A stretch of DNA of 64,000 bases, taken from the NCBI RefSeq assembly GCF_036320655.1, contig NZ_CP143258.1, positions 1,426,001 to 1,490,000 on the forward strand, in the 5' to 3' direction. Position numbers and translations under genes: made by a program. The notes beneath the pieces are model-generated. The model made no database searches, was not told the origin of the DNA, and saw nothing but the letters and a program-made list of their open reading frames with translations. Below are positions 1-64,000 of the stretch, in pieces. The stretch's first letter is position 1; each line of letters opens with the position of its first letter. This DNA is from Porphyromonas pogonae. GTDB taxonomy: Bacteria; Bacteroidota; Bacteroidia; Bacteroidales; Porphyromonadaceae.

Positions 1-1036
1 CTCTGAGAGCAAGATTTTTATCAAGCTCTTTCATCAATCTATCATGGATATGGCGTGAAGTAACAAATTTACCTTCCTTGCCATAGAATGGCGAATTGTT
101 GATGGTAAAAAGCATACTCATTGTAGGCTCATCTACTGCTATTGCATCCAAGGCTTCGGGTTGTGCTGCATCAGCAATGGTTTCGCCGATTTCAAAACCT
201 TCAATGCCTATAACCGCACAAATATCTCCTGAGGAGACTTCTGCCACTTTGGTTCTACCCAGCCCTTCGAATACATTAAGCTCTTTGATCCTCATCTTGG
301 ATTGAGTACCGTCTCTTTTGCATAGTGCTATCTCTTGGCCTTCCTTGAGAGTTCCGCGATGCACACGCCCCACTGCTATACGCCCTACATAAGAAGAGAA
401 ATCCAGCGATGTGATAAGCATCTGTGCTGGGCCTTCTATTTGTTCGGGAGCAGGGATATGTTCTATGATCGCATCAAGCAGAGGGGTAATATCTTCGGCC
501 GGTTTTTGATACTCCAAGCTCATCCAACCTTGCTTTGCAGATCCGTATATCGTTTCAAAATCAAGCTGGTCTTCCGTGGCGTTGAGACTAAACATGAGGT
601 CAAATACCATATCTTGTACTTCGGAAGGACGGCAGTTGGGTTTGTCCACTTTATTGATAACCACAATGGGTTTCAGCCCCATCTCAATGGCTTTTTGGAG
701 TACAAAGCGTGTTTGAGGCATAGGGCCTTCAAAAGCATCGACCAGCAAAAGGCAACCATCCGCCATGTTGAGTACTCTCTCCACTTCACCGCCAAAGTCG
801 GCGTGTCCCGGAGTATCAATAATATTGATTTTAGTCCCCTTGTATTGGATGCTTACGTTTTTGGACAAGATCGTTATACCACGCTCACGCTCCAAGTCGT
901 TGTTGTCGAGATAAGTGTCAACTTCAGCAGCTTTGTCATCTCTAAAAAGTTTGCCCGCTAGGAGCATTTTGTCTACCAGCGTAGTTTTTCCGTGGTCTAC
1001 GTGTGCAATAATTGCAATATTTCTAATGTCTTGCAT
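1..1036 (-). CDS. typA: Ribosome-associated translational GTPase TypA/BipA (5' part, runs off window)
   Basis: This is the N-terminal part of the translational GTPase TypA (BipA), an EF-G-like factor that binds ribosomes and acts in stress and ribosome assembly. Read on the minus strand, about 345 codons are present out of the roughly 600 usual for the family; the rest lies left of the window. The start [20 protein letters not shown] carries the P-loop at residues 11-19. It is followed by the switch-region ERERGITI, then [14 protein letters not shown] and [10 protein letters not shown], the TypA forms of the GTPase motifs. A -7 box lies 22-29 bp upstream. The gene diverges from the GH2 gene and is not obviously in an operon here. 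Identity is near certain from the motifs. Confidence 0.95.
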
Positions 1037-1057
1037 TGATTATAAAATAATTCCCCA

Positions 1058-1065
1058 CAAAGTTA
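1058..1065 (-). promoter_or_regulatory. Probable -7 box of typA
   Basis: On the minus strand this reads TAACTTTG, an exact match to the Bacteroidetes -7 consensus TAnnTTTG, 22 bp before the typA ATG. I see no good TTG at the -33 distance, so the call rests on the -7 box and its position. Confidence 0.45.
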
Positions 1066-1251
1066 CGAAAAAGAAATCGTTTGTCTTAGAAGTTGTTCAA
1101 ACCTTTTGCCCACCATTGTCTCTTGGCTTTCAATATAGAGAGAAGCACGTTGGGGAATAATCAGTTTTGCATGATCTGTATATTTACCTCTGTTTTACAG
1201 TCCGTTTAATAATAAAATATGTTGTTTTTGTTTGTAAGAGGGAGCGCCATA

Positions 1252-1282
1252 TTGGGTTTTACCTTTTGTTACTGTATCTTTG
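1252..1282 (+). promoter_or_regulatory. Bacteroidetes-type promoter of the GH2 gene
   Basis: TTG at 1252-1254 and TATCTTTG at 1275-1282 are separated by 20 bp, matching the -33/-7 arrangement of the Bacteroidetes primary sigma factor. Transcription would begin near 1290. That rules out an in-frame start at 1219 and supports the ATG at 1330, which begins a good signal peptide. Confidence 0.7.
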
Positions 1283-1329
1283 AAGAAAATAACCCTTATT
1301 TAGTTTTAAATTTTATCAAGTCTCTACGT

Positions 1330-3840
1330 ATGAATAGATACAGACACTTTTGGCTACTGATGAGTTTGCTTAGTGCTATGTCATGGGGCATTAGCGCACA
1401 AAGCCGCATTGTGAAAACACTGGAAGAAGGATGGAAATTTACTCGGCAAGACAAGCCGGATTTTTCTGCTGTTAATTATAATGATACTAAATGGCAGTCT
1501 GTAACAGTGCCTCATGATTGGGCAATCTATGGTCCATTTAGCTACAAAAACGATATGCAACATGTGGCTATAGCTCAAGATGGTCAAAAGGAAGCCATGG
1601 AGCATGCCGGTAGAACCGGAGGTTTGCCTTTTGTGGGAGTAGGGTGGTATAGAACGTATGTACAATTACCGTCAGATATAGGCTCACATAAAGTCTCTCT
1701 CAAATTTGACGGAGCCATGAGCCACGCCAAAGTGTATGTCAATGGAGACTCTGTGGGGTATTGGCCATATGGATACAATACATTTATACTGGATATTGAT
1801 AAGGCTGTAAAGCCCGGTAAGAATGTTATTGCTGTGCGTCTCGAAAACCCACATGAGAGTAGTCGTTGGTATCCCGGAGCGGGACTATATCGTAATGTGC
1901 ATCTCATTATTCAAAATAAAGTAAACTTACCGGAGTGGGGTACATTTATTCAAACACCTGAGATAAACGACCGTTATGCACAGGTAGATATTACCTCCCG
2001 TGTATCAGGGTTGGCTGAACAAAAACAAGACTATGCCCTCGATTATATGATTACGGATGTTCGGGGCAATGCTGTACAATATGCATCCACTTCCGTAAAG
2101 AAGGCGATGAGTAAGTCTGATTCTCTGGTAGCAGTAACTACTCGCATAGATAATCCTGCTTTGTGGGACATCAACAAACCTAATCTTTATCATTGTACGG
2201 TTACGCTGAAAAATAATGTGGGAGAGGTATTGGATCAAGAAGTTATTCCCTTTGGAGTAAGGAGTATAAAACTGGTGCAAAATGAAGGCTTCTTCCTCAA
2301 TGGACGTAAGCTAAAGTTCAAAGGAGTATGTCTGCATCATGACCTTGGCCCACTGGGCGGAGCAGTGAATGTTGCGGCTATGAGACGCCAGATAAAACAA
2401 ATGCAAGACATGGGAGCCAATGCTATCAGGACATCGCACAACATGCCTGCTCCTGAATTCATCAAACTTTGTGATGAAATGGGAATGATGGTGATGGCGG
2501 AGTCTTTCGATTCTTGGGCAAAACCCAAAGTAGCCAACGGATACAACAGAGATTTCGCGGAGTGGCATCGTCGTGATCTTACCAATCTCATCCATCAGTT
2601 CCGAAACAATGCCAGTATAGTAATGTGGAGCATAGGCAATGAAGTTCCCGAGCAATGGGATGCGGATGGTGCCAAAATGGAATATGAATTGCAACAACTC
2701 TGTCACATGGAGGATCCTACCAGACCTGTAACTAACGGGATGGATGCACCTGATGCCGTGCTCAAAAACAGTATGGCAGCGATATTGGATGTGCCGGGGT
2801 TCAATTACAGACCTTTTAAGTATAATGAAGCACACAAAGTACTGCCCCAAGGGTTTCTCCTTGGTTCTGAAACTGCATCTACAGTAAGCTCACGTGGTGT
2901 ATACAAGTTCCCTGTAGAGCGTAAGTCCATGGCAAAATATGATGATCACCAATCTTCTTCTTATGATGTGGAACATTGCGGTTGGAGTAATCTGCCCGAA
3001 GATGATTTTATTCGTCACGATGACCTGCCTTGGTCTATGGGTGAGTTTGTGTGGACAGGGATCGATTATCTTGGCGAACCTACTCCTTATTACAGCGAAT
3101 GGCCCAGTCATAGCTCTCTATTTGGTATAGTCGATCTGGCCGGAATTCCCAAAGATCGGTACTACTTATACAAAAGTCATTGGAATCCCTCAGTTGCAAC
3201 ACTGCATATCCTTCCTCACTGGACATGGCCAGGTAGAGAAGGCAAAGTTACCCCGATATTTGTTTATACAAATTATCCTGAGGCGGAATTATTTATCAAT
3301 GGCAAGAGTCAGGGGCGTATAAAAAAAGATATGTCTGTGACTGCAGATAATTCAGAGGGGAAAGAACATGAGCAGAATTTTACACGCCAAAAGAGATATC
3401 GCTTGATGTGGATGAATACCGTGTATGAGCCCGGTACCGTGAAGGTGGTAGCCTATGATGCCCAAGGGAGGGAGGCTGCCGTACGTGAAGTAAAAACAGC
3501 AGGTAAACCATATAAAGTACAACTGAAAGCCGATAGAAATGAGATCAGTGCTGATGGTAAAGATATTTCATTTGTTACCGTAAGCATTGTGGACAAAGAT
3601 GGTAATTTGTGTCCTGATGACGATAGGTTACTCATATTTGATGTAAAAGGTGTAGGCCATTTTAAGGCTGCTGCTTCGGGCAATCCTGCTTCGTTGGATC
3701 AGTTTCATCTGCCACGCCACCATGCTTTCAGTGGTATGCTTACGGTATTGGTGCAGTCTTCTAAGAAAAAAGGACAAGCCATACTTACGGTTTCTGCCAA
3801 AGGCTTGAAATCTGCTTCTGTTACCATAAATACAAAGTAA
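1330..3840 (+). CDS. Secreted glycoside hydrolase family 2 beta-galactosidase
   Basis: An 836-residue GH2 enzyme that probably releases terminal beta-galactose from host or dietary glycans in the periplasm or at the surface. Residues 1-22 form a signal peptide (MNRYRHFWLLMSLL then SAQ). The sugar-binding domain follows (PHDWAIYGPF, GVGWYRTYV, RWYPGAGLYRNV), then an immunoglobulin-like domain and a TIM barrel. In the barrel, E438 in WSIGNEVPEQW is the expected acid/base and E572 in MGEFVWTGIDYLGEP the expected nucleophile. A C-terminal Big-like extension completes the family's usual length. The start at 1330 was chosen because a consensus promoter lies between it and an upstream in-frame start. 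The gene is monocistronic, ending at a bidirectional terminator. The exact substrate cannot be read from sequence. Confidence 0.9.
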   Translation: MNRYRHFWLLMSLLSAMSWGISAQSRIVKTLEEGWKFTRQDKPDFSAVNYNDTKWQSVTVPHDWAIYGPFSYKNDMQHVAIAQDGQKEAMEHAGRTGGLPFVGVGWYRTYVQLPSDIGSHKVSLKFDGAMSHAKVYVNGDSVGYWPYGYNTFILDIDKAVKPGKNVIAVRLENPHESSRWYPGAGLYRNVHLIIQNKVNLPEWGTFIQTPEINDRYAQVDITSRVSGLAEQKQDYALDYMITDVRGNAVQYASTSVKKAMSKSDSLVAVTTRIDNPALWDINKPNLYHCTVTLKNNVGEVLDQEVIPFGVRSIKLVQNEGFFLNGRKLKFKGVCLHHDLGPLGGAVNVAAMRRQIKQMQDMGANAIRTSHNMPAPEFIKLCDEMGMMVMAESFDSWAKPKVANGYNRDFAEWHRRDLTNLIHQFRNNASIVMWSIGNEVPEQWDADGAKMEYELQQLCHMEDPTRPVTNGMDAPDAVLKNSMAAILDVPGFNYRPFKYNEAHKVLPQGFLLGSETASTVSSRGVYKFPVERKSMAKYDDHQSSSYDVEHCGWSNLPEDDFIRHDDLPWSMGEFVWTGIDYLGEPTPYYSEWPSHSSLFGIVDLAGIPKDRYYLYKSHWNPSVATLHILPHWTWPGREGKVTPIFVYTNYPEAELFINGKSQGRIKKDMSVTADNSEGKEHEQNFTRQKRYRLMWMNTVYEPGTVKVVAYDAQGREAAVREVKTAGKPYKVQLKADRNEISADGKDISFVTVSIVDKDGNLCPDDDRLLIFDVKGVGHFKAAASGNPASLDQFHLPRHHAFSGMLTVLVQSSKKKGQAILTVSAKGLKSASVTINTK

Positions 3841-3885
3841 TACGTGGGAACGGTTATATTATAACTGATTCACAGTATAATTACA

Positions 3886-3916
3886 AAGACGCTTGTTTCA
3901 CTGAAACAAGCGTCTT
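3886..3916. terminator. Bidirectional terminator between GH2 and TolC-like genes
   Basis: Perfect 15-bp inverted repeat (3886-3900 and 3902-3916, AAGACGCTTGTTTCA and its complement), followed by a T-rich run on the plus side. It separates the converging ends of the GH2 gene and the efflux operon. Confidence 0.85.
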
Positions 3917-3932
3917 CATTTTTTCAATATTT

Positions 3933-5321
3933 TTAGTTTTGTATAGCTGCTTGGTAGTCTATGAGTGAGACGATGAGATTGTAGGCAGCCTGCATCTGAT
4001 CTGCTAAACTTTGTTTGTACTTGAACTCTTCGTTTTTTAGATCCTTTTCTAGCAAATAACCTTTAGAGTAGCGCAATTTAGCAGTATTAAAATTTTCATT
4101 ATAGAGTGTAACTGCTTCTTTCTTGCTGTCATAAGTTTTCTGTCTGTATTGTATTTCCATTACAGCCTTTTGTATTTCGTTGAGTCTAAGATTGCTTTCT
4201 TTTTCGTATTGGAGTAAAGCTATTATCTCTTGAGTTTTACTTTGACTCAATTTGGACGCATTAGTATATATTCCTGTAAGAGGAAGTGTGACATTCAGGG
4301 CAATAAAGCTATTGCCATACCATTTGTCTCTATGCCCCAAATCAATGTCTTTGCTGTAAAAATTAGCACCGTAATATGCATTGAGGGATAATTTGGGTAA
4401 AAAGCTCAGCTTATCTATCTTAATATTGTGTTTTGCTTTGTCTATTTCTATATCCAGCTTTTGTATTGTGAGGCTTTTATTCTTGGTGTAGGTTTGCCAT
4501 TTATCCCCGGTATAATTGTTTAATCGGTCAGTGATCATAGAAAAAAGAGTCTCGTCTGTGGCAAGAGCTTCAATAAATTGATTCGTAGGACGTAGCCCCA
4601 TACTAGATAGTAATTCTGCTTTTGCAGATCGCTCTATCTTCCATGCTTCGTCGTATCTTATTTTCGAATCAATCAGTGCGGCATAGCTCTTATTTAGCTC
4701 TTCTTTGAGGATTTTTTCTTTTGAAAATAGTTCTTTGTTATATCTGTAATTCTCGTAAGCCGATATAGTGTCTGCTACGGTAGAGGTCAGCTGTTCGTTA
4801 CTTACAACGAATGCTGCAAACGCTTTGAGGGCATTTTGTTTTTTTTGATTGATAGTTATAGCTTTGTCCAGCATCTTCTCTTTGATACTATACACAGCAC
4901 TCTGTCTCTCTCCTTGCACTTCGGGGTCGAAGAGTGTCCAATCTGCTTGAAGTCCTACAGCGCTTCCCCATTTACTTCCCATCTTTACGGTAGTCATCTC
5001 ATCCCATGGAGCATTGGGATCAATTAGTTTTGCAGGCATCGGTGTTTGTTGTATCTTTATATTATGGCGTATGTTGCCAGTACCCTTGATTATAGGGAAA
5101 AGCTCTGCTGTTTTGATGCCTCTTTCTTTTTGTGCATTCAGCACTTCTTGCTCTCCAATGAGAATATCTCGGTGATGACGCATTGTAATTTCACTTACGT
5201 CATTCCAAGTGAGATGTGACAATGTATCCTGAAGCGATTGCTGCGCATGAAGTATATTACTTCCCCACATAAGGAGTCCGACACATATTATATAAGATTT
5301 GATAATTTTATTGCTGCTCAT
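3933..5321 (-). CDS. TolC-like outer membrane efflux protein
   Basis: A 462-residue outer-membrane channel of the TolC/OEP family. The N-terminus has a signal peptide ending near NILHAQQ (residue 27). The rest alternates long helical, coiled-coil stretches rich in K, E, N and Q with short strand segments, as in TolC. It is the last gene of a four-gene minus-strand operon, 13 bp after the permease gene. It would form the outer-membrane exit duct for the ABC pump encoded just upstream. The length fits the family (420-490 residues). The exported substrate is unknown. Confidence 0.82.
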   Translation of the reverse strand: MSSNKIIKSYIICVGLLMWGSNILHAQQSLQDTLSHLTWNDVSEITMRHHRDILIGEQEVLNAQKERGIKTAELFPIIKGTGNIRHNIKIQQTPMPAKLIDPNAPWDEMTTVKMGSKWGSAVGLQADWTLFDPEVQGERQSAVYSIKEKMLDKAITINQKKQNALKAFAAFVVSNEQLTSTVADTISAYENYRYNKELFSKEKILKEELNKSYAALIDSKIRYDEAWKIERSAKAELLSSMGLRPTNQFIEALATDETLFSMITDRLNNYTGDKWQTYTKNKSLTIQKLDIEIDKAKHNIKIDKLSFLPKLSLNAYYGANFYSKDIDLGHRDKWYGNSFIALNVTLPLTGIYTNASKLSQSKTQEIIALLQYEKESNLRLNEIQKAVMEIQYRQKTYDSKKEAVTLYNENFNTAKLRYSKGYLLEKDLKNEEFKYKQSLADQMQAAYNLIVSLIDYQAAIQN

Positions 5322-5334
5322 AGGTGTGTTGTAT

Positions 5335-6471
5335 TTATTTGAATACCATTGACGGATCCACTTTACTTAGTTTTTTTACGGAAAATAGCGATCCTCCTAT
5401 AGCGATTATCATGGTCAGGGAGAATAATGCCAGCAGGAAGAGTGGTGTATACCTGATCACCAACCCAGCCTTGGCCATTCCTATCTGTGCAACTATAAGT
5501 AGTAGATAAGACAAGATAAAGCCTAAAACACCATAGATCGCTGTTTGTGTCATGATAAGTTTCTTGATGTACCCATTGGTGGCTCCTATGGCTTTGAGTG
5601 TGCCATAGTCTTTGATGCGATCAAAGGTGGAAGAGTAAAGTGTAAGCCCAATGATAAAGAAGCCGCTGATCACTGCAAAGATCACCATGATACCCATGCT
5701 GACACCCATATTATTTGCCGTCGTTATTTTGATCACCGTACTTCGGACCAGATCTTTACGACTCCATGCCCTGAGGTCTATCTGGGAAGAATTGATCCTG
5801 TCTATAATAGCAGGAATGTCTTGTTTGTTTTTAGCAGTGATGATTACTCCGCTTACAAGATACGGTGATACATTGGCTAGGTTGCGTACATTCTCTGTTG
5901 TAGTATATGCTATAGGGGATGAATAACCCTTAGCATTCTGTGTGATAACGCCTACCTCAGCTCTTTTTCCATTGATTTCGAAAGCATAACCGGTATGCAT
6001 CTTATGTCCGAAAGTTTTGAAATCATAACGATCTACTGATACCACATTTTGTCCTAAAAGATTTCCGTAGTTACCCTCTTTGATCAATCCATTTCTGGGC
6101 CCGGCTATCATTTCAGGGAAATCGCTACCCACAAGGGTAGTAGCAGAGACGGAGCCGTCAGGAAACTTTATTGGTACAGTCATCATCAAGAACCCTTGCG
6201 CATCGGCTACATCCTCTATTCCTTTGAGCTGATTTACCCATCTTATATCAAAAGGTGTAAGTTGATTCATGTTCTCGGTACGGTTGCTGATTACAAAAAT
6301 ATCAGCCTTCTCGGTGTCCGAGTTATTTACAAGTCCACCGATGATGCTTGCCAGGAAGAGAAATATACCCACTTGCTGACCTACTAAGAATATGCTTATG
6401 ACAATACTGACAAGTATACCTATACTCTTACTTCGCTCGTAGCGCATGAAACTAATGGCTGTTTTGATCAT
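5335..6471 (-). CDS. ABC transporter permease, FtsX/DevC type
   Basis: A 378-residue permease with one membrane helix near residues 16-45, a large periplasmic domain to about residue 250, and three C-terminal helices (about 255-285, 300-330 and 340-365). This is the MacB/FtsX topology. The N-terminal pattern (MIKTAISFMRYERSKSIGIL) and the short periplasmic domain resemble DevC-type permeases more than full-length MacB. It lies between the fusion-protein gene (18 bp upstream) and the TolC-like gene (13 bp downstream). It probably couples ATP hydrolysis by the neighbouring ATPase to movement of the periplasmic adaptor. DevBCA-like assignment is inference from topology and gene order. Confidence 0.8.
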   Translation of the reverse strand: MIKTAISFMRYERSKSIGILVSIVISIFLVGQQVGIFLFLASIIGGLVNNSDTEKADIFVISNRTENMNQLTPFDIRWVNQLKGIEDVADAQGFLMMTVPIKFPDGSVSATTLVGSDFPEMIAGPRNGLIKEGNYGNLLGQNVVSVDRYDFKTFGHKMHTGYAFEINGKRAEVGVITQNAKGYSSPIAYTTTENVRNLANVSPYLVSGVIITAKNKQDIPAIIDRINSSQIDLRAWSRKDLVRSTVIKITTANNMGVSMGIMVIFAVISGFFIIGLTLYSSTFDRIKDYGTLKAIGATNGYIKKLIMTQTAIYGVLGFILSYLLLIVAQIGMAKAGLVIRYTPLFLLALFSLTMIIAIGGSLFSVKKLSKVDPSMVFK

Positions 6472-6489
6472 AGCACGAATAATAAAAGT

Positions 6490-7452
6490 TTACTTGATTT
6501 TGATCTCGCAGGATACTTTACTTCCTATAAGTAGATTATCGGGCTTATCCAAGCTGATATATACAATTCTGATTCGTCTGTCTTGCATATCATCTCCCGT
6601 GTCAGAGAATATTGATTTCTTTTTTAAATCGGGACTCATAGATTTTACTGTACCTGTGGCTACGACGGAATTGTCTGCAAGAGATTTTATGGTGCATTTC
6701 TGACCTTCTCTAATTCTATTGGCAACAAGTTCGTCCATCTCAGCTTTCACTTCCAGAGAGTCACTAGGCGCAAGTACAGCATACTCTTTGTAAGTTTCTA
6801 TTGCTTCGCCCGGTTTGAGGTCAAGATCAATGATGCGTCCTTTGGAAGGTGCTTTGAAGGTCATGTCGCCGTAAGTCTTGTTTATCGAGGCTACGTTATA
6901 GTTGCTGCCGAATGCTTTTTTACGAGCAATGTTGACCTCATTCTCCAATCTTTTGCTAGTTGCTTTTTGAGATTCATATGCTGTTAGTAAGTTGAGCAGA
7001 TCATTAGCTGTCATGGCTTTTGCTTGAAACAAAGCTTGTCCGTCCCGGTAATCTTTTTGCTTCTTGTTCAATTCTATCAGTGCTTGTTGATAATTGATTT
7101 GTGCTGATTGTACTTCAGCTTGCAGAGTTTGATAGTTTTCTCGAGCTTCGGACAAGGAGATAGATTGTTCTGTATTTTCCAGTTCAATAAGTGGCTGTCC
7201 TTTCTCTACAAGTTCCCCAGACTTTACCATAACTTTTTTTACCACTCCTTTTTGTGGGGCAGCCAGATTTACTATACCTCCTATGGGTTGTATCATGCCG
7301 CTACCCATTGCAGTGGTAAGCGAGTCCAATGTATATTGTGATTCACCTGTAGCCTTATTATCTGATTTGCCACTACAACCGTACAAAACTAAGCTTATAA
7401 CCGTACCGGCCACAATATTTCTTTTCATGTTCAATAGTTTTTTAGTCATCAT
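6490..7452 (-). CDS. HlyD/DevB-type periplasmic adaptor (membrane fusion) lipoprotein
   Basis: A 320-residue adaptor bridging the inner-membrane ABC pump and the outer-membrane channel. The N-terminus has a lipoprotein signal (VISLVLYGC, then SGK), so the mature protein is probably lipid-anchored. The biotinyl-lipoyl half motifs VVKKVMVKSGELVEKGQPL and GRIIDLDLKPGEAI flank a coiled-coil hairpin (about residues 95-175). This is the order typical of HlyD family adaptors. Two tandem ATGs at 7452 and 7449, and another at codon 9, are possible starts. It lies 4 bp after the ATPase stop. It is a member of the four-gene export operon. Confidence 0.82.
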   Translation of the reverse strand: MMTKKLLNMKRNIVAGTVISLVLYGCSGKSDNKATGESQYTLDSLTTAMGSGMIQPIGGIVNLAAPQKGVVKKVMVKSGELVEKGQPLIELENTEQSISLSEARENYQTLQAEVQSAQINYQQALIELNKKQKDYRDGQALFQAKAMTANDLLNLLTAYESQKATSKRLENEVNIARKKAFGSNYNVASINKTYGDMTFKAPSKGRIIDLDLKPGEAIETYKEYAVLAPSDSLEVKAEMDELVANRIREGQKCTIKSLADNSVVATGTVKSMSPDLKKKSIFSDTGDDMQDRRIRIVYISLDKPDNLLIGSKVSCEIKIK

Positions 7453-7456
7453 CTTT

Positions 7457-8155
7457 TCAATTTTTATTGGAATTATCAGAGGTATCGGAGCTTATCTTCC
7501 CCTCTATCACATCGATAGTTCTGTCGGCGTATTCTTTCAGTCTCATATCGTGTGTTACCACCACTACCGCTTTATCTTGATGCGATAGTATTTGCAGCGT
7601 ATCCATTACCTTTTTGGCACTCTCATGATCCAAAGCCGCTGTGGGTTCGTCGCAGAGAATAATTTCAGGATTCGAGATTAGCGCCCTTGCTATAGCTACC
7701 CGTTGTTGTTGTCCTCCACTTAGTTCTTTAGGCAGGTTATTCATCCTGTTGGCCAGTCCCAATTCAGTCAGTAACTCTTTTGCCTGATTTTTCGCTACTT
7801 TCCTTTTCACCCCTTTGAGTATTAGGGGGTGCATTACATTTTCCAAAGCCGTGAGTGGAGCCAGAAGATTGAATCCCTGGAATACGAAGCCAATGTGTTG
7901 TAATCTTTGGTGTGCCAACTCCGTCTCATTCATTTCGCTGATTTTTTTATTGTCAAGGTATACCTCTCCTTCCGATGGATACAATACTCCACCTATAATA
8001 GATATAAGTGTAGTTTTGCCCGACCCTGATGGTCCTACAACGAGTGTAAGCTCACCCGTATTGATGGAAATATCAGTAGTTTGTAGAGCTATGATGGTAG
8101 TGTCTCCCGTCTTGTAACTCTTGCTGACTCCTTTTAATGATGCAATCTGCTTCAT
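7457..8155 (-). CDS. ABC transporter ATP-binding protein (MacB/LolD/DevA type)
   Basis: A 232-residue ATPase that powers the neighbouring export system. The Walker A loop GPSGSGKTT is at residues 41-49. The signature LSGGQQQRVAIARAL, Walker B IILCDEPTAALD and the H-loop VVTHD are all intact. I chose the ATG at 8155 (MKQIASLKGVSKSYK) because it gives the normal N-terminus; a longer reading from 8212 would add 19 hydrophobic residues unlike the family. It is the first gene of the four-gene minus-strand operon and diverges from a MarR-type regulator, which may control it. Confidence 0.9.
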   Translation of the reverse strand: MKQIASLKGVSKSYKTGDTTIIALQTTDISINTGELTLVVGPSGSGKTTLISIIGGVLYPSEGEVYLDNKKISEMNETELAHQRLQHIGFVFQGFNLLAPLTALENVMHPLILKGVKRKVAKNQAKELLTELGLANRMNNLPKELSGGQQQRVAIARALISNPEIILCDEPTAALDHESAKKVMDTLQILSHQDKAVVVVTHDMRLKEYADRTIDVIEGKISSDTSDNSNKN

Positions 8156-8279
8156 AGGTATGTATGTGTACTTTGTAAATACAAATAAATACAAAATCGT
8201 ACCAACAAACAAGTTTTTTGGATATAATTTTTAGATAGTATAAATTTACATTCTCAAATGAAGATATCTCAAGACATGT

Positions 8280-8933
8280 ATGAGGACAAAACAGCTTGTA
8301 ATAGATCTATTGGAGTATATTGAATTATACGAGAAATCAAATCCTTTTCAGTCGGATTTGAACATCAAAAGTTTTATCGCTTTTATGAATGGTATTTTGG
8401 TAGAAGAAAAACCTTCGTATGACCAAAGCGATCAAAATAATGTCAGACAACACGCCAATATCGCACGCGATATCAGTTTGCTTCACCGCTATTCCAAGAG
8501 CTATATCAAAACAGCTTTGAGCAAATCTGATTTCTTACAGACCGAAGACGATTACAGTTATTTGGTAAATTTGTTTTCGGACAATGGTCTCACCAAAACT
8601 GAGCTCAACAACAGAAATGCCATGGAAAAGACTTCCGGAGCCGAAATTATCAGAAGACTCAATAAAAACGGTCTTATTTACGAAGAGCCCGATACCGAAG
8701 ACCGTCGTAGTGTAAGGGTGTTTATTACAGACAAAGGACGTGAGGAACTTTATAAAATGTTTCCAAGTCTGAGGATAAGTGCCGGTATCTTATGCGCTCC
8801 TTTGTGTGACGAGCAAAAAGATACACTTTCATACCTTCTTACACAGCTGTGTCAGGCACACCGTTGCATGTTTGGTAAGCGTGGAGATATGACTTTGGAG
8901 CAGATATACGCAGCTATGAAAAATAAAGAATAG
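8280..8933 (+). CDS. MarR-family transcriptional regulator
   Basis: A 217-residue DNA-binding protein. The region near residues 75-160 holds a winged helix: a recognition-helix segment (GLTKTELNNRNAMEKTSGAEIIRRLNKNGLI) followed by the wing DRRSVRVFITDKGREEL. The D-R-x-S pattern of that wing is characteristic of MarR proteins. The N-terminal 70 residues and the C-terminal cysteine-containing tail (ILCAPLCDEQKD) are longer than in the smallest MarR proteins. It is transcribed divergently from the efflux operon with a 124-bp gap. By the usual logic of MarR genes it would control the pump; no clear palindromic operator was found by eye. The ligand is unknown. Confidence 0.78.
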   Translation: MRTKQLVIDLLEYIELYEKSNPFQSDLNIKSFIAFMNGILVEEKPSYDQSDQNNVRQHANIARDISLLHRYSKSYIKTALSKSDFLQTEDDYSYLVNLFSDNGLTKTELNNRNAMEKTSGAEIIRRLNKNGLIYEEPDTEDRRSVRVFITDKGREELYKMFPSLRISAGILCAPLCDEQKDTLSYLLTQLCQAHRCMFGKRGDMTLEQIYAAMKNKE

Positions 8934-9118
8934 TTTTTAAATTTAGCTGCCTCTGCACAATGATCTTATACCATAATTTGTTTCTTAAATAGGTGGTTTG
9001 TAATCACTACCCAATATAAGCTATCAAAAAGTGTTACACATTCTGTAAAAATATAAATAATTATATTTATAGATAAATTATATATCACTTATACATAGAT
9101 TGATTTTTTCTTTTTATG

Positions 9119-9126
9119 TAAATTTG
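9119..9126 (+). promoter_or_regulatory. Candidate -7 box of mutAB
   Basis: TAAATTTG matches TAnnTTTG and lies 48 bp upstream of the mutA ATG. A TTG at 9100-9102 sits only 16 bp away, closer than the usual 19-21, so the promoter call is tentative. Confidence 0.4.
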
Positions 9127-9174
9127 TCTTTAATTGAAAGACTAAGAATTCTAATTTCACTAAATTCATTCATT

Positions 9175-11034
9175 ATGGCAAACCAAAAAGAACGCTTGAT
9201 GGTTGACTTTGCTCCTACCTCAACGCAGGAGTGGATAGACAAAATCAATGCGGATTTGAAGGGTGTTCCCTTTGAAAAAAAGTTAGTATGGCGTACTAAC
9301 GAAGGTTTTAATGTTAATCCTTTTTACCGTAGAGAAGACATTCAAGAGCTACCAACTCCTCAAGTATTGCCCAATGAGTTTCCTTATGTTCGCTCAACAC
9401 GTATGGACAACGAGTGGCTTATTCGTCAGGATATTCAGGTGGATTCTTTGGACGAGGCTAACAAAAAAGCACTTGACTTACTCAACAAAGGAATTACCTC
9501 ATTAGGTTTCAAGCTCAAGAAATCACAGATCAATAAGGAGTCCCTCGCTCAATTGCTCCATGAGATCGTACCGGAAGCTGTAGAGCTCAACTTCAGCTGC
9601 TGTATATCTGTTGCCGACAAACTTACCGCTGTTCTTGCCGATTATCTTCAGGAAAGTGGTGCTTCACTCGATCAGTGCAAGGGTTCTATCAATTTTGACC
9701 CGTTCAAAAAACAACTTGTCAAAGGCGTCTCAAACCCGCAATGGGTAGAAGCAGCCAAGAAAGTAATTGATGCTGCTAAAACTCTTCCCGGATATAGAGT
9801 GATCAATGTCAATGCTGTAAACCTCAATAATGCCGGTGCATATATCACTCAAGAATTGGGTTATGCTTTGGCTTGGGGTGCTGATTTGATGGACAGACTT
9901 ACAGAAGCTGGTTATTCAGTGGAAGAAGTTGCCGATCGCATCAAATTCAACTTTGGTATTGGATCCAATTATTTCATGGAGATGGCCAAGTTCCGTGCCG
10001 CACGTTGGTTGTGGGCTGAAATTATCGGAGCGTATGGCGAACAATATAAAGGTGCTGCTGCCAAAATATGTCAACATGCGATTACATCTACTTGGAACAA
10101 GACCATATTTGATGCACACGTAAATTTACTCCGTACTCAAACTGAAGCTATGTCTGCTGCTCTGGGTGGTGTAGATTCTATCACCGTACTTCCTTTTGAT
10201 GTGACTTATCAGCAACCTGATCAGTTCTCTGAGAGAATAGCACGGAACCAGCAATTGCTTCTCAAGGAAGAGAGCCATTTCGATAAAGTTATTGACCCTG
10301 CATCCGGTTCATATTATATTGAACATCTTACAAACGCTATCGCATGTCAAGCATGGGCGGTATTCATGCAGGTGGAAGAGGCTGGGGGATTTAGTGCTGT
10401 AGCAGAAGCCGGTTCTATTCAGAAGGCTATAAACGCTTCAAATGAAAAACGTCATAAAGATATTGCCGGACGTAAGGAAACTCTATTGGGTACCAACCAA
10501 TTCCCAAATTTCACAGAGAAAGCCTTAAATAAGATCAAGCATGAAGAAGATGCTCACGAGTGTACACATTGCAACCCGTCTATCGAAAAGTTGGATATGC
10601 GTCGCGGAGCTTCAGAGTTTGAGGACCTCCGACTTGCAACAGAGAAGAATGAAAAGCAACCTCTTGTGTTTATGCTTACGATAGGAAATCTCGCTATGCG
10701 TTTGGCTCGCTCACAGTTCTCTTCCAACTTCTTTGCTTGCGCAGGCTATAAGATTCAGGACAATCTTGGCTTTGATACCGTACAACAAGGTGTTGATGCT
10801 GCTCTTGCCGCCGAGGCAGATATTATTGTTATATGTTCGAGCGATGATGAGTATGCCGAGTTTGCACCGGCAGCTTACGAGTATCTCGATGGTCGTGCCC
10901 AGTTTGTAGTGGCGGGTGCGCCGGCATGTATGGAAGACTTGAAGGCCAAAGGCATTGAAAACTTTATACATGTCAAGTCTAATGTACTCGAGACTCTTCG
11001 TGGATTTAACAAGAAATTAGGCATTAACGAATAA
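9175..11034 (+). CDS. mutA: Methylmalonyl-CoA mutase small subunit
   Basis: A 619-residue small (beta) subunit of adenosylcobalamin-dependent methylmalonyl-CoA mutase, which interconverts succinyl-CoA and (R)-methylmalonyl-CoA in propionate formation. It carries the mutase barrel (FNFGIGSNYFMEMAKFRAARWLW, TLPFDVTYQQPDQFSERIARNQQLLL) and a C-terminal flavodoxin-like domain. That domain lacks the DxHxxG cobalamin motif, as expected for the non-catalytic subunit. The ATG at 9175 (MANQKERLMVDFAP) is preferred over an in-frame start at 9100, because a -7-like TAAATTTG lies at 9119-9126 between them. mutB follows 12 bp later, so the two are co-transcribed. Confidence 0.93.
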   Translation: MANQKERLMVDFAPTSTQEWIDKINADLKGVPFEKKLVWRTNEGFNVNPFYRREDIQELPTPQVLPNEFPYVRSTRMDNEWLIRQDIQVDSLDEANKKALDLLNKGITSLGFKLKKSQINKESLAQLLHEIVPEAVELNFSCCISVADKLTAVLADYLQESGASLDQCKGSINFDPFKKQLVKGVSNPQWVEAAKKVIDAAKTLPGYRVINVNAVNLNNAGAYITQELGYALAWGADLMDRLTEAGYSVEEVADRIKFNFGIGSNYFMEMAKFRAARWLWAEIIGAYGEQYKGAAAKICQHAITSTWNKTIFDAHVNLLRTQTEAMSAALGGVDSITVLPFDVTYQQPDQFSERIARNQQLLLKEESHFDKVIDPASGSYYIEHLTNAIACQAWAVFMQVEEAGGFSAVAEAGSIQKAINASNEKRHKDIAGRKETLLGTNQFPNFTEKALNKIKHEEDAHECTHCNPSIEKLDMRRGASEFEDLRLATEKNEKQPLVFMLTIGNLAMRLARSQFSSNFFACAGYKIQDNLGFDTVQQGVDAALAAEADIIVICSSDDEYAEFAPAAYEYLDGRAQFVVAGAPACMEDLKAKGIENFIHVKSNVLETLRGFNKKLGINE

Positions 11035-11046
11035 GAAAGACTTGAA

Positions 11047-13200
11047 ATGAGACCTCAATATAAAGATATTAATATCAGTACCACCGGTTTTACACATACC
11101 AATGTAGCCGGATGGATTAAAGAGCAGAATATTACTGCTGACTGGCGCACAGCCGAGCAGATTTTGGTAAAACCGGTATATACAGCTGACGACTTGGAAG
11201 GTATGGAGCACTTGGATTATGCTTCCGGTATACCTCCCTTCCTTCGTGGCCCTTATAGCGGTATGTACGCTATGCGTCCATGGACTATCCGTCAGTATGC
11301 GGGTTTCTCTACAGCCGAGGAATCCAACGCCTTCTACCGTCGTAACCTTGCTTCAGGACAGAAAGGTTTGTCTGTAGCCTTCGACTTGGCTACTCACCGT
11401 GGATATGATGCAGATCACCAGCGTGTAGTAGGAGACGTAGGTAAAGCAGGGGTATCTATCTGTTCATTGGAGGATATGAAAATCCTTTTCGATGGTATAC
11501 CATTGAACAAGATGTCTGTATCCATGACCATGAACGGCGCAGTACTCCCCATCATGGCTTTCTACATCAATGCCGGTTTGGAACAAGGCGCCAAGTTGGA
11601 GGAGATGGCAGGTACTATCCAGAATGACATTCTCAAAGAATTCATGGTGCGTAATACCTATATCTATCCGCCCGAATTCTCGATGCGTATTATCGCTGAT
11701 ATTTTTGAGTATACATCTCAAAACATGCCTAAGTTCAACTCTATCTCTATCTCCGGATACCACATGCAAGAAGCGGGTGCTACTGCCGATATCGAGATGG
11801 CTTATACCTTGGCAGATGGTTTGGAGTACCTCAAAGCCGGTATAGCGGCCGGTATACCTGTGGATAAGTTTGCCCCACGTCTTTCTTTCTTCTGGGCTAT
11901 AGGTATGAATCACTTTATGGAGATTGCCAAGATGCGTGCTGCACGTATGCTGTGGGCCAAGATCGTAAAGCAGTTTAATCCCGAAAACCCCAAATCACTG
12001 GCACTGCGTACACACAGCCAGACTTCAGGGTGGTCACTTACCGAGCAGGACCCATTCAACAACGTAGGCCGTACTTGTATTGAGGCTATGGCAGCTGCGT
12101 TGGGACATACCCAGTCATTGCACACCAATGCCCTTGACGAAGCCATTGCATTGCCTACAGACTTCTCAGCTCGTATCGCTCGTAATACTCAGATTTACAT
12201 TCAGGAAGAAACTCTCATCTGTAAAGAGATCGACCCATGGGCAGGTTCGTACTATGTAGAGAGCCTTACCAACGAACTCATGCACAAAGCTTGGGATCTC
12301 ATCAAGGAAGTGCAGGAAATGGGAGGTATGGCCAAGGCTATCGAAACAGGTCTTCCAAAAATGCGTATCGAAGAAGCTGCAGCACGTACACAGGCACGTA
12401 TCGACTCACGTCAGCAGGTGATTGTGGGGATCAATAAATATCGTTTGGAAAAAGAAGATCCTATTGATATCCTTGAGATTGATAACACACAAGTGCGTAA
12501 ACAGCAGATAGCACGTCTAGAAGAGTTGCGCAAAAATCGTGATGAAAAAGCTGTCAAAGAAGCACTCGAAGCTATCACCAAGTGTGTGGAGACCAAGGAG
12601 GGCAACCTTCTTGATCTTGCAGTGAAAGCAGCTGCCTTGAGAGCTTCTCTCGGTGAAATCTCTGATGCATGTGAAAAAGTTGTAGGACGTTATAAAGCAA
12701 TTATCAGAACAATATCAGGCGTGTATTCATCAGAATCAGGACAAGATAAAGACTTTGAGCGTGCCAAAGCATTGGCCGCCAAGTTCGCTAAGCAAGAAGG
12801 GCGTCAGCCTCGTATCATGATTGCCAAGATGGGACAAGACGGGCACGACCGAGGAGCCAAAGTTGTGGCTACCGGATATGCCGACTGCGGATTCGACGTA
12901 GATATGGGACCTTTGTTCCAAACTCCGGAAGAAGCAGCACGCCAAGCCGTAGAAAATGACGTGCATGTCATGGGGGTTTCTTCACTTGCTGCAGGCCACA
13001 AGACGTTGATTCCTCAGGTGATCGCTGAGTTGAAAAAACTGGGACGTCCTGATATTATTGTTACTGCCGGAGGCGTAATACCTGCCCAAGACTATGAATT
13101 CTTGTATAACGCAGGTGTAGCCGCAATCTTCGGCCCCGGTACTCCAGTAGCATACTCTGCCGCCAAGGTACTCGAAATCCTTCTGGGTGAAAATGCCTGA
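11047..13200 (+). CDS. mutB: Methylmalonyl-CoA mutase large (catalytic) subunit
   Basis: A 717-residue catalytic subunit of methylmalonyl-CoA mutase. The substrate barrel ([51 protein letters not shown]) occupies the first 520 residues or so. The C-terminal B12 domain has the base-off motif [13 protein letters not shown], with the axial ligand H600. Length and motifs match the family in full. It forms a heterodimer with MutA encoded 12 bp upstream. It needs adenosylcobalamin, which links it functionally to the B12-riboswitch locus near 58 kb. A strong hairpin follows the stop. Confidence 0.96.
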
Positions 13201-13237
13201 TCGCATCACAGATCATATCTTCTAAATCTATAGATAC

Positions 13238-13277
13238 AATGCCGGTAGCTCCCTGAGGACTGCCGGCATTGATATTT
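13238..13277 (+). terminator. Terminator of mutAB
   Basis: The inverted repeat AATGCCGGTA (13238-13247) and TGCCGGCATT (13261-13270) forms a GC-rich stem followed by a T-rich stretch, 37 bp after the mutB stop. Confidence 0.75.
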
Positions 13278-13560
13278 TGTACAACACTTTATTACAAAGC
13301 TTTCGTAGATGGTGTTGGTACTTTCCCGAAAAAGAGTGTAAGGTTCAAGGATGCTATCTTAGATTTTTAAAGGAAAAAAGAATAATGAGCCTTAGACGCT
13401 TTATGGGGATACTACCTTTTTGAAGTCCATTTTGTATATTGTTTGTTAACCCGGGCTGGGCTGGGTCGTTTTTTGTTGTTTTTGTGTCTTTATGATTTGT
13501 TTTTGTGGATTGATGTGTCTTTTTGATATTCTTTATTTCGTGATTTTATACAAAAAAATA
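13278..13560. other. Intergenic region without a recognised gene
   Basis: About 280 bp between the mutB terminator and the terminator of the next minus-strand gene. The second half is T-rich (repeated TTTTTGT) with a short GGGCTGGGCTGGG stretch near 13452. I see no gene, RNA or repeat I can support. Confidence 0.5.
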
Positions 13561-13597
13561 GCCTCCTACATCCTTTTATGTAAGGGATGTAAGAGGC
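13561..13597 (-). terminator. Terminator of the DUF6263 gene
   Basis: Stem 13561-13573 / 13585-13597 (GCCTCCTACATCC against GGATGTAAGAGGC, one mismatch). On the minus strand it is followed by a run of T (AAAAAAATA on the plus strand), 35 bp after the stop of the gene at 13632. Confidence 0.75.
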
Positions 13598-13631
13598 AAT
13601 GGTTTTATAATGCTTATTTAGGTCGCCAACA

Positions 13632-14468
13632 TTATTTGGTTGAACCGGACTGTATTAGGTTCATTGTCATTTCTATTGCATTACCTTGTATGTTGCCTTT
13701 GCCCTGTAAAGGCATGCTAAATTTGTAGTAAGAAGGAAGTCCTGTTTTGCGATCGAATGAAATTGTTTGTACGCCTTTTCCTTCCATGACAATTCCTTGT
13801 GCAGAGGAGTTCATATTGATATCGTATTGTACCTCATAGCTATCAGGGTTTACTTTGATAAGTTTTCCGTTACCGTTCATTTCCATATTTATCCCTGTGC
13901 CCAAATCCATATTAAGCTTCAAGGGCCATGATTCTCCTTCTGCTACCGGTTTGGACGGGTAGTATCCTTTCAGGCTTTGCATTCCTTTAGCCATGGTTTT
14001 CAGCATTGCCATCTGATCAGCCGGTATGGTTCCCGTTAGCTTTTCTAGCTCAGATAGGTCAGGTTCTCCTACCATATTCAAGTCAGGGGTATACACCATT
14101 TTGATTGCTTTGCCTTTCATCATTTTGAATATTTTGTTGTCGGCATTCTCCGGATCTTCTGAGGAAATCTTTTTTTCCATACCTGGCATCAATACACTGG
14201 TTTCAAGTTTTTGGAAGACTGACTGTAGTGCAAAATTGCTACCCGACTTAGCATAAGTATTTTCAATCTCAAAGTTTTGCTTAGAGGTAATCTTCATTTC
14301 ATTACCATTGGTCTTAATGGTATAGTCCATGTCGATATTGGAAGATGTGGTATACACTTTGCCAAGCACCGGATTGATCTTGATTTCATACTTTTTCTGC
14401 GCATTCATCAAGGTTGTGAAGCAGAGTAGAAATAAGGTTGCTGTAATAGTTTTTTTCAATGGTCGCAT
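13632..14468 (-). CDS. DUF6263-type secreted or envelope protein
   Basis: A 278-residue protein with a signal peptide (MRPLKKTITATLFLLCFTTLMNAQ). The mature part is rich in beta-strand patterns typical of the DUF6263 family in Bacteroidetes: YEIKINPVLGKVYTTSSNIDMDYTI, a mid-section with repeated methionines (DQMAMLKTMAKGMQSLKGYYPSKPVAEGESW), and a closing MEGKGVQTISFDRKTGLPSYYKFSMPLQGKG. No catalytic motif is visible and the function of the family is not known. It is transcribed alone on the minus strand, with its own terminator, and diverges from the DUF5686 gene. A TACATTTG -7-like box lies at 14504-14497. Periplasmic or surface location is inferred from the signal peptide. Confidence 0.7.
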   Translation of the reverse strand: MRPLKKTITATLFLLCFTTLMNAQKKYEIKINPVLGKVYTTSSNIDMDYTIKTNGNEMKITSKQNFEIENTYAKSGSNFALQSVFQKLETSVLMPGMEKKISSEDPENADNKIFKMMKGKAIKMVYTPDLNMVGEPDLSELEKLTGTIPADQMAMLKTMAKGMQSLKGYYPSKPVAEGESWPLKLNMDLGTGINMEMNGNGKLIKVNPDSYEVQYDINMNSSAQGIVMEGKGVQTISFDRKTGLPSYYKFSMPLQGKGNIQGNAIEMTMNLIQSGSTK

Positions 14469-14612
14469 GCTACTTAATTAATTTAATGAATAACGACAAA
14501 TGTAATTAATTATTTTGAAGTTGAAATATAAAATAATATTATCTCTGATATAAAGTTATTCAAAATAAAAGTACATTTATGATACATTCGCAAACACTAT
14601 TTTGTTATATGA

Positions 14613-17309
14613 ATGAAACGAAATATAGAACGACTTTGGGTGATGTTTTTACAGTATAGAAAAGCCAGGAGTTTCAAGATTCCATTACTATTTATATTAT
14701 TATTATTCTTTGCAGCACACACAGTGCTTGCTGCAAAGAGAATTGTGGGCACTATTGTGGATGCTGAGACAGGTGAGCCTATAGCTTATTCGTCTGTTTA
14801 TCTCAAGGTGCTCAAAAAAGGTATGATCGCTGATCGTGAAGGACGATTTGTGGTATCTCTTCCTTTGGGTGCATACGACATGGAAGTAAATGCCTCAGGC
14901 TATAAAACTGAGATCATCAACATGAATGTCGATACGGAGTCGGGAGATGAGTACGTTACATATAAACTAACAAAGTTACTTCTCTCCATTGATTCTATAG
15001 ACTGGAAAAATAGGAAGGATGAAAATGATAAGGCATACTGTATCATGCGCCAGATTATGGCACGGGTGCCGCTATACGAGCGTATGTTTGACTCATATAA
15101 GGCCGATATTTTTATCAAGGGAATTATTAATATTACAAGAATACCTCATCTCCTACGCAATGTGCCTATAGCGCGCGGGGGCGTCAAAGTTAAGGATATG
15201 GTGAAAAAATGCTTGAGTGCAGAGAGAGATATAGAGGTTGCATATAATGATCCGAATAAGTATGACCTGCACGTAAAGGCTTTTAGAACAAATGCACCCA
15301 AAGTGCTGAGTGACTTGAGTAAGGGGATAGATAAGATATTGAGCCGTAATGTTTATGGGGAGTATTTGGGGTATGAAGAGATGGGCTCTACGTTGAGCCC
15401 CATACGTCCCGGAGCATTCTCTTACTATAAGTATGCGTATGGTGGAAGTTATACGGTAGGTAGTAAGCTCATTCATCGAATTCTATTCAAATCTCGTGGA
15501 GGCTCCGGTATTTTCTCAGAAGGCACCATAAACGTTACTGATGGTGAGTGGACGTTGCGCTCAATAGAAGTCCTTTACAACAAAAGTGATATTTTACTAC
15601 AATCGATTGAGGTTTATCTCTCAGAGATATCGCCCGGCATATGTATGCCTACGGCTTATTATGCCAAATTAGGAGTAAATGCTTTGGCTACAAAAGGGGC
15701 TTACGAATACTATGCATCTATCGCGTATCACAGTATTGACTTATCCGATAGATGGATTGAGGGAAACAGAGTACTTGATGCTTATAAAATTACCAATAAC
15801 GAACAGATGTTGGAGGTATGTCATTATCTCGAATCAAGACTCGATACATTACATATTACCCATGATGATCCTTATCTGAGACCTTATAGAAAGCCATTCG
15901 TTACGAAAACGAGGGATAGTCTTGCAAACTACAAGAGTGAGGATTACTGGTCACAGCTCAGTACTAACTTTTTAGATTCTGCACGCTCCGATTGCTTTAT
16001 TAAAAATGACACTATAGAGGGCAAAGGTGCAAGACGCATTTCTTATATCGTTAGGCCGTCCGGGAAAAGATTAGGGGATGCTCCACCTTTCGAAGCTTTC
16101 CTGATGGGGCATGACTATGAACATCACAACAATACCCTTACGCTGGGATTCGATGGAGCTATTCAGGGTTTACTGTATGACCTTAATGCTGTGGATGGAT
16201 GGGTGGTAGGGCAGCGGTTTTTCTTTGAAGAAAAAATCGATAAGAAATCCAAACTTATCATTAAGCCCGCTGTCTTCTACGCAATGGGCAGGAAACGTTT
16301 TCAATGGGAGATCAACTCAGAGTTACTATATGCTCCCAGCCGTCGAGGGTATCTGGGAATCGCTTTTGGGCATAAGACCAATAATCTTTCAGGCTATCAT
16401 AAACGAGGTTATATATGGCTCAATACAATCTATACATTGTTTGATGGTATAGGCGTTTTTAGGCTTTATGATAGTCACTTTGCCTCTATAACGAACTCTA
16501 TTGATCTGACTAATAAGCTCAACCTTTATACTGAAGTTAGTTACTCAGATAACGGCCCCTTGGACAATCGTAAGATTTGGGGCAAGAGCAAAGAGCCCAA
16601 AGGGGATGATTATTCTTTTGGGCATGCCAAGGGGAAGGACAGACCATTGCCCAATGTTCCTTTCAATCATTCTTTAGGATTTACAGGAGCTCTGATTTAT
16701 AATCCTACTCCTTATTATCATTATGATAAAGACGGAAGGAAAGAAATTATAGAAAGAGGCATACATAGCCCTATATTTCAGTTGATGTATCGTATATCTT
16801 TTCCTATAAAGAATAATAAAGAAGCCATAAATGATTACTCTCAATTGAGTTTGAGTGTGAATCAAGACCTTAGACTTGGATATTATTCGGATCAGTGGTT
16901 ATACTACAACATCAATATGGGAACCTATCTGCATAAAAGAGATATAACTGTAGATCAAATGACTTTTTTGAAAACAAATAACTCTATATTGTTTCCGAAT
17001 GAGAGGGATATCAATCGTTTGTTCCATACTCTGCCACCTTACTCTTATGTAAATAGCAATAAATATGTTATAGCTCGACTTACTTATAAAGCCAACCGAA
17101 TATTACTAAATAGGCTCCCTTACCGATTTTTTAGAGTTACCGATGAGCAGATTCACCTGAAAGTTTATTGGGGGAGTAATGATAAGACATATGTAGAAAC
17201 GGGTTATTCCGAAGGCTTGGGCACACTGCTTCGCTTGGGCGTTTTTGTGGGTACATCGGCTGCCTTTAATGACTGGGGGGTAGCTTTCAGGATATCATCG
17301 AGAATATAA
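14613..17309 (+). CDS. DUF5686 / carboxypeptidase-regulatory-like outer-membrane protein
   Basis: An 898-residue protein. A signal-anchor-like hydrophobic stretch at residues 22-40 (FKIPLLFILLLFFAAHTVLAA) leads into a carboxypeptidase-regulatory-like beta-sandwich (KRIVGTIVDAETGEPIAYSSVYL, to about residue 120). The long remainder matches DUF5686 (AYCIMRQIMARVPLYERMFDSYKADIFIKG) and ends in amphipathic strands closing with WGVAFRISSRI. This suggests a C-terminal outer-membrane beta-barrel. The domain order is common in Bacteroidetes, but the function is not established. The gene stands alone, followed by a hairpin near 17337-17377. Confidence 0.78.
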   Translation: MKRNIERLWVMFLQYRKARSFKIPLLFILLLFFAAHTVLAAKRIVGTIVDAETGEPIAYSSVYLKVLKKGMIADREGRFVVSLPLGAYDMEVNASGYKTEIINMNVDTESGDEYVTYKLTKLLLSIDSIDWKNRKDENDKAYCIMRQIMARVPLYERMFDSYKADIFIKGIINITRIPHLLRNVPIARGGVKVKDMVKKCLSAERDIEVAYNDPNKYDLHVKAFRTNAPKVLSDLSKGIDKILSRNVYGEYLGYEEMGSTLSPIRPGAFSYYKYAYGGSYTVGSKLIHRILFKSRGGSGIFSEGTINVTDGEWTLRSIEVLYNKSDILLQSIEVYLSEISPGICMPTAYYAKLGVNALATKGAYEYYASIAYHSIDLSDRWIEGNRVLDAYKITNNEQMLEVCHYLESRLDTLHITHDDPYLRPYRKPFVTKTRDSLANYKSEDYWSQLSTNFLDSARSDCFIKNDTIEGKGARRISYIVRPSGKRLGDAPPFEAFLMGHDYEHHNNTLTLGFDGAIQGLLYDLNAVDGWVVGQRFFFEEKIDKKSKLIIKPAVFYAMGRKRFQWEINSELLYAPSRRGYLGIAFGHKTNNLSGYHKRGYIWLNTIYTLFDGIGVFRLYDSHFASITNSIDLTNKLNLYTEVSYSDNGPLDNRKIWGKSKEPKGDDYSFGHAKGKDRPLPNVPFNHSLGFTGALIYNPTPYYHYDKDGRKEIIERGIHSPIFQLMYRISFPIKNNKEAINDYSQLSLSVNQDLRLGYYSDQWLYYNINMGTYLHKRDITVDQMTFLKTNNSILFPNERDINRLFHTLPPYSYVNSNKYVIARLTYKANRILLNRLPYRFFRVTDEQIHLKVYWGSNDKTYVETGYSEGLGTLLRLGVFVGTSAAFNDWGVAFRISSRI

Positions 17310-17336
17310 AGTTCCCTCATGAAATCACCCCCAAAG

Positions 17337-17377
17337 ACAAGTCCTGAATAAATATTATAAGTTTACTTAGGACTTGT
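17337..17377 (+). terminator. Hairpin after the DUF5686 gene
   Basis: ACAAGTCCTGA (17337-17347) pairs with TAGGACTTGT (17368-17377) around a 20-nt AT-rich loop, about 30 bp after the stop. The following sequence is only moderately T-rich, so terminator function is likely but not certain. Confidence 0.5.
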
Positions 17378-17444
17378 AGGTTTGTGATAGGTTTGGGGCT
17401 CATTTGGCATTATCTTATTATATGGCAATGCCTCGAGTAAAGCT

Positions 17445-17479
17445 TAATAAAGGGGATCTGAAATCAAGCTCCTTTATTA
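17445..17479 (-). terminator. Terminator-like hairpin at the end of the decayed C10 protease gene
   Basis: TAATAAAGG (17445-17453) pairs with CCTTTATTA (17471-17479). It overlaps the last codon of the protease remnant on the minus strand and probably was its terminator. Confidence 0.5.
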
Positions 17480-17786
17480 TCTTACAGATGGTGCAACGGG
17501 TGTTGGGGCTGTAGGAGGAGCAAACCCAACCAAGATATTTTGCATGCTATTGAATCCTTGACGGCCTCCATTGGGAATCCTTGTCAATAGGGTTGAGTGC
17601 TGTGAGCTTGAAGTAACCGTATAATTTTCCTCCCCATCCCCAATTGAAATGAAAGTAACCGTCAGTTTTGTATCCATAGCATACGAATGAGTGACCTCCT
17701 TCTCTACCCATTCCGGCATATTGAACGGGTCGACCGGCATCGAGTTCTGATTTTACAATTTTCTCCCAATTTTCAGCAGTATATTT
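17477..17786 (-). pseudogene. C10 (streptopain-type) protease remnant, truncated and frameshifted
   Basis: On the minus strand, 17786 to about 17560 reads VKYTAENWEKIVKSELDAG, then RPVQYAGMGREGGHSFVCYGY and FHFNWGWGG. This is the His-containing C-terminal half of a C10 protease, like the four intact genes next door. The frame then breaks near DKDSQ, and homology resumes in another frame as NGGRQGFNSMQNILVGFAPP to the stop at 17477. The catalytic-cysteine half is missing: the homology starts exactly at the inverted repeat of the IS982-like element at 17787. There is no GEVED domain, as in the fourth intact copy. A broken fifth member of the array, presumably cut by the IS and a later deletion. 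Confidence 0.85.
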
Positions 17787-17850
17787 AACGTGAGTTCGAT
17801 ATAAGGGATGATAGGAATAATAGAGTTTACAAGGTGTTGTAAATCAGTGT

Positions 17851-18764
17851 AATTTCTTTTATCTTCAATATATTACGCAACAATGTTATTCGGATTTTCC
17901 TTCGTTAGTCTCTTACAATCGTTTTGTAGAATTACAAAGCAAGGTGGCTTCAAACTAATTTCATTTCTCAATATGAGACCGTTGCATAGCAGGCAAATTG
18001 CTTCGTTGCTTGCGAGATTCGCGCTTAGTCATTTACCTGAAGTAAACTCCCTGTGCACTCACTCTTAGCGCCTTGCACTTTACCTTCTCTGCCCGGTCAA
18101 AGTGTCTTTTGTCGGCTTTGCCTCCAAAATCCATGAGACTGTTGACTTTTGCAACAGTCTCAATATGTGTTGTCTGGGCGAATGCACCGGCATCTCATTC
18201 ATTGATTCCATACCTTTACGCACCTGCCATATCAAGCGGGCACACGGGCATAAGACCATGAAAGGGTGGGCCCAAAAGGGCAAATGCAGTATGGGATGGT
18301 TCTATGGTTTCAACCTGCATATTGTGATTAACGACCGGGGTGAAATCACTCAATATCAAATCACACCGGGGAATACGGATGAACGTGCTCCACTTAAAGG
18401 CGGAACCTTCACGAAGAAACTATTCGGCAAACTTGTTGGCGACAGAGGATACATCTCACAAAGTCTTTTCGATAAGCTCTTCATTGACGACATACACATG
18501 ATTACGAAGATAAAGAAAAACATGAAAAACACTCTGATAAGCCTGTATGATAGGATATTACTCAGAAAAAGAGCACTTGTGGAAACCGTTAATGATCTAC
18601 TCAAAAACGTTTGTCAAATAGAGCATACACGACACAGAAGCGTCAATAATTTCTCCATTAATTTGATTGCCGGCATAATTGCCTACAATCTGCTACCCAA
18701 AAAGTCGGAATTAAATCTCGAAATCATACACAATCCATCAACCCACTTAGTATCCCACGCTTAG
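17851..18764 (+). pseudogene. IS982-family transposase, inactivated by deletion, frameshift and MITE insertion
   Basis: From 17851 one frame reads FFYLQYITQQCYSDFPSLV then SYNRFVELQSKVASN and a stop. Shifting one base restores FKLISFLNM up to the MITE boundary. After the MITE, CCLGECTGISFIDSIPL continues the same protein to HTRHRSVNNFSINLIAG. The DDE residues are present (FIDS, VGDRGYIS, VETVND), as are the IS982 hallmarks SMGWFYGFNLHIV and ILLRKRALVETVND. The open frame from the GTG at 18102 is a chimera: its first 20 residues are translated MITE sequence and do not belong to the transposase. Not functional. Confidence 0.8.
17975..18161 (+). mobile_element. 187-bp MITE, copy 1, inserted in the IS982 transposase gene
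   Basis: It starts GAGACCGTTGCAT (17975) and ends TTGCAACAGTCTC (18161), giving terminal inverted repeats of the form GAGACYGTTGCA. It is flanked by direct repeats AATAT (17970-17974 and 18162-18166), a 5-bp target duplication. A second, inverted copy of exactly the same length lies at 20947-21133 and differs at only about half a dozen positions. It has no coding capacity. In this copy the right end also forms a GAGACTGTTG/CAACAGTCTC hairpin. Confidence 0.85.
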
Positions 18765-18828
18765 ACCGAACTCACGTTAAAAAGATATTAATCAATAAAA
18801 GAATACAAATTGTATGTAAAGATAATTT

Positions 18829-18867
18829 GAGGGAGTATCAATAAAATGAAGTTTATGATACTTCCTC
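18829..18867 (-). terminator. Terminator of C10 protease copy 1
   Basis: GAGGGAGTATCA (18829-18840) pairs with TGATACTTCCTC (18856-18867), about 105 bp beyond the stop of the minus-strand protease gene at 18973. Confidence 0.65.
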
Positions 18868-18972
18868 ATTTGATCTTATACTTTTGTCATGCGAAATCAC
18901 ACATTGTTTGCCCTTCACTTATAATAAAAATGATATATGTGTTTCTTAGACAAATAGATGATAAGTCTTTTA

Positions 18973-20667
18973 CTATTTGATTACAAGAGTATAATCCTCA
19001 ACCTCACCGTGATTAAATGTTTCACAAGGAGAGGGCTTAGCACCATATTTCATTGTAACGCGCATTCTGTATGAACCCGACTTTAGAGTTTTAGGTAAAT
19101 TAAGATTGCCTGTTATAGTTGTTGTTGCTTTTTTATTAAGGATCATTTCTGTTGATTCAAAAATACCGTTGTTATCAAGGTCAATCCAAGCCCCCCAGTA
19201 GTTGTTGTAAAGTCCACCATCATAAACACCCGGAACAAATCTGCAAGGCAATGAAGTACCTGCTGTTGCTATGATGTGTTTTTGAGTGTAATCACCATAA
19301 CCTATATCACTACCTCCGGTCACATTTGACATATTACCGATTGTAACTTCTTTGATATAGAGATATTGTGTATATATTGACGCTGATGAACAATATTGTG
19401 GAGCATCGGGATCTGGAGTAGGATCAGGATCTGGTCCTGGAGGAGGAGTCTGAGCTGGAGCAAAACCAATTACAATAACTTGGTTTCTGTTGAATCCACC
19501 CGTACCACCGCCTGTACCCAAATTATCGGGATCAAGAGCGTTTAGCTTGAAGTATCCATCAGACATGCCACCCCATCCCCAGTTGATGTGGAAGTAGTTA
19601 TTTTTAGAGTAGCCGTCACAAACAAATGAGTGGCCGCCTCCGCCTCCATAACCTGCATATTGCACAGGGCGTCTGGCATCCAATTCTGCGCGTACGAGAG
19701 CTTCCCAATCTTTATCTGAATAAGCCCAACGAAAAGCGTTTGTTACAGTACTTGGATATTTATAAAACTTCTGAATCATGTTAGGTACATCTGTTTGCAT
19801 AGCACCACTGCCTTTTGGACCAAAGCGCATATTTACCCCTACAGCTACACCGTAACAGAACTTTGCCACCAAAGAGTCAGGTTCAGTGAGTCTGGGTTTG
19901 GGCATGGCTTTCCAATCAAGTTTATAATTGTAGTCGAAAGATTGGATTCCATAAGAGGGATGATTATAACTATGCTTACCTTTACCTGATTCAGGATACT
20001 CCCAGTAGCGCATGATTTGTGCTGTAGCAGTTGCAACACAACCTACCGGGCAACCTTCTGGGCAATAAGCATTGTAATATGGCCTTTGAGACCAGTGGAT
20101 ATTACCGAGAAGAGGAGCTACCGTGATGGTGTCTTGAGGGTTGTTATATCTTCCTCTCAAAGCTGCATTTCTCATAGCTACAGTCTTTTCATTGGCTTTG
20201 ATATGCTTCCATGCATACTTAACCTCCTGTGAATAATCACTAAGCATATCCTGCATATTTGCGGGGATATCTTTCGGATCAAAGGTAGATTCTGTGGAGT
20301 AACCAAGTACCGGATAAGTTGCATCAGAAGCTGAAACGATAACAAAACCGGTTTTATTAACCTCAATTACGTAGTAAGTTGGTTTTTGTGCTTGGGAATC
20401 AGAGCTTTTTAAATTTGATCCCTGAGCATCGGTGTAAATAACTTTGAGCTCGGACGCCGACGAAGTACGCATCTCGGGAGCCAGGTTTTCACTACCCATA
20501 AAGGTTGCGGCAATGTCCAAGGCTTGTTTTTCATTTACGAAGCCAGACTCGGAAGGTTCAGCAGGACCTCCTTGTCTTGAGGCATAGTCGTCTTTGGAGC
20601 ACGAAAATAAGAGTAAAACTGCGGATCCGGCAAGTAGGAGCCGCCAAAAGCGATTAAAATTACTCAT
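18973..20667 (-). CDS. C10 family (streptopain/PrtT-type) cysteine protease lipoprotein with GEVED domain, copy 1
   Basis: A 565-residue secreted cysteine protease. The lipoprotein signal (MSNFNRFWRLLLAGSA, then LLFSC) places the lipidated Cys at residue 23. A Spi/streptopain-type propeptide follows (VNEKQALDIAATFMGSENL, to about residue 180). The catalytic Cys is C210 in CPVGCVATATAQIMRYWEYP and the catalytic His is H346 in GGGGGHSFVCDGY, with NWGWGG after it. A Pro-Asp linker (TPPPGPDPDPTPDPD) leads to a C-terminal GEVED domain ending GEVEDYTLVIK. The start at 20667 puts the lipobox at the N-terminus; an upstream in-frame ATG at 20757 would add 30 polar residues. First of four tandem paralogues with separate terminators. 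Likely role: surface degradation of host proteins. Confidence 0.9.
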   Translation of the reverse strand: MSNFNRFWRLLLAGSAVLLLFSCSKDDYASRQGGPAEPSESGFVNEKQALDIAATFMGSENLAPEMRTSSASELKVIYTDAQGSNLKSSDSQAQKPTYYVIEVNKTGFVIVSASDATYPVLGYSTESTFDPKDIPANMQDMLSDYSQEVKYAWKHIKANEKTVAMRNAALRGRYNNPQDTITVAPLLGNIHWSQRPYYNAYCPEGCPVGCVATATAQIMRYWEYPESGKGKHSYNHPSYGIQSFDYNYKLDWKAMPKPRLTEPDSLVAKFCYGVAVGVNMRFGPKGSGAMQTDVPNMIQKFYKYPSTVTNAFRWAYSDKDWEALVRAELDARRPVQYAGYGGGGGHSFVCDGYSKNNYFHINWGWGGMSDGYFKLNALDPDNLGTGGGTGGFNRNQVIVIGFAPAQTPPPGPDPDPTPDPDAPQYCSSASIYTQYLYIKEVTIGNMSNVTGGSDIGYGDYTQKHIIATAGTSLPCRFVPGVYDGGLYNNYWGAWIDLDNNGIFESTEMILNKKATTTITGNLNLPKTLKSGSYRMRVTMKYGAKPSPCETFNHGEVEDYTLVIK

Positions 20668-20946
20668 GGTAAAAACTATTTTTAAATTATACAAATTCGG
20701 TGTTGATATGGCAGAAGGGCTTTTCCCATAGTACACCTTTATATTAATAAAATTCAATACACAGCAAAAAAAGATTTTTTACCTCAGAGTATGTTATACA
20801 TATATGTAATACAGATTGATAATATAACATAATCCAATTGTAAAAGTAGTGAATATATCTGAATTTACAAGGCTTTTAATGTAATAATATAGCTCATATA
20901 AAAATCTATAATTTTATATTTACTAATAAGTAGACGGATCTTTGTA
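20668..20946. other. Upstream region of C10 copy 1, conserved leader block
   Basis: The first 100 or so bases upstream of each of the four protease genes are similar: a block reading AATTTGTATAATTT just before the start, then AAGCCCTTCT-like and TGTATTGAATTTTATTAATA-like segments. This suggests a shared long 5' leader duplicated with the genes. I could not find a convincing -33/-7 pair in it. Confidence 0.45.
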
Positions 20947-21133
20947 GAGACTGTTGCAAAAGTCAACTGCCTTGTGGATTTTGGAGGCAAAGCCGACAAA
21001 AGACACTTTGACCGGGCAGAGAAGGTAAAGTGCAAGGCGCTAAGAGTGAGTGCACAGGGAGTTTACTTCAGGTAAATGACCAAGCGCGAATCTCGCAAGC
21101 AACGAAGCAATTTGCCTGCTATGCAACGGTCTC
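20947..21133 (-). mobile_element. 187-bp MITE, copy 2, between protease genes
   Basis: Inverted relative to copy 1. It begins GAGACTGTTGCAAAAG (20947) and ends ATGCAACGGTCTC (21133), flanked by TTGTA direct repeats (20942-20946 and 21134-21138). Length is exactly 187 bp. Apart from about six substitutions it is identical to the element at 17975-18161, so both were mobilised recently. It lies between the upstream leader of copy 1 and the terminator of copy 2 and does not break a gene. Confidence 0.85.
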
Positions 21134-21190
21134 TTGTAAACTGAATTAATTTACGGGACTATTCTAATAATACTGAAATCAAACATAAAA

Positions 21191-21223
21191 CGAGGGGCTT
21201 GCCTCCTTTTAGGCAGCCCCTCG
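21191..21223 (-). terminator. Terminator of C10 protease copy 2
   Basis: CGAGGGGCTTGCC (21191-21203) pairs with GGCAGCCCCTCG (21212-21223) with one bulged base. On the minus strand a T-rich stretch follows. Confidence 0.75.
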
Positions 21224-21325
21224 CCGGGTTTCAGATCTTATTTCATTTAATTATACACTACTTTTGCCCTTCTGTTAAATAAAAATTATACATGTATGTC
21301 GTAGACAGATCAAATAAGCTTATTG

Positions 21326-23005
21326 CTATTTGATAACAAGAGTATAGTCTTCAACTTCACCGTGATCAAATGTTTCACAAGGATCCGGTTGTGCATCATA
21401 CTTCATTGTAACACGTACTCTGTATGAGCCGGGCTTTAATTTTTTAGGTAATTTAAGATTGCCGTTAATAATGTCTGATGTGTTTTGGTTAAGGAGCATC
21501 TCAGATAATTCAAAAATACCGTTGTTATCAAGGTCAATCCAAACAGTCCAAAAGCTATTATAAAGTATGCCGTCACGATACCCCGGAGCAAAGCGACAAG
21601 CCAATGAAGTGCCGGCTGTTGCTATGATCTTTTTTTGAGTATAATCACCATAACCAGTTTTGCTACCTTCAGTTATATTGGACATGCTTCCTATTGTAAC
21701 TTCTTTTATATAAAGATATTGAGTCTCTCTTGACGCAGATGTGCAATACTGAGGTTCATCGGGGTCAGGTGTAGGGTTAGGATTTGGGTCGGGATCTGGT
21801 CCAGGAGGAGGAGTCTGACCTGGAGCAAACCCGATTATAATTTCTTGGTGTAAGTTATACCCATCAACACTCTTTGGGGCAGTGTTTAACCTGAAATATC
21901 CATCTGATCTTCCTCCCCATCCCCAGTTTATATGGAAGTAATCATTTTTAGAATAACCATCACAAACAAATGAGTGTCCTCCTGCATTATCATAACCTGC
22001 ATATTGCACCGGACGTCTGGCATTTAGCTCTTTTTTTACTATGCCTATCCACTCTTCATCGGAGTACCCCCAACGGTAGACACATGCTACAGTGCTGGGA
22101 TATTTATAATGTTTTTGGAGCATATTAGGGACTATTGTATGAGATGTGCCACTACCATTAGGGCTAAAGTTCATATTTAATCCTATTGCTACGCCATAAC
22201 AGAACTTTGCTACTAAAGAATCCGGTGCGGTAAGTCTGGCTTTTGGCATGGCTTTCCAATCAAGCTTATAATTATAATCGAAGGATTGCACTCCATAGAC
22301 GGCATGCTTGTAGCTGTGCACATCCCTTCCCGATTCGGGGTATTCCCAGTAGCGCATGATTTGTGCTGTAGCTGTAGCTACACAGCCCACCGGGCACTCA
22401 TCAGGACAATAGTCATTGTAATATGGCTCTTGAGCCCAATGGATATCACCGAGAAGGGGGGCTACTGTAATGGTGTCTTGAGGATCAGTATATCTGCCCT
22501 TTAAGCTTGCGTTTCGCATTGACACAGTTTTATCATCAGCTTTAATATGCTTCCATGCATATTTAACCTCCTTTGAATAATAGGCAAGCAAGTCCTGCAT
22601 GTTAGCAGGGATATCTTTGGGGTTAAAGGTTGATTCCGTAGAGTAACCAAATACGGGATAGGTCGCATCGGAAGCTGAAACGATAACAAAACCGGCTTTA
22701 TTTACGTCAATAATGTAGTAAGTTGGTTTTTGTGTTTCTGAATTTCTCAAATTTGATTCCTGGGCATCGGTGTAAATAACTTTGAGCTCAGGGGGGGACG
22801 AAGTACGCATCCCGGGGGTGAGGTTTTCACTACCCATAAAAGTTGCGGCAATGTCCAAGGCTTGTTTTTCGTTTACAAAGCCCGATTCGTTAGGTTCGGC
22901 AGGATTTTCTTGTCTTGAGGCATAGTCATCCTTGGAGCACGAAAATAAAAGTAAAGTAGCGGATCCGGCAAGTAGAAGCCGCCAAAAGCGATTAAAATTA
23001 CTCAT
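21326..23005 (-). CDS. C10 family cysteine protease lipoprotein with GEVED domain, copy 2
   Basis: A 559-residue paralogue of copy 1 with the same order: lipobox LLFSC at residue 23, propeptide, catalytic Cys in CPVGCVATATAQIMRYWEYP, catalytic His in NAGGHSFVCDGYS, NWGWGG, a longer Pro-Asp-Asn linker (DPDPNPNPTPDPDEP), and the GEVED domain. The propeptide is closest to copy 1 (KDDYASRQ, VNEKQALD), while its C-terminal end (KLKPGSYRVRVTMKYDAQP) matches copy 3, a mosaic pattern. A run of seven C bases in the coding strand (plus-strand 22791-22797) encodes the SSPPEL segment and could slip. The start at 23005 is chosen by the lipobox. Confidence 0.9.
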   Translation of the reverse strand: MSNFNRFWRLLLAGSATLLLFSCSKDDYASRQENPAEPNESGFVNEKQALDIAATFMGSENLTPGMRTSSPPELKVIYTDAQESNLRNSETQKPTYYIIDVNKAGFVIVSASDATYPVFGYSTESTFNPKDIPANMQDLLAYYSKEVKYAWKHIKADDKTVSMRNASLKGRYTDPQDTITVAPLLGDIHWAQEPYYNDYCPDECPVGCVATATAQIMRYWEYPESGRDVHSYKHAVYGVQSFDYNYKLDWKAMPKARLTAPDSLVAKFCYGVAIGLNMNFSPNGSGTSHTIVPNMLQKHYKYPSTVACVYRWGYSDEEWIGIVKKELNARRPVQYAGYDNAGGHSFVCDGYSKNDYFHINWGWGGRSDGYFRLNTAPKSVDGYNLHQEIIIGFAPGQTPPPGPDPDPNPNPTPDPDEPQYCTSASRETQYLYIKEVTIGSMSNITEGSKTGYGDYTQKKIIATAGTSLACRFAPGYRDGILYNSFWTVWIDLDNNGIFELSEMLLNQNTSDIINGNLKLPKKLKPGSYRVRVTMKYDAQPDPCETFDHGEVEDYTLVIK

Positions 23006-23329
23006 GGTAAAAACTATTTTTAAATTATACAAATTTGGTGTTATTATGAAAGAAGGGCATTTTCATAGAACACCTTTTATTAATAAAAATTCAATACACA
23101 GGAATAGGTTTTTTTACCTCAGATTATACTATATATACATATAATATAGGTTGATAATACAGCATAATTCAAACTAAAATTAGTCAATATTTTGGTAATA
23201 TAATGCATTTACTACCATCCTTGTCATTAATTATGATTATGTCATTTAAATTAACATATTTCTTTGTTGTTTGAAAAAATGAATGTATGTTATATCTCTC
23301 ATTCTGATACACTGTCGTAATCATGGAAA

Positions 23330-23359
23330 AGGGGCTTGTCTCAAAATGAGACAGCCCCT
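23330..23359 (-). terminator. Terminator of C10 protease copy 3
   Basis: AGGGGCTTGTCTCA (23330-23343) pairs with TGAGACAGCCCCT (23347-23359). An A-run on its left gives the U-run of the minus-strand transcript. It resembles the terminator of copy 2, so it was probably duplicated with the gene. Confidence 0.75.
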
Positions 23360-23464
23360 CGCTTGGTTCTACATCTTATCTCTGTTATTAACACATTTAT
23401 TTTGCCCTTCTGTTAAATAAAAAATGATACATATGTGTCGTAGCCAGATCAAGTAAGTTTCTTG

Positions 23465-25171
23465 CTATTTAATAACAAGAGTGTAGTCTTCAACTTCACC
23501 GTGATTAAATGTTTCACAAGGAGCCGGTTGTGCATCATACTTCATTGTAACACGTACTCTGTATGAGCCGGGCTTTAATCCTTTAGGTAAGTTAAGATTA
23601 CCGTTAATAACATTTGAAGTATTTTGGTTAAGAATCATCTCGGATGATTCAAAAATACCGTTGTTATCAAGGTCAATCCAAGCCCCCCAGTAGTTGTTGT
23701 AAAGTCCACCATCGTAAACGCCTGGAACAAATCTACAAGCCAATGAAGTACCTGCTGTTGCTATGATCTTTTTTTGAGTGTAATCACCATAGCCAGTTTC
23801 ACTACCTCCCGTCACATTTGACATATTGCCTATTGTAACTTCCTTGATATAGAGGTATTGTGTATATATTGATGCAGATGTACAGTACTTAGGAGCATCG
23901 GGGTCAGGTGTAGGATTAGGATCTGGGTCGGGATCCGGCCCGGGGGGAGGAGTCTGGCCTGGAGCGAACCCGATTACAATTTCTTGGTGTTTATTGAATC
24001 CTCCGTCACCACCTCCTGTGCCCAGATTATCAGGGTCAAGAGCATTTAGCTTGAAGTATCCGTCAGACATACCTCCCCATCCCCAGTTGATATGGAAGTA
24101 ATCATTTTTAGAGTAGCCGTCACAAACAAATGAGTGACCGCCTCCGCTTCCACTCCCAGCATATTGCACAGGGCGCTTGGCATCCAACTCTCTTTTTACG
24201 AGGGCTATCCATTCTTTATCAGAGTGTCCCCAACGGTTAACGCTCGCTACAGTTTTAGGATATTTATAATGCTTTTGAAGCATAGTGGGTACGTCAAATT
24301 GGTATGCCCCGCTACCCTCGGTTGTAAAGCCCATGTTTATACCCACAGCCACGCCATAACAGAATTTTGCGACCAAAGAATCCGGTTTTGTGAGTTTGTG
24401 CTTGGGCATAGCCTTCCAATCCAGTTTATAATTGTAGTCGAAAGATTGTGTTCCATAAGTGGGATGGTTATAACTGTGCTTACCTGTACCTGATTCTGGA
24501 TACTCCCAGTAGCGCATGATCTGTGCTGCCGCTGTTGCAACACATCCTACCGGACAACCTTTAGGGCAATAATCATTGTAGTACGGGCTTTGGTCCCAGT
24601 GGATATCGCCAAGAAGGGGAGCCACCGTAACCGTATCCTGTAATGAATCTTTTTTACCTCTCAACGCTGCGTTTCGCATAGCCACAGTTTTTTCATTAGT
24701 TTTGATATACTTCCAGGCATATTTAACCTCTTTTGAATATCCTGCAAGTAGTTGTTGCATGTTAGCCGGAATATTTTGGGGGGTAAAACGAGATTCTGTA
24801 GAATAGCCGAGTACAGGATAAGTTGCATCAGATCCTGATACAATAACGAATCCTTTTTTATTTACGTCTATTACATAGTAGCTTGGATTTTGATTTGAAG
24901 ATGTTGCACTTTTCAAGTCTGAAGATTGAATGTCTGTGTAAATGACTTTCAAATCTTGAACTGATGTTGTGCGTAGTCCCGGAGCTAAGTTTTCGCTCTC
25001 CATAAAAGTTGCAGCGATGTCTAAAGCTTGTTTCTCTGTTACAAAACCAGATTCAGTAGGTTCTGTTGTACTTTCTTGTCTTGAACCTAACTCATCTTTT
25101 GTACACGAAAATAAAATTAAAACTGCGGATCCGGCAAGTAGGAGCCGCCAAAAACGATTAAAATTACTCAT
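23465..25171 (-). CDS. C10 family cysteine protease lipoprotein with GEVED domain, copy 3
   Basis: A 568-residue paralogue. The lipobox is ILFSC at residue 23. The propeptide is of the copy 4 type (TTEPTESGFVTEKQALDIA). Catalytic Cys is in CPVGCVATAAAQIMRYWEYP and catalytic His in GSGGGHSFVCDGYS. The linker is the longest Pro-Asp type (DPDPDPNPTPDPDAPKYC), and the GEVED domain is almost identical to copy 1 over VPGVYDGGLYNNYWGAWIDL but to copy 2 in its last 50 residues. The start ATG at 25171 coincides with the conserved MSNFNRFWRLLLAG. It has its own terminator and the shared upstream block. Presumed surface protease; substrate unknown. Confidence 0.9.
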   Translation of the reverse strand: MSNFNRFWRLLLAGSAVLILFSCTKDELGSRQESTTEPTESGFVTEKQALDIAATFMESENLAPGLRTTSVQDLKVIYTDIQSSDLKSATSSNQNPSYYVIDVNKKGFVIVSGSDATYPVLGYSTESRFTPQNIPANMQQLLAGYSKEVKYAWKYIKTNEKTVAMRNAALRGKKDSLQDTVTVAPLLGDIHWDQSPYYNDYCPKGCPVGCVATAAAQIMRYWEYPESGTGKHSYNHPTYGTQSFDYNYKLDWKAMPKHKLTKPDSLVAKFCYGVAVGINMGFTTEGSGAYQFDVPTMLQKHYKYPKTVASVNRWGHSDKEWIALVKRELDAKRPVQYAGSGSGGGHSFVCDGYSKNDYFHINWGWGGMSDGYFKLNALDPDNLGTGGGDGGFNKHQEIVIGFAPGQTPPPGPDPDPDPNPTPDPDAPKYCTSASIYTQYLYIKEVTIGNMSNVTGGSETGYGDYTQKKIIATAGTSLACRFVPGVYDGGLYNNYWGAWIDLDNNGIFESSEMILNQNTSNVINGNLNLPKGLKPGSYRVRVTMKYDAQPAPCETFNHGEVEDYTLVIK

Positions 25172-25550
25172 GGTAAATACTATTTTAAATTATACAAATT
25201 CGGTGCTGATTTGGAAGAAGGGCTTTTCCAATTCGCACCATTATTCAATAAAAAAATCAATACACAGCAAAAAAGTCTTATCTCTGATTATTTGTGAAAC
25301 AATAATAGATTTGTCACAATATAATCTTCTATAATAAAAGACGTGATTATAATCTCATGATTAGAATATTTTACGTTTGTAATTTATTCTGATTTATAGA
25401 GGTTGGTCTGGTTATTATAGTAATGAATAGAGAGAATGGCGTAAATAAAGTTCGGCAGCTCTATTATTCGGTTTTCTATAATAGTCCTGTTTTTAAATCT
25501 GTTTTTAACTTTAGACTTAAAAATACAAATTGTAGTCTTGTTTTATCAAT

Positions 25551-25597
25551 GGTTTTACATAGATCTCAAAACATCATTTTGAGATCTATGCAAAACC
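25551..25597 (-). terminator. Strong terminator of C10 protease copy 4
   Basis: A 21-bp inverted repeat with one mismatch (25551-25571 against 25577-25597; core CATAGATCTCAAAA and TTTTGAGATCTATG) around a 5-nt loop, just beyond the stop at 25620. Confidence 0.8.
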
Positions 25598-25619
25598 CAT
25601 TAAATTTGTTTTCAGAAAA

Positions 25620-26840
25620 TTATCTTCTAGGAGCAAATCCTACAATTATAGATTGTCTTGCGTTGAATCCTCCGGCTCCTCCACCTGTACCAAGATCACT
25701 TGGGTTAAGCGCATTTAGCAAGAAGTAACCATCTGAAGTTCCACCCCAGCCCCAGTTCATGTGATAGTAATTGTTTTTGGTGTATCCATCACATACAAAG
25801 GCATGACCACCTCTGCTTCCATGACCTGAATATTGCACGGGGCGCCTAGCATCTAATTCTTTACGTACTAATTTATGCCAATCTTTTACTTCGTATTGAG
25901 AGCGATAAGCAATTTGTACTGTAGAAGGATATTTATAATATGTCTTTAACATATTCGGTATATCCTCAGGGAGGGCTCCACTTCCTCTAGGGCTAAACTC
26001 CATATCCAAACCGACAGCTACTCCATAACAGAATTTCGCAACCAATGAATCAGCCTCTGACAACGTGGCTTTGGGCATTGATTTCCAATCAATATTGTAT
26101 TCATAATTGAAAGATTGAGTTCCATAGACTTTATGTTTGTAGCTATGACTTCCTGTCCCTGATCTAGGGTATTCCCAATAACGCATAATCTGAGCTACAG
26201 CTGTTGCAGCACAACCAACAGGACATCCTTTGGGACAATAATCATTGTAATATGGATCTTGTGCCCATTTGATACTTCCCAATAAAGGAGCTACAACAAT
26301 AGTATCTTGAGAATTTCTTGTTCTTCTGCTCAAAATAGAACTGCGCATAGCTTCTGTTTTTTCATTAGATTTGATATGCTTCCAAGCATATTTAATTTCT
26401 TTTGAATAATCAGAGAGCATATCCTGCATATTGGTAGGTATGTCCTTTGGATTAAAAGCTGATTCAGTAGAATAGCCAAGAACAGGATAAGTAGCATCTG
26501 ATGCTGATACGATTACAAAGCCTTTTTTGTTTACATCAATAACATAATAAGTTGGCTTTTGATTAGAGTTTGCAGAGCTTTTCATACCAGAGCCTTGGGC
26601 ATCAGTATAAATAACGCTTAGTTCTGGTTTTGATGATGCACGTAAATCCGGAGCAATATTGTCACTCTCCATAAAGGTTGCGGCAATGTCCAGCGCTTGT
26701 TTCTCTGTTACAAAACCGGATTCGGTTGGTTCGGTTGTGCCTTCTTGCTTTGAGGCTAAGTTGTCCTTAGTGCACGAAAATAAAAGTAAAACTGCGGAGC
26801 CGGCAAGTAAAAGCCGCCAAAAACGATTAAATCTACTCAT
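25620..26840 (-). CDS. C10 family cysteine protease lipoprotein, copy 4, without GEVED domain
   Basis: A 406-residue paralogue with lipobox LLFSC, propeptide, catalytic Cys in CPVGCAATAVAQIMRYWEYP and catalytic His in SRGGHAFVCDGYT. It ends right after the protease domain (QSIIVGFAPRR), with neither the Pro-Asp linker nor the GEVED domain of the other three. No GEVED remnant is visible downstream: a terminator follows at once, so this looks like a stable short form rather than a recent truncation. It has the same short C-terminus as the decayed copy at 17.5 kb. The start at 26840 is set by the lipobox. Anchored like the others but probably located or processed differently. Confidence 0.88.
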   Translation of the reverse strand: MSRFNRFWRLLLAGSAVLLLFSCTKDNLASKQEGTTEPTESGFVTEKQALDIAATFMESDNIAPDLRASSKPELSVIYTDAQGSGMKSSANSNQKPTYYVIDVNKKGFVIVSASDATYPVLGYSTESAFNPKDIPTNMQDMLSDYSKEIKYAWKHIKSNEKTEAMRSSILSRRTRNSQDTIVVAPLLGSIKWAQDPYYNDYCPKGCPVGCAATAVAQIMRYWEYPRSGTGSHSYKHKVYGTQSFNYEYNIDWKSMPKATLSEADSLVAKFCYGVAVGLDMEFSPRGSGALPEDIPNMLKTYYKYPSTVQIAYRSQYEVKDWHKLVRKELDARRPVQYSGHGSRGGHAFVCDGYTKNNYYHMNWGWGGTSDGYFLLNALNPSDLGTGGGAGGFNARQSIIVGFAPRR

Positions 26841-27329
26841 GGTAAAAACTATTTTTAAATTATACAAAGTCGGTGATCGTTGGATATAAGAGCCTAACCC
26901 ATTTTCACACCTTTATATTTAATAAAATTCAATACATAGCAAAAAAAGTCTTTTTACCGCGGATCATGTCTGCAATAATTTAGTATACATTGACATTGCA
27001 ACATAATCCAACGTAAAAGTAATAAATATGTGTGGATTTCCAATACCTTTTATGAAATATAAATTATTTTATGGAAATTTTATTATACTATCTATATTCA
27101 TGGTTGTTTTGTGTTTTAATCTGCCTGATGCGATGTATTTATTAAACTGATGTGTTTAGATCTAAATAAAAATGATATCATGTAGCATTATTATTTATAA
27201 ATATAGGCATGGTGCTGCAAGAGTATGCATCCTTACTTGAGTTTTTGTTCTCTTAGATATTTTTCATTAATCTCCGATGGATAGCTCCGATTGGCAAATA
27301 CACGAGTCCCATACGGACGTTTTGCCTAG

Positions 27330-27540
27330 GAGACACTTCTTTTAACCCCAAACCCGACACTCTACGTAAGGTTACCGAGTCATTGGTACATTACTTGAAT
27401 GCAAAGTCATTCAACCTATAGCAGGTTTGAAGCAAAAGCATTTTCAAAAGAAGTATACAACCGTAGCCGGGACGACCTGCTGCATTGATACGGTTGAGAT
27501 ATTTTTTGTTGATAAACGTACGTATCCCAGGCCTATGTTT
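27330..27540 (+). pseudogene. Possible decayed coding segment
   Basis: One frame reads GDTSFNPKPDTLRKVTESLVHYLNAKSFNL and hits a stop. About 20 bases later another frame gives AGLKQKHFQKKYTTVAGTTC, then IDTVEIFFVDKRTYPRPMF. The composition is protein-like and the two pieces could be one gene broken by a frameshift, but I do not recognise the family. Confidence 0.25.
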
Positions 27541-27653
27541 CATCAGATCTATTTGATTTAGATCCACCGTTGTGAATGGTGGAAAGTGTGAGTGTGATCA
27601 TGATTTTGTGGAAATCCTGTCATATTGATATTTCAGATTGTTTGTCCGGGATC

Positions 27654-27685
27654 TTGACAAAGGGGGGGCAAATATTGTATCTTTG
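27654..27685 (+). promoter_or_regulatory. Consensus promoter with a G7 tract in the spacer
   Basis: TTG (27654-27656) and TATCTTTG (27678-27685) are separated by 21 bp, a good Bacteroidetes promoter. Seven consecutive G (27662-27668) lie between the boxes. It faces a short frame and then about 1.4 kb without a recognisable gene. Confidence 0.6.
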
Positions 27686-27728
27686 GGATGAACAGGGATG
27701 AAATTATAAACCAATATATAGAAGGAAA

Positions 27729-27906
27729 TATGGGATCAATAGAGTATATATTACAGTATAATAGGTCGATGCCACAGGTAGTAAAGTGTGGAGAAGTACA
27801 AGGGGATAGCCACTTTACATCGCGCATATATCAGACCAAATATACATCTCTATTAATATATGTCAAGAATGCGTCAATAAAGCATTGTCCACTATTTGTT
27901 ATATAA
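27729..27906 (+). CDS. Small hypothetical protein, weak candidate
   Basis: A possible 58-residue protein starting at the ATG at 27729 (MGSIEYILQYNRSMPQVVKCGE). A longer reading from 27688 would put the start codon at or before the predicted transcription start of the promoter at 27654-27685, so it is less likely. I do not recognise the sequence and see no signal or membrane segment. Its only support is the strong promoter about 45 bp upstream; the transcript could equally be a non-coding RNA or the leader of a lost gene. Confidence 0.25.
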
Positions 27907-28090
27907 ATGAGAAGCATTTATACTTGGCTGTGAAGCCGTAGGCTTTTGATTCTTTTCATCTTTTTTGTAATACTTTTTCTTATTTCATTATTCCCTTTCA
28001 TTTCCTTCCTAAATCTTTCCATCATATCCTTCCAGGGCTCAATTAAATTGTACCGAAATATTTATAATATTTGGGGTGTGATGCTCTATT

Positions 28091-28190
28091 CTTATATGAT
28101 AGGTGTGTTGACTTATCATATAAGGATAAAATCCTATCCTAATAGGTCGACTGACTTATTAGGCACGGACGACAGACTTATCATAATAGA
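28091..28190 (+). repeat. Three related imperfect hairpin units
   Basis: CTTATATGATA/TATCATATAAG (11-bp perfect arms) and CCTAATA/TATTAGG (7-bp arms) each enclose a 12-nt loop of the form GGT....TGACT. A third, looser unit (AGGCACGG to CAGACTTATCATAATAG) repeats the AGG...GACTTAT pattern. The units follow one another at about 43 and 17 bp. Meaning unknown. Confidence 0.5.
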
Positions 28191-29054
28191 ATTTTACAGC
28201 CTAATCGAGAGCTAATAATTTTTGTATAGATGATTCGATATTTGTTTGTATCACGTGAGCTATATTTGTTTAGGAAGGCACGTTAGCTTGCCAGCTGCAA
28301 TCAGATGTATTTGTAATAATCTTATTAGTCTGGCAATTACAGATTTACGAAAAAAATTTTGTGTCAGGAGTGATTGCTGTTCTGACATTATGATTCTATA
28401 TGTTGCCGTAAAATGTTATTTTGATATCTTTTCTGTGATGTACAGTTATGACCAATAATATACTTTGACGTTAATAGGAATTAGGGGGGGAGTTATGCTG
28501 TTTTATTGATTGTCTTATGGCTTAGAAGTATTCCAATTGTTACTTATCTTGCTTTGTATAGCTGTACGATACTAAATGTAAAGTCAAACTTATCAAAGAT
28601 GGATAGATAATATTGGATAAGAATAAGAACTGATTGTCAGTTGTGATTTCACTCTAGAACAAAAATAGATCTATTCTGTTTTAAATTATTGTAATTCAGT
28701 TTCTAATGTAATGATTGGAGGATGGGGATGATATTCTTAGCTTGAATGCTCGTAAGGCTATTTTGATTATCAATAGGAGGACTGAGGGTAATTGGGTGGT
28801 ATAAAGAGCTTCTCGCACGATTCTTTTGTTCAATTGCAAATTTTGTATAATTTCGTTGCCCGAACTTAACGGAAGAAATTCAATTTTAATACAATGCTGT
28901 ATTTTTCGGAAAAATGATTTGTACCTTATCAAAAATAGGGTTCATGATACAATACACCTCTTAGAATATGATGAGTAAAGGGTAATATACTCATGCTTGG
29001 GAAGAGGCGTTACTCTGTGTAAGTCTTGTTGAGAATGGATTTTAATATTTTTCT

Positions 29055-29062
29055 TAACTTTG
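29055..29062 (+). promoter_or_regulatory. Probable -7 box of clpPX
   Basis: TAACTTTG is an exact TAnnTTTG match, 73 bp upstream of the clpP ATG. The nearest TTG (29029-29031) is 23 bp away, slightly wide for a -33 box. Confidence 0.5.
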
Positions 29063-29135
29063 TTATAATAGGGTGCAATTTCATTCACCCTCAAAGAGTT
29101 TTTTACATAGAAGCAAATTAGATTAAACATAAGCG

Positions 29136-29798
29136 ATGAACGATTTTAAAAAATATGCTACTCGTCATTTAGGGATGAATAGCTTAGCTTTGGACAATTA
29201 TATGGACATCCAAAGCAGTTATATATCTCCTACTATCATTGAAGAGCGTCAGCTCAATGTAGCTCAGATGGATGTTTTCTCGAGACTCATGATGGATAGG
29301 ATTATCTTTCTGGGAACACAGGTCGATGATTATACAGCCAATGTGATACAAGCACAGCTTCTTTATCTTGACAGTAGCGACCCGGGTAAAGATATCTCTA
29401 TTTATATCAATTCTCCCGGAGGATCTGTATATGCCGGCTATGGTATATATGATACCATGCAGTACATATCATGTGATGTTTCTACTATATGTACAGGTAT
29501 GGCAGCTTCGATGGCCTCCGTATTGCTTGTTGCGGGAGCCAAAGGTAAGCGTTTTGCTCTGCCTCATTCCAGAGTGATGATTCACCAACCGCTGGGTGGT
29601 ATGCAGGGACAGGCCAGTGACCTTGAGATTGCCGCACGAGAGATACTTCGTGTGAAGAAGGAACTCTATTCTATTATTTCGGAACATTCCGGCAGACCCA
29701 TAGAGGTTGTGGAGCGTGATAGCGATCGTGACTATTGGATGACTGCTTCGGAAGCCATGGAATATGGAATGATTGATAAGATATTGAAACGCGATTAA
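29136..29798 (+). CDS. clpP: ATP-dependent Clp protease proteolytic subunit
   Basis: A 220-residue serine protease subunit that forms the tetradecameric chamber of the Clp protease in the cytoplasm. The nucleophile is S125 in [12 protein letters not shown] and the catalytic His is H150 in [12 protein letters not shown]; the family's Asp lies in the C-terminal part. The N-terminus is somewhat longer than in E. coli, as common in Bacteroidetes. The stop overlaps the clpX start by one base, so the two are translationally coupled. The trigger-factor gene that often precedes clpP in this order is not upstream here. Confidence 0.97.
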
Positions 29799-31021
29799 TG
29801 GCAAAGAAAAATAGTATGGGACACCACTGCGACTTTTGTGGTCGCAGCGAAAATGAAACCGGCATTTTACTTCAGGGGCTCAACTCCTCTATTTGTATGG
29901 AGTGTGCTGTGAGGGCTTCCGAGATTGTAAAAGAGATGGAGGAGGCAAACCAAGAAGCTAAACTGCAGGATCTAAAAGAACAACCGCTGCCTAAGCCTAT
30001 GGAGATCAAAAAACATTTGGATCAATATGTAGTAGGACAGGACGAAGCCAAGAGGTATCTTTCTGTAGCGGTTTACAATCACTATAAACGCTTGTTGCAA
30101 AAAGACGATAGCAACGATGTGGAAATAGAAAAAAGCAATATCCTGATGCTTGGGCCTACCGGTACAGGTAAGACTTTACTTGCCAAAACTATAGCTCGTA
30201 TGCTCAATGTGCCTTTTGCTATGGTAGATGCCACTGTGCTTACACAAGCCGGATATGTGGGCGAAGATATTGAAAGCATACTTACCCGATTGCTTCAGGC
30301 ATCGGACTACAATGTCAAAGAGGCAGAGCGAGGCATTGTTTTTATTGATGAAATAGATAAGATAGCTCGTAAGTCTGACAACCCGTCTATCACCCGTGAC
30401 GTGAGTGGTGAGGGAGTGCAACAAGGTTTGCTCAAACTCCTTGAGGGATCTATTGTAAATGTACCGCCACAAGGCGGACGCAAACATCCTGAGCAAAAGC
30501 TTATTGCTGTGAATACGCACCATATCCTGTTTATATGTGCGGGAGCTTTTGATGGCATTGAGAGCAAAATTGCTCATCGACTGAATACTAGAGTGGTGGG
30601 GTATACCTCTGCTGCTAATGATAAAAAGATCGAGCGAGACAATCTGCTTAAATATGTGAATGCACAAGATCTCAAAGCTTTTGGTCTTATTCCGGAGATT
30701 ATTGGGCGTTTGCCGATTATCACTTATTTGCACCCACTTGATAAGGAGACGCTGAGAAAAATCCTTATCGAACCCAAAAATGCTATTATTAAACAATACG
30801 CCAAGCTTTTTGAGATGGATGGAGCTGAACTTCATTTTGACGATGAGGCACTGGATTATATTGTAGATAAAGCTATGGAGCATAAACTTGGAGCTCGAGG
30901 CTTGCGCTCTATAGTCGAGGCTATAATGATAGATAGCATGTATACAGCTCCTTCCCAAAACTTGAAAGAATTTAGGGTAACTAAGGAATATGCTCAAAAA
31001 CAATTTGAGTTAAATGCATAA
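29798..31021 (+). CDS. clpX: ATP-dependent Clp protease ATP-binding subunit ClpX
   Basis: A 407-residue AAA+ unfoldase that feeds substrates to ClpP. The N-terminal zinc-binding domain uses C11, C14, C33 and C36 ([17 protein letters not shown]). The Walker A GPTGTGKT lies near residues 117-124 and Walker B is FIDEIDKIA. The sensor and pore motifs GYVGEDVES-like (GYVGEDIES) and the C-terminal sensor-2 [10 protein letters not shown] are intact. The start codon overlaps the clpP stop. Normal length and complete motifs. Confidence 0.97.
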
Positions 31022-31091
31022 ATGTTTATCTTGACGATGTATTTCAATTGATATTTTATATAAATTAGTAGAAACTATTACTCGGTTTATC

Positions 31092-33278
31092 ATGGCGGAA
31101 AAGTATGACCTTTTAAAAGCTTTAAAAGATCATTTTGGATTTGATTCTTTTAAAGGCAACCAACAGGCTATTATTGAACATGTTTTGATGGGCCGTGATA
31201 CGTTTGTACTAATGCCTACCGGTGGAGGCAAGAGTTTGTGTTACCAGCTCCCGGCTTTGCTTATGGAAGGTACGGCAGTAATAATATCGCCACTAATAGC
31301 TTTGATGAAAAATCAGGTGGATGCTATCAGGGGATACTGCCGTGAAGACGGGGTAGCTCACTTCATGAACTCTTCGCTCAATAAGAATCAATTGGAGTGC
31401 GTAAAAGAAGACATACGGCGAGGTATAACCAAAATGCTATACGTAGCACCGGAATCCCTGACCAAAGAAGATAATATAGCATTTCTACGCTCTATCAATA
31501 TCTCTTTCTATGCTATTGACGAAGCTCATTGTATCTCGGAGTGGGGGCATGATTTCCGTCCGGAGTATAGGCGTATCAGACCTATCGTTTCGGAAATAGG
31601 GGAGCATCCTATTGTAGCGCTTACAGCTACAGCTACACCTAAAGTGCAGCATGATATTCAGAAAAACTTGGGTATGGAAGATGTAGCTATTTTTAAAAGT
31701 TCATTTAACCGACCCAACTTATTTTATCAGATTAAGCCTAAAAATGAGGGTGTTGACAAGGATATTGTAAAATTTATTTTGTCTCAACCCCAAAAGAGTG
31801 GCATTATCTATTGCATGAGTCGCAATAAGGTTACTACCTTTGCGCAAGTACTCCAAGCCAACGGAATTAAGGCTTTGCCATATCATGCCGGGCTTGATGC
31901 CAAAGAAAGAGCAGAGAATCAAGATGCTTTTATTGAAGAAAGAGTTGATGTTATAGTTGCTACCATCGCTTTCGGAATGGGAATTGACAAGCCGGATGTA
32001 CGCTATGTAATACACTATGATATGCCCAAAAGCATCGAGGGGTATTATCAGGAGACAGGACGTGCCGGACGTGATGGTGGAGAAGGCAAGTGTATTGCTT
32101 ATTATAGACCGGAAGACTTGGATAAGTTGGAGAAGTTTATGAAAAACAAACCTATTTCCGAGCAGGAAATAGGACGCCAGCTCCTTGGAGAGACAGCCGC
32201 TTATGCCGAGTCAAGTATATGCAGACGCATATTTCTTCTCAACTATTTTGGAGAGGAGTACAAGAGTGATAATTGTGGAAGTTGTGATAATTGTTTGATG
32301 CCTAAAAAGAAGGTGGAAGCTAAAGAATTACTATTAAATGTATTAGAAGTCGTGGACACTCTTAAAGAGAAGTTCAAAACCGACTATGTAATCAAAATTT
32401 TACGTGGAGAAACCAATGCCGACATAGAATCTTTCGGACATGAAAATCTGGAATGTTTTGGAATTGGAAAAGAAGAGGATGAAAATTTATGGAACGCTGT
32501 AATACGTCAGGCTCTCATCAGTGGTTATCTCGATAAAGACGTAGAGACATATGGAGTGCTAAAGATGACTCAAGCGGGAAAGAAGTTTATTAAAAAGCCC
32601 GTGAGTTTCAAAGTTGTGGATGAGAATGACGAGGAAGAAGTGGATGATGACAATGCTTCTCGTTCGGGAGGAGGTTCCGGTGGAGCTGTAGATCCTGTGC
32701 TCTTTTCCATGATGAAGGACTTGAGGAAAAAGATGGGGGCTCAGAACAAAGTCCCACCCTATGTTATTTTCCAAGATTCGTCTTTGGAATCAATGGCTAC
32801 GTTTTACCCAGTTACCCTGGACGAATTGCAAAATATACCCGGAGTGGGAGCCGGCAAGGCTGCTCGCTATGGGGCCAAATTTGTGGAGTTGATCAAGCGT
32901 CATGTCGAAGACAATGACATTGAGCGACCCGAAGATATGCGTGTGCGTACACTGCCCAATAAGTCCAAGATGAAAGTTAGTATCATACAGCAAATAGACC
33001 GCAAGGTTGCCTTGGATGATGTGGCTATGAGCCATGGGCTTGACTTCGATGCATTGCTTTCAGAAATAGAAGCTATTGTGTATTCGGGTACACGTATAAA
33101 TATCAGCTACTTTATTGAGGAGGCCATGGATGAAGATCATCAGGAAGATATCTTCCAGTATTTCAAGGAATCTACGACTGACAGCCTTGATGCCGCTATG
33201 GATGAGTTGGGCGATGACTATACAGAGGAGGAGATACGTCTTGTGCGAATAAAGTTCCTTTCCGAATTAGCAAATTAA
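31092..33278 (+). CDS. recQ: ATP-dependent DNA helicase RecQ
   Basis: A 728-residue 3'-5' helicase for recombination and replication-fork repair. The Walker A TGGGKS lies near residue 43, DEAH near residue 143 (AIDEAHCISEWGHDFRPEYRR), and motif VI is QETGRAGRDGG. The RecQ zinc-binding cysteines follow (CRRIFLLNYFGEE, CGSCDNC). The winged helix and an HRDC domain (near residue 540-620, FYPVTLDELQNIPGVGAGKA) are present. The C-terminal extension past the HRDC and the DDNASRSGGGSGG linker give about 120 residues more than E. coli RecQ, usual for Bacteroidetes. Confidence 0.95.
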   Translation: MAEKYDLLKALKDHFGFDSFKGNQQAIIEHVLMGRDTFVLMPTGGGKSLCYQLPALLMEGTAVIISPLIALMKNQVDAIRGYCREDGVAHFMNSSLNKNQLECVKEDIRRGITKMLYVAPESLTKEDNIAFLRSINISFYAIDEAHCISEWGHDFRPEYRRIRPIVSEIGEHPIVALTATATPKVQHDIQKNLGMEDVAIFKSSFNRPNLFYQIKPKNEGVDKDIVKFILSQPQKSGIIYCMSRNKVTTFAQVLQANGIKALPYHAGLDAKERAENQDAFIEERVDVIVATIAFGMGIDKPDVRYVIHYDMPKSIEGYYQETGRAGRDGGEGKCIAYYRPEDLDKLEKFMKNKPISEQEIGRQLLGETAAYAESSICRRIFLLNYFGEEYKSDNCGSCDNCLMPKKKVEAKELLLNVLEVVDTLKEKFKTDYVIKILRGETNADIESFGHENLECFGIGKEEDENLWNAVIRQALISGYLDKDVETYGVLKMTQAGKKFIKKPVSFKVVDENDEEEVDDDNASRSGGGSGGAVDPVLFSMMKDLRKKMGAQNKVPPYVIFQDSSLESMATFYPVTLDELQNIPGVGAGKAARYGAKFVELIKRHVEDNDIERPEDMRVRTLPNKSKMKVSIIQQIDRKVALDDVAMSHGLDFDALLSEIEAIVYSGTRINISYFIEEAMDEDHQEDIFQYFKESTTDSLDAAMDELGDDYTEEEIRLVRIKFLSELAN

Positions 33279-33343
33279 TAAACAGGTGAGTGTATGCTTT
33301 TCAAAAAACGTAAGGCATATGCTTACTTTTATATCATAAAAAA

Positions 33344-34732
33344 TTGATGAAGAAGTTTTTTGTTGCACCGTTATTGTTTGCCTTTTTGGCAGCATTGTCA
33401 TTTGTGCCTGCACAGGCTCAAAAAAAGAATGTAATAGACGAGGTGGTATGGATGGTTGGCGACGAGCCCATCTTGCGTTCTGATATTGAAGCTGAAAAAA
33501 TCAATATGAAGATGTTGAACATGGGCTTCGACGGTGATCCGGATTGTTTTATTCCGGAACAGATCGCCATTCATAAACTCTTCCTCAATCAGGCCAAGAT
33601 CGATAGTATTCAGGTTGATGATATTCAAGTTAACCGTTTTGTGGAATCACGCCTACAATATTTAGTCAATCAGGCCGGATCAAGAGAGAAGCTTGAGGAA
33701 TATTACTCCAAGAAATACTCTCAGATACGTGAAGATCTGCGTCATCAAGTCAAAAATAATAATATCATAGAGCAGATGCAGAATAAAATAGCGTCTGATG
33801 TGAAGGTGTCTCCGTCTGAGATCCGTAAGTTTTTTGAGAGTATGCCGGTAGATAGTCTTCCCTTTATACCTACCACCGTGGAAGTACAGATAATTACCTC
33901 AAAGCCTCAGGTGTCCATGTCTGAGATCGATGCTATAAAAGAGCGTCTTAGAGAATTTTCAGATGAAATCAATTCAGGGAAAAGAGACTTCTCTACTATT
34001 GCTCGTCTCTATTCCGATGATAGGCGTACTGCTGCGCAGGGGGGGGAATATGGCTTTACAAGTAAGTCGGTTTTGGAATCTGATTTTGCCGGCACTGTCT
34101 TCAATCTTACAGATACGAAGAAAGTTTCGCCTATTGTCAAAACTGAAGAAGGTTACCATATCGTGCAGTTGATAGAGAGACGTGGTGATTTGGTGAATTT
34201 CAGGCAAATCCTTTTGCGCCCTGCAATTGCTGACAGTGCTTTGCAAAACTCCATTTCTAAGCTTGATTCTATCAAGACCCTCATTGGTGATAATAAATTG
34301 ACTTTTGAAAAAGCGGTAGACTTCTTCTCGGATGACAATAATACCAGAAACAATCAAGGTCTTATGGTCAATAATAAGAATGAAAGTGCCTTTAGCGGTT
34401 CATCTATGTTTACCTACGAAGAACTTCCGCAAGATATAAGCCGTAAAGTATATGGCATGAAAAAGGGGGAAGTATCGGCTCCTTTCATTATGACCAATGA
34501 TAAAGGCGTAAAGGAGGTAGCAATAGTAAAACTCAAAAATATTACTGAAGGGCATAAAGCGAATATGAATGCCGATTTCCAGAAAATCAACGAACTGGCT
34601 ATTGAGAAGAAACGCAATGAAGTCCTTGACTCATGGATCAGAAGGAAGCAAAAGGAAACCTACGTGTTTATCAATGAGAGGTATAGGGATTGCAAATTTA
34701 AGTATCCTAATTGGGTTCATAAAGACAAGTAA
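33344..34732 (+). CDS. SurA/PpiC-type periplasmic peptidyl-prolyl isomerase
   Basis: A 462-residue periplasmic chaperone-isomerase that helps fold outer-membrane proteins. The signal peptide is MMKKFFVAPLLFAFLAAL, ending near PAQAQ. A SurA-like N-terminal domain (DEVVWMVGDEPILRSDIEAE) precedes two parvulin-like domains. The first has the clear motif FSTIARLYSDDRRTAAQGGEYGF; the second is divergent. Eight consecutive G bases (34039-34046) encode the QGGE of this motif. It lies 65 bp after recQ, and its stop overlaps the next gene's start (TAATG). It probably works with the OstA-like gene downstream in envelope assembly. Confidence 0.88.
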   Translation: MMKKFFVAPLLFAFLAALSFVPAQAQKKNVIDEVVWMVGDEPILRSDIEAEKINMKMLNMGFDGDPDCFIPEQIAIHKLFLNQAKIDSIQVDDIQVNRFVESRLQYLVNQAGSREKLEEYYSKKYSQIREDLRHQVKNNNIIEQMQNKIASDVKVSPSEIRKFFESMPVDSLPFIPTTVEVQIITSKPQVSMSEIDAIKERLREFSDEINSGKRDFSTIARLYSDDRRTAAQGGEYGFTSKSVLESDFAGTVFNLTDTKKVSPIVKTEEGYHIVQLIERRGDLVNFRQILLRPAIADSALQNSISKLDSIKTLIGDNKLTFEKAVDFFSDDNNTRNNQGLMVNNKNESAFSGSSMFTYEELPQDISRKVYGMKKGEVSAPFIMTNDKGVKEVAIVKLKNITEGHKANMNADFQKINELAIEKKRNEVLDSWIRRKQKETYVFINERYRDCKFKYPNWVHKDK

Positions 34733-36786
34733 TGCCTGCCGGAACAAAGCATAATAGTAGAATGAAGCCGCTTATTGTGCTCCTGCTTATAGGAGCATAT
34801 TTAGGCGTGAGTGCTCAATGGTTTGCGGGATCTCATGCTTATGGGACTTCCGCATTTGGGCTCTTAAAAGACACTATAACTAAGAGGGACGGAACTCCCC
34901 CGCAAAAATCTCGTATTATATTAGATCATGCGGATCAATTGACATTCGACAAAGATATTAATCCTAATGCACAGCGGTTATTGGGCAATGTAGCCTTTAC
35001 TCATGGTAATGCTCGGATGTTTTGTGATAGTGCATATATTGATGAACAGACGCAGACTTTTGAAGCCTTTGGTAATGTGCATATGATACAAGCAGATACC
35101 GTTAATATCTACGCCCAGTATTTGTATTACGATGGTATTCAGAAATTAGCTAAGCTTCGTAACAATGTAAGGCTTGAGAATAGAAAGACAACGCTCTATA
35201 CCGATAGTCTTGATTATGACCGTGTAGCCGACCTTGCTTACTATTTTGATGGAGGCACTATTGTAGACTCACTCAATACACTTACATCAGACTATGGACA
35301 ATACTCTCCGCAGACTGATGATGCAGAGTTCCGAGATAATGTGAAGCTCGAGAATGATAAGGCTGTCATGCATACCGAAATATTGTTTTATAATACCAAA
35401 ACCCAGATAGGGCGTTTTGAAGGTCAGACCACTATAGAGTCTGATTCAGGTATGATAGTCTCTACACGCGGTGTGTATGACTCTCAAAAAGATTTGTCTA
35501 TACTTCTTGATCGCTCATTGGTTCAATCCGGAGCTAAGACTCTTACCGGTGATTCTATCTATTATGATCGAAAGAATCTTTTTGGAGAAGCTTTCGGTAA
35601 TATGCAAATAAGTGATACGGTAAAAAAAGTATCTCTTTTCGGTGATTATGGTTATTATGACGAAAATCGTGATTACGCTTTTACTACATCGAAAGCTTTT
35701 GTCATGGACTTTTCCAAAGCTGATACCTTATACATAGGTGCTGATACTTTGGAGCTGATTACATGGGGAAAAGAGAAAAAGCCTGTAGCAAAATCCGATG
35801 CTAAGCCAATCAATGACTCACTCCCGTCAAAGACTTTGTCTCCAAATGATACTACGGTAAATCATATCCTCAAGGCATATCATCACGTCAAGGTTTACCG
35901 GAAAGATGTACAAGCTGTTTCTGACTCTTTGGTGGGAATCTCCATAGATTCTATTATGTATATGTACGGATCACCTGTAATGTGGAATGAAAATTATCAG
36001 TTATCGGGCGATACGGTACGTTTTGATTTCAAAAAAGAAAAACTTGATAAGGCATATATATTCTCCAATGCATTTGTTCTTGAGGACCTGAAAGAAGATA
36101 GATTCAATCAGGCCAAAGGTGATTGGATGAAGGTTATTATGCGAGATTCTTTGGCAAAGCAAATAGAGATACATGGCAAAGCCGAGTCTATTAATTATCT
36201 CAAAGAAGAGAATGATACTACTTATTCAGGTCTCAATAGGATTAAGTCTGATGGTAATTATATTTACTTGAACGAAGCTGGCAAATCAGAAAAAATACTA
36301 TGGGTTGGTCCCGCAACCGGTAAAATATTTCCTTTGAGATTAGCTCGCACGGCTGAAGTGAATCAACTGGAAGGCTTCAAACTTCATAATGATATTAGGC
36401 CCAAAACAAGATACGATGTCATCTCAGGTATAGGTACAATAGACTCTACGGGTCAGGTTACTACTGCTTTACCTGATTACTCCAGATTCAAAGGTGCTGA
36501 TGCAGCTTTGCGGGCATATAACTCATTAGCCGAGATAGCTAAAGCTGCTGCACAGGAGCGGCAAAAGGATGCTCAGGCTGAAGAACAGACCAAACTCTCT
36601 CCTTATATTTTGCGTGACAATAAAGACCGGGACATAGATATTCTTAAACAAATTATCAATCTATCATGGGTATTCAAAGTTTCTACAAGCAACGACGTCC
36701 AAGACAATTCGATCATAAGCCCATCTATTGGGATCCCAAAAAAGAGCAACTCGAAAAACGAATCCAGCGAATCAGAGAAGAAATGA
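34732..36786 (+). CDS. OstA/LptA-like organic-solvent-tolerance family protein
   Basis: A 684-residue protein with repeated OstA-like beta-jellyroll units (RLLGNVAFTHGNARMFCDSAYID, QTFEAFGNVHMIQADTVNIYAQYLYYDG, FRDNVKLENDKAVMHTEILFYNTK). These are the periplasmic LPS-transport fold of LptA and the N-domain of LptD. A hydrophobic segment (LIVLLLIGAYLGVSAQ) gives an N-terminal signal. The ATG at 34732 overlaps the previous stop (translational coupling); a second ATG at 34762 would place the signal peptide right at the start. No LptD barrel is present. The last 121 bp overlap the next gene in another frame. LPS transport is inference from the fold. Confidence 0.8.
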   Translation: MPAGTKHNSRMKPLIVLLLIGAYLGVSAQWFAGSHAYGTSAFGLLKDTITKRDGTPPQKSRIILDHADQLTFDKDINPNAQRLLGNVAFTHGNARMFCDSAYIDEQTQTFEAFGNVHMIQADTVNIYAQYLYYDGIQKLAKLRNNVRLENRKTTLYTDSLDYDRVADLAYYFDGGTIVDSLNTLTSDYGQYSPQTDDAEFRDNVKLENDKAVMHTEILFYNTKTQIGRFEGQTTIESDSGMIVSTRGVYDSQKDLSILLDRSLVQSGAKTLTGDSIYYDRKNLFGEAFGNMQISDTVKKVSLFGDYGYYDENRDYAFTTSKAFVMDFSKADTLYIGADTLELITWGKEKKPVAKSDAKPINDSLPSKTLSPNDTTVNHILKAYHHVKVYRKDVQAVSDSLVGISIDSIMYMYGSPVMWNENYQLSGDTVRFDFKKEKLDKAYIFSNAFVLEDLKEDRFNQAKGDWMKVIMRDSLAKQIEIHGKAESINYLKEENDTTYSGLNRIKSDGNYIYLNEAGKSEKILWVGPATGKIFPLRLARTAEVNQLEGFKLHNDIRPKTRYDVISGIGTIDSTGQVTTALPDYSRFKGADAALRAYNSLAEIAKAAAQERQKDAQAEEQTKLSPYILRDNKDRDIDILKQIINLSWVFKVSTSNDVQDNSIISPSIGIPKKSNSKNESSESEKK

Positions 36787-37031
36787 TTGAGCGGGGGGAG
36801 ATTCATGAAAATGATTCATTCCTAGAAGAGCTTAAAAAAAGAGAATATGAAAAAAATATCACGATGGATGCCGAAAAACGTATCCGCGGTTCTTTTCTGG
36901 CCGGCACTTCTAATTTGAAGACTCAAAAAGACAAAGGCATTACTTCTTCTGATAGGTTTCAAAGTATCATTCGTTATATACTTATTATGCTTGTAATCGG
37001 TTTTATTTACTGGTATTTCTTTATGCGATGA
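36666..37031 (+). CDS. Small conserved membrane protein, function unknown
   Basis: A 121-residue protein with a basic, tyrosine- and proline-rich N-terminus (MGIQSFYKQRRPRQFDHKPI, then YWDPKKEQLEKRIQRIREEM), a charged coiled-coil-like middle and one C-terminal membrane helix (YILIMLVIGFIYWYFF, residues 104-119). The N-terminal pattern is conserved, to my knowledge, among Bacteroidetes proteins found beside mutL, which supports this early start even though it overlaps the OstA-like gene by 121 bp. Its stop overlaps the mutL start (ATGAG). Probably co-translated with mutL; function unknown. Confidence 0.7.
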   Translation: MGIQSFYKQRRPRQFDHKPIYWDPKKEQLEKRIQRIREEMIERGEIHENDSFLEELKKREYEKNITMDAEKRIRGSFLAGTSNLKTQKDKGITSSDRFQSIIRYILIMLVIGFIYWYFFMR

Positions 37032-38971
37032 GTGATATAATACATCTTTTACCGGATAGCATTGCCAATCAGATTGCAGCCGGTGAGGTTATTCAACGTC
37101 CGGCTTCTGTGGTTAAGGAATTACTTGAAAACTCAGTAGATGCAGGTGCTACCAAAATACGCTTAGACATCAGTGAAGCCGGAAGAGAAGTCATCAAGGT
37201 GTCGGATAATGGCAAAGGTATGTCTCCCAATGATGCTCGTATGGCTTTTGAACGCCATGCGACATCTAAGATATCTGACATAGAAGGGCTTTTTAAACTT
37301 AAAACTATGGGTTTCAGAGGTGAGGCCTTGGCTTCTATTGCTGCGGTAGCACAAGTGGAGCTTACCACTAAGCAGTCTGAGGCGCAGCTAGGCACTTTAC
37401 TTACGATACATGGAAGTGAGGTACAGCATATAGAACCTGTAACAGCTTCTGAAGGCACTATTTTTACTGTAAGGAATCTTTTTTATAACGTACCGGCACG
37501 CCGTAAATTCCTTAAGACTAATGATACCGAATTCAGGCATATTATGACGGAATTTGAGCGTGTCGCCTTGGTCAATCCTGAAATATCTTTTTCTGTTTAT
37601 AATAGTGGACAGTTGGTACAAGAACTCCCTGCAGCCTCTTTGCGAGGGCGTATCTTGAGTATTATGGGAGGAAAGTTGGATAAAGATCTGTTGCCGGTAA
37701 GTCTGCAAAGTCCATTAGCTAATGTAAGCGGATATGTGGGGCGGCCTGAAGGTGCACGTAAAAGAGGTGCTAATCAATTCTTCTTCGTCAACGGAAGGTT
37801 TATGCGCCATCCTTATTTTCATAAAGCTCTCATGATGGCATATGAGCAACTTATACCTGTAGGTGCATCACCGAATTATTTTATTTATTTCAATTTGGAT
37901 CCGGCACTTATTGATGTCAATATACACCCCACCAAGACCGAGATCAAATTTGCTGATGAAAAGGCCATTTGGCAGTTGCTTATCGGTATTGTAAGAGAAA
38001 CGCTCAGTTCATCTGTGGCTATGCCTTCTATTGATTTTGAACAAAGTCATCTTATTGATATCCCCGTTTATAAGGGACGTACTGAAGAATCTTTGAAGAT
38101 GCCCGGCATGGGCTTAAAAGGTGATTATAATCCTTTTAGTCGTTCTTCTGGATCCGTTACTTCGCCTAATACACTTAATCGTCCTTTCCGTCCGCGTACG
38201 GAGCCTCAGATTGATTGGGCTGACCTGAAAAGTGATTTCGAGAAAGATGGAGAGATAATTTTACCATCGGACAATATTGATAGCATGCCTCAAAGCATAC
38301 CAGATAAAGAGGATAATTTATTTGAAGAGGAGATATTAGACTCTACTTCTGAGTCTGTCTATGAAACTAAGGCAGTCTCGCTTACTCCTGTTGCATTGGA
38401 TAATGTAGGGAAAAATGCTTTTTGCTATTTGTATAAGAATAGATATGTTGTTACGACCTTGAGCCGTGGTTTGGCTCTGATAGATTATCAGCGGGCACAA
38501 AAAAGAGTCCTTTATGAACAGTTTTTATCTGATTCTGCCAGTGGAGCCCTGGAGCAACAGCAGCTTATGTTTCCTGAGATTATAGAATTCCCACTCCGTA
38601 ATGTCTCAACAGCGGAGAAGGTGATGGACGAAATGTCTTCATTAGGATTCGATTTCTCTCCTTTGGGACAAGGGACCTATTCGGTGCTTTCTGCACCTTC
38701 TCTTATTATAACAGAGGCTGTAGAGGTTGTAAGAGATATTATCGATACAACTATTGACACCGGTAAAACGGGTGCAGAGCAACTAATGGAACTTATAGCA
38801 CTCAAGATTGCTGACTATAAATCCCGGTCAATAAGTAAATGTGTTTGCTTGGATGATGCTGAGATATTACTGGCACAACTCTTTGCTTCGGAAGAACCAA
38901 CCTTTACTCCTGATGGGAAGCTTATCATATCCATTATAAACGAAACAGATATAGATAAAATGTTTAGTTGA
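37028..38971 (+). CDS. mutL: DNA mismatch repair protein MutL
   Basis: A 647-residue MutL. The N-terminal GHKL ATPase is complete (ENSVDAGATKIR, DNGKGMS, FRGEALASIAAV, ATSKI), and the transducer domain includes PTKTEIKFADE. A long charged linker (about residues 345-465) leads to the C-terminal dimerisation domain. There the usual DQHAAHER-type endonuclease motif reads DYQRAQKRVLYE (from D486), with both histidines gone. The gene overlaps the small membrane protein gene by 4 bp and is last in the surA-like/OstA-like cluster. Mismatch-repair role is sure; nuclease activity is doubtful. Confidence 0.95.
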   Translation: MSDIIHLLPDSIANQIAAGEVIQRPASVVKELLENSVDAGATKIRLDISEAGREVIKVSDNGKGMSPNDARMAFERHATSKISDIEGLFKLKTMGFRGEALASIAAVAQVELTTKQSEAQLGTLLTIHGSEVQHIEPVTASEGTIFTVRNLFYNVPARRKFLKTNDTEFRHIMTEFERVALVNPEISFSVYNSGQLVQELPAASLRGRILSIMGGKLDKDLLPVSLQSPLANVSGYVGRPEGARKRGANQFFFVNGRFMRHPYFHKALMMAYEQLIPVGASPNYFIYFNLDPALIDVNIHPTKTEIKFADEKAIWQLLIGIVRETLSSSVAMPSIDFEQSHLIDIPVYKGRTEESLKMPGMGLKGDYNPFSRSSGSVTSPNTLNRPFRPRTEPQIDWADLKSDFEKDGEIILPSDNIDSMPQSIPDKEDNLFEEEILDSTSESVYETKAVSLTPVALDNVGKNAFCYLYKNRYVVTTLSRGLALIDYQRAQKRVLYEQFLSDSASGALEQQQLMFPEIIEFPLRNVSTAEKVMDEMSSLGFDFSPLGQGTYSVLSAPSLIITEAVEVVRDIIDTTIDTGKTGAEQLMELIALKIADYKSRSISKCVCLDDAEILLAQLFASEEPTFTPDGKLIISIINETDIDKMFS

Positions 38972-39226
38972 TGGAGGTGTATGCATGTATCAGCCTAGAA
39001 TATATTTTAGATTAAACTTAGTAAACGGAAAGATTGAGTGACTGTTATTATATGTCTCATCTTATAAATTATTATACACATCTGTAATATCTTTCTTTGC
39101 TCGATGCGAGATTAAGTGTGATTTGAAATTACAAAATTGTTTCAATATGCATTTGGTAGGGCTATTTGTATTAGTTTTTATATATCAGGGGAGATATTTT
39201 CTGTGCGGTAATACTTAGCCGGCTAA

Positions 39227-39256
39227 TTGTTATTTCATGGATTAGAGTTACCTTTG
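39227..39256 (+). promoter_or_regulatory. Promoter of hpt-adk
   Basis: TTG at 39227-39229 and TACCTTTG at 39249-39256 with a 19-bp spacer, a full Bacteroidetes-type promoter 19 bp upstream of the hpt ATG. It lies in the 300-bp gap after mutL, which otherwise shows only AT-rich DNA. Confidence 0.75.
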
Positions 39257-39275
39257 CGGGATAATCATCTAAAAT

Positions 39276-39815
39276 ATGGAGCAGGTTAAAGTAAAAGACT
39301 ATACTTTTGAGCTATACCTTAAGCATGAGGTTATCCAACAAGCCATCAATGAGATGGCTGTAAAAATAAAGGCTGATTTCAAGGGTAAAGATCCTTTGTT
39401 CGTGTGTATTATGAACGGATCCTTTATGTTTGCGGCAGAGTTGATGTTGGCTATTGATGAGAGTTACGAGGTGGCTTTTGCTCGTTACTCCAGTTATGAG
39501 GGAACATCAAGTACAATGCAATTGAAAGAAATTATGCCCGTAACACAGTCACTTGAAGGGCGCACAGTTGTAGTGCTTGAAGATCTTATTGACACGGGTT
39601 ATACTATGCAGTGTGTCAAAGATAGATTCCTGAATCTTGGTGCTAAAGAAGTCTATATTGCAGCAATGTTGATCAAGCCTGAGGCTTTGTTATGTGACGT
39701 AAAGACGGATTATATTGCGTTGGAAATAGAAAACAAATTCATTGTAGGGCATGGATTGGACTATGATGGCTTTGGACGAATGTACAAAGATATTTATCAG
39801 CTGAAGCAAGAGTGA
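39276..39815 (+). CDS. hpt: Hypoxanthine phosphoribosyltransferase
   Basis: A 179-residue purine salvage enzyme that makes IMP or GMP from hypoxanthine or guanine and PRPP. The PRPP-binding loop VVVLEDLIDTGYTM (residues about 96-109), the flexible-loop SSYEGTSST and the base-binding end VGHGLDYDGFGRM are all present. Length matches the family. It has a consensus promoter 19 bp upstream and is followed 57 bp later by adk, a sensible purine-nucleotide operon. Confidence 0.95.
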   Translation: MEQVKVKDYTFELYLKHEVIQQAINEMAVKIKADFKGKDPLFVCIMNGSFMFAAELMLAIDESYEVAFARYSSYEGTSSTMQLKEIMPVTQSLEGRTVVVLEDLIDTGYTMQCVKDRFLNLGAKEVYIAAMLIKPEALLCDVKTDYIALEIENKFIVGHGLDYDGFGRMYKDIYQLKQE

Positions 39816-39872
39816 TTGTGTAAAGCTGGTGTTTTTTGATAAATCTTACTAATTAATTTCAAGAGAAGAGAA

Positions 39873-40442
39873 ATGTTGAATTTGATTATTTTCGGTGCTC
39901 CCGGTTCGGGCAAAGGCACACAAAGTGAAGAGTTGATAAGTAAATATGGCTTTGACCATGTATCGACGGGAGATTTACTTCGCGCCGAAATGAAAGCAGA
40001 AAGCGAGCTGGGAAAGACCGCCAAGCAATATATTGACAATGGGCAGTTGGTTCCGGACTCTTTGATTATTGATATGATAGAAAAGGTGCTTGAGGAAAAG
40101 AAACCTCAAAAAGGCCTTATTCTTGATGGCTTTCCTAGAACAGTGGCTCAGGCTGAAGCCTTGGGCGAGTTACTTGCCAAGCATGATACACGTGTGCATG
40201 CTGTAATAGACTTGCAAGTTCCGGAGGAAGAACTGATCGATAGGCTTTTGAAGAGAGGTTTGGAAAGTGGACGTAGTGATGATAATTTGGAAACAATACA
40301 AAAGAGACTTCATGTTTATCATGCACAAACAGCTCCAATAGCAGAATATTATGCCTCAAAAGGGACTCATAATGCTATTTTAGGTACAGGGTCTATTGAG
40401 GACATCTCACATCGCATAAGTGAAGTTATCGATAAACTTTAA
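39873..40442 (+). CDS. adk: Adenylate kinase
   Basis: A 189-residue adenylate kinase, short-lid form, interconverting ATP + AMP and 2 ADP. The P-loop GAPGSGKGT lies at residues 7-15. The AMP-binding segments STGDLLRAEM and LDGFPRTVAQAEAL are present, and the lid lacks the zinc-binding insert of long adenylate kinases (RGLESGRSDDN). It is downstream of hpt and probably co-transcribed. A small hairpin (AGCGAA/TTCGCT, 40478-40492) follows the stop. Confidence 0.96.
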   Translation: MLNLIIFGAPGSGKGTQSEELISKYGFDHVSTGDLLRAEMKAESELGKTAKQYIDNGQLVPDSLIIDMIEKVLEEKKPQKGLILDGFPRTVAQAEALGELLAKHDTRVHAVIDLQVPEEELIDRLLKRGLESGRSDDNLETIQKRLHVYHAQTAPIAEYYASKGTHNAILGTGSIEDISHRISEVIDKL

Positions 40443-40477
40443 TAACTTGCTTCTTTTGTAATGATGCAGAAAGGAAT

Positions 40478-40498
40478 AGCGAACTTTTCGCTGTTTTT
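40478..40498 (+). terminator. Weak terminator after adk
   Basis: AGCGAA (40478-40483) and TTCGCT (40487-40492) around CTT, followed by GTTTTT. Short stem, so only a weak terminator. Confidence 0.45.
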
Positions 40499-40639
40499 GA
40501 GATTGTGATCGCATTGATCATTCCACTATCGAGTATCAGAGCCTTTGTTTCTCTTTATATGCACGCATGAGTGTGTTATTATAGGAAGGGACAAAGGTTT
40601 AGTAATTTAAGTGATTTTCACAATATAAAAGTAAATAAT

Positions 40640-41839
40640 ATGGCAGCAGAGTCAAATTTTGTTGATTATGTAAAAATATATTGTCGTTCGGGAAAGGGCG
40701 GTAGAGGATCTTCTCATTTTAGGAGAGAGAAATATATACCCAAAGGAGGTCCCGATGGAGGTGATGGTGGCCGAGGAGGGCATATATACCTGCGTGCAAA
40801 CAGAAATTACTGGACTTTGCTGCATCTCAAATATGACAGACATATTCTAGCGACCGCAGGAAAGTCAGGAAGTGCCAAAAGAAGCACCGGTGGTGATGGA
40901 GAAGACAGGGTCATAGAAGTGCCAACGGGCACTGTAGTATATGATGCAGAGACCGGGGAGTTTATCTGTGATCTTACTGAGCATGAACAGCAGGTAATGT
41001 TGTTGCGTGGGGGTAAGGGCGGAAAAGGCAATACTCACTTCAAAACATCAACTAATCAGGCTCCGAGATATGCTCAGCCGGGTGAACCTGCGCGCGAACG
41101 TACAATTATACTTCAACTCAAAATGCTTGCTGATGTAGGTCTTGTCGGTTTGCCCAATGCGGGTAAATCTACATTGTTGTCTGTTATTACAGCGGCAAAG
41201 CCTAAGATTGCCAATTATCCTTTTACTACACTCGAACCCAATTTGGGTATTGTATCATATCGGGATAATAAGTCTTTCGTAATGGCTGATATTCCGGGCA
41301 TTATAGAAGGAGCTTCAGAGGGTAAAGGTTTGGGATTGAGATTTCTTAGACATATTGAGCGCAATGCTTTACTCCTCTTTATGATACCGGCGGATACACA
41401 GCATATTCGTGAAGAATACGAGTTGTTGCTCAGTGAGTTGGTCAAGTACAATGAAGATCTTGTAGGTAAGCGCAAGGTATTGGCTATAACTAAGTGTGAC
41501 CTCATTGATGAAGAGCTGCAAGAGATGCTCAAAGCTGAGTTGCCTGAGGGATTACCTATTGTTTTTATCTCTTCAGTTGCACACATGGGACTTGACAAGC
41601 TTAAAGATACATTATGGCAAGAGCTCAATCGTGAAACAAAGCATGAAGCCCAGCGTATAGTGCATAAACCAATGGATATAACATCTCTTCAGTGGGATGA
41701 TGAGGATGATTTTATACCGAAGTCTGATGAACAAGACGATGATGAATGGGATGAGGCAGATGAAGATTTTGAATTTGAGTTGGAAGAAGAAGGAGAAGAC
41801 TCTATATATCCTGAAACAGATGATGAGGGCAAGAAATAG
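40640..41839 (+). CDS. obg: Ribosome-associated GTPase ObgE/CgtA
   Basis: A 399-residue essential GTPase acting in 50S subunit assembly and stress control. The glycine-rich Obg fold is clear ([41 protein letters not shown]). The G domain has [20 protein letters not shown] and TKCDL. The C-terminus is an acidic tail (repeated DE) as in many Obg proteins. The start at 40640 ([11 protein letters not shown]) gives the normal N-terminus; an in-frame start at 40571 would add 23 unrelated residues. A 197-bp gap precedes it, without a clear promoter. Confidence 0.95.
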
Positions 41840-41881
41840 CTTACTAATCTATTGTTCTTAATTACCCCAAAAGATTCTGTG

Positions 41882-42574
41882 ATGACTGTACCTAATATAA
41901 CTTTTGACCCTCAGGTCTTAACCCTTTGTGCCGGTTTTAGAGTGGGGGTAATACGTTTTGATATTCAAGGAACCAAGGATACGGACTTACTTTACAACGA
42001 TTTTGATGACTGCGGTATCGGAATGAAAAGGTATAATGTATCAGATCTAAAAGAACGTCCGGCTATTAAAGCCACACGTCTGGCATATAAAGCATTCGGT
42101 AAGGACCCCAATCGTTATAGACCAGCTGCTGAGCAGTTGGGCAGGCGTTTGTTGAATGATTTGGGGTTGTATCGCGTAAGTCCCCTGGTCGATTTTGGGA
42201 ATCTTATTTCGCTATCCACAGGTTTTTCTGTAGGATTGTTCGATTTCGAGACCATACAAATGCCTATTTTATTCAGGGTGGGCATAGATAATGATGTGTT
42301 TGAAGGTATAGGTCGAGGTATAATGAATATAGCGGGACTACCGGTATATTGTGATGAGCATGGTCCTTTTGCTACTCCTACCAGTGATCATGAGCGTACT
42401 AAGATTCAGCAATATACTTCAAAGGTTTTGATGTTCATAAATGATTTTGGTTCTCAGTCTTTTTCAACTGATAGAGACCTCTTGGCAGATGCTCTTGCCG
42501 AGGTTAAACTTATGTTGCCAAAATACTTTGATGTTGTTGCGTTTGAAACAAATATTGAATCTCCAGTGTTATAA
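41882..42574 (+). CDS. B3/B4 tRNA-binding-domain protein
   Basis: A 230-residue stand-alone B3/B4 domain of the type found in the beta subunit of phenylalanyl-tRNA synthetase. Characteristic stretches are VLTLCAGFRVGVIRFDIQG, KAFGKDPNRYRPAAEQLGRRLL and LVDFGNLISLSTGFSVGLFD. It has no synthetase catalytic domain, so by analogy it may edit or bind aminoacyl-tRNA or an amino acid. The start at 41882 (MTVPNITFDPQVL) is an ATG; an in-frame TTG at 41852 would add ten residues. It is 42 bp after obg and probably in one transcript. Confidence 0.8.
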   Translation: MTVPNITFDPQVLTLCAGFRVGVIRFDIQGTKDTDLLYNDFDDCGIGMKRYNVSDLKERPAIKATRLAYKAFGKDPNRYRPAAEQLGRRLLNDLGLYRVSPLVDFGNLISLSTGFSVGLFDFETIQMPILFRVGIDNDVFEGIGRGIMNIAGLPVYCDEHGPFATPTSDHERTKIQQYTSKVLMFINDFGSQSFSTDRDLLADALAEVKLMLPKYFDVVAFETNIESPVL

Positions 42575-42633
42575 CTATGACACAAAACGCCTTAAAAGCG
42601 AATAAAGATTTATATTAAAAAAACGAAGCAACA

Positions 42634-42837
42634 ATGGTTCAGAAAATTGGAGAAAATGCAGGATGTGTGTGGAGAGCACTGAACGATTTTGGGAAGATGG
42701 ACGTAAAACAACTCAAGAAAGTGACCAAAATCAGGTTGGATAAGGACCTCTATGCGGCTTTAGGCTGGCTGGCAAAAGAGGGGAAATTGAATTTTGAGGA
42801 TGATGGAGATGACTTGAAAATATCCGTTATTTATTAA
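42634..42837 (+). CDS. Small winged-helix protein (DUF2582 type)
   Basis: A 67-residue protein, all winged helix: MVQKIGENAGCVWRALNDF, MDVKQLKKVTKIRLDKDLYAALGWLAKEGKLNFED. This matches the DUF2582 family of small Bacteroidetes proteins with an HTH fold. The ligand and target are unknown. It sits between the B3/B4 protein and the rimP promoter and ends in AT-rich sequence. Probably transcribed with the gene before it. Confidence 0.75.
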   Translation: MVQKIGENAGCVWRALNDFGKMDVKQLKKVTKIRLDKDLYAALGWLAKEGKLNFEDDGDDLKISVIY

Positions 42838-42883
42838 TTTTTTCAATTTAAACATTACTTGGTTAAATTAGATAAGTAATATT

Positions 42884-42913
42884 TTGCATAAAACATATAA
42901 TTACTTATCTTTG
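42884..42913 (+). promoter_or_regulatory. Promoter of rimP-nusA-infB
   Basis: TTG at 42884-42886 and TATCTTTG at 42906-42913 with a 19-bp spacer, a full consensus promoter. The transcript would start near 42920, leaving an 85-nt leader before rimP. Confidence 0.8.
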
Positions 42914-42930
42914 TTATCCGAAAGGTGTGT

Positions 42931-42967
42931 GGAGGAGGCGATAGACGGCTTTCTCCATTCTTTTTTT
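42931..42967 (+). terminator. Attenuator-like hairpin with T-run in the rimP leader
   Basis: GGAGGAGGC (42931-42939) pairs with GCTTTCTCC (42948-42956) over nine pairs including two G-U, then ATTCTTTTTTT follows. It sits between the promoter and the rimP start, so it would end or pause transcription inside the leader. Confidence 0.6.
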
Positions 42968-43006
42968 ATGATTTTGAATTCAGACTTTTTTAATATGTAA
43001 TCCTTT

Positions 43007-43477
43007 ATGGTACAACAGGCATTAATAAAGACCCTTGTCGATGAGTTTATACAAACTCATGGAGTGGATTTGTTCCCAGTGGATGTAGTAGTCCATCCCG
43101 GCAATAGGATTGTGGTCGAAGTTGATAATGAAAAAGGTGTTTTTATTGACGACTGTGTAGCACTAAGTAAATATATTGAGTCCAAGTTGGAGCGTGAAGT
43201 GGAAGACTTCGAATTGGAAGTCGGCTCTTGTGGTTTGACCTCACCGTTCAAAGTCCTTCGCCAGTATACCAAGAATATTGATGGTGAGATTGAGGTATTG
43301 AGAAAAGGTGGAGTCAAAGAAAAAGGAATACTCAAGTCTGCAGATGATGATAAAATAACATTGCATGTAGAGCGTATGGTAAAGCCTGAAGGAGAGAAGA
43401 GAAAACGAAAAGTTGAAGCGTTGATTGAGATTCCGATGTCAGAGATACTTCAAGCAAAACGAGTAATAAAGATTTAA
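43007..43477 (+). CDS. rimP: Ribosome maturation factor RimP
   Basis: A 156-residue RimP, needed for 30S subunit maturation. The two-domain pattern is seen in VVVHPGNRIVVEVDNEKGVFIDDC, LEVGSCGLTSPFKVLRQYTKNI and the C-terminal Sm-like part (KGILKSADDDKITLHVE). It heads the rimP-nusA-infB operon, a conserved order in bacteria. It starts 94 bp after the -7 box, after an attenuator-like hairpin, and precedes nusA by 15 bp. Confidence 0.93.
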   Translation: MVQQALIKTLVDEFIQTHGVDLFPVDVVVHPGNRIVVEVDNEKGVFIDDCVALSKYIESKLEREVEDFELEVGSCGLTSPFKVLRQYTKNIDGEIEVLRKGGVKEKGILKSADDDKITLHVERMVKPEGEKRKRKVEALIEIPMSEILQAKRVIKI

Positions 43478-43492
43478 GAATTATAATAATTT

Positions 43493-44848
43493 ATGGCCAA
43501 AAAGGAAGAAACTGTCAGCTTAATTGATTCGTTAGCTGAATTTAAAGAGCTTAAGAGTATTGATAAAGAGACAATGATTCACGTCTTGGAAGACTCTTTC
43601 CGCAATGTATTGGCGAAGATGTTCGGTTCTGACGAGAATTTTGACGTAATTATCAATCCTGAGAAAGGTGACTTTGAGATCTGGCGTACTCGCGTTGTTG
43701 TTGAAGACGGAGCAGTGAGTGATGCCAGTAAAGAAGTCGGTCTTACAGAATCCCATGTGATTGACCCTGAAGCTGAAGTTGGTGATGAGGTTACTGATTC
43801 GGTGAACTTTGCTGCTTTTGGCCGTAGAGCTGTATTGAATTTAAGACAAGCTTTGTCAAGTAAAATACTTGAATTGCAAAAGAGTAATTTCTATAATGTA
43901 TTTTCACAAAAAGTGGGAGAGCTTGTTTCTGCCGAGGTATACCAAGTCTGGAAGCGTGAAGCATTGCTTATTGACGATGAAGGTAATGAGTTGCTTATGC
44001 CCAAGAACGAACAGATCCCCGGGGATTTTTTCAGAAAAGGTGAAACTGTTCATGCTGTTATTGAGCGCGTCGAGAACGAAAATAATAACCCTAAAGTTAT
44101 TTTGTCTCGCACTAGCGGAGATTTTTTGAAAAGACTATTGGAGCTCAATGTGCCGGAAATAGCCGATGGACTTATTACAGTAAGAGCTGTGGCTCGTGTA
44201 CCTGGAGAAAGAGCTAAGATTGCTGTTGAGTCTTATGACGACCGTATTGATCCTGTGGGAGCTTGTGTCGGCATGAACGGTTCACGTATCAGAGGTATTG
44301 TAAGAGAGCTCAAAGGCGAGAATATTGATGTTACCACCTATACATCCAATCCGATATTGTTTATACAGAGAGCGTTGAGCCCGGCCAAAGTTTCCGCTAT
44401 CTCTTTGATTGAAGATGAGCAGAGAGCAGAGGTTTATTTGCGTCCTGATGAAGTGCCATTAGCTATAGGCAAGAATGCTTCAAACTTAAAATTGGCTTCA
44501 TTGCTCACCGGTTACAGAATAGAAGTATTCCGTGATGTCGAAAACCAAGGAGAGGAAGATATTTACTTAGATGAATTCTCGGATGAAATCGATGCATGGG
44601 TAATTGATGTTCTCAAGAATATTGGTTGTACTACAGCTAAATCTGTTTTGCGTAAAACTCGTGAAGAGTTGATCAAAACAACTGACTTGGAAGAGTCTAC
44701 TATTGATAATGTATTAGATATTCTCAAAGCAGAGTTTAGCGATATGGATGAAGAGTCTACTGATGATAGTGAAGAAAACTCTAATCATGAAATTCCTGAA
44801 GAAGGTGCCGCGGAGGCTGTAGAAGATGAAGAGATTGAAAAACCTTAA
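43493..44848 (+). CDS. nusA: Transcription termination/antitermination factor NusA
   Basis: A 451-residue NusA. The N-terminal RNA-polymerase-binding domain (LIDSLAEFKELKSIDKETMIHVLEDSFRNVLAK) is followed by the S1 domain and two KH domains (GACVGMNGSRIRGIVRELKGENIDV, VPLAIGKNASNLKLASLLTGYRIEV). A short C-terminal acidic tail (SDMDEESTDDSEEN) takes the place of the E. coli repeat domains. It affects pausing and termination. It lies between rimP and infB, and could act on the attenuator-like hairpin in the operon's own leader. Confidence 0.95.
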   Translation: MAKKEETVSLIDSLAEFKELKSIDKETMIHVLEDSFRNVLAKMFGSDENFDVIINPEKGDFEIWRTRVVVEDGAVSDASKEVGLTESHVIDPEAEVGDEVTDSVNFAAFGRRAVLNLRQALSSKILELQKSNFYNVFSQKVGELVSAEVYQVWKREALLIDDEGNELLMPKNEQIPGDFFRKGETVHAVIERVENENNNPKVILSRTSGDFLKRLLELNVPEIADGLITVRAVARVPGERAKIAVESYDDRIDPVGACVGMNGSRIRGIVRELKGENIDVTTYTSNPILFIQRALSPAKVSAISLIEDEQRAEVYLRPDEVPLAIGKNASNLKLASLLTGYRIEVFRDVENQGEEDIYLDEFSDEIDAWVIDVLKNIGCTTAKSVLRKTREELIKTTDLEESTIDNVLDILKAEFSDMDEESTDDSEENSNHEIPEEGAAEAVEDEEIEKP

Positions 44849-44914
44849 GATAGTAGGGATGAAAAATGAGTAATATATTGATAATTTAAACGTGGAGGAA
44901 GGGAAGAAGCAGTT

Positions 44915-47900
44915 ATGTCAAAAATAAAGTTGTTTAGTTTAGCAAAAGAATTGAATGTAGGAGTAGCATCACTTACGGAATCTTTGCAAAAAAAAGGATT
45001 CGAAGTTGAGACCGGAAATCCTAATGTTCGTATCGGCAGAAGTGAATTTGATCTGCTGCTTCAGGAGTTTGGAAAAAACTTATCAAAAACTGAAAAAGAG
45101 AGAATTTGCAAGAAGTTTTTGAGAGATGACAGCAGTGCTTCCCCTCATTCTACTGTGGATAATAATCAAAATAATACTCATTCTGTATCAAGTGATAAAA
45201 CTGGCAATACAGCCCCTGTTGGATCTAAAGTACAAGAAATTGCTACAGTGGTGCCTGAAGATCTAAAACCTAAAATTAATATCAAAGGTCATTTGAATGA
45301 TCAGAAGGATTTAAAGCAAAATGAGGCTGTAAAAACTGATAGTAATAAGCCTATTGTAGAGAAATCTGATGCTTTAGAAGCTAAACCTTTGCAAAAGCAG
45401 GCTGAAAAGGTTCAAGAGGTAAAACAAACCGGAGCTGATACATCCAAAAACATAGAGGCCTCACCCAAAGAACCTCTGAAGGAAGTTCAGAAAAAAGAGA
45501 CTGTCAAGGAAGAGAAGAAATCTTCTACTCCTATTCAAAATAAATCTGTTCACGCAGAATCTATCCCTAATAAAACGGTTCAAGAGCCGAAAAACAATTT
45601 GGAAAATAAAGATTTAAAATCTAAGAAATATTCAGATCAGAGTAAGCAGGGTCATATGAAAAACCATTCACATCAGGCCACTAATGAGAAGCCCGATAGT
45701 AAACCAACGAATCAAGAGAGGTCGGATAAACCCAAAGTAACAGTAAAGACTAGTCCATCTGACCAAGGAGGAGCGACAAAAGAGCCTGAGATTTTTCGCA
45801 TCAGTTCATCAAAACCGGAGCCATCTGTCAAAGTTGTAGGCAAGATTGACCTAAGTAGTATCAATGATTCTACACGTCCTAAGAAGAAGACTAAAGAAGA
45901 GAGGAATAAAGAGAAAAATGCAGAAGGCGAAGCTCGCAAGAAACGCAAACGCATCAATAAAAATGCAGTCGATATAAAATCGGAAGCAGCAAAAGCTGCT
46001 GAGAATAGTCGCAATGCACAGAAAAATAAGCCTCGTAACAACAACGCAGGTGGTAATGCGGGAGGAGCCAATAATAACTCGGGAGGTGGAGCTCAGCATC
46101 CTTCTCATACCAACCAGAATGCTGCTAATAAGAATCGCAGAAATAATAATAGACGCCCCGCCCCAAAGCCTGTTGTAACGGAAGAAGATGTACAAAAGCA
46201 GGTAAAAGAAACATTGGCAAGACTTACCAGTAAGAAAACAATGACCGGTAAGGGCGCCAAATACCGTAAGGACAAACGTGAAGCTGCTCGTTCTGCTGCT
46301 CAGGACGCCTTGGATCAGACAGCTATTGATAGCAAAACTATCAAGCTTACAGAATTTGTAACTGTGAGTGATTTGGCCAATCTTATGGATGTGCCGGTAA
46401 ATCAGGTTATCGCTACTTGTATGAATCTCGGTGTTATGGTTTCTATCAATATGAGACTTGATGCTGAAACGATCAATATTGTAGCGGATGAGTTTGGATA
46501 CAAGACCGAATTTGTAAGTGCTGATGTAGTAGAAAGTATCGGACAGGAAGATGAGATCGATACTGAAGAGGATTTGGTACCTCGTCCTCCTATCGTAACA
46601 GTCATGGGACACGTCGATCATGGTAAGACATCGTTGCTGGATAGAATTAGAAACACCAACGTTATTGCCGGTGAGGCAGGAGGTATCACCCAGCATATCG
46701 GAGCTTATAATCTTACTTTGACCAACGGAAAAAGAATTACCTTCCTTGATACTCCCGGTCACGAAGCATTTACAGCCATGCGTGCTCGCGGGGCTAAGGT
46801 TACAGATATTGCTATCATTATAGTTGCTGCCGATGATGATGTGATGCCTCAAACCAAAGAAGCTATCAATCATGCTGCAGCGGCAGGTGTTCCTATTGTC
46901 TTTGCTATTAATAAGATTGATAAACCCGGAGCCAATACCGACAAAATCAAAGAGCAACTTGCTAACATGAATTATCTTGTTGAAGATTGGGGCGGTAAGT
47001 ACCAGTGTCAAGAGATATCAGCCAAGCAGGGGCTTCACATTGAAGAGCTTCTGGAAAAAGTGTTATTGGAAGCAGAAATGCTGGATCTTAAGGCCAATCC
47101 TTCCAAGAAGGCTGTGGGTTCTGTGATAGAGTCTTCTCTTGACAAAGGGCGTGGATATACATCTACAGTTCTTGTCCAGAATGGAACACTTCGTATGGGA
47201 GATATTGTTCTTGCTGGTACTCACCATGGTAAGATAAAGGCTATGTTTAATGAGAGAAACCAAAGAATCGATAGTGCCGGGCCAAGTGAGCCGGTTCTTA
47301 TCCTAGGCTTGGATGGTGCACCCACATCGGGAGATAACTTCAACGTTCTTGATTCTGAGCAAGAGGCTCGTAATATTGCCAATAAAAGAGAGCAACTCCA
47401 ACGTGAACAAGATAATAGAACCAAAAAAGGGCTTACTCTTGAGGAATTGGCTCGCCGTAGAGCACTTGGTAATTTCCAAGAACTTAATATTATTATCAAA
47501 GGTGACGTGGATGGTTCTGTAGAAGCCTTGTCTGACTCTTTGATCAGACTGTCTACCGAAGAGATTCAGGTCAATGTTATCCACAAGGGAGTAGGACAGA
47601 TATCAGAGTCTGATGTTGTTTTAGCAGCAGCTTCTTCTGCTATTATAGTTGGTTTCCAAGTAAGACCCAGCCAAGCTGCACGTCGCCAAGCTGAGCGTGA
47701 GGGAGTAGAGATCAGGACATACAGTATTATCTATGATACCATAGAAGATGTGAAATCAGCTATGGAAGGTATGCTTTCTCCTGAAATCAAAGAACAGGTT
47801 ACTGCAAATATTGAAGTACGACAAGTTTTCAAAGTATCCAAAGTCGGTACTATTGCAGGATGTATGGTTATTGAAGGTAAGGTCAAACGTACCAACAAGA

Positions 47901-48094
47901 TCCGTCTCATAAGGGATGGTATTGTGAAATATTCAGGAGAACTTGGTTCTCTCAAGAGATTTAAGGATGATGCTAAGGAAGTTCCTATGGGGCTTGAGTG
48001 TGGTCTGAATATCGAAGGTTATAACGATATTATGGAGGGGGATATCATCGAAGCATATGATGAAATCGAGGTTAAGAAAACTCTCAACGTGTAA
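44915..48094 (+). CDS. infB: Translation initiation factor IF-2
   Basis: A 1059-residue IF-2. The short N-terminal domain (IKLFSLAKELNVGVASLTESL) is followed by a very long low-complexity linker, roughly residues 70-440, rich in K, E, N, P and S. Then come the second IF2N motif (KLTEFVTVSDLANLMDVPVNQVIATCM) and the G domain starting with MGHVDHGKTSLLD near residue 565. Domains 2-4 are complete (EIRTYSIIYDTIEDVKSAMEGML, EVRQVFKVSKVGTIAGCMV). The linker accounts for the large size compared with about 890 residues in E. coli. Ends at a long hairpin just before cvpA. Confidence 0.97.
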   Translation: MSKIKLFSLAKELNVGVASLTESLQKKGFEVETGNPNVRIGRSEFDLLLQEFGKNLSKTEKERICKKFLRDDSSASPHSTVDNNQNNTHSVSSDKTGNTAPVGSKVQEIATVVPEDLKPKINIKGHLNDQKDLKQNEAVKTDSNKPIVEKSDALEAKPLQKQAEKVQEVKQTGADTSKNIEASPKEPLKEVQKKETVKEEKKSSTPIQNKSVHAESIPNKTVQEPKNNLENKDLKSKKYSDQSKQGHMKNHSHQATNEKPDSKPTNQERSDKPKVTVKTSPSDQGGATKEPEIFRISSSKPEPSVKVVGKIDLSSINDSTRPKKKTKEERNKEKNAEGEARKKRKRINKNAVDIKSEAAKAAENSRNAQKNKPRNNNAGGNAGGANNNSGGGAQHPSHTNQNAANKNRRNNNRRPAPKPVVTEEDVQKQVKETLARLTSKKTMTGKGAKYRKDKREAARSAAQDALDQTAIDSKTIKLTEFVTVSDLANLMDVPVNQVIATCMNLGVMVSINMRLDAETINIVADEFGYKTEFVSADVVESIGQEDEIDTEEDLVPRPPIVTVMGHVDHGKTSLLDRIRNTNVIAGEAGGITQHIGAYNLTLTNGKRITFLDTPGHEAFTAMRARGAKVTDIAIIIVAADDDVMPQTKEAINHAAAAGVPIVFAINKIDKPGANTDKIKEQLANMNYLVEDWGGKYQCQEISAKQGLHIEELLEKVLLEAEMLDLKANPSKKAVGSVIESSLDKGRGYTSTVLVQNGTLRMGDIVLAGTHHGKIKAMFNERNQRIDSAGPSEPVLILGLDGAPTSGDNFNVLDSEQEARNIANKREQLQREQDNRTKKGLTLEELARRRALGNFQELNIIIKGDVDGSVEALSDSLIRLSTEEIQVNVIHKGVGQISESDVVLAAASSAIIVGFQVRPSQAARRQAEREGVEIRTYSIIYDTIEDVKSAMEGMLSPEIKEQVTANIEVRQVFKVSKVGTIAGCMVIEGKVKRTNKIRLIRDGIVKYSGELGSLKRFKDDAKEVPMGLECGLNIEGYNDIMEGDIIEAYDEIEVKKTLNV

Positions 48095-48123
48095 AAACGT
48101 CATTATAATTTAGTTGCAAATTT

Positions 48124-48187
48124 GCGCTTAAGGTATGTTTCAATATCTTTTTATAAGATGAAATACATGCCTTAAGCGCTATTTTTA
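48124..48187 (+). terminator. Long hairpin with T-run between infB and cvpA
   Basis: GCGCTTAAGGTATGTTTCA (48124-48142) pairs with TGAAATACATGCCTTAAGCGC with slight bulging, and ATTTTTAT follows. It ends only a few bases before the cvpA ATG at 48192, so it works as the infB terminator and may also affect cvpA expression. Confidence 0.75.
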
Positions 48188-48191
48188 TATT

Positions 48192-48746
48192 ATGAATTGG
48201 TTAGATTTAGTACTTATCATTATTATAGGTTGGTTTACAGTCAAGGGTTTTCTCAAAGGTGCAGTCAAGCAAATACTGGGAATTGCTATTTTCATTATAG
48301 CCTTGCGTGAAAGTTGGAGGCTCCAGCCGTGGGTGGAAACAAATATATTACCTGTTTTTAATGTAACAGGTTCTATGGTCAAACCCTTTAGCATCCTTTT
48401 GTCCTTTGTCTTTTTTGTGATTATTGGGACAATTATAGGATACTTTCTTATCCAAATACCCAAATTAGGTTTTCTGGGTTTTATCAATCATTTAGTTGGT
48501 GGTCTATGCGGCTTTATTATTACTGTTTTGGTCATAGGCTATATCTCTTTGGGTTTTGATAAAATCGTGCCGGCAAGATCTTCTGCATATGATGCTCAGC
48601 CAGCCAAGACAGACTCTCGTGTAGAATCAAAATTCTACTATAAAATACAACACTTGGTCAAGGATATTGAACGTGTTGCAGGTAAAAAAGACCATCAAGA
48701 AAATGGAACAGGCGCTTTTGCTCCTAGTACAAGGGATGAATTATGA
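48192..48746 (+). CDS. cvpA: CvpA family membrane protein
   Basis: A 184-residue inner-membrane protein. The first 130 residues hold four membrane segments (LVLIIIIGWFTVKGFLKG, ILGIAIFIIAL, ILLSFVFFVIIGTIIGYF, HLVGGLCGFIITVLVIGYISL) with the CvpA pattern NWLDLVLIIIIGWFTVKGFLKGAV. A charged C-terminal cytoplasmic tail follows. The CvpA family is linked to envelope functions, colicin V export in E. coli among them; here the exact role is not known. Its ATG lies directly after a terminator-like hairpin and its stop within the next hairpin. Confidence 0.85.
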   Translation: MNWLDLVLIIIIGWFTVKGFLKGAVKQILGIAIFIIALRESWRLQPWVETNILPVFNVTGSMVKPFSILLSFVFFVIIGTIIGYFLIQIPKLGFLGFINHLVGGLCGFIITVLVIGYISLGFDKIVPARSSAYDAQPAKTDSRVESKFYYKIQHLVKDIERVAGKKDHQENGTGAFAPSTRDEL

Positions 48747-48766
48747 AGGTTGTATCAACCTTTTTT
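48746..48766 (+). terminator. Terminator of cvpA
   Basis: AAGGTTG (48746-48752), loop TAT, CAACCTT (48756-48762), then a T-run. It overlaps the cvpA stop. Confidence 0.7.
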
Positions 48767-48819
48767 AATAAATTTTGTTCACAAAGTATACTTATTTTTA
48801 AGATTTAGATTAGTTAATC

Positions 48820-50265
48820 ATGCAAGACAATGATAATATTATAGACGAAGTAACCCGAAGCGAATATAAATACGGCTTTACCACGGATGTAGAGACGGAA
48901 ACTATTGCCAAAGGATTATCAGAGGATATTGTTCGTCTCATTTCATCAAAGAAGCAAGAGCCCCAGTGGCTTTTGGATTTTAGATTAGAAGCCTATCGCC
49001 ACTGGCTTACATTGAAACAACCACAGTGGGCACAGCTCACTATCCCTGAGATTGATTATCAGGATATCATCTATTATGCAGCTCCCAAGAAAAAAGAAGG
49101 TCCTAAAAGTCTGGATGAAGTAGATCCGGAATTACTCAAGACTTTTGATAAATTGGGTATTCCTCTCGAAGAGCAGAAAATCTTAAGCGGTATGGCGGTA
49201 GATGCGGTTATGGATAGCGTATCCGTAAAAACTACTTTCAAAGAAAAACTTGCGGAAAAAGGAATTATTTTTTGCTCTTTCAGTGAGGCTGTAAAAGACT
49301 TTCCTGATCTTGTACGTAAATATATGGGTACTGTGGTACCATACAAAGATAATTTCTTTGCAGCCCTCAACTCAGCTGTTTTTAGTGACGGATCATTTGT
49401 ATACATTCCCAAGGGAGTACGTTGTCCCATGGAATTATCTACCTACTTTCGTATCAATGCTATGAATACAGGGCAGTTTGAACGCACCCTTATCGTAGCT
49501 GATGAAGACGCATATGTGAGTTATCTCGAAGGTTGTACTGCTCCTCAGCGTGACGAAAACCAGCTCCATGCTGCTATTGTAGAGATTATAGCCGAAACTA
49601 ATGCTGAAGTAAAATATTCTACTGTACAGAATTGGTATCCGGGAGACAAAAACGGTAAAGGAGGTATTTATAACTTTGTAACTAAGCGCGGTATTTGTAG
49701 AGGTGACAATTCTAAAATCTCTTGGACACAAGTTGAGACAGGATCTGCTATCACCTGGAAATATCCGAGTTGTATTCTCAGGGGGGATAATTCTGTAGCA
49801 GAATTTTATTCTGTAGCAGTAACAAATAATTATCAACAAGCAGATACAGGTACAAAGATGATCCATATAGGAAAGAATACCCGTAGCCGTATTGTATCCA
49901 AAGGGATATCGGCCGGTAAGAGTCAAAACAGCTATAGAGGATTGGTACAAATCGGCAAGAATGCTGAGAATGCTCGCAATCACTCGCAGTGCGATAGCCT
50001 TCTTATGGGTAGCCAGTGCGGAGCTCATACGTTTCCCTATGCACAAGTCGACAATGATACAGCCATTATAGAGCATGAGGCTACCACTTCAAAGATTAGT
50101 GAAGATCAGGTTTTTTATTGTAATCAGCGAGGTATCGGTACAGAGGAAGCTGTAGGTCTCATTGTAAACGGCTATGCCAAAGAGGTAATGAATAAGTTAC
50201 CTATGGAATTTGCCGTAGAAGCGCAGAAACTGCTGAGCATTTCTCTGGAGGGCTCTGTCGGCTAA
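48820..50265 (+). CDS. sufB: Fe-S cluster assembly protein SufB
   Basis: A 481-residue scaffold subunit of the SufBCD complex for iron-sulfur cluster assembly. Family stretches include [70 protein letters not shown], and [19 protein letters not shown] near the end. Length and the beta-helix core are complete. It begins a three-gene operon: sufC follows 39 bp later and sufD 3 bp after that. Confidence 0.96.
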
Positions 50266-50304
50266 AGTTTTGTATTGTAGTAAAAGATAAAGTCAATCAT
50301 AATT

Positions 50305-51057
50305 ATGTTAGAAATAAATAATCTCCATGCTTCGATAGGAGAAAAAGAAATATTAAGAGGGATCAATCTTTCGATTAAGCCGGGTGAAGTACATGCCATT
50401 ATGGGACCTAACGGTTCGGGCAAAAGTACTTTGTCTTCTGTTCTTGTAGGGCATCCTAATTTCACCGTTACCCAAGGCTCTGTTACCTTCTTAGGTAAAG
50501 ATTTATTGGAGTTGGCTCCTGAAGAGCGTGCGCATTTGGGTATCTTCCTTAGCTTTCAATATCCGGTGGAGATCCCCGGAGTGAGTATGGTTAATTTTAT
50601 GCGAGCAGCAGTCAATGAACATCGCAAAGCTACCGGGCAAGCACCTGTTTCGGCAAGTGACTTCCTTAAACTCATGAGAGACAAGCGCGCTATAGTGGAG
50701 CTTGACAACAAGCTTGCGAGTCGATCTGTTAACGAAGGCTTTTCGGGTGGAGAAAAGAAACGCAATGAGATATTCCAAATGGCAATGTTGGAGCCCAAGT
50801 TAGCTATCCTGGATGAAACGGATAGTGGTCTCGATATTGATGCATTGCGAGTTGTAGCCAAAGGTGTAAACGAACTTAGAAGCCCTGAAAACTCAGCCAT
50901 TGTTATCACCCATTACCAACGTCTGCTTGATTATATCAAACCTGATTATGTACATGTTTTGTACAAAGGACGTATTGTACGTAGTGGTGGCCCTGAACTT
51001 GCTCTTATCCTCGAAGAAAAAGGTTATGACTGGATCAAAGAAGAAGTGGGGGAGTAA
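50305..51057 (+). CDS. sufC: Fe-S cluster assembly ATPase SufC
   Basis: A 250-residue ABC-type ATPase of the SufBCD complex. Walker A is GPNGSGKST and the signature FSGGEKKRNEIFQMAML is the SufC form; Walker B is LAILDETDSGLD and the H-loop VITHYQR. It supplies ATP-driven conformational change for cluster assembly on SufB. It lies between sufB and sufD, in the usual order. Confidence 0.97.
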   Translation: MLEINNLHASIGEKEILRGINLSIKPGEVHAIMGPNGSGKSTLSSVLVGHPNFTVTQGSVTFLGKDLLELAPEERAHLGIFLSFQYPVEIPGVSMVNFMRAAVNEHRKATGQAPVSASDFLKLMRDKRAIVELDNKLASRSVNEGFSGGEKKRNEIFQMAMLEPKLAILDETDSGLDIDALRVVAKGVNELRSPENSAIVITHYQRLLDYIKPDYVHVLYKGRIVRSGGPELALILEEKGYDWIKEEVGE

Positions 51058-51060
51058 GCT

Positions 51061-52404
51061 ATGGCTAAAATGGAAGATCAATATATAGAGCTGTACAATA
51101 GCCAGAGAGACGTTCTATCCGATGCCCCCACATTACTCAATATTTATAGGGATAAGGCATTGGAATACCTTAAAGAATATGGATTACCTCGATATAAATC
51201 GGAAGATTATCAGCGTACTGATCTGGCTCAACTCTTTGAAAAAGACTGGGGGATCAATATCGGACGTCTTGCTTTTCCTGTAAAAAATATCAAAGGGTTC
51301 CAATGCAATCTACCCGGTTGTGAGCATTTCTTTTGTGTGGTCAATGATACTTATCAAGCAGAATTAAGCTCTCCGGGGCGTTTGCCGTTCGGCGTTTTTG
51401 TGGGAAGCCTCTACACCTTTGCGCAAGCTATGCCCGAAGTGGCTGAAAAGTACTATGCTCGTATAGCTAAGCCTGATCATGACGGCATAGTGGCGTTGAA
51501 TACGATGTTTGCCCAAGACGGCTTAGTAGTCTATGTGCCCAAAGATTGTACCATTGAGCATCCTATCCAGCTTGTTCAACTCCTTCGTTCCGATGTGGAG
51601 TTGTTGGCTGTGCGCCGTCTTCTCATCATTATGGAAGATAACTCATCTGCCAGTCTTTTGATATGCAATCATACTCTTGACTCAATACCTTTGGCTTCGG
51701 TGGAAGTCGTGGAGATATTTGCGGGTAAAGGCTGTCGGTTTGAGATGACAGACTTGGAGGAGAGCAGTGTGTCGTCTAAGCGAGTGACTTCAACGCACTT
51801 GTTACAGCAGGAGAAAAGTAATATTGTTATCAATGGTATGACTATGAATAATGGTTTTACACGAAATAACTACTACTGCAAATTGGAGGGCGAATATGCT
51901 GACCTTACTCTTGGAGGCATGGCCATAGGCACAGGCTCGCAGCATATCGACAATTATAGCCGTATAGAACATAATAAGCCCAATTGCCACACTAATGAGT
52001 TATTCAAATATGTGCTTTCTGATGACTCTTACGGTGTATTCTCGGGGCGCATATTAGTGGCTCAGGACGCTCAGAAAACCGAAGCATATCAGAATAATAG
52101 AAACTTGCTTTTGTCAGATAAAGCTAAAATGCAATCCAAGCCGCAATTAGAAATTTACGCCGATGATGTCAAGTGTTCGCATGGTATGACTACGGGGCAG
52201 TTGGATGAAGATGCCTTGTTTTATCTTCGTTCCAGAGGTATTCCTGCGGATGAAGCTAAGATGATGCTCAGCGTTGCTTTTATGGAAGATGTGGTGCAGT
52301 TGGTAGAGCCCGAAGTTTTGCAAGATAGACTTCGTGAGATTATAGACTCGCGTTTCAGGGGTGATCAGAGCAAGCATTGCAGCGATTGCGGCAGTTGCTC
52401 CTGA
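51061..52404 (+). CDS. sufD: Fe-S cluster assembly protein SufD
   Basis: A 447-residue SufD, partner of SufB in the SufBCD complex. Features are the N-terminal helical domain (SEDYQRTDLAQLFEKDWGINI), the right-handed beta-helix and the conserved end (KPQLEIYADDVKCSHGMTTGQLDEDALFYLRSRGI). The last residues (HCSDCGSCS) form an unusual cysteine-rich tail. It starts 3 bp after sufC. The cysteine desulfurase gene (sufS) that often follows in Bacteroidales is not here: a terminator and then a glycosidase gene come next. Confidence 0.95.
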   Translation: MAKMEDQYIELYNSQRDVLSDAPTLLNIYRDKALEYLKEYGLPRYKSEDYQRTDLAQLFEKDWGINIGRLAFPVKNIKGFQCNLPGCEHFFCVVNDTYQAELSSPGRLPFGVFVGSLYTFAQAMPEVAEKYYARIAKPDHDGIVALNTMFAQDGLVVYVPKDCTIEHPIQLVQLLRSDVELLAVRRLLIIMEDNSSASLLICNHTLDSIPLASVEVVEIFAGKGCRFEMTDLEESSVSSKRVTSTHLLQQEKSNIVINGMTMNNGFTRNNYYCKLEGEYADLTLGGMAIGTGSQHIDNYSRIEHNKPNCHTNELFKYVLSDDSYGVFSGRILVAQDAQKTEAYQNNRNLLLSDKAKMQSKPQLEIYADDVKCSHGMTTGQLDEDALFYLRSRGIPADEAKMMLSVAFMEDVVQLVEPEVLQDRLREIIDSRFRGDQSKHCSDCGSCS

Positions 52405-52447
52405 AAGATAGGTCAGAGTAGATTTATGATCTCTTTGATATGAGATA

Positions 52448-52483
52448 AAAGAGGTAAGTTCTGTAAAAAGAGCTTACCTCTTT
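52448..52483 (+). terminator. Terminator of sufBCD
   Basis: AAAGAGGTAAG (52448-52458) pairs with CTTACCTCTTT (52473-52483), 44 bp after the sufD stop. Confidence 0.75.
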
Positions 52484-52705
52484 CCTGTTGTATGCACATC
52501 ATTGGTTAGGGGCATACAGTATCATCAATTAGGGGACAATGCCTGCTGAAAGAGGTATAACTGTTGTTTGGTCCGACATTTTTATCGATCTTTAAGCCCG
52601 CTTATTCATGACAGAACTATTAGAAAATATATCAAGCTCATACTTAATGAGCTTACTATAAAAGAGTAAAATGTTTCCTTTGCTTATCATATAAAACAAT
52701 CGTCT

Positions 52706-54781
52706 ATGAGATCTAATATTTTTACACTTGCCTTTCTGTTGATTTCCTTCTGTGTTCAGAGCAGTATGTTTGCTCAGCTTGATAAATACGGATTTGAGAT
52801 ATTACCTCATCCTCAAAAGGTGGAATTGATGGGTCACGGTGGTATATATGTCCGACAGATCAAGGGTATTGATGATTCTGACATCGATTCTTTGCCTATA
52901 CTTTACGGAGATCTTCAGTCATTGTCATCCCGTAAATCACAGGAGAAAGGGCTTAAAGTAAAGCTCTCGATGAGTAATTCCTCTGAAATACCTTCGTCTC
53001 CTGAGAGCTATATCTTGAAAATCAAACCGCAAGGCATATTTATTGAGGCCAAAACGCCTGCCGGTCTTTTCTACGGATGCCTTACATTGAGTCAGCTCAT
53101 GCAGGATGCCAAGGATAAGAATCTGATGATTCCTTATGCAAATATCGTCGATTATCCCTCCATAGCCTATCGTGCCGTTCAGTTCGATGTGAAGCATCAT
53201 CTTTCTATGCCCGACTATTATTATAAGTGTATTGATCGTCTTGCTCAGTATAAGATCAATGCCATCATCTGGGAAGTGGAGGATAAGCTTGGCTTTCGCA
53301 GGCGCCCGGAGATAGCTGCGCCTAAAAATATCTCTATAGAAGAGATGAAAAGATTATGCAAATACGCCCATGACCGTCATGTCGAGATCACGCCTCTCAT
53401 ACAAGGTCTCGGGCATGCAGCGCATATACTGAAGCATCATCCTGAATTGCGTGAAGATCCAGAGAGTGACTTTGTCTTTTGTCCTGCCGAACCTAAGACT
53501 TATGAACTTCAGTTTGACCTGTACCGCGATGCCATAGATGCTTTTCCGTATACTCGATTTATCCATATCGGAGGTGATGAAGTGGGCGATGTGGGCAAGG
53601 ATTACCGTTGCAAACAGTTAGGATTATCTCCTTTTGAACTTCAGATGATGTGGTTTAATAAGGTATGTAACTTCGTTACTTCACAGGGTAAGGTGCCCAT
53701 CTTTTGGGATGATATGCCATGGAAACACATGGGGTTGGGAAGGCTTTTGGAAGATTCCAATACCCCGGATCAGGTTGATTCGTTGTGGCGAAGGGCTGAT
53801 TTGGATGCTTCTTTGAAGTTATTTCCCCGTGACGCTATTTATATGAGGTGGAGATATACTGATGCAGGTGATCCCGGAAATTGCAAAATCCTTGATTGGT
53901 ATGCCCACAATGGCTTGAGGGTGATGGGAGCTACGGCGGCTTCGGCGGGCGATTCGCCCTTTATGCCTCGTGACAATGGGCGCTTACCTGAAATAAAATC
54001 ATTCAGCCGGCTTATCTCCGACAACAAGCTTGAAGGTATCCTCGCTACGGCGTGGGACGATGGTTCGCCGCATTGGGAAACGGTGTGGCGCGGATGGATC
54101 GGACAGGCCGAGTACGGCTGGTCGGGTAAACGTTCGTTAGATGAATTTCAAAAAGCTTATGCTCAGCGTGAGTTTGGCCCCGGTACCTCGGCATCTGATT
54201 GGGAGATGATCCGATTGTTGGAGAAGTCTGCTGCGTTCTTCGATGGAGCATTGGTTAAAAATGGGCATAGGAATCCTGCTTGGGGAGTGGGTAAGTTCTC
54301 TTTGATCGATCTGCCCGATAGCATCCGCCCGGGGGTGTGGTCTCGTTCACATGACAGCCTGCTGACGGCTGCTCATGAGCAGCTCAAGCGCTGTGCACGG
54401 GTCAAGGAGCTGAGTGCGGGCTTGCGTCGTGATGCTCGTCGGGGGCAATACACCGTGAAAGTGCTGGAGGCTACGAATCGTCTTTTTGAGTACCCTGCAC
54501 TGCTTCTTGTGGCATTGGAGCGTTATGATGCGTCGCCTTCGTCTGCTGCGCGGGAGGAAGTGGAGCGGTTGGTACGGGTGCATTTTCCTGATATGAGACA
54601 ACATCTTGAGACTGTGTATGGGGAAACGAGATATATGTCCAACCCTCGCGAATATAAGTTGGACATGAATGAGAAAAAGCATTTGGCGGCATTGAGTAAT
54701 AATGATGATTGGCTGTTTCTGTACGAATTGGCAATGAATGTACGGCTGGCGCAGTACTTTGGCTCGGGTGGGGCATGGTGA
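52706..54781 (+). CDS. Secreted glycoside hydrolase family 20 beta-hexosaminidase-type enzyme
   Basis: A 691-residue secreted enzyme. A signal peptide (MRSNIFTLAFLLISFCVQSSMFAQ) and an N-terminal GH20b-like domain (FEILPHPQKVEL to AGLFYGCLTLSQL) lead into the GH20 TIM barrel (YRAVQFDVKHHLSMPDYYYKCIDRLAQYKINAIIWE). The catalytic pair is D291-E292 in HIGGDEVGD. It probably removes terminal beta-GlcNAc or GalNAc from glycans. The last 200 residues have a higher G+C and Arg content (CARVKELSAGLRRDARRGQ), which stands out from the neighbouring genes. Cell location is inferred as periplasmic or surface. Confidence 0.82.
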   Translation: MRSNIFTLAFLLISFCVQSSMFAQLDKYGFEILPHPQKVELMGHGGIYVRQIKGIDDSDIDSLPILYGDLQSLSSRKSQEKGLKVKLSMSNSSEIPSSPESYILKIKPQGIFIEAKTPAGLFYGCLTLSQLMQDAKDKNLMIPYANIVDYPSIAYRAVQFDVKHHLSMPDYYYKCIDRLAQYKINAIIWEVEDKLGFRRRPEIAAPKNISIEEMKRLCKYAHDRHVEITPLIQGLGHAAHILKHHPELREDPESDFVFCPAEPKTYELQFDLYRDAIDAFPYTRFIHIGGDEVGDVGKDYRCKQLGLSPFELQMMWFNKVCNFVTSQGKVPIFWDDMPWKHMGLGRLLEDSNTPDQVDSLWRRADLDASLKLFPRDAIYMRWRYTDAGDPGNCKILDWYAHNGLRVMGATAASAGDSPFMPRDNGRLPEIKSFSRLISDNKLEGILATAWDDGSPHWETVWRGWIGQAEYGWSGKRSLDEFQKAYAQREFGPGTSASDWEMIRLLEKSAAFFDGALVKNGHRNPAWGVGKFSLIDLPDSIRPGVWSRSHDSLLTAAHEQLKRCARVKELSAGLRRDARRGQYTVKVLEATNRLFEYPALLLVALERYDASPSSAAREEVERLVRVHFPDMRQHLETVYGETRYMSNPREYKLDMNEKKHLAALSNNDDWLFLYELAMNVRLAQYFGSGGAW

Positions 54782-54819
54782 TGAGCTCTGTGTATGCTTG
54801 TGGCGATGCTGATCGGATG

Positions 54820-54898
54820 GAGACGAAGTAGAGACATTTCTTGCTCCCGGAGCTTATATAGTGCTCCGGATGCAAGAGCCTGTTTTCTACTCCGTCTC
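54820..54898. terminator. Long two-part hairpin between convergent genes
   Basis: Outer arms GAGACGAAGTAGA (54820-54832) and TCTACTCCGTCTC (54886-54898), inner arms CTTGCTCCCGGAGC (54840-54853) and GCTCCGGATGCAAG (54863-54876), with one to two mismatches. It separates the ends of the GH20 gene and the HU-like gene. Confidence 0.65.
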
Positions 54899-54912
54899 TA
54901 TCATTTAGGCTC

Positions 54913-55374
54913 TTACAATCCTGAATTACCCGGTGTGTCGGAGCCTGGGTTCGGCTTGGCAGGCTTCTTGGGCTTCATCTCGATGCGCTCATAGCTCACC
55001 CCTTCGAGCCTAAAGTAACGGGCATTGGGGCGGAGCAGTACTTTGGGTTTGGTGATGTGTTTGTTCACGATGAACTCTTCTTTGCCCTTCTCCACCAGTT
55101 TGCTCTGGAAGCTGGGGCTGAGTGTGCCGAGGTCTCCGAAGTCTACAATGTCGCCGTTTTCCACGTGTTTTTTGGCTATTTCGGCTGCCAAGCGCAACAC
55201 GGCTTCCACTTCGGCTCCTGTAAATGTGGTGGCTCGAGCCACTTCCTCACAGAAGTTGCGATGGTCAATGCGTTGTCTGCCCGTGGGGCGTGCTTGGATT
55301 ACGATCTTGCCGGCATATTTGCCGAGGGTGCCTTTGCGCTCATTGAGCGTGTAGGCCAATGGTTTATTTGCCAT
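54913..55374 (-). CDS. HU-like DNA-binding protein (HU-HIG / viral-type)
   Basis: A 153-residue HU-superfamily protein of the longer type found in Bacteroidetes. The N-terminus has an extra strand segment (GKYAGKIVIQARPTGRQRID), then the HU core (FCEEVARATTFTGAEVEAVLRLAAEIAKKHVENGDIVDFGDLGTL). The arm region RPNARYFRLEGVSYERIE is followed by a Pro/Lys-rich tail (KPKKPAKPNPGSDTP). It is expected to bend or coat DNA. It lies downstream of the HerA-like gene, and its leader holds six 22-bp repeats with a TGTCGACA palindrome and a stem-loop that could hide a GGAGGAG site. Confidence 0.85.
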   Translation of the reverse strand: MANKPLAYTLNERKGTLGKYAGKIVIQARPTGRQRIDHRNFCEEVARATTFTGAEVEAVLRLAAEIAKKHVENGDIVDFGDLGTLSPSFQSKLVEKGKEEFIVNKHITKPKVLLRPNARYFRLEGVSYERIEMKPKKPAKPNPGSDTPGNSGL

Positions 55375-55390
55375 GGTTTATATGGTTAAG

Positions 55391-55439
55391 TAACTCCTCC
55401 GATGAGTTTTTTAGGGAGATGCAAAGGCCGGAGGAGTTA
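55391..55439 (-). promoter_or_regulatory. Leader stem-loop before the HU-like gene
   Basis: TAACTCCTCCG (55391-55401) and CGGAGGAGTTA (55429-55439) are perfect 11-bp inverted repeats with a 27-nt loop. In the minus-strand mRNA, GGAGGAG lies in the arm nearest to the start codon, about 20 nt before it, and is paired with CTCCTCC. This could control translation initiation. It is also the only sizeable structure between the 22-bp repeats and the gene. Confidence 0.5.
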
Positions 55440-55487
55440 GCCTCTGCAATCTCTGATTTCGTGGGCTGTTGTGTGAGGGGGAGAAAA

Positions 55488-55619
55488 CTGTCGACATATC
55501 CTGCCGAAACTGTCGACATATTCAGCCAAAACTGTCGACATATTTCGCCGAAACTGTCGACATATTCAGCCGAAACTGTCGACATATTTTCAGCGAGCTG
55601 TCGGCATGTGGTTCAAAGG
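55488..55619 (-). repeat. Six tandem 22-bp repeats containing the palindrome TGTCGACA
   Basis: CTGTCGACATAT begins at 55488, 55510, 55532, 55554 and 55576, and a degenerate CTGTCGGCATGT at 55598: exactly 22 bp apart each time. The 10 variable bases between are themselves similar (TTCAGCCGAAA-like). Five units carry the perfect 8-bp palindrome. They lie between the HerA-like stop and the HU-like start. Open frames through them on both strands are artefacts of a stop-free repeat. Confidence 0.85.
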
Positions 55620-55665
55620 TTGTTAAGATTTGCTTTAAATCGACCTTTGAGAGTCCTTTGGTTCG

Positions 55666-57198
55666 CTACTTTTTCTTGCCGAAAATAGCTCCGAATATTG
55701 TGCGGGTGATATTGCGCCCCAGTTCGTTGCTGATTTGTCTTGTGGCTGATTTGCCTACTTGTTTGATCAGGTCTTCGATGAAACCGCCTTCTTGCGACTT
55801 ACGAGCTTTGTCGGCTTTTTCAGCTTCACGCCTTTGCTTCTCCAGCTCTTTTTCTTGGCGGGCGCATTCTTTTTCCTGTTCGGCAGCGGCCTTGCGTGCT
55901 TCGGCTTCACGGCTTTTGCCCGAGAGTATCTCGTATGCCGACTCGCGGTCAACTGCCTTTTCATAGATGCCATACACGGCTGATTGCTTGATGATCCTCT
56001 GCCGCTGCTCCGGGGCGATGGCTCCTATCCGACCTTCGGGTGGGAGTATAAAAGCCCGCTCTACGATGCCGGGGGCGCCCTTTTCATCGAGCAACGATAT
56101 GAGTGCTTCGCCTGTAGCCAATTCGGTAATTGCTTCTTCTGTCTTGAACGAAGGGTTGGGGCGGAAGGTATTGGCCGCTACTTTGACTGCCTTGGCATCG
56201 TTGGGAGTGTAGGCTCTCAGGGCATGTTGGATGCGACTTGCCAGCTGCCCCAGGATGTTTTCAGGTATGTCGCCGGGATTTTGGGTTACAAAATATACTC
56301 CTACTCCTTTGGAGCGTATGAGCCTGATGATCTGTTCTACCTTCTCTAATAATACTTTGGGCATGTCGTTGAAAAGCATGTGGGCTTCGTCGAAGAAGAA
56401 TACGAGCTTGGGCTTATCCATATCGCCCACTTCCGGCAGGGTGTTATATAGAGCATCCAGCATCCATAAGAGGAATGTGGTGTAGAGCCTAGGCGATTGC
56501 ATGAGCTTGTCTGCCGCCAGGATGTTGATGACACCTTTGCCCTGATCGGTCTGTATAAAGTCCTCGATATTAAGTCCCGGTTCGCCGAAAAATTTGTCTC
56601 CGCCTTCGTTTTCGAGCCTAAGCACGTTGCGTTGTATAGCTCCTATGCTGGCCGGCGAGAGGTTGCCGTATTTGTTACTAAAGTCATTGCGATTGGCTCC
56701 CACATACTCCAGCATCTTGCTCAGATCTTTCAGATCGATGAGCAAGAGGTCATGGTCGTCGGCAATTTTAAACACAATGGAGAGTACTGCCGACTGAGTG
56801 TCGTTGAGCATCAGTAGTCTTTCGAGCAGCAAAGGCCCCATCTCCGTCACAGTGGTGCGTATGGGGTGCCCCGCATTGCCGAAGACATCCCAAAACATGA
56901 CGGGATGAGGCTTGTAATCAAACCCCTTGGCCTCGAGTTTATACTCCTGCACCCTCCTGTGCACACTGTCCTTGTCCCCTCCCATGATAGATACTCCGGA
57001 GAGATCACCTTTCATATCGGCGGCAAACACGGGCACTCCCATCTCGCTGAACGTCTCCGCAAGGGTTTGCAGTGTTACCGTCTTGCCCGTACCGGTAGCA
57101 CCCGTAATGAGTCCGTGCCTATTTGCCATTTGGGGAAGAAGACATATTTCATGGTCTTTATTGATAGCTATAAAAGCTCTTTGTGTATTATCAAACAT
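55666..57198 (-). CDS. HerA-like ATPase (DUF853 helicase-like)
   Basis: A 510-residue P-loop ATPase of the HerA/FtsK superfamily, DUF853 type. Walker A is GATGTGKT (residues 33-40), Walker B is [14 protein letters not shown], and the conserved [10 protein letters not shown] and [32 protein letters not shown] follow. The C-terminal part is a charged coiled coil ([29 protein letters not shown]). HerA relatives translocate DNA or work with nucleases; no NurA nuclease gene lies nearby, so the role here is open. The HU-like gene lies 292 bp downstream in the same direction, behind the 22-bp repeats. Confidence 0.88.
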
Positions 57199-57313
57199 AG
57201 ATATGGCGGCTTAATTGTGGTTATTATTTGCTTAAAAGTACGCCTTTTGATTTAATGAAGCAAAAAAGATGATTAATAACTGCATCAGATAGTTATGTAA
57301 TTCTTTATAATCT

Positions 57314-57321
57314 TACCTTTG
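57314..57321 (+). promoter_or_regulatory. Possible -7 box of the PAS-protein gene
   Basis: TACCTTTG matches TAnnTTTG, 35 bp upstream of the ATG at 57357. No clear TTG lies at the -33 distance. Confidence 0.4.
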
Positions 57322-57356
57322 TGACGAGTTAATAACCTTGCACAACCAATACGATT

Positions 57357-57692
57357 ATGCTTAAATACTTTGAAGAAGCTGACATTGCAGTCACCGTGGT
57401 TGACAATCACGGCACCATTATCGAGATGAACCGCCAATCACGTGAAGTAAACGAAAAAGACGGAGTATCTCTTACGGGCTCCAATGTACTGGATTGCCAT
57501 CACGGCGCCTCGAAAGCCATGCTGGAGTCGATGATGCAAAATGAAACCAAGCATGTTTATACCATAGAGAAAAACGGTAAGAAGAAGCTCATCTATCAAA
57601 TCCCGTGGTATGAAGACGGCGTGTATATGGGATTCATGGAGCTCTCTATGGTGATACCTTTTGAAATGGAGCACAAGGTACGCACACCTTAG
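57357..57692 (+). CDS. Small PAS-domain protein
   Basis: A 111-residue protein that is essentially one PAS domain: an N-terminal helix, ADIAVTVVDNHGTIIEMNRQSREV, then LTGSNVLDCHHGASKAMLE, and the closing strands KKLIYQIPWYEDGVYMGFMELSM. The histidines in CHHG and the lack of any output domain suggest a ligand-, heme- or redox-sensing or protein-binding unit. It diverges from the HerA-like gene. About 200 bp without a gene follow, up to the riboswitch promoter. Function unknown beyond the fold. Confidence 0.75.
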   Translation: MLKYFEEADIAVTVVDNHGTIIEMNRQSREVNEKDGVSLTGSNVLDCHHGASKAMLESMMQNETKHVYTIEKNGKKKLIYQIPWYEDGVYMGFMELSMVIPFEMEHKVRTP

Positions 57693-57854
57693 AGTAAAGC
57701 TTTGAAGGCTATGTGACTTTGGCATCCTGTATCCTTTTCATTACCCCATCTTGTATATTGCTCTCTTGCCTATTGGGCGATATTACTATCACTGGAAATG
57801 ACGTGCTGTAGTGCGTAAAATGACTGACCAAACTTCTCAAAAAGAATGGACATA

Positions 57855-57886
57855 TTGCTGAATTAAGTATATAATTGATACCTTTG
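57855..57886 (+). promoter_or_regulatory. Promoter driving the cobalamin riboswitch
   Basis: TTG (57855-57857) and TACCTTTG (57879-57886) with a 21-bp spacer. The transcript would start around 57893 and run directly into the riboswitch. Confidence 0.75.
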
Positions 57887-57904
57887 TGAAAGAATAAAGT
57901 AATC

Positions 57905-58080
57905 ACCGTTCACATCCCAAAGGTGTGGCGTGACTCAAGGGAATCCGGTGTAAAACCGGAGCTGTACCTGCAGCTGTGATCTTTATAAACGATAACGTCT
58001 TTTTACTATTGGCCACTTTCTCCACAGGAAGAAGGGAAGGTCGATGTTATCGGAAGAGAGCCAGAAGACCTGCTTATATT
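57905..58080 (+). ncRNA. Cobalamin (B12) riboswitch
   Basis: The class-defining stretches appear in order: AAGGGAATCCGGTGTAAAAC, CGGAGCTG, CTGCAGCTGTGAT, GCCACTTTC, GGGAAGG and the B12 box GAGCCAGAAGACCTGC (58058-58073). It lies between a promoter and the TonB-dependent receptor gene. The 110-nt stretch behind it holds GGTAA...TTACC and ACTTCA...TGAAGT pairs that could act as the expression platform. Binding of cobalamin is expected to lower expression of the two genes downstream. Confidence 0.92.
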
Positions 58081-58193
58081 CTGTTATTAGATATATCACT
58101 TACACTTCACAGGTAATGAAGTAGGTGCGCTTAAACTTACCATAGATTTTGTACACTCGACTTTCTTACCTCTAACATTTATTACAACATCTG

Positions 58194-60254
58194 ATGAGCA
58201 AGAAATCATTGCCATTGTGGTTATCGTTATTTCTATTGCCATGGCATCTTTGTGGTCAAACGTCTGTAAAAGATACCATTGTTAAGGAGAATTATCATCT
58301 GGACTCTGTCGTTGTTACGGGAACGGGCACACTGCACAAGATACATAATGCTCCCGTACAAACAGAGGTAATATCTTCCCGAACATTGAATTCTTATCAG
58401 GGGAAAAGTCTGGAAGAAATCCTTTCGGCTATATCTCCTTCATTTGATTTTAATCAGACAGATATGGGTGCGGGGCTACAGATGAATGGTTTGAGTAGTG
58501 GTTATGTACTCATTCTGCTCAATGGGCGTAGGTTGCCGCAAACTATGGGAGGACAAGTAGATCTTAATAAAATCAGTCCTTCTTCCATTGAGCGTATTGA
58601 GATTGTAAAGGGGGCGGCATCTTCACTTTATGGATCTGATGCTATAGCCGGTGTGATCAATATCATAACCAAGCGTGTTACACACCCTTTTAAATTAGAG
58701 AATACGACGCGTTACGGCTCATACAATGATTTACGCCAATTTGATAAGATTGTTTTAAACTCGAAGAGGTGGAGTAGTGAGACTTCATTTACGCTAAAGC
58801 GCTCTGATGGTTGGAAAAATACAGACAAAGAGCTTTACAGAAATGTAGTTTATGATAATAGTGTAACCAAGACTGCCAATAAATTCCTGGATTGGAGTAT
58901 CAGTCAGAGAATAGGATTTATTGCCAATGAAAACCTGAATTTGCATCTCGAAGCCCAATTTTATAAAAAGGATATATACCGCCCCATGGGAAATCCTCAG
59001 TATAGTACATTCAATATGGCTTATGTAAGTCAAAGCTATAATATGGGGGGAAGATATGAGTTAGGAAGGAAAAATTATTTGCTTTTTGATGTCAATTACA
59101 ATTGGGATGAATATTTACATAAATATAAAGCACAGACTCATGAGGAATATGTTGATAGTCAGGGAAGTATTTATCATCCCGTTTTTTATGCGGGAGACCA
59201 TGAACGCCAAACTTTGCAACAGTCTATGATCGCAAATCTAAAAGGCGTATTCAACATACATAATCATCAAATCACCACAGGCGTAGAGTATAATCAGGAT
59301 TTTCTCAAAGCTCCTCATAGGTTGCAAGGCGACAAGATACAAGATACATATTCATTTGCATTATTTACACAAGACGAGTGGAATGTTACCAAGGGCTTCA
59401 ATGTCACTTACGGATTCAGAGTTATAGAGCATGAGCATTTCGGTTTCAGATTTAGCCCCAAAGTTTCGTTGTTGTACAAAGTAATGCCGGGACTAAACTG
59501 GAGAGCCACTTATGCCTCAGGGTTCAAGACTCCTACTTTGAAGGAACTGTATTATCGGTATGAAAAGACAATGATGTCTAAACTCGTTCTGTATCTTGGT
59601 GATAAAAATCTGAAACCTCAACTCTCAGACTATTTATCTACAGCAATCGACTATAAGCAAGGAGATTTTACAATGTCACTAAATTTATTTTACAATAAGA
59701 TTCGCCAAATGATAGCTTTGGTGGAAATCCCAACAGAAGCTTATGATCATGTCAACGAAATAGACAGAACTATGATGTACAAAAACCTTGAAAATGCCCA
59801 TAGTTCAGGACTGGAGATCAATGTGGATTATAATTTTTTGAAGTATTTTAGTATTGGCGGTGGATACAGCTATAATGACGCTTCAGGAAATCTACTGAAT
59901 GCTGATAATAAAATAGAACATATCAGGATTGATGGAAGTGCCTTTCATCATGCTACCTTAAGAGCTACATGGAACAAGGATATCACTAAAACATATACGA
60001 TAAAAGCGTCGATTTTCGGACGTATCCAGAGCAAAAGATTTTATAAGTCATATGGTGATGCTCCCGGATACAACTTATGGAGGCTCAATACGGGACATGC
60101 ATTTAAATTATCAACCCAGAATAAACTTGAACTTAATGTGGGGGTAGATAATATCTTTGATTTCAAAGATACCAGACCTTATGGATATAACTACGGTACC
60201 AAAACACCCGGAAGAACATACTACCTCTCTCTCAAATATGAATTCAGACATTGA
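58194..60254 (+). CDS. TonB-dependent outer-membrane receptor, probable corrinoid or tetrapyrrole uptake
   Basis: A 686-residue outer-membrane receptor. A signal peptide (MSKKSLPLWLSLFLLPWHLC) and a DSVVVTGTG segment, the TonB-box position, precede the plug (GKSLEEILSAISPSFDFNQ, LLNGRRLPQTMGGQVDLNKI, IERIEIVKGAASSLYGSDAIAGVINIITK). The 22-strand barrel follows and ends with the typical aromatic PGRTYYLSLKYEF. The cobalamin riboswitch upstream makes a corrinoid the best guess for the substrate, as with BtuB. The next gene (38 bp downstream) is a CbiK-like lipoprotein, as in heme/tetrapyrrole uptake pairs of Porphyromonas. Confidence 0.85.
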   Translation: MSKKSLPLWLSLFLLPWHLCGQTSVKDTIVKENYHLDSVVVTGTGTLHKIHNAPVQTEVISSRTLNSYQGKSLEEILSAISPSFDFNQTDMGAGLQMNGLSSGYVLILLNGRRLPQTMGGQVDLNKISPSSIERIEIVKGAASSLYGSDAIAGVINIITKRVTHPFKLENTTRYGSYNDLRQFDKIVLNSKRWSSETSFTLKRSDGWKNTDKELYRNVVYDNSVTKTANKFLDWSISQRIGFIANENLNLHLEAQFYKKDIYRPMGNPQYSTFNMAYVSQSYNMGGRYELGRKNYLLFDVNYNWDEYLHKYKAQTHEEYVDSQGSIYHPVFYAGDHERQTLQQSMIANLKGVFNIHNHQITTGVEYNQDFLKAPHRLQGDKIQDTYSFALFTQDEWNVTKGFNVTYGFRVIEHEHFGFRFSPKVSLLYKVMPGLNWRATYASGFKTPTLKELYYRYEKTMMSKLVLYLGDKNLKPQLSDYLSTAIDYKQGDFTMSLNLFYNKIRQMIALVEIPTEAYDHVNEIDRTMMYKNLENAHSSGLEINVDYNFLKYFSIGGGYSYNDASGNLLNADNKIEHIRIDGSAFHHATLRATWNKDITKTYTIKASIFGRIQSKRFYKSYGDAPGYNLWRLNTGHAFKLSTQNKLELNVGVDNIFDFKDTRPYGYNYGTKTPGRTYYLSLKYEFRH

Positions 60255-60292
60255 CAAACATTCACATTATTAACTTATAGTATTTATTATTT

Positions 60293-61255
60293 ATGAAAAA
60301 GATTTGGATCATTACATTAACTGTTATTTCAAGCCTTTTTTTCTTGTCGTCATGTAGTAAAGATGATGACAAAAAGGAAGACAGACAACCTGTAAAGGTC
60401 GTAAAGCAGCATGAAAAAGCTATTCTTTTGGCTACATTTGGCAGTACTTGGGAAGGCCCTCACAAAACATATCAGAATATTCGAGATGCCTATAAAAAAG
60501 AATTTCCCGACTATGATATCTATTTCTCTATGACATCAACGAAATGTATTACGCGCTGGGGGGCTAAAACTCATGAATATTTTGCCACTCCTGACCTTTG
60601 GCTCAAAGCCATAGGTGAAGCAGGATACAAAGAAGTCAAAGTACAATCATTGCACGTGATACCCGGTGAGGAATTTGGTAAACTTCGTGATTTTTATATC
60701 AAGGATTTTATGAATCAATTTCCTAATGTAAAGGTTTATGCTGGTCATCCTTTATTGTGGGATAAAGATGTTGATATCCCTGTTGTGGCAAAAGCCTTGA
60801 ATGATATATACAAAAGCTTGGTACATAAAGGAGAGGCTGTTGCTTTCATGGGACATGGCAATCCTGATGTAAGGTATGACTTTGGGAATGTTCGTTATCG
60901 GGAGATTGAAAAGGAACTAAAAAGTAAGTACAACAAAAATTACTTTGTGGCCACGGTAGATTATGGTGAGATGCTCATCGATTATTTAGTTGACGAAATA
61001 AAAAGTTCTGTAAAAGCTGGTACACACGTCAATCTTGTACCACTGATGTCAATAGCCGGTGATCATGCCAACAACGACATGGCCGGTGATGAGGATCCGA
61101 AAGAGAAACCTGAAGATCAAAGTTGGAAAGTAATTCTTAAGAAAGCCGGTTTTTCTGTTGATAAGGATAATATTTACATCAAAGGATTAGGCGATTACCC
61201 AGAGGTCCTAAAAGTTTGGATCAAACATACTCACGAGGCCGAGGAAATAGAATAA
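60293..61255 (+). CDS. CbiK-type sirohydrochlorin cobaltochelatase-like surface lipoprotein
   Basis: A 320-residue protein of the CbiK chelatase family with a lipoprotein signal (FFLSSC, Cys at residue 21), so it acts outside the cytoplasm. The chelatase core is clear: AILLATFGSTWEGPHKTYQN, H121 in LHVIPGEEF, H188 in FMGHGNPDVRYDF, and H258 in SIAGDHANNDMAGDEDP. These are the metal/tetrapyrrole-binding histidines expected for CbiK. It lies 38 bp after the TonB receptor under the same riboswitch. Lipoproteins of this type next to TonB receptors are known from Porphyromonas (IhtB), where removal of metal from a bound tetrapyrrole has been proposed; the activity here is inference. Confidence 0.85.
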   Translation: MKKIWIITLTVISSLFFLSSCSKDDDKKEDRQPVKVVKQHEKAILLATFGSTWEGPHKTYQNIRDAYKKEFPDYDIYFSMTSTKCITRWGAKTHEYFATPDLWLKAIGEAGYKEVKVQSLHVIPGEEFGKLRDFYIKDFMNQFPNVKVYAGHPLLWDKDVDIPVVAKALNDIYKSLVHKGEAVAFMGHGNPDVRYDFGNVRYREIEKELKSKYNKNYFVATVDYGEMLIDYLVDEIKSSVKAGTHVNLVPLMSIAGDHANNDMAGDEDPKEKPEDQSWKVILKKAGFSVDKDNIYIKGLGDYPEVLKVWIKHTHEAEEIE

Positions 61256-61345
61256 GGTCGGCCCGGACTAAATTTTAGATTATTTAGTCGCCCCTTAAAA
61301 TCGTGTTTATTTTCTGATATACAGCAAATTGCACTCTTCTATTCT

Positions 61346-61375
61346 TTGATAAATCTGCAAGTTTTTGTATCTTTG
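61346..61375 (+). promoter_or_regulatory. Promoter of the IS5-type transposase
   Basis: TTG (61346-61348) and TATCTTTG (61368-61375) with a 19-bp spacer, a full consensus promoter inside the element, 25 bp before the transposase ATG. Confidence 0.7.
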
Positions 61376-61396
61376 GATGTAGAAACTTGCAGATTT
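61351..61396 (+). promoter_or_regulatory. Hairpin overlapping the transposase promoter and start
   Basis: AAATCTGCAAGTTT (61351-61364) and AAACTTGCAGATTT (61383-61396) are perfect 14-bp inverted repeats. A T-run (61394-61400) follows, directly before the ATG at 61401. Transcripts from outside would form the hairpin; those from the internal promoter contain only the right arm. Confidence 0.6.
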
Positions 61397-61400
61397 TTTT

Positions 61401-62708
61401 ATGATACGCCCTACTCAAACAGTTCAATCACTGTTCTCTTCGCTGGACGATTTGCTCAACCAGCAACATCCTCTGTATAAACTTTCCCATAAAATCGATT
61501 GGAAAAGATTCGAAGAGGCTTTTTCTTCCTTGTATTGCCCTGACAATGGTCGTCCCGGTAAGCCTATTCGTTTAATGTGTGGTCTTTTAATTCTCAAGCA
61601 TTTGCGCAATATTTCAGATGAATCTGTTGTAGAACAATGGAGTGAGAACGCTTATTTTCAATATTTTTGTGGCATGCAGGAGTTTACACCCTCCTTTCCC
61701 TGCAATGCCTCGGAGCTGGTTCACTTCCGCAAACGTATCGGCGAAAAAGGGATAGAGCTTATTCTTGCAGAAAGTATTCGTGTGAATGATGACAAAAATG
61801 AGAAGGATCACCACGATACCGCTTTTATAGACTCCACCGTGCAGGAAAAGAATGTGACTTATCCTACAGATGCCAAGTTGCATAAGAAGATAGTAGGCCA
61901 GGTTCTCAAAATCGTAAGGGCTCTCAATCTACCCATTCGTCAAAGCTATACTTTCGTATTGAAAAGAATTTATCGGGATCAACGTTTTCGCAACCATCCC
62001 AAGAACCGTAAGAAAGCTCTTAAAGCGGATAAACGGTTACGAACAATAGCGGGACGTTTGGTTCGGGAACTTAAACGAAACCTGGGTAATAACAGGGAGT
62101 ACGACAAACTCATTTCCCTCTTTGAAAGGATTCTTTCGCAACGGCGTAATTCCACTCAAAAGATTTATTCTCTTCATGAACCGGATGTTCAATGCATCAG
62201 TAAAGGTAAGGAGCACAAAAAATATGAGTTTGGAAACAAAGTCTCGATTATACGCTCCATGACGGGAGTGATTTTGGGAGCCTCTTCTTTCCGTAATGAG
62301 TACGACGGACATACCATAGAGCAAAGCCTCGATCAGGGGAAGAGACTCACGGGAGAAAGGATTAAGAAACTGGCCGGAGATAGAGGTTACCGTGGGAAAA
62401 AAGAAATAAACGGTACGCAAATATTGATTCCAGACACTCCAAAAGCTAAAGACAGTTATTATCAACGTAAAAAGAAGCATCGACTTTTCTGCAAGCGTGC
62501 AGGAATAGAACCAACTATCGGACATTTGAAGTCAGATTATCGCCTGGGACGTAACTTTTACAAAGGGCTCTTCGGGGATGCTATCAATGGAATGTTAGCT
62601 GCAGCGGCATATAACTTCAAAAGAGCCATGAAGCTTCTTTTGTACCTAATAAACAAAATCAGCGAAACACTCCCAATGGAGAGGATTGCGCTGAAATGTG
62701 CTTTTTAA
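61401..62708 (+). CDS. IS5-type transposase
   Basis: A 435-residue DDE transposase with the N-terminal DUF772-type domain (HKIDWKRFEEAFSSLY, GRPGKPIRLMCGLLILKHL) and the catalytic core: D in DTAFIDSTVQEKNVTYPTDAKLH, D in KLAGDRGYRGKKEI, and E in KRAGIEPTIGHLKSDYRLGRNF. The end GDAINGMLAAAAYNFKRAMK is typical of IS5 elements in Bacteroidetes. The frame is intact and the element has both inverted repeats, so it may be active. It has nothing to do with the cobalamin locus beside it. Confidence 0.88.
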   Translation: MIRPTQTVQSLFSSLDDLLNQQHPLYKLSHKIDWKRFEEAFSSLYCPDNGRPGKPIRLMCGLLILKHLRNISDESVVEQWSENAYFQYFCGMQEFTPSFPCNASELVHFRKRIGEKGIELILAESIRVNDDKNEKDHHDTAFIDSTVQEKNVTYPTDAKLHKKIVGQVLKIVRALNLPIRQSYTFVLKRIYRDQRFRNHPKNRKKALKADKRLRTIAGRLVRELKRNLGNNREYDKLISLFERILSQRRNSTQKIYSLHEPDVQCISKGKEHKKYEFGNKVSIIRSMTGVILGASSFRNEYDGHTIEQSLDQGKRLTGERIKKLAGDRGYRGKKEINGTQILIPDTPKAKDSYYQRKKKHRLFCKRAGIEPTIGHLKSDYRLGRNFYKGLFGDAINGMLAAAAYNFKRAMKLLLYLINKISETLPMERIALKCAF

Positions 62709-62734
62709 GGGACGACTAAGTAAAGTACTAAGAT

Positions 62735-64000
62735 TTAGGGTGCTAGTATTTCTGCAATCTGTCCTTCCTTCATGGGGATAGCTATTTCACGTTGCTTACC
62801 TTGTAACTGCTTTATTTGTTTACCGTTGATCAAAATCCTATACCGGTAACAATGATCAGGCAATAAGACTTTATGTGTATAGGCGCTTTGGGCTCTAATT
62901 TTCAATGATTTGAGTACGCACGGTTGTGTTTGATCCCAATGTAAATCACACTCAGCATTGCCAATAACTCTCAGTCCTTCGATCTCTCCTTTTTGCCATG
63001 CTTTGGGAAGTGCAGGCAAGGGTTTTATGTATCCTGTTTCGCTGCTTAGCAACATTTCCATGATTCCCGAAGAGCCTCCGAAATTACCATCAATCTGAAA
63101 AGGGGGGTGAGTACAGAAGAGATTGGGTAGAGTACCACCACGTACTTCAAGGACTTTGCCTGTTTGGGGATCGAGCTTTTGAGCGGGTCTTAAAAGCATA
63201 TTGAGTAAACTTAGAGCTTTTTCTCCATCACCCAATCTTGCATAGAAATTGATCTTCCAGGCCATAGACCATCCTGTACTGCTGTCTCCTCTTTTTTCCA
63301 ATGTGAGTTTTGCTGCAGTGCTGAGATCTGGAGTTTTTTCGGGTGTGATTTCATTGCCGGGAAATAAGCCATAAAGGTGCGAAACATGTCTGTGATTAGG
63401 CTCGGCTTCCGTATAGTCTTGCATCCATTCCATTATCCGTCCGTCTTTGCCTATCGTGGTGGGCTTGATTTGCGTCAGTTTCGAGGCTAAAAGATCTCTA
63501 AAATTTTTGTCGGGCGTGTTGAGAATCTTGCCGGCTTCAATAGTATTGTGAAATAATTCTCGGATAATTTGATTATCCATGGTTGAGCCTGCGCAAACGC
63601 TTGCTTGATCTCCTTCCAATGTGATAAAAGAGTTTTCGGGAGATGTAGTTGGGGCATTGACGAAATATCCATTTCGGGGATCCTTGACTAAAACATCATT
63701 GAAAAACAAAGCAGCCTTTTTCATGATGGGGTAAATTCTTTTCAAATAAGAGATATCCCTACCGTAAAGGTAATGATCGTACAAGTGTCGGCATAGCCAA
63801 GCAGCACCGGTATTGGTAGCTCCCCAACTCGGATGTTCGCCCGGGGCAGTAAATTGCCATAGGTTTCCCAAAATATGTGTTACCCATCCGTTAGCATTAT
63901 AAAAGCAACGTGCAGTCTTTTCTCCACTTGGAACAATACCTTCAATCCAACGGATGAGCGATACTACAGATTCGGTATAATTACCTTTTTCTGCAGGCCA
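62735..64000 (-). CDS. Glycoside hydrolase family 95 alpha-L-fucosidase (3' part, runs off window)
   Basis: The C-terminal 421 residues of a GH95 enzyme; the frame is open to the right edge (WPAEKGNYTESVVSLIRWIE), so the true start lies outside, and an internal TTG at 63871 is not the start. GH95 hallmarks are NANGWVTHILGNLWQFTAPGEHPSWGATNTGAAWLCRHLYDHY, YFVNAPTTSPENSF and MEWMQDYTEAEPNHRHVSHLYGLFPGNEI. The closing beta-sandwich reaches the stop at 62735. It would remove alpha-1,2-linked fucose from host glycans, in keeping with the GH2 and GH20 enzymes in this window. Confidence 0.9.
   Translation of the reverse strand, partial: WPAEKGNYTESVVSLIRWIEGIVPSGEKTARCFYNANGWVTHILGNLWQFTAPGEHPSWGATNTGAAWLCRHLYDHYLYGRDISYLKRIYPIMKKAALFFNDVLVKDPRNGYFVNAPTTSPENSFITLEGDQASVCAGSTMDNQIIRELFHNTIEAGKILNTPDKNFRDLLASKLTQIKPTTIGKDGRIMEWMQDYTEAEPNHRHVSHLYGLFPGNEITPEKTPDLSTAAKLTLEKRGDSSTGWSMAWKINFYARLGDGEKALSLLNMLLRPAQKLDPQTGKVLEVRGGTLPNLFCTHPPFQIDGNFGGSSGIMEMLLSSETGYIKPLPALPKAWQKGEIEGLRVIGNAECDLHWDQTQPCVLKSLKIRAQSAYTHKVLLPDHCYRYRILINGKQIKQLQGKQREIAIPMKEGQIAEILAP

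What the first reader, a model, noticed from the sequence alone, without database searches (positions are those of the whole stretch)
17975..21133. A 187-bp MITE family, two copies of identical length with 5-bp target duplications
Copies at 17975-18161 and 20947-21133 are exactly 187 bp, in opposite orientation, with GAGACYGTTGCA terminal repeats. Each is flanked by its own 5-bp duplication (AATAT and TTGTA). They differ by only about six bases. This is a clean signature of a recently active non-autonomous element. Its autonomous partner is not in the window: neither the IS982-like nor the IS5-type element has these ends.
Basis: seen in the sequence. Interest (0 to 1): 0.7.

Follow-up and report, generated by a model that had tools for sequence, protein, structure and literature searches.

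The report
ERIC-like RNA hairpin in jumping repeats
A short jumping DNA repeat in this Porphyromonas genome carries a conserved folded segment that also occurs in repeats of many other bacteria, including the ERIC repeats of E. coli, which suggests that repeats thought to be unrelated share one old RNA module.

Summary
Both copies are 187 bp, in opposite orientation, with GAGACYGTTGCA ends and their own 5-bp duplications; they differ at five bases. In the closed 2.92-Mb genome 123 copies have perfect ends; of 100 full-length copies examined, 98 are 187 bp and 82 have exact 5-bp duplications. A likely autonomous partner lies elsewhere: a 1330-bp IS5-type element with ISPg4-like ends.

The unexpected part is inside. 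One strand folds into a 124-nt rod whose pairs covary strongly. A covariance model finds it in 80 of 393 genomes of the order, more thinly in the class and phylum, inside elements with different ends. The model, trained on Bacteroidota only, matches 8 of 9 enterobacterial ERIC-type loci at 30.6-40.5 bits; background in 248 kb peaks at 14.8 bits. Rfam has no family for it. Correia matches weakly.

As a transposon it is ordinary; as a fold it belongs to a large, apparently undescribed superfamily that includes ERIC. Action as RNA is inferred. Single copies show no structural constraint, so selection seems to act on the spreading lineage.

The parts
17975..18161 (-). MITE copy 1, 187 bp; strand given is that of the fold
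17970..17974 (.). AATAT, left copy of the 5-bp target duplication of copy 1 (right copy 18162-18166)
18162..18166 (.). AATAT, right copy of the duplication of copy 1
20947..21133 (+). MITE copy 2, 187 bp; strand given is that of the fold
20942..20946 (.). TTGTA, left copy of the duplication of copy 2 (right copy 21134-21138)
21134..21138 (.). TTGTA, right copy of the duplication of copy 2
17975..18098 (-). conserved 124-nt structured core of copy 1 (model R1, 117.4 bits)
   Evidence: fold z -3.79 on this strand, -0.76 on the other
21010..21133 (+). conserved 124-nt structured core of copy 2 (model R1, 120.0 bits)
   Evidence: fold z -4.47 on this strand, -1.23 on the other
18135..18161 (-). 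terminal 27-nt hairpin 1 of copy 1, an inverted repeat of the terminal sequence
   Evidence: in copy 2 (20947-20973) the inner arm is mutated
18167..18764 (+). IS982-type transposase remnant into which copy 1 is inserted; target, not partner
   Evidence: NCBIfam transpos_IS982 216 bits for the frame 18102-18764; an open frame spans the empty site

Best explanation
A 187-bp MITE is moved in trans by a resident 1330-bp IS5-type transposase with ISPg4-like ends that recognises the 12-bp GAGACYGTTGCA ends and duplicates 5 bp of AT-rich target. Shown: ends, exact length, 5-bp duplications, copy number, and intact transposase genes between matching ends, two of them with 5-bp duplications. Inferred: that this transposase moves the MITE. 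The interior is a 124-nt structured core on one strand: covarying helices separated by purine-rich internal loops. The core belongs to a widespread fold superfamily that sits inside elements with many different ends and includes ERIC. Shown: covariation, strand bias, distribution, ERIC match. Inferred: the core works as RNA. It is transcribed by read-through from neighbours, whose 3' ends it mostly faces, and is bound or cut by conserved RNA machinery, as reported for ERIC in Yersinia. Selection acts on the spreading lineage (more tolerable or more successful insertions) and not on each inserted copy, so the core outlives changes of transposase.
For: Copies, length and duplications. IS partner: ends and duplication AATAG at C1:468666-469995, second copy with TATTG, IS5 model 221 bits with cut-off 140, DDE_Tnp_1 and DUF772; 17 of the first 18 bases of one IS end equal one MITE end. 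Fold: z -6.93 on the fold strand against -2.96. Covariation: 96.1% of 413 cells paired on an unfitted alignment of 16, slid controls 24.8-37.8%; 96.0% of 1395 cells, 23 of 26 pairs with double changes, slid controls 28.1-39.4% on 55 distinct fitted rows. Strand: G.U 198 against A.C 30 cells, model strand more stable in 70 of 71 rows. Distribution: 80 of 393, 30 of 395, 26 of 345. ERIC: 8 of 9 loci, background. 3' ends face the element in 107 of 155 neighbouring gene ends.
Against: No transcription, binding or processing was measured. DNA folding parameters give the same strand bias (70 of 71), so a single-stranded DNA role is not excluded. Core orientation to tandem genes is not biased (14 against 21, p 0.31), and single copies show no constraint on pairs. 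Of six copies of the 1330-bp IS with both ends seen, only two have exact 5-bp duplications, one has one mismatch and three have none. Five congeners with 21-69 core matches have no relative of this transposase at E<=1e-20 (G018, G023, G002, G021, G019). One of nine ERIC-type loci (L350) and the Cupriavidus stretch gave no match. In the unfitted alignment the number of further pair types does not exceed shuffles (121 of 500 reach it). The models were calibrated briefly, so E-values are rough.
Confidence: 0.6

Rival explanations
1. An ordinary MITE whose interior is only an imperfect palindrome grown from its terminal repeats; the fold has no function and the likeness to ERIC is chance or convergence of palindromes.
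For: MITEs commonly fold into long hairpins (PMC10969869 and PMC2229807, passages). Copies within this genome show no constraint on pairs.
Against: Double changes in 23 of 26 pairs against 16.7 by shuffling and near-random pairing when slid; fixed internal-loop letters shared with ERIC (21 columns at 80% or more in both groups, 9 of them unpaired); end-to-end model matches over most of the class-level hits; background of 14.8 bits.
Confidence: 0.12
2. The conserved form is single-stranded or cruciform DNA, kept because it helps movement or replication of the element, and not RNA.
For: Strand bias is the same with DNA parameters. The constraint is kept between lineages and not in single copies, as expected for a trait that matters for spreading. 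Copies show no orientation bias to tandem genes.
Against: 5-bp duplications and short inverted ends point to double-strand DDE transposition; one G.U pair is kept in 68 of 71 rows; copies are only weakly and not significantly biased to one replication strand (55 of 133, p 0.056, origin and terminus guessed from sparse GC skew).
Confidence: 0.25
3. The MITE is moved by another transposase, for example the second IS5 family of this genome or one now lost; the 1330-bp IS shares the ends by descent only.
For: Congeners with the same MITE ends and many copies lack this transposase. A second IS5 family with GAGACCTTTGCA ends is present in four copies, three with exact 5-bp duplications.
Against: Of the two IS families examined only the 1330-bp one has GAGACTGTTGCA ends. 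Other IS of the genome were not surveyed.
Confidence: 0.25
4. The same fold arose more than once: ERIC and the Bacteroidota elements converged on a shape recognised by the same conserved RNA machinery.
For: Termini differ between the groups; ERIC scores (30.6-40.5 bits) are below those of Bacteroidota elements; sequence identity outside a few motifs is low.
Against: Shared letters in unpaired columns, the same length of about 124 nt, end-to-end matches in six of eight, and weaker intermediates in outlying classes of the phylum.
Confidence: 0.3

Closest known systems
[quoted passage not shown]
   Same: About 124-127 bp, long imperfect hairpin on one strand, mostly intergenic, matched by the Bacteroidota model over its full length in six of eight matching loci; an effect on neighbouring mRNA that depends on orientation is reported for Yersinia (PMC2229807, passages).
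   Different: Other ends; no hairpin 1 and middle hairpin; host phylum; no partner transposase known for ERIC (PMC2229807 passage says such likeness was not looked for or not found for bacterial repeats, with an exception).
MITEPgRS / MITE464 of Porphyromonas gingivalis
   Same: Identical 12-base ends, GAGACTGTTGCA and TGCAACGGTCTC (PMC4596501, table in section 7 part 1).
   Different: Named for a length of 464 and holding 41-nt tandem repeats (same section); the present element is 187 bp. The sequences themselves were not compared here.
ISPg4 (IS5 family) of P. gingivalis
   Same: Ends GAGACTGTTGCA and CGCAACAGTCTC (PMC4596501) resemble the ends of the 1330-bp IS found here.
   Different: The ISPg4 protein was not compared; the name is used for likeness of ends only.
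BrickBuilt MITE of P. gingivalis
   Same: Porphyromonas; IS5-type ends GAGACCTTTGCA, as in the second IS family here.
   Different: 23-nt minisatellite interior and irregular duplications (PMC4596501, section 7 part 1).
Correia / NEMIS repeat of Neisseria
   Same: Small MITE; core resembles the AAGGCG and GGCAACGCC motifs; model match end to end on the expected strand.
   Different: Score only 19.8 bits, E 5e-4 in 4.8 kb, and the apical part aligns poorly; membership not claimed.

Membership tests
MITE (non-autonomous derivative of an insertion sequence) | short, multi-copy, terminal inverted repeats, target duplications of fixed length | tested here: met
   123 perfect-ended copies; 98 of 100 of 187 bp, 82 of 100 with exact 5-bp duplications
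MITE (non-autonomous derivative of an insertion sequence) | no transposase inside; autonomous element with the same ends | tested here: met
   187 bp holds no transposase frame; 1330-bp IS5-type element with matching ends. Interior is not derived from that IS: no core match in the IS itself
MITE (non-autonomous derivative of an insertion sequence) | mobilised by that transposase | not testable with these tools
   inferred from ends and duplication length only
IS5 family (the 1330-bp partner) | IS5-type DDE transposase | tested here: met
   NCBIfam transpos_IS5_4 221.3 bits, cut-off 140; DDE_Tnp_1 and DUF772
MITEPgRS / MITE464 | ends GAGACTGTTGCA and TGCAACGGTCTC | tested here: met
   identical to the ends of copy 2 and to the published table
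MITEPgRS / MITE464 | length 464 with 41-nt tandem repeats | tested here: not met
   187 bp in 98 of 100 copies; no tandem repeat listed inside it
ERIC | about 127-bp imperfect hairpin with the ERIC core fold | tested here: met
   the shared fold: model R2, without ERIC in training, matches 8 of 9 ERIC-type loci, background 14.8 bits
ERIC | ERIC termini and enterobacterial host | tested here: not met
   termini differ; host is a Porphyromonas. Hence related by fold, not filed as ERIC
ERIC | orientation-dependent effect on neighbouring mRNA | not testable with these tools
   reported for ERIC in Yersinia (PMC2229807, passages)
Correia / NEMIS | shared core fold | tested here: inconclusive
   19.8 bits, E 5e-4 in 4.8 kb
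any Rfam 15 family | match at the gathering score | tested here: not met
   no match to E 1 in window 17900-21300; in 18 related loci only five sub-threshold microRNA models, best E 0.035

The most novel reading that the evidence does not exclude
One RNA fold of about 124 nt, shared by common descent, is carried by small mobile repeats in Bacteroidota and Pseudomonadota, has changed its terminal repeats and hence its transposase many times, and is kept because it makes insertions acceptable or useful at the RNA level. ERIC is its enterobacterial branch, and Correia may be another.
Probability: 0.45. Interest if true: 0.88.

Novelty: new variant of a known kind. Interest (0 to 1): 0.74.

Why it matters
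Bacterial MITEs are mostly treated as unrelated, lineage-specific debris of local insertion sequences. A covarying core that persists through many sets of terminal repeats, with ERIC in the same set, would mean that these repeats are vehicles of one selected module. It gives ERIC relatives that have identifiable ends and a resident candidate transposase, makes the RNA-level effects reported for ERIC testable in another phylum, and offers one covariance model for annotating unlabelled repeats.

Tried and rejected
Core as part of the autonomous IS: of eight own-genome IS loci searched with R2 (L051, L052, L054, L055, L057-L060), only L054 and L057 match, each at a neighbouring MITE and not in the IS.

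Protein-coding interior: no codon test was run; conserved helices and strand-specific G.U cells speak for structure.

Host function at each locus: not supported by site variation among 98 copies (rare variants 57 on 80 paired and 34 on 44 unpaired core sites) nor by pair keeping (92 kept, 97 broken). Caveat: most copies were found by perfect ends, so low variation in the ends is partly due to sampling.

Orientation to genes (14 of 35 tandem pairs, p 0.31) and to replication (55 of 133, p 0.056): no clear signal. Of 100 elements 11 were dropped because a flank was not held, 6 lay inside an open frame, 83 were intergenic; 11 of the 83 lacked one neighbour. The gene caller was a crude open-frame picker; random points in the same held flanks fell inside frames in 194 of 400 cases, so the flanks themselves are rich in intergenic DNA.

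I gave 40 of the 80 to R2: 29 had a match at E<=0.01; 11 had none (L136, L144, L145, L150, L162, L166, L172, L176, L178, L188, L193). The hits in Pedosphaera, Roseilinea, Roizmanbacteria, Reyranella, Hymenobacter, Planctomycetota and Parabacteroides distasonis are among these and are not confirmed.

ERIC-type loci: one search found 337 plasmid records and listed 40 spread rows; I fetched 7 of them, plus 2 of the 6 rows.

Correia as a firm member: too weak. The Cupriavidus stretch (L344), which BLAST found with the Correia query, gave no model match.

Papers: ten library searches. In what was listed (titles and starts of abstracts) no paper joins ERIC with Bacteroidota repeats or describes this fold; subscription papers, including the primary ERIC papers, are not held. 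Passages were seen of PMC4596501 (also section 7 part 1), PMC10969869, PMC9769881, PMC5771137, PMC2229807, PMC5896051 and PMC2267715; the other papers were seen as listings only.
Full report
OBSERVATION. Both copies are as described: 187 bp, opposite orientation, GAGACYGTTGCA ends, AATAT and TTGTA duplications. They differ at five positions. In the whole genome (one contig, 2,916,423 bases) the 12-base end occurs 156+155 times, the reversed control 1+1. Elements with both ends perfect at 172-202 bp number 58+65, control 0+0. In the stretches I held (357,853 bases), 106 BLAST matches included 100 full-length copies: 98 of exactly 187 bp, 82 with exact 5-bp duplications, 8 with one mismatch, 10 with neither. 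Mean identity between 98 copies is 96.6%. Targets are AT-rich.

PARTNER. A region picked by the end motif holds a 1330-bp element at C1:468666-469995 with ends GAGACTGTTGCACGAG and GAGACTGTTGAAAAAGTC, duplication AATAG, and a DDE_Tnp_1/DUF772 transposase that passes the NCBIfam IS5 cut-off (221 bits against 140). A second copy (L052) has duplication TATTG. Of six copies with both ends seen, two have exact 5-bp duplications, one has one mismatch and three have none; two copies are interrupted by the MITE itself (L053, L056) and others are decayed. A second IS5 family with GAGACCTTTGCA ends is present in four copies, three with exact 5-bp duplications. The IS982-type fragment beside copy 1 is the target. 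In P. gingivalis, ISPg4 and MITEPgRS/464 bear such ends (PMC4596501, section 7 part 1). Against a simple story: five congeners with 21-69 core matches have no relative of this transposase at E<=1e-20 (G018, G023, G002, G021, G019).

HOST. The genus is Porphyromonas by inference: G005 contig 9 and G001 contig 19, both 'same genus', have the lengths of named records of P. loveana and Porphyromonas sp. COT-290. That G025 (2,354,886 bases) is P. gingivalis ATCC 33277 is my recollection of a genome length; it has 5 core matches.

A FOLD INSIDE. The strand read from hairpin 1 (minus for copy 1) folds at -71.3 kcal/mol, z -6.93; the other strand gives z -2.96. The element is hairpin 1 (27 nt), a middle hairpin, and a 124-nt core rod closed by the terminal repeat. 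The core alone gives z -3.79 and -4.47 for the two window copies, and -0.76 and -1.23 for the opposite strands. The 187-bp query found related sequence in 27 of 297 genomes, its own included. Eight of the related elements with GAGAC-type ends were measured: seven have a 5-bp and one a 6-bp duplication; seven are 172-175 bp, with other hairpin-1 sequences that stay hairpins in the folds, and one (L089, 125 bp) lacks hairpins 1 and 2.

COVARIATION. On an unfitted MAFFT alignment of 16 cores 96.1% of 413 cells pair, 15 of 26 pairs have double changes, and partners slid by 1-3 columns pair in 24.8-37.8%; the count of further pair types does not exceed shuffles. The structure came from the same alignment. 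On 55 distinct rows fitted to model R1: 96.0% of 1395 cells, 23 of 26 pairs, 348 double-change cells against 104 shuffled, slid 28.1-39.4%. In alignment A4 (71 rows, with ERIC) 94.0% of 1814 cells pair, slid 31.9-41.7%; G.U cells outnumber A.C 198 to 30, and one G.U pair is kept in 68 of 71 rows. The model strand is more stable than its reverse in 70 of 71 rows, with RNA and with DNA parameters. The constraint is thus on one strand; RNA is the likelier form, but ssDNA is not excluded.

DISTRIBUTION. R2 at E<=0.001: 21 of 26 genomes of the genus, 137 matches in the own genome, five genomes with none. R1 at 1e-4: 80 of 393 genomes of the order, 55 of 206 genera; three of the 80 (G000, G026, G149) gave training sequences. 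R2 at 1e-4: 30 of 395 in the class draw, 27 of them outside the order and none of these 27 used in training; 26 of 345 in the phylum draw, 25 of them outside the class, 23 of these in one unnamed family; that this family is the green sulfur bacteria is only my guess from genome size. Named hosts confirmed by the model include Porphyromonas somerae, P. uenonis, P. loveana, Tannerella, Prevotellamassilia, Hallella, Paludibacter and Barnesiella. Ends differ: GAGACYGTTGCA, GAGAATGTTGCACG, GGGGCTGTGTCAAAA, GAGGGTGTCCGAAAAGT, TAGTGTTTGCAAGAAAAC, TAGAGTCTGTC, GGGCACCTCTATAAA and more. A constant duplication was seen for the GAGAC-type set only; for the other sets the ends were set by eye and no duplication length recurs.

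ERIC. The apical motif recalled the ERIC primer sequences to me. Of nine enterobacterial loci, R2, which contains no ERIC, matches eight: Serratia 40.5 bits, Rahnella 36.8, Proteus 35.2, Klebsiella 35.1, Pectobacterium 33.7, E. coli 32.7 and 31.9, Citrobacter 30.6; six end to end; locus L350 gives nothing. R1 gives the two E. coli loci 26.2 and 25.1 bits. In 248,259 bases of E. coli and other DNA the only match besides ERIC is 14.8 bits, E 0.76, in a 23S rRNA gene. 21 alignment columns carry the same letter at 80% or more in both groups, 9 of them unpaired. Model calibration is short, so E-values are rough. Correia is weak (19.8 bits) and the Cupriavidus stretch gives no match. Rfam 15 has no family for it.

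CONTEXT AND SELECTION. Of 89 own-genome elements with both flanks held, 83 are intergenic by a crude open-frame caller. Of the 72 with both neighbours, 32 lie between convergent, 35 between tandem and 5 between divergent genes; 107 of 155 neighbouring gene ends are 3' ends (p 2e-6). Core orientation in tandem pairs is not biased. Rare variants among 98 copies fall on paired and unpaired core sites alike (57 on 80, 34 on 44), and variant pairs are kept 92 and broken 97 times. Structure is kept between lineages and not in each copy, which points to selection on source elements.

MECHANISM. Shown: a MITE with 5-bp duplications, a resident IS with matching ends, a strand-specific conserved fold with various ends. 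Inferred: movement by that IS; transcription by read-through; recognition of the fold by conserved RNA machinery. The best parallel is ERIC in Yersinia, where orientation matters and upstream transcripts are destabilised through an RNase E site (De Gregorio 2005, as reported in PMC2229807, passages). Why the lineage keeps the fold is open: it may make insertions tolerable, or serve movement itself.

NOVELTY. As a transposon it is a new member of a known kind. The fold superfamily and the ERIC link did not appear in ten library searches, which do not cover subscription papers.

Noticed in passing
window 18973-26860, minus strand: Four similar copies of a gene in tandem (300-nt repeat families); the first two encode Peptidase_C10 (streptopain-like) proteins with Inhibitor_I69 and GEVED domains. 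MITE copy 2 sits between these two.
   Followed up: partly
window 55484-55615: Array of 22-bp direct repeats around AAACTGTCGACATAT, five or more units.
   Followed up: no
L035:698-724 (own genome C1:233397-233423): A solo 27-bp copy of the terminal hairpin, flanked by an inverted CCATAAT/ATTATGG instead of a direct duplication.
   Followed up: no
L064:1339-1749 (own genome C1:984781-985191): A 411-bp stretch bounded by the two ends of the 1330-bp IS, apparently an internal deletion derivative, that is, a second kind of MITE.
   Followed up: no
L057-L060 (own genome): A second IS5-type element, four copies, with GAGACCTTTGCA ends like those published for BrickBuilt.
   Followed up: partly
L344:182-295 (Cupriavidus metallidurans CH34 megaplasmid): A stretch 85% alike to the Correia core sits between other perfect inverted ends, AGAGGCGCTATCAAAATG.
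   Followed up: partly
   Followed up: no
hairpin 1 of L079 and L082 types: In elements with GGGGCTGTG ends hairpin 1 is followed by a run of T, so it looks like a terminator; not tested.
   Followed up: no
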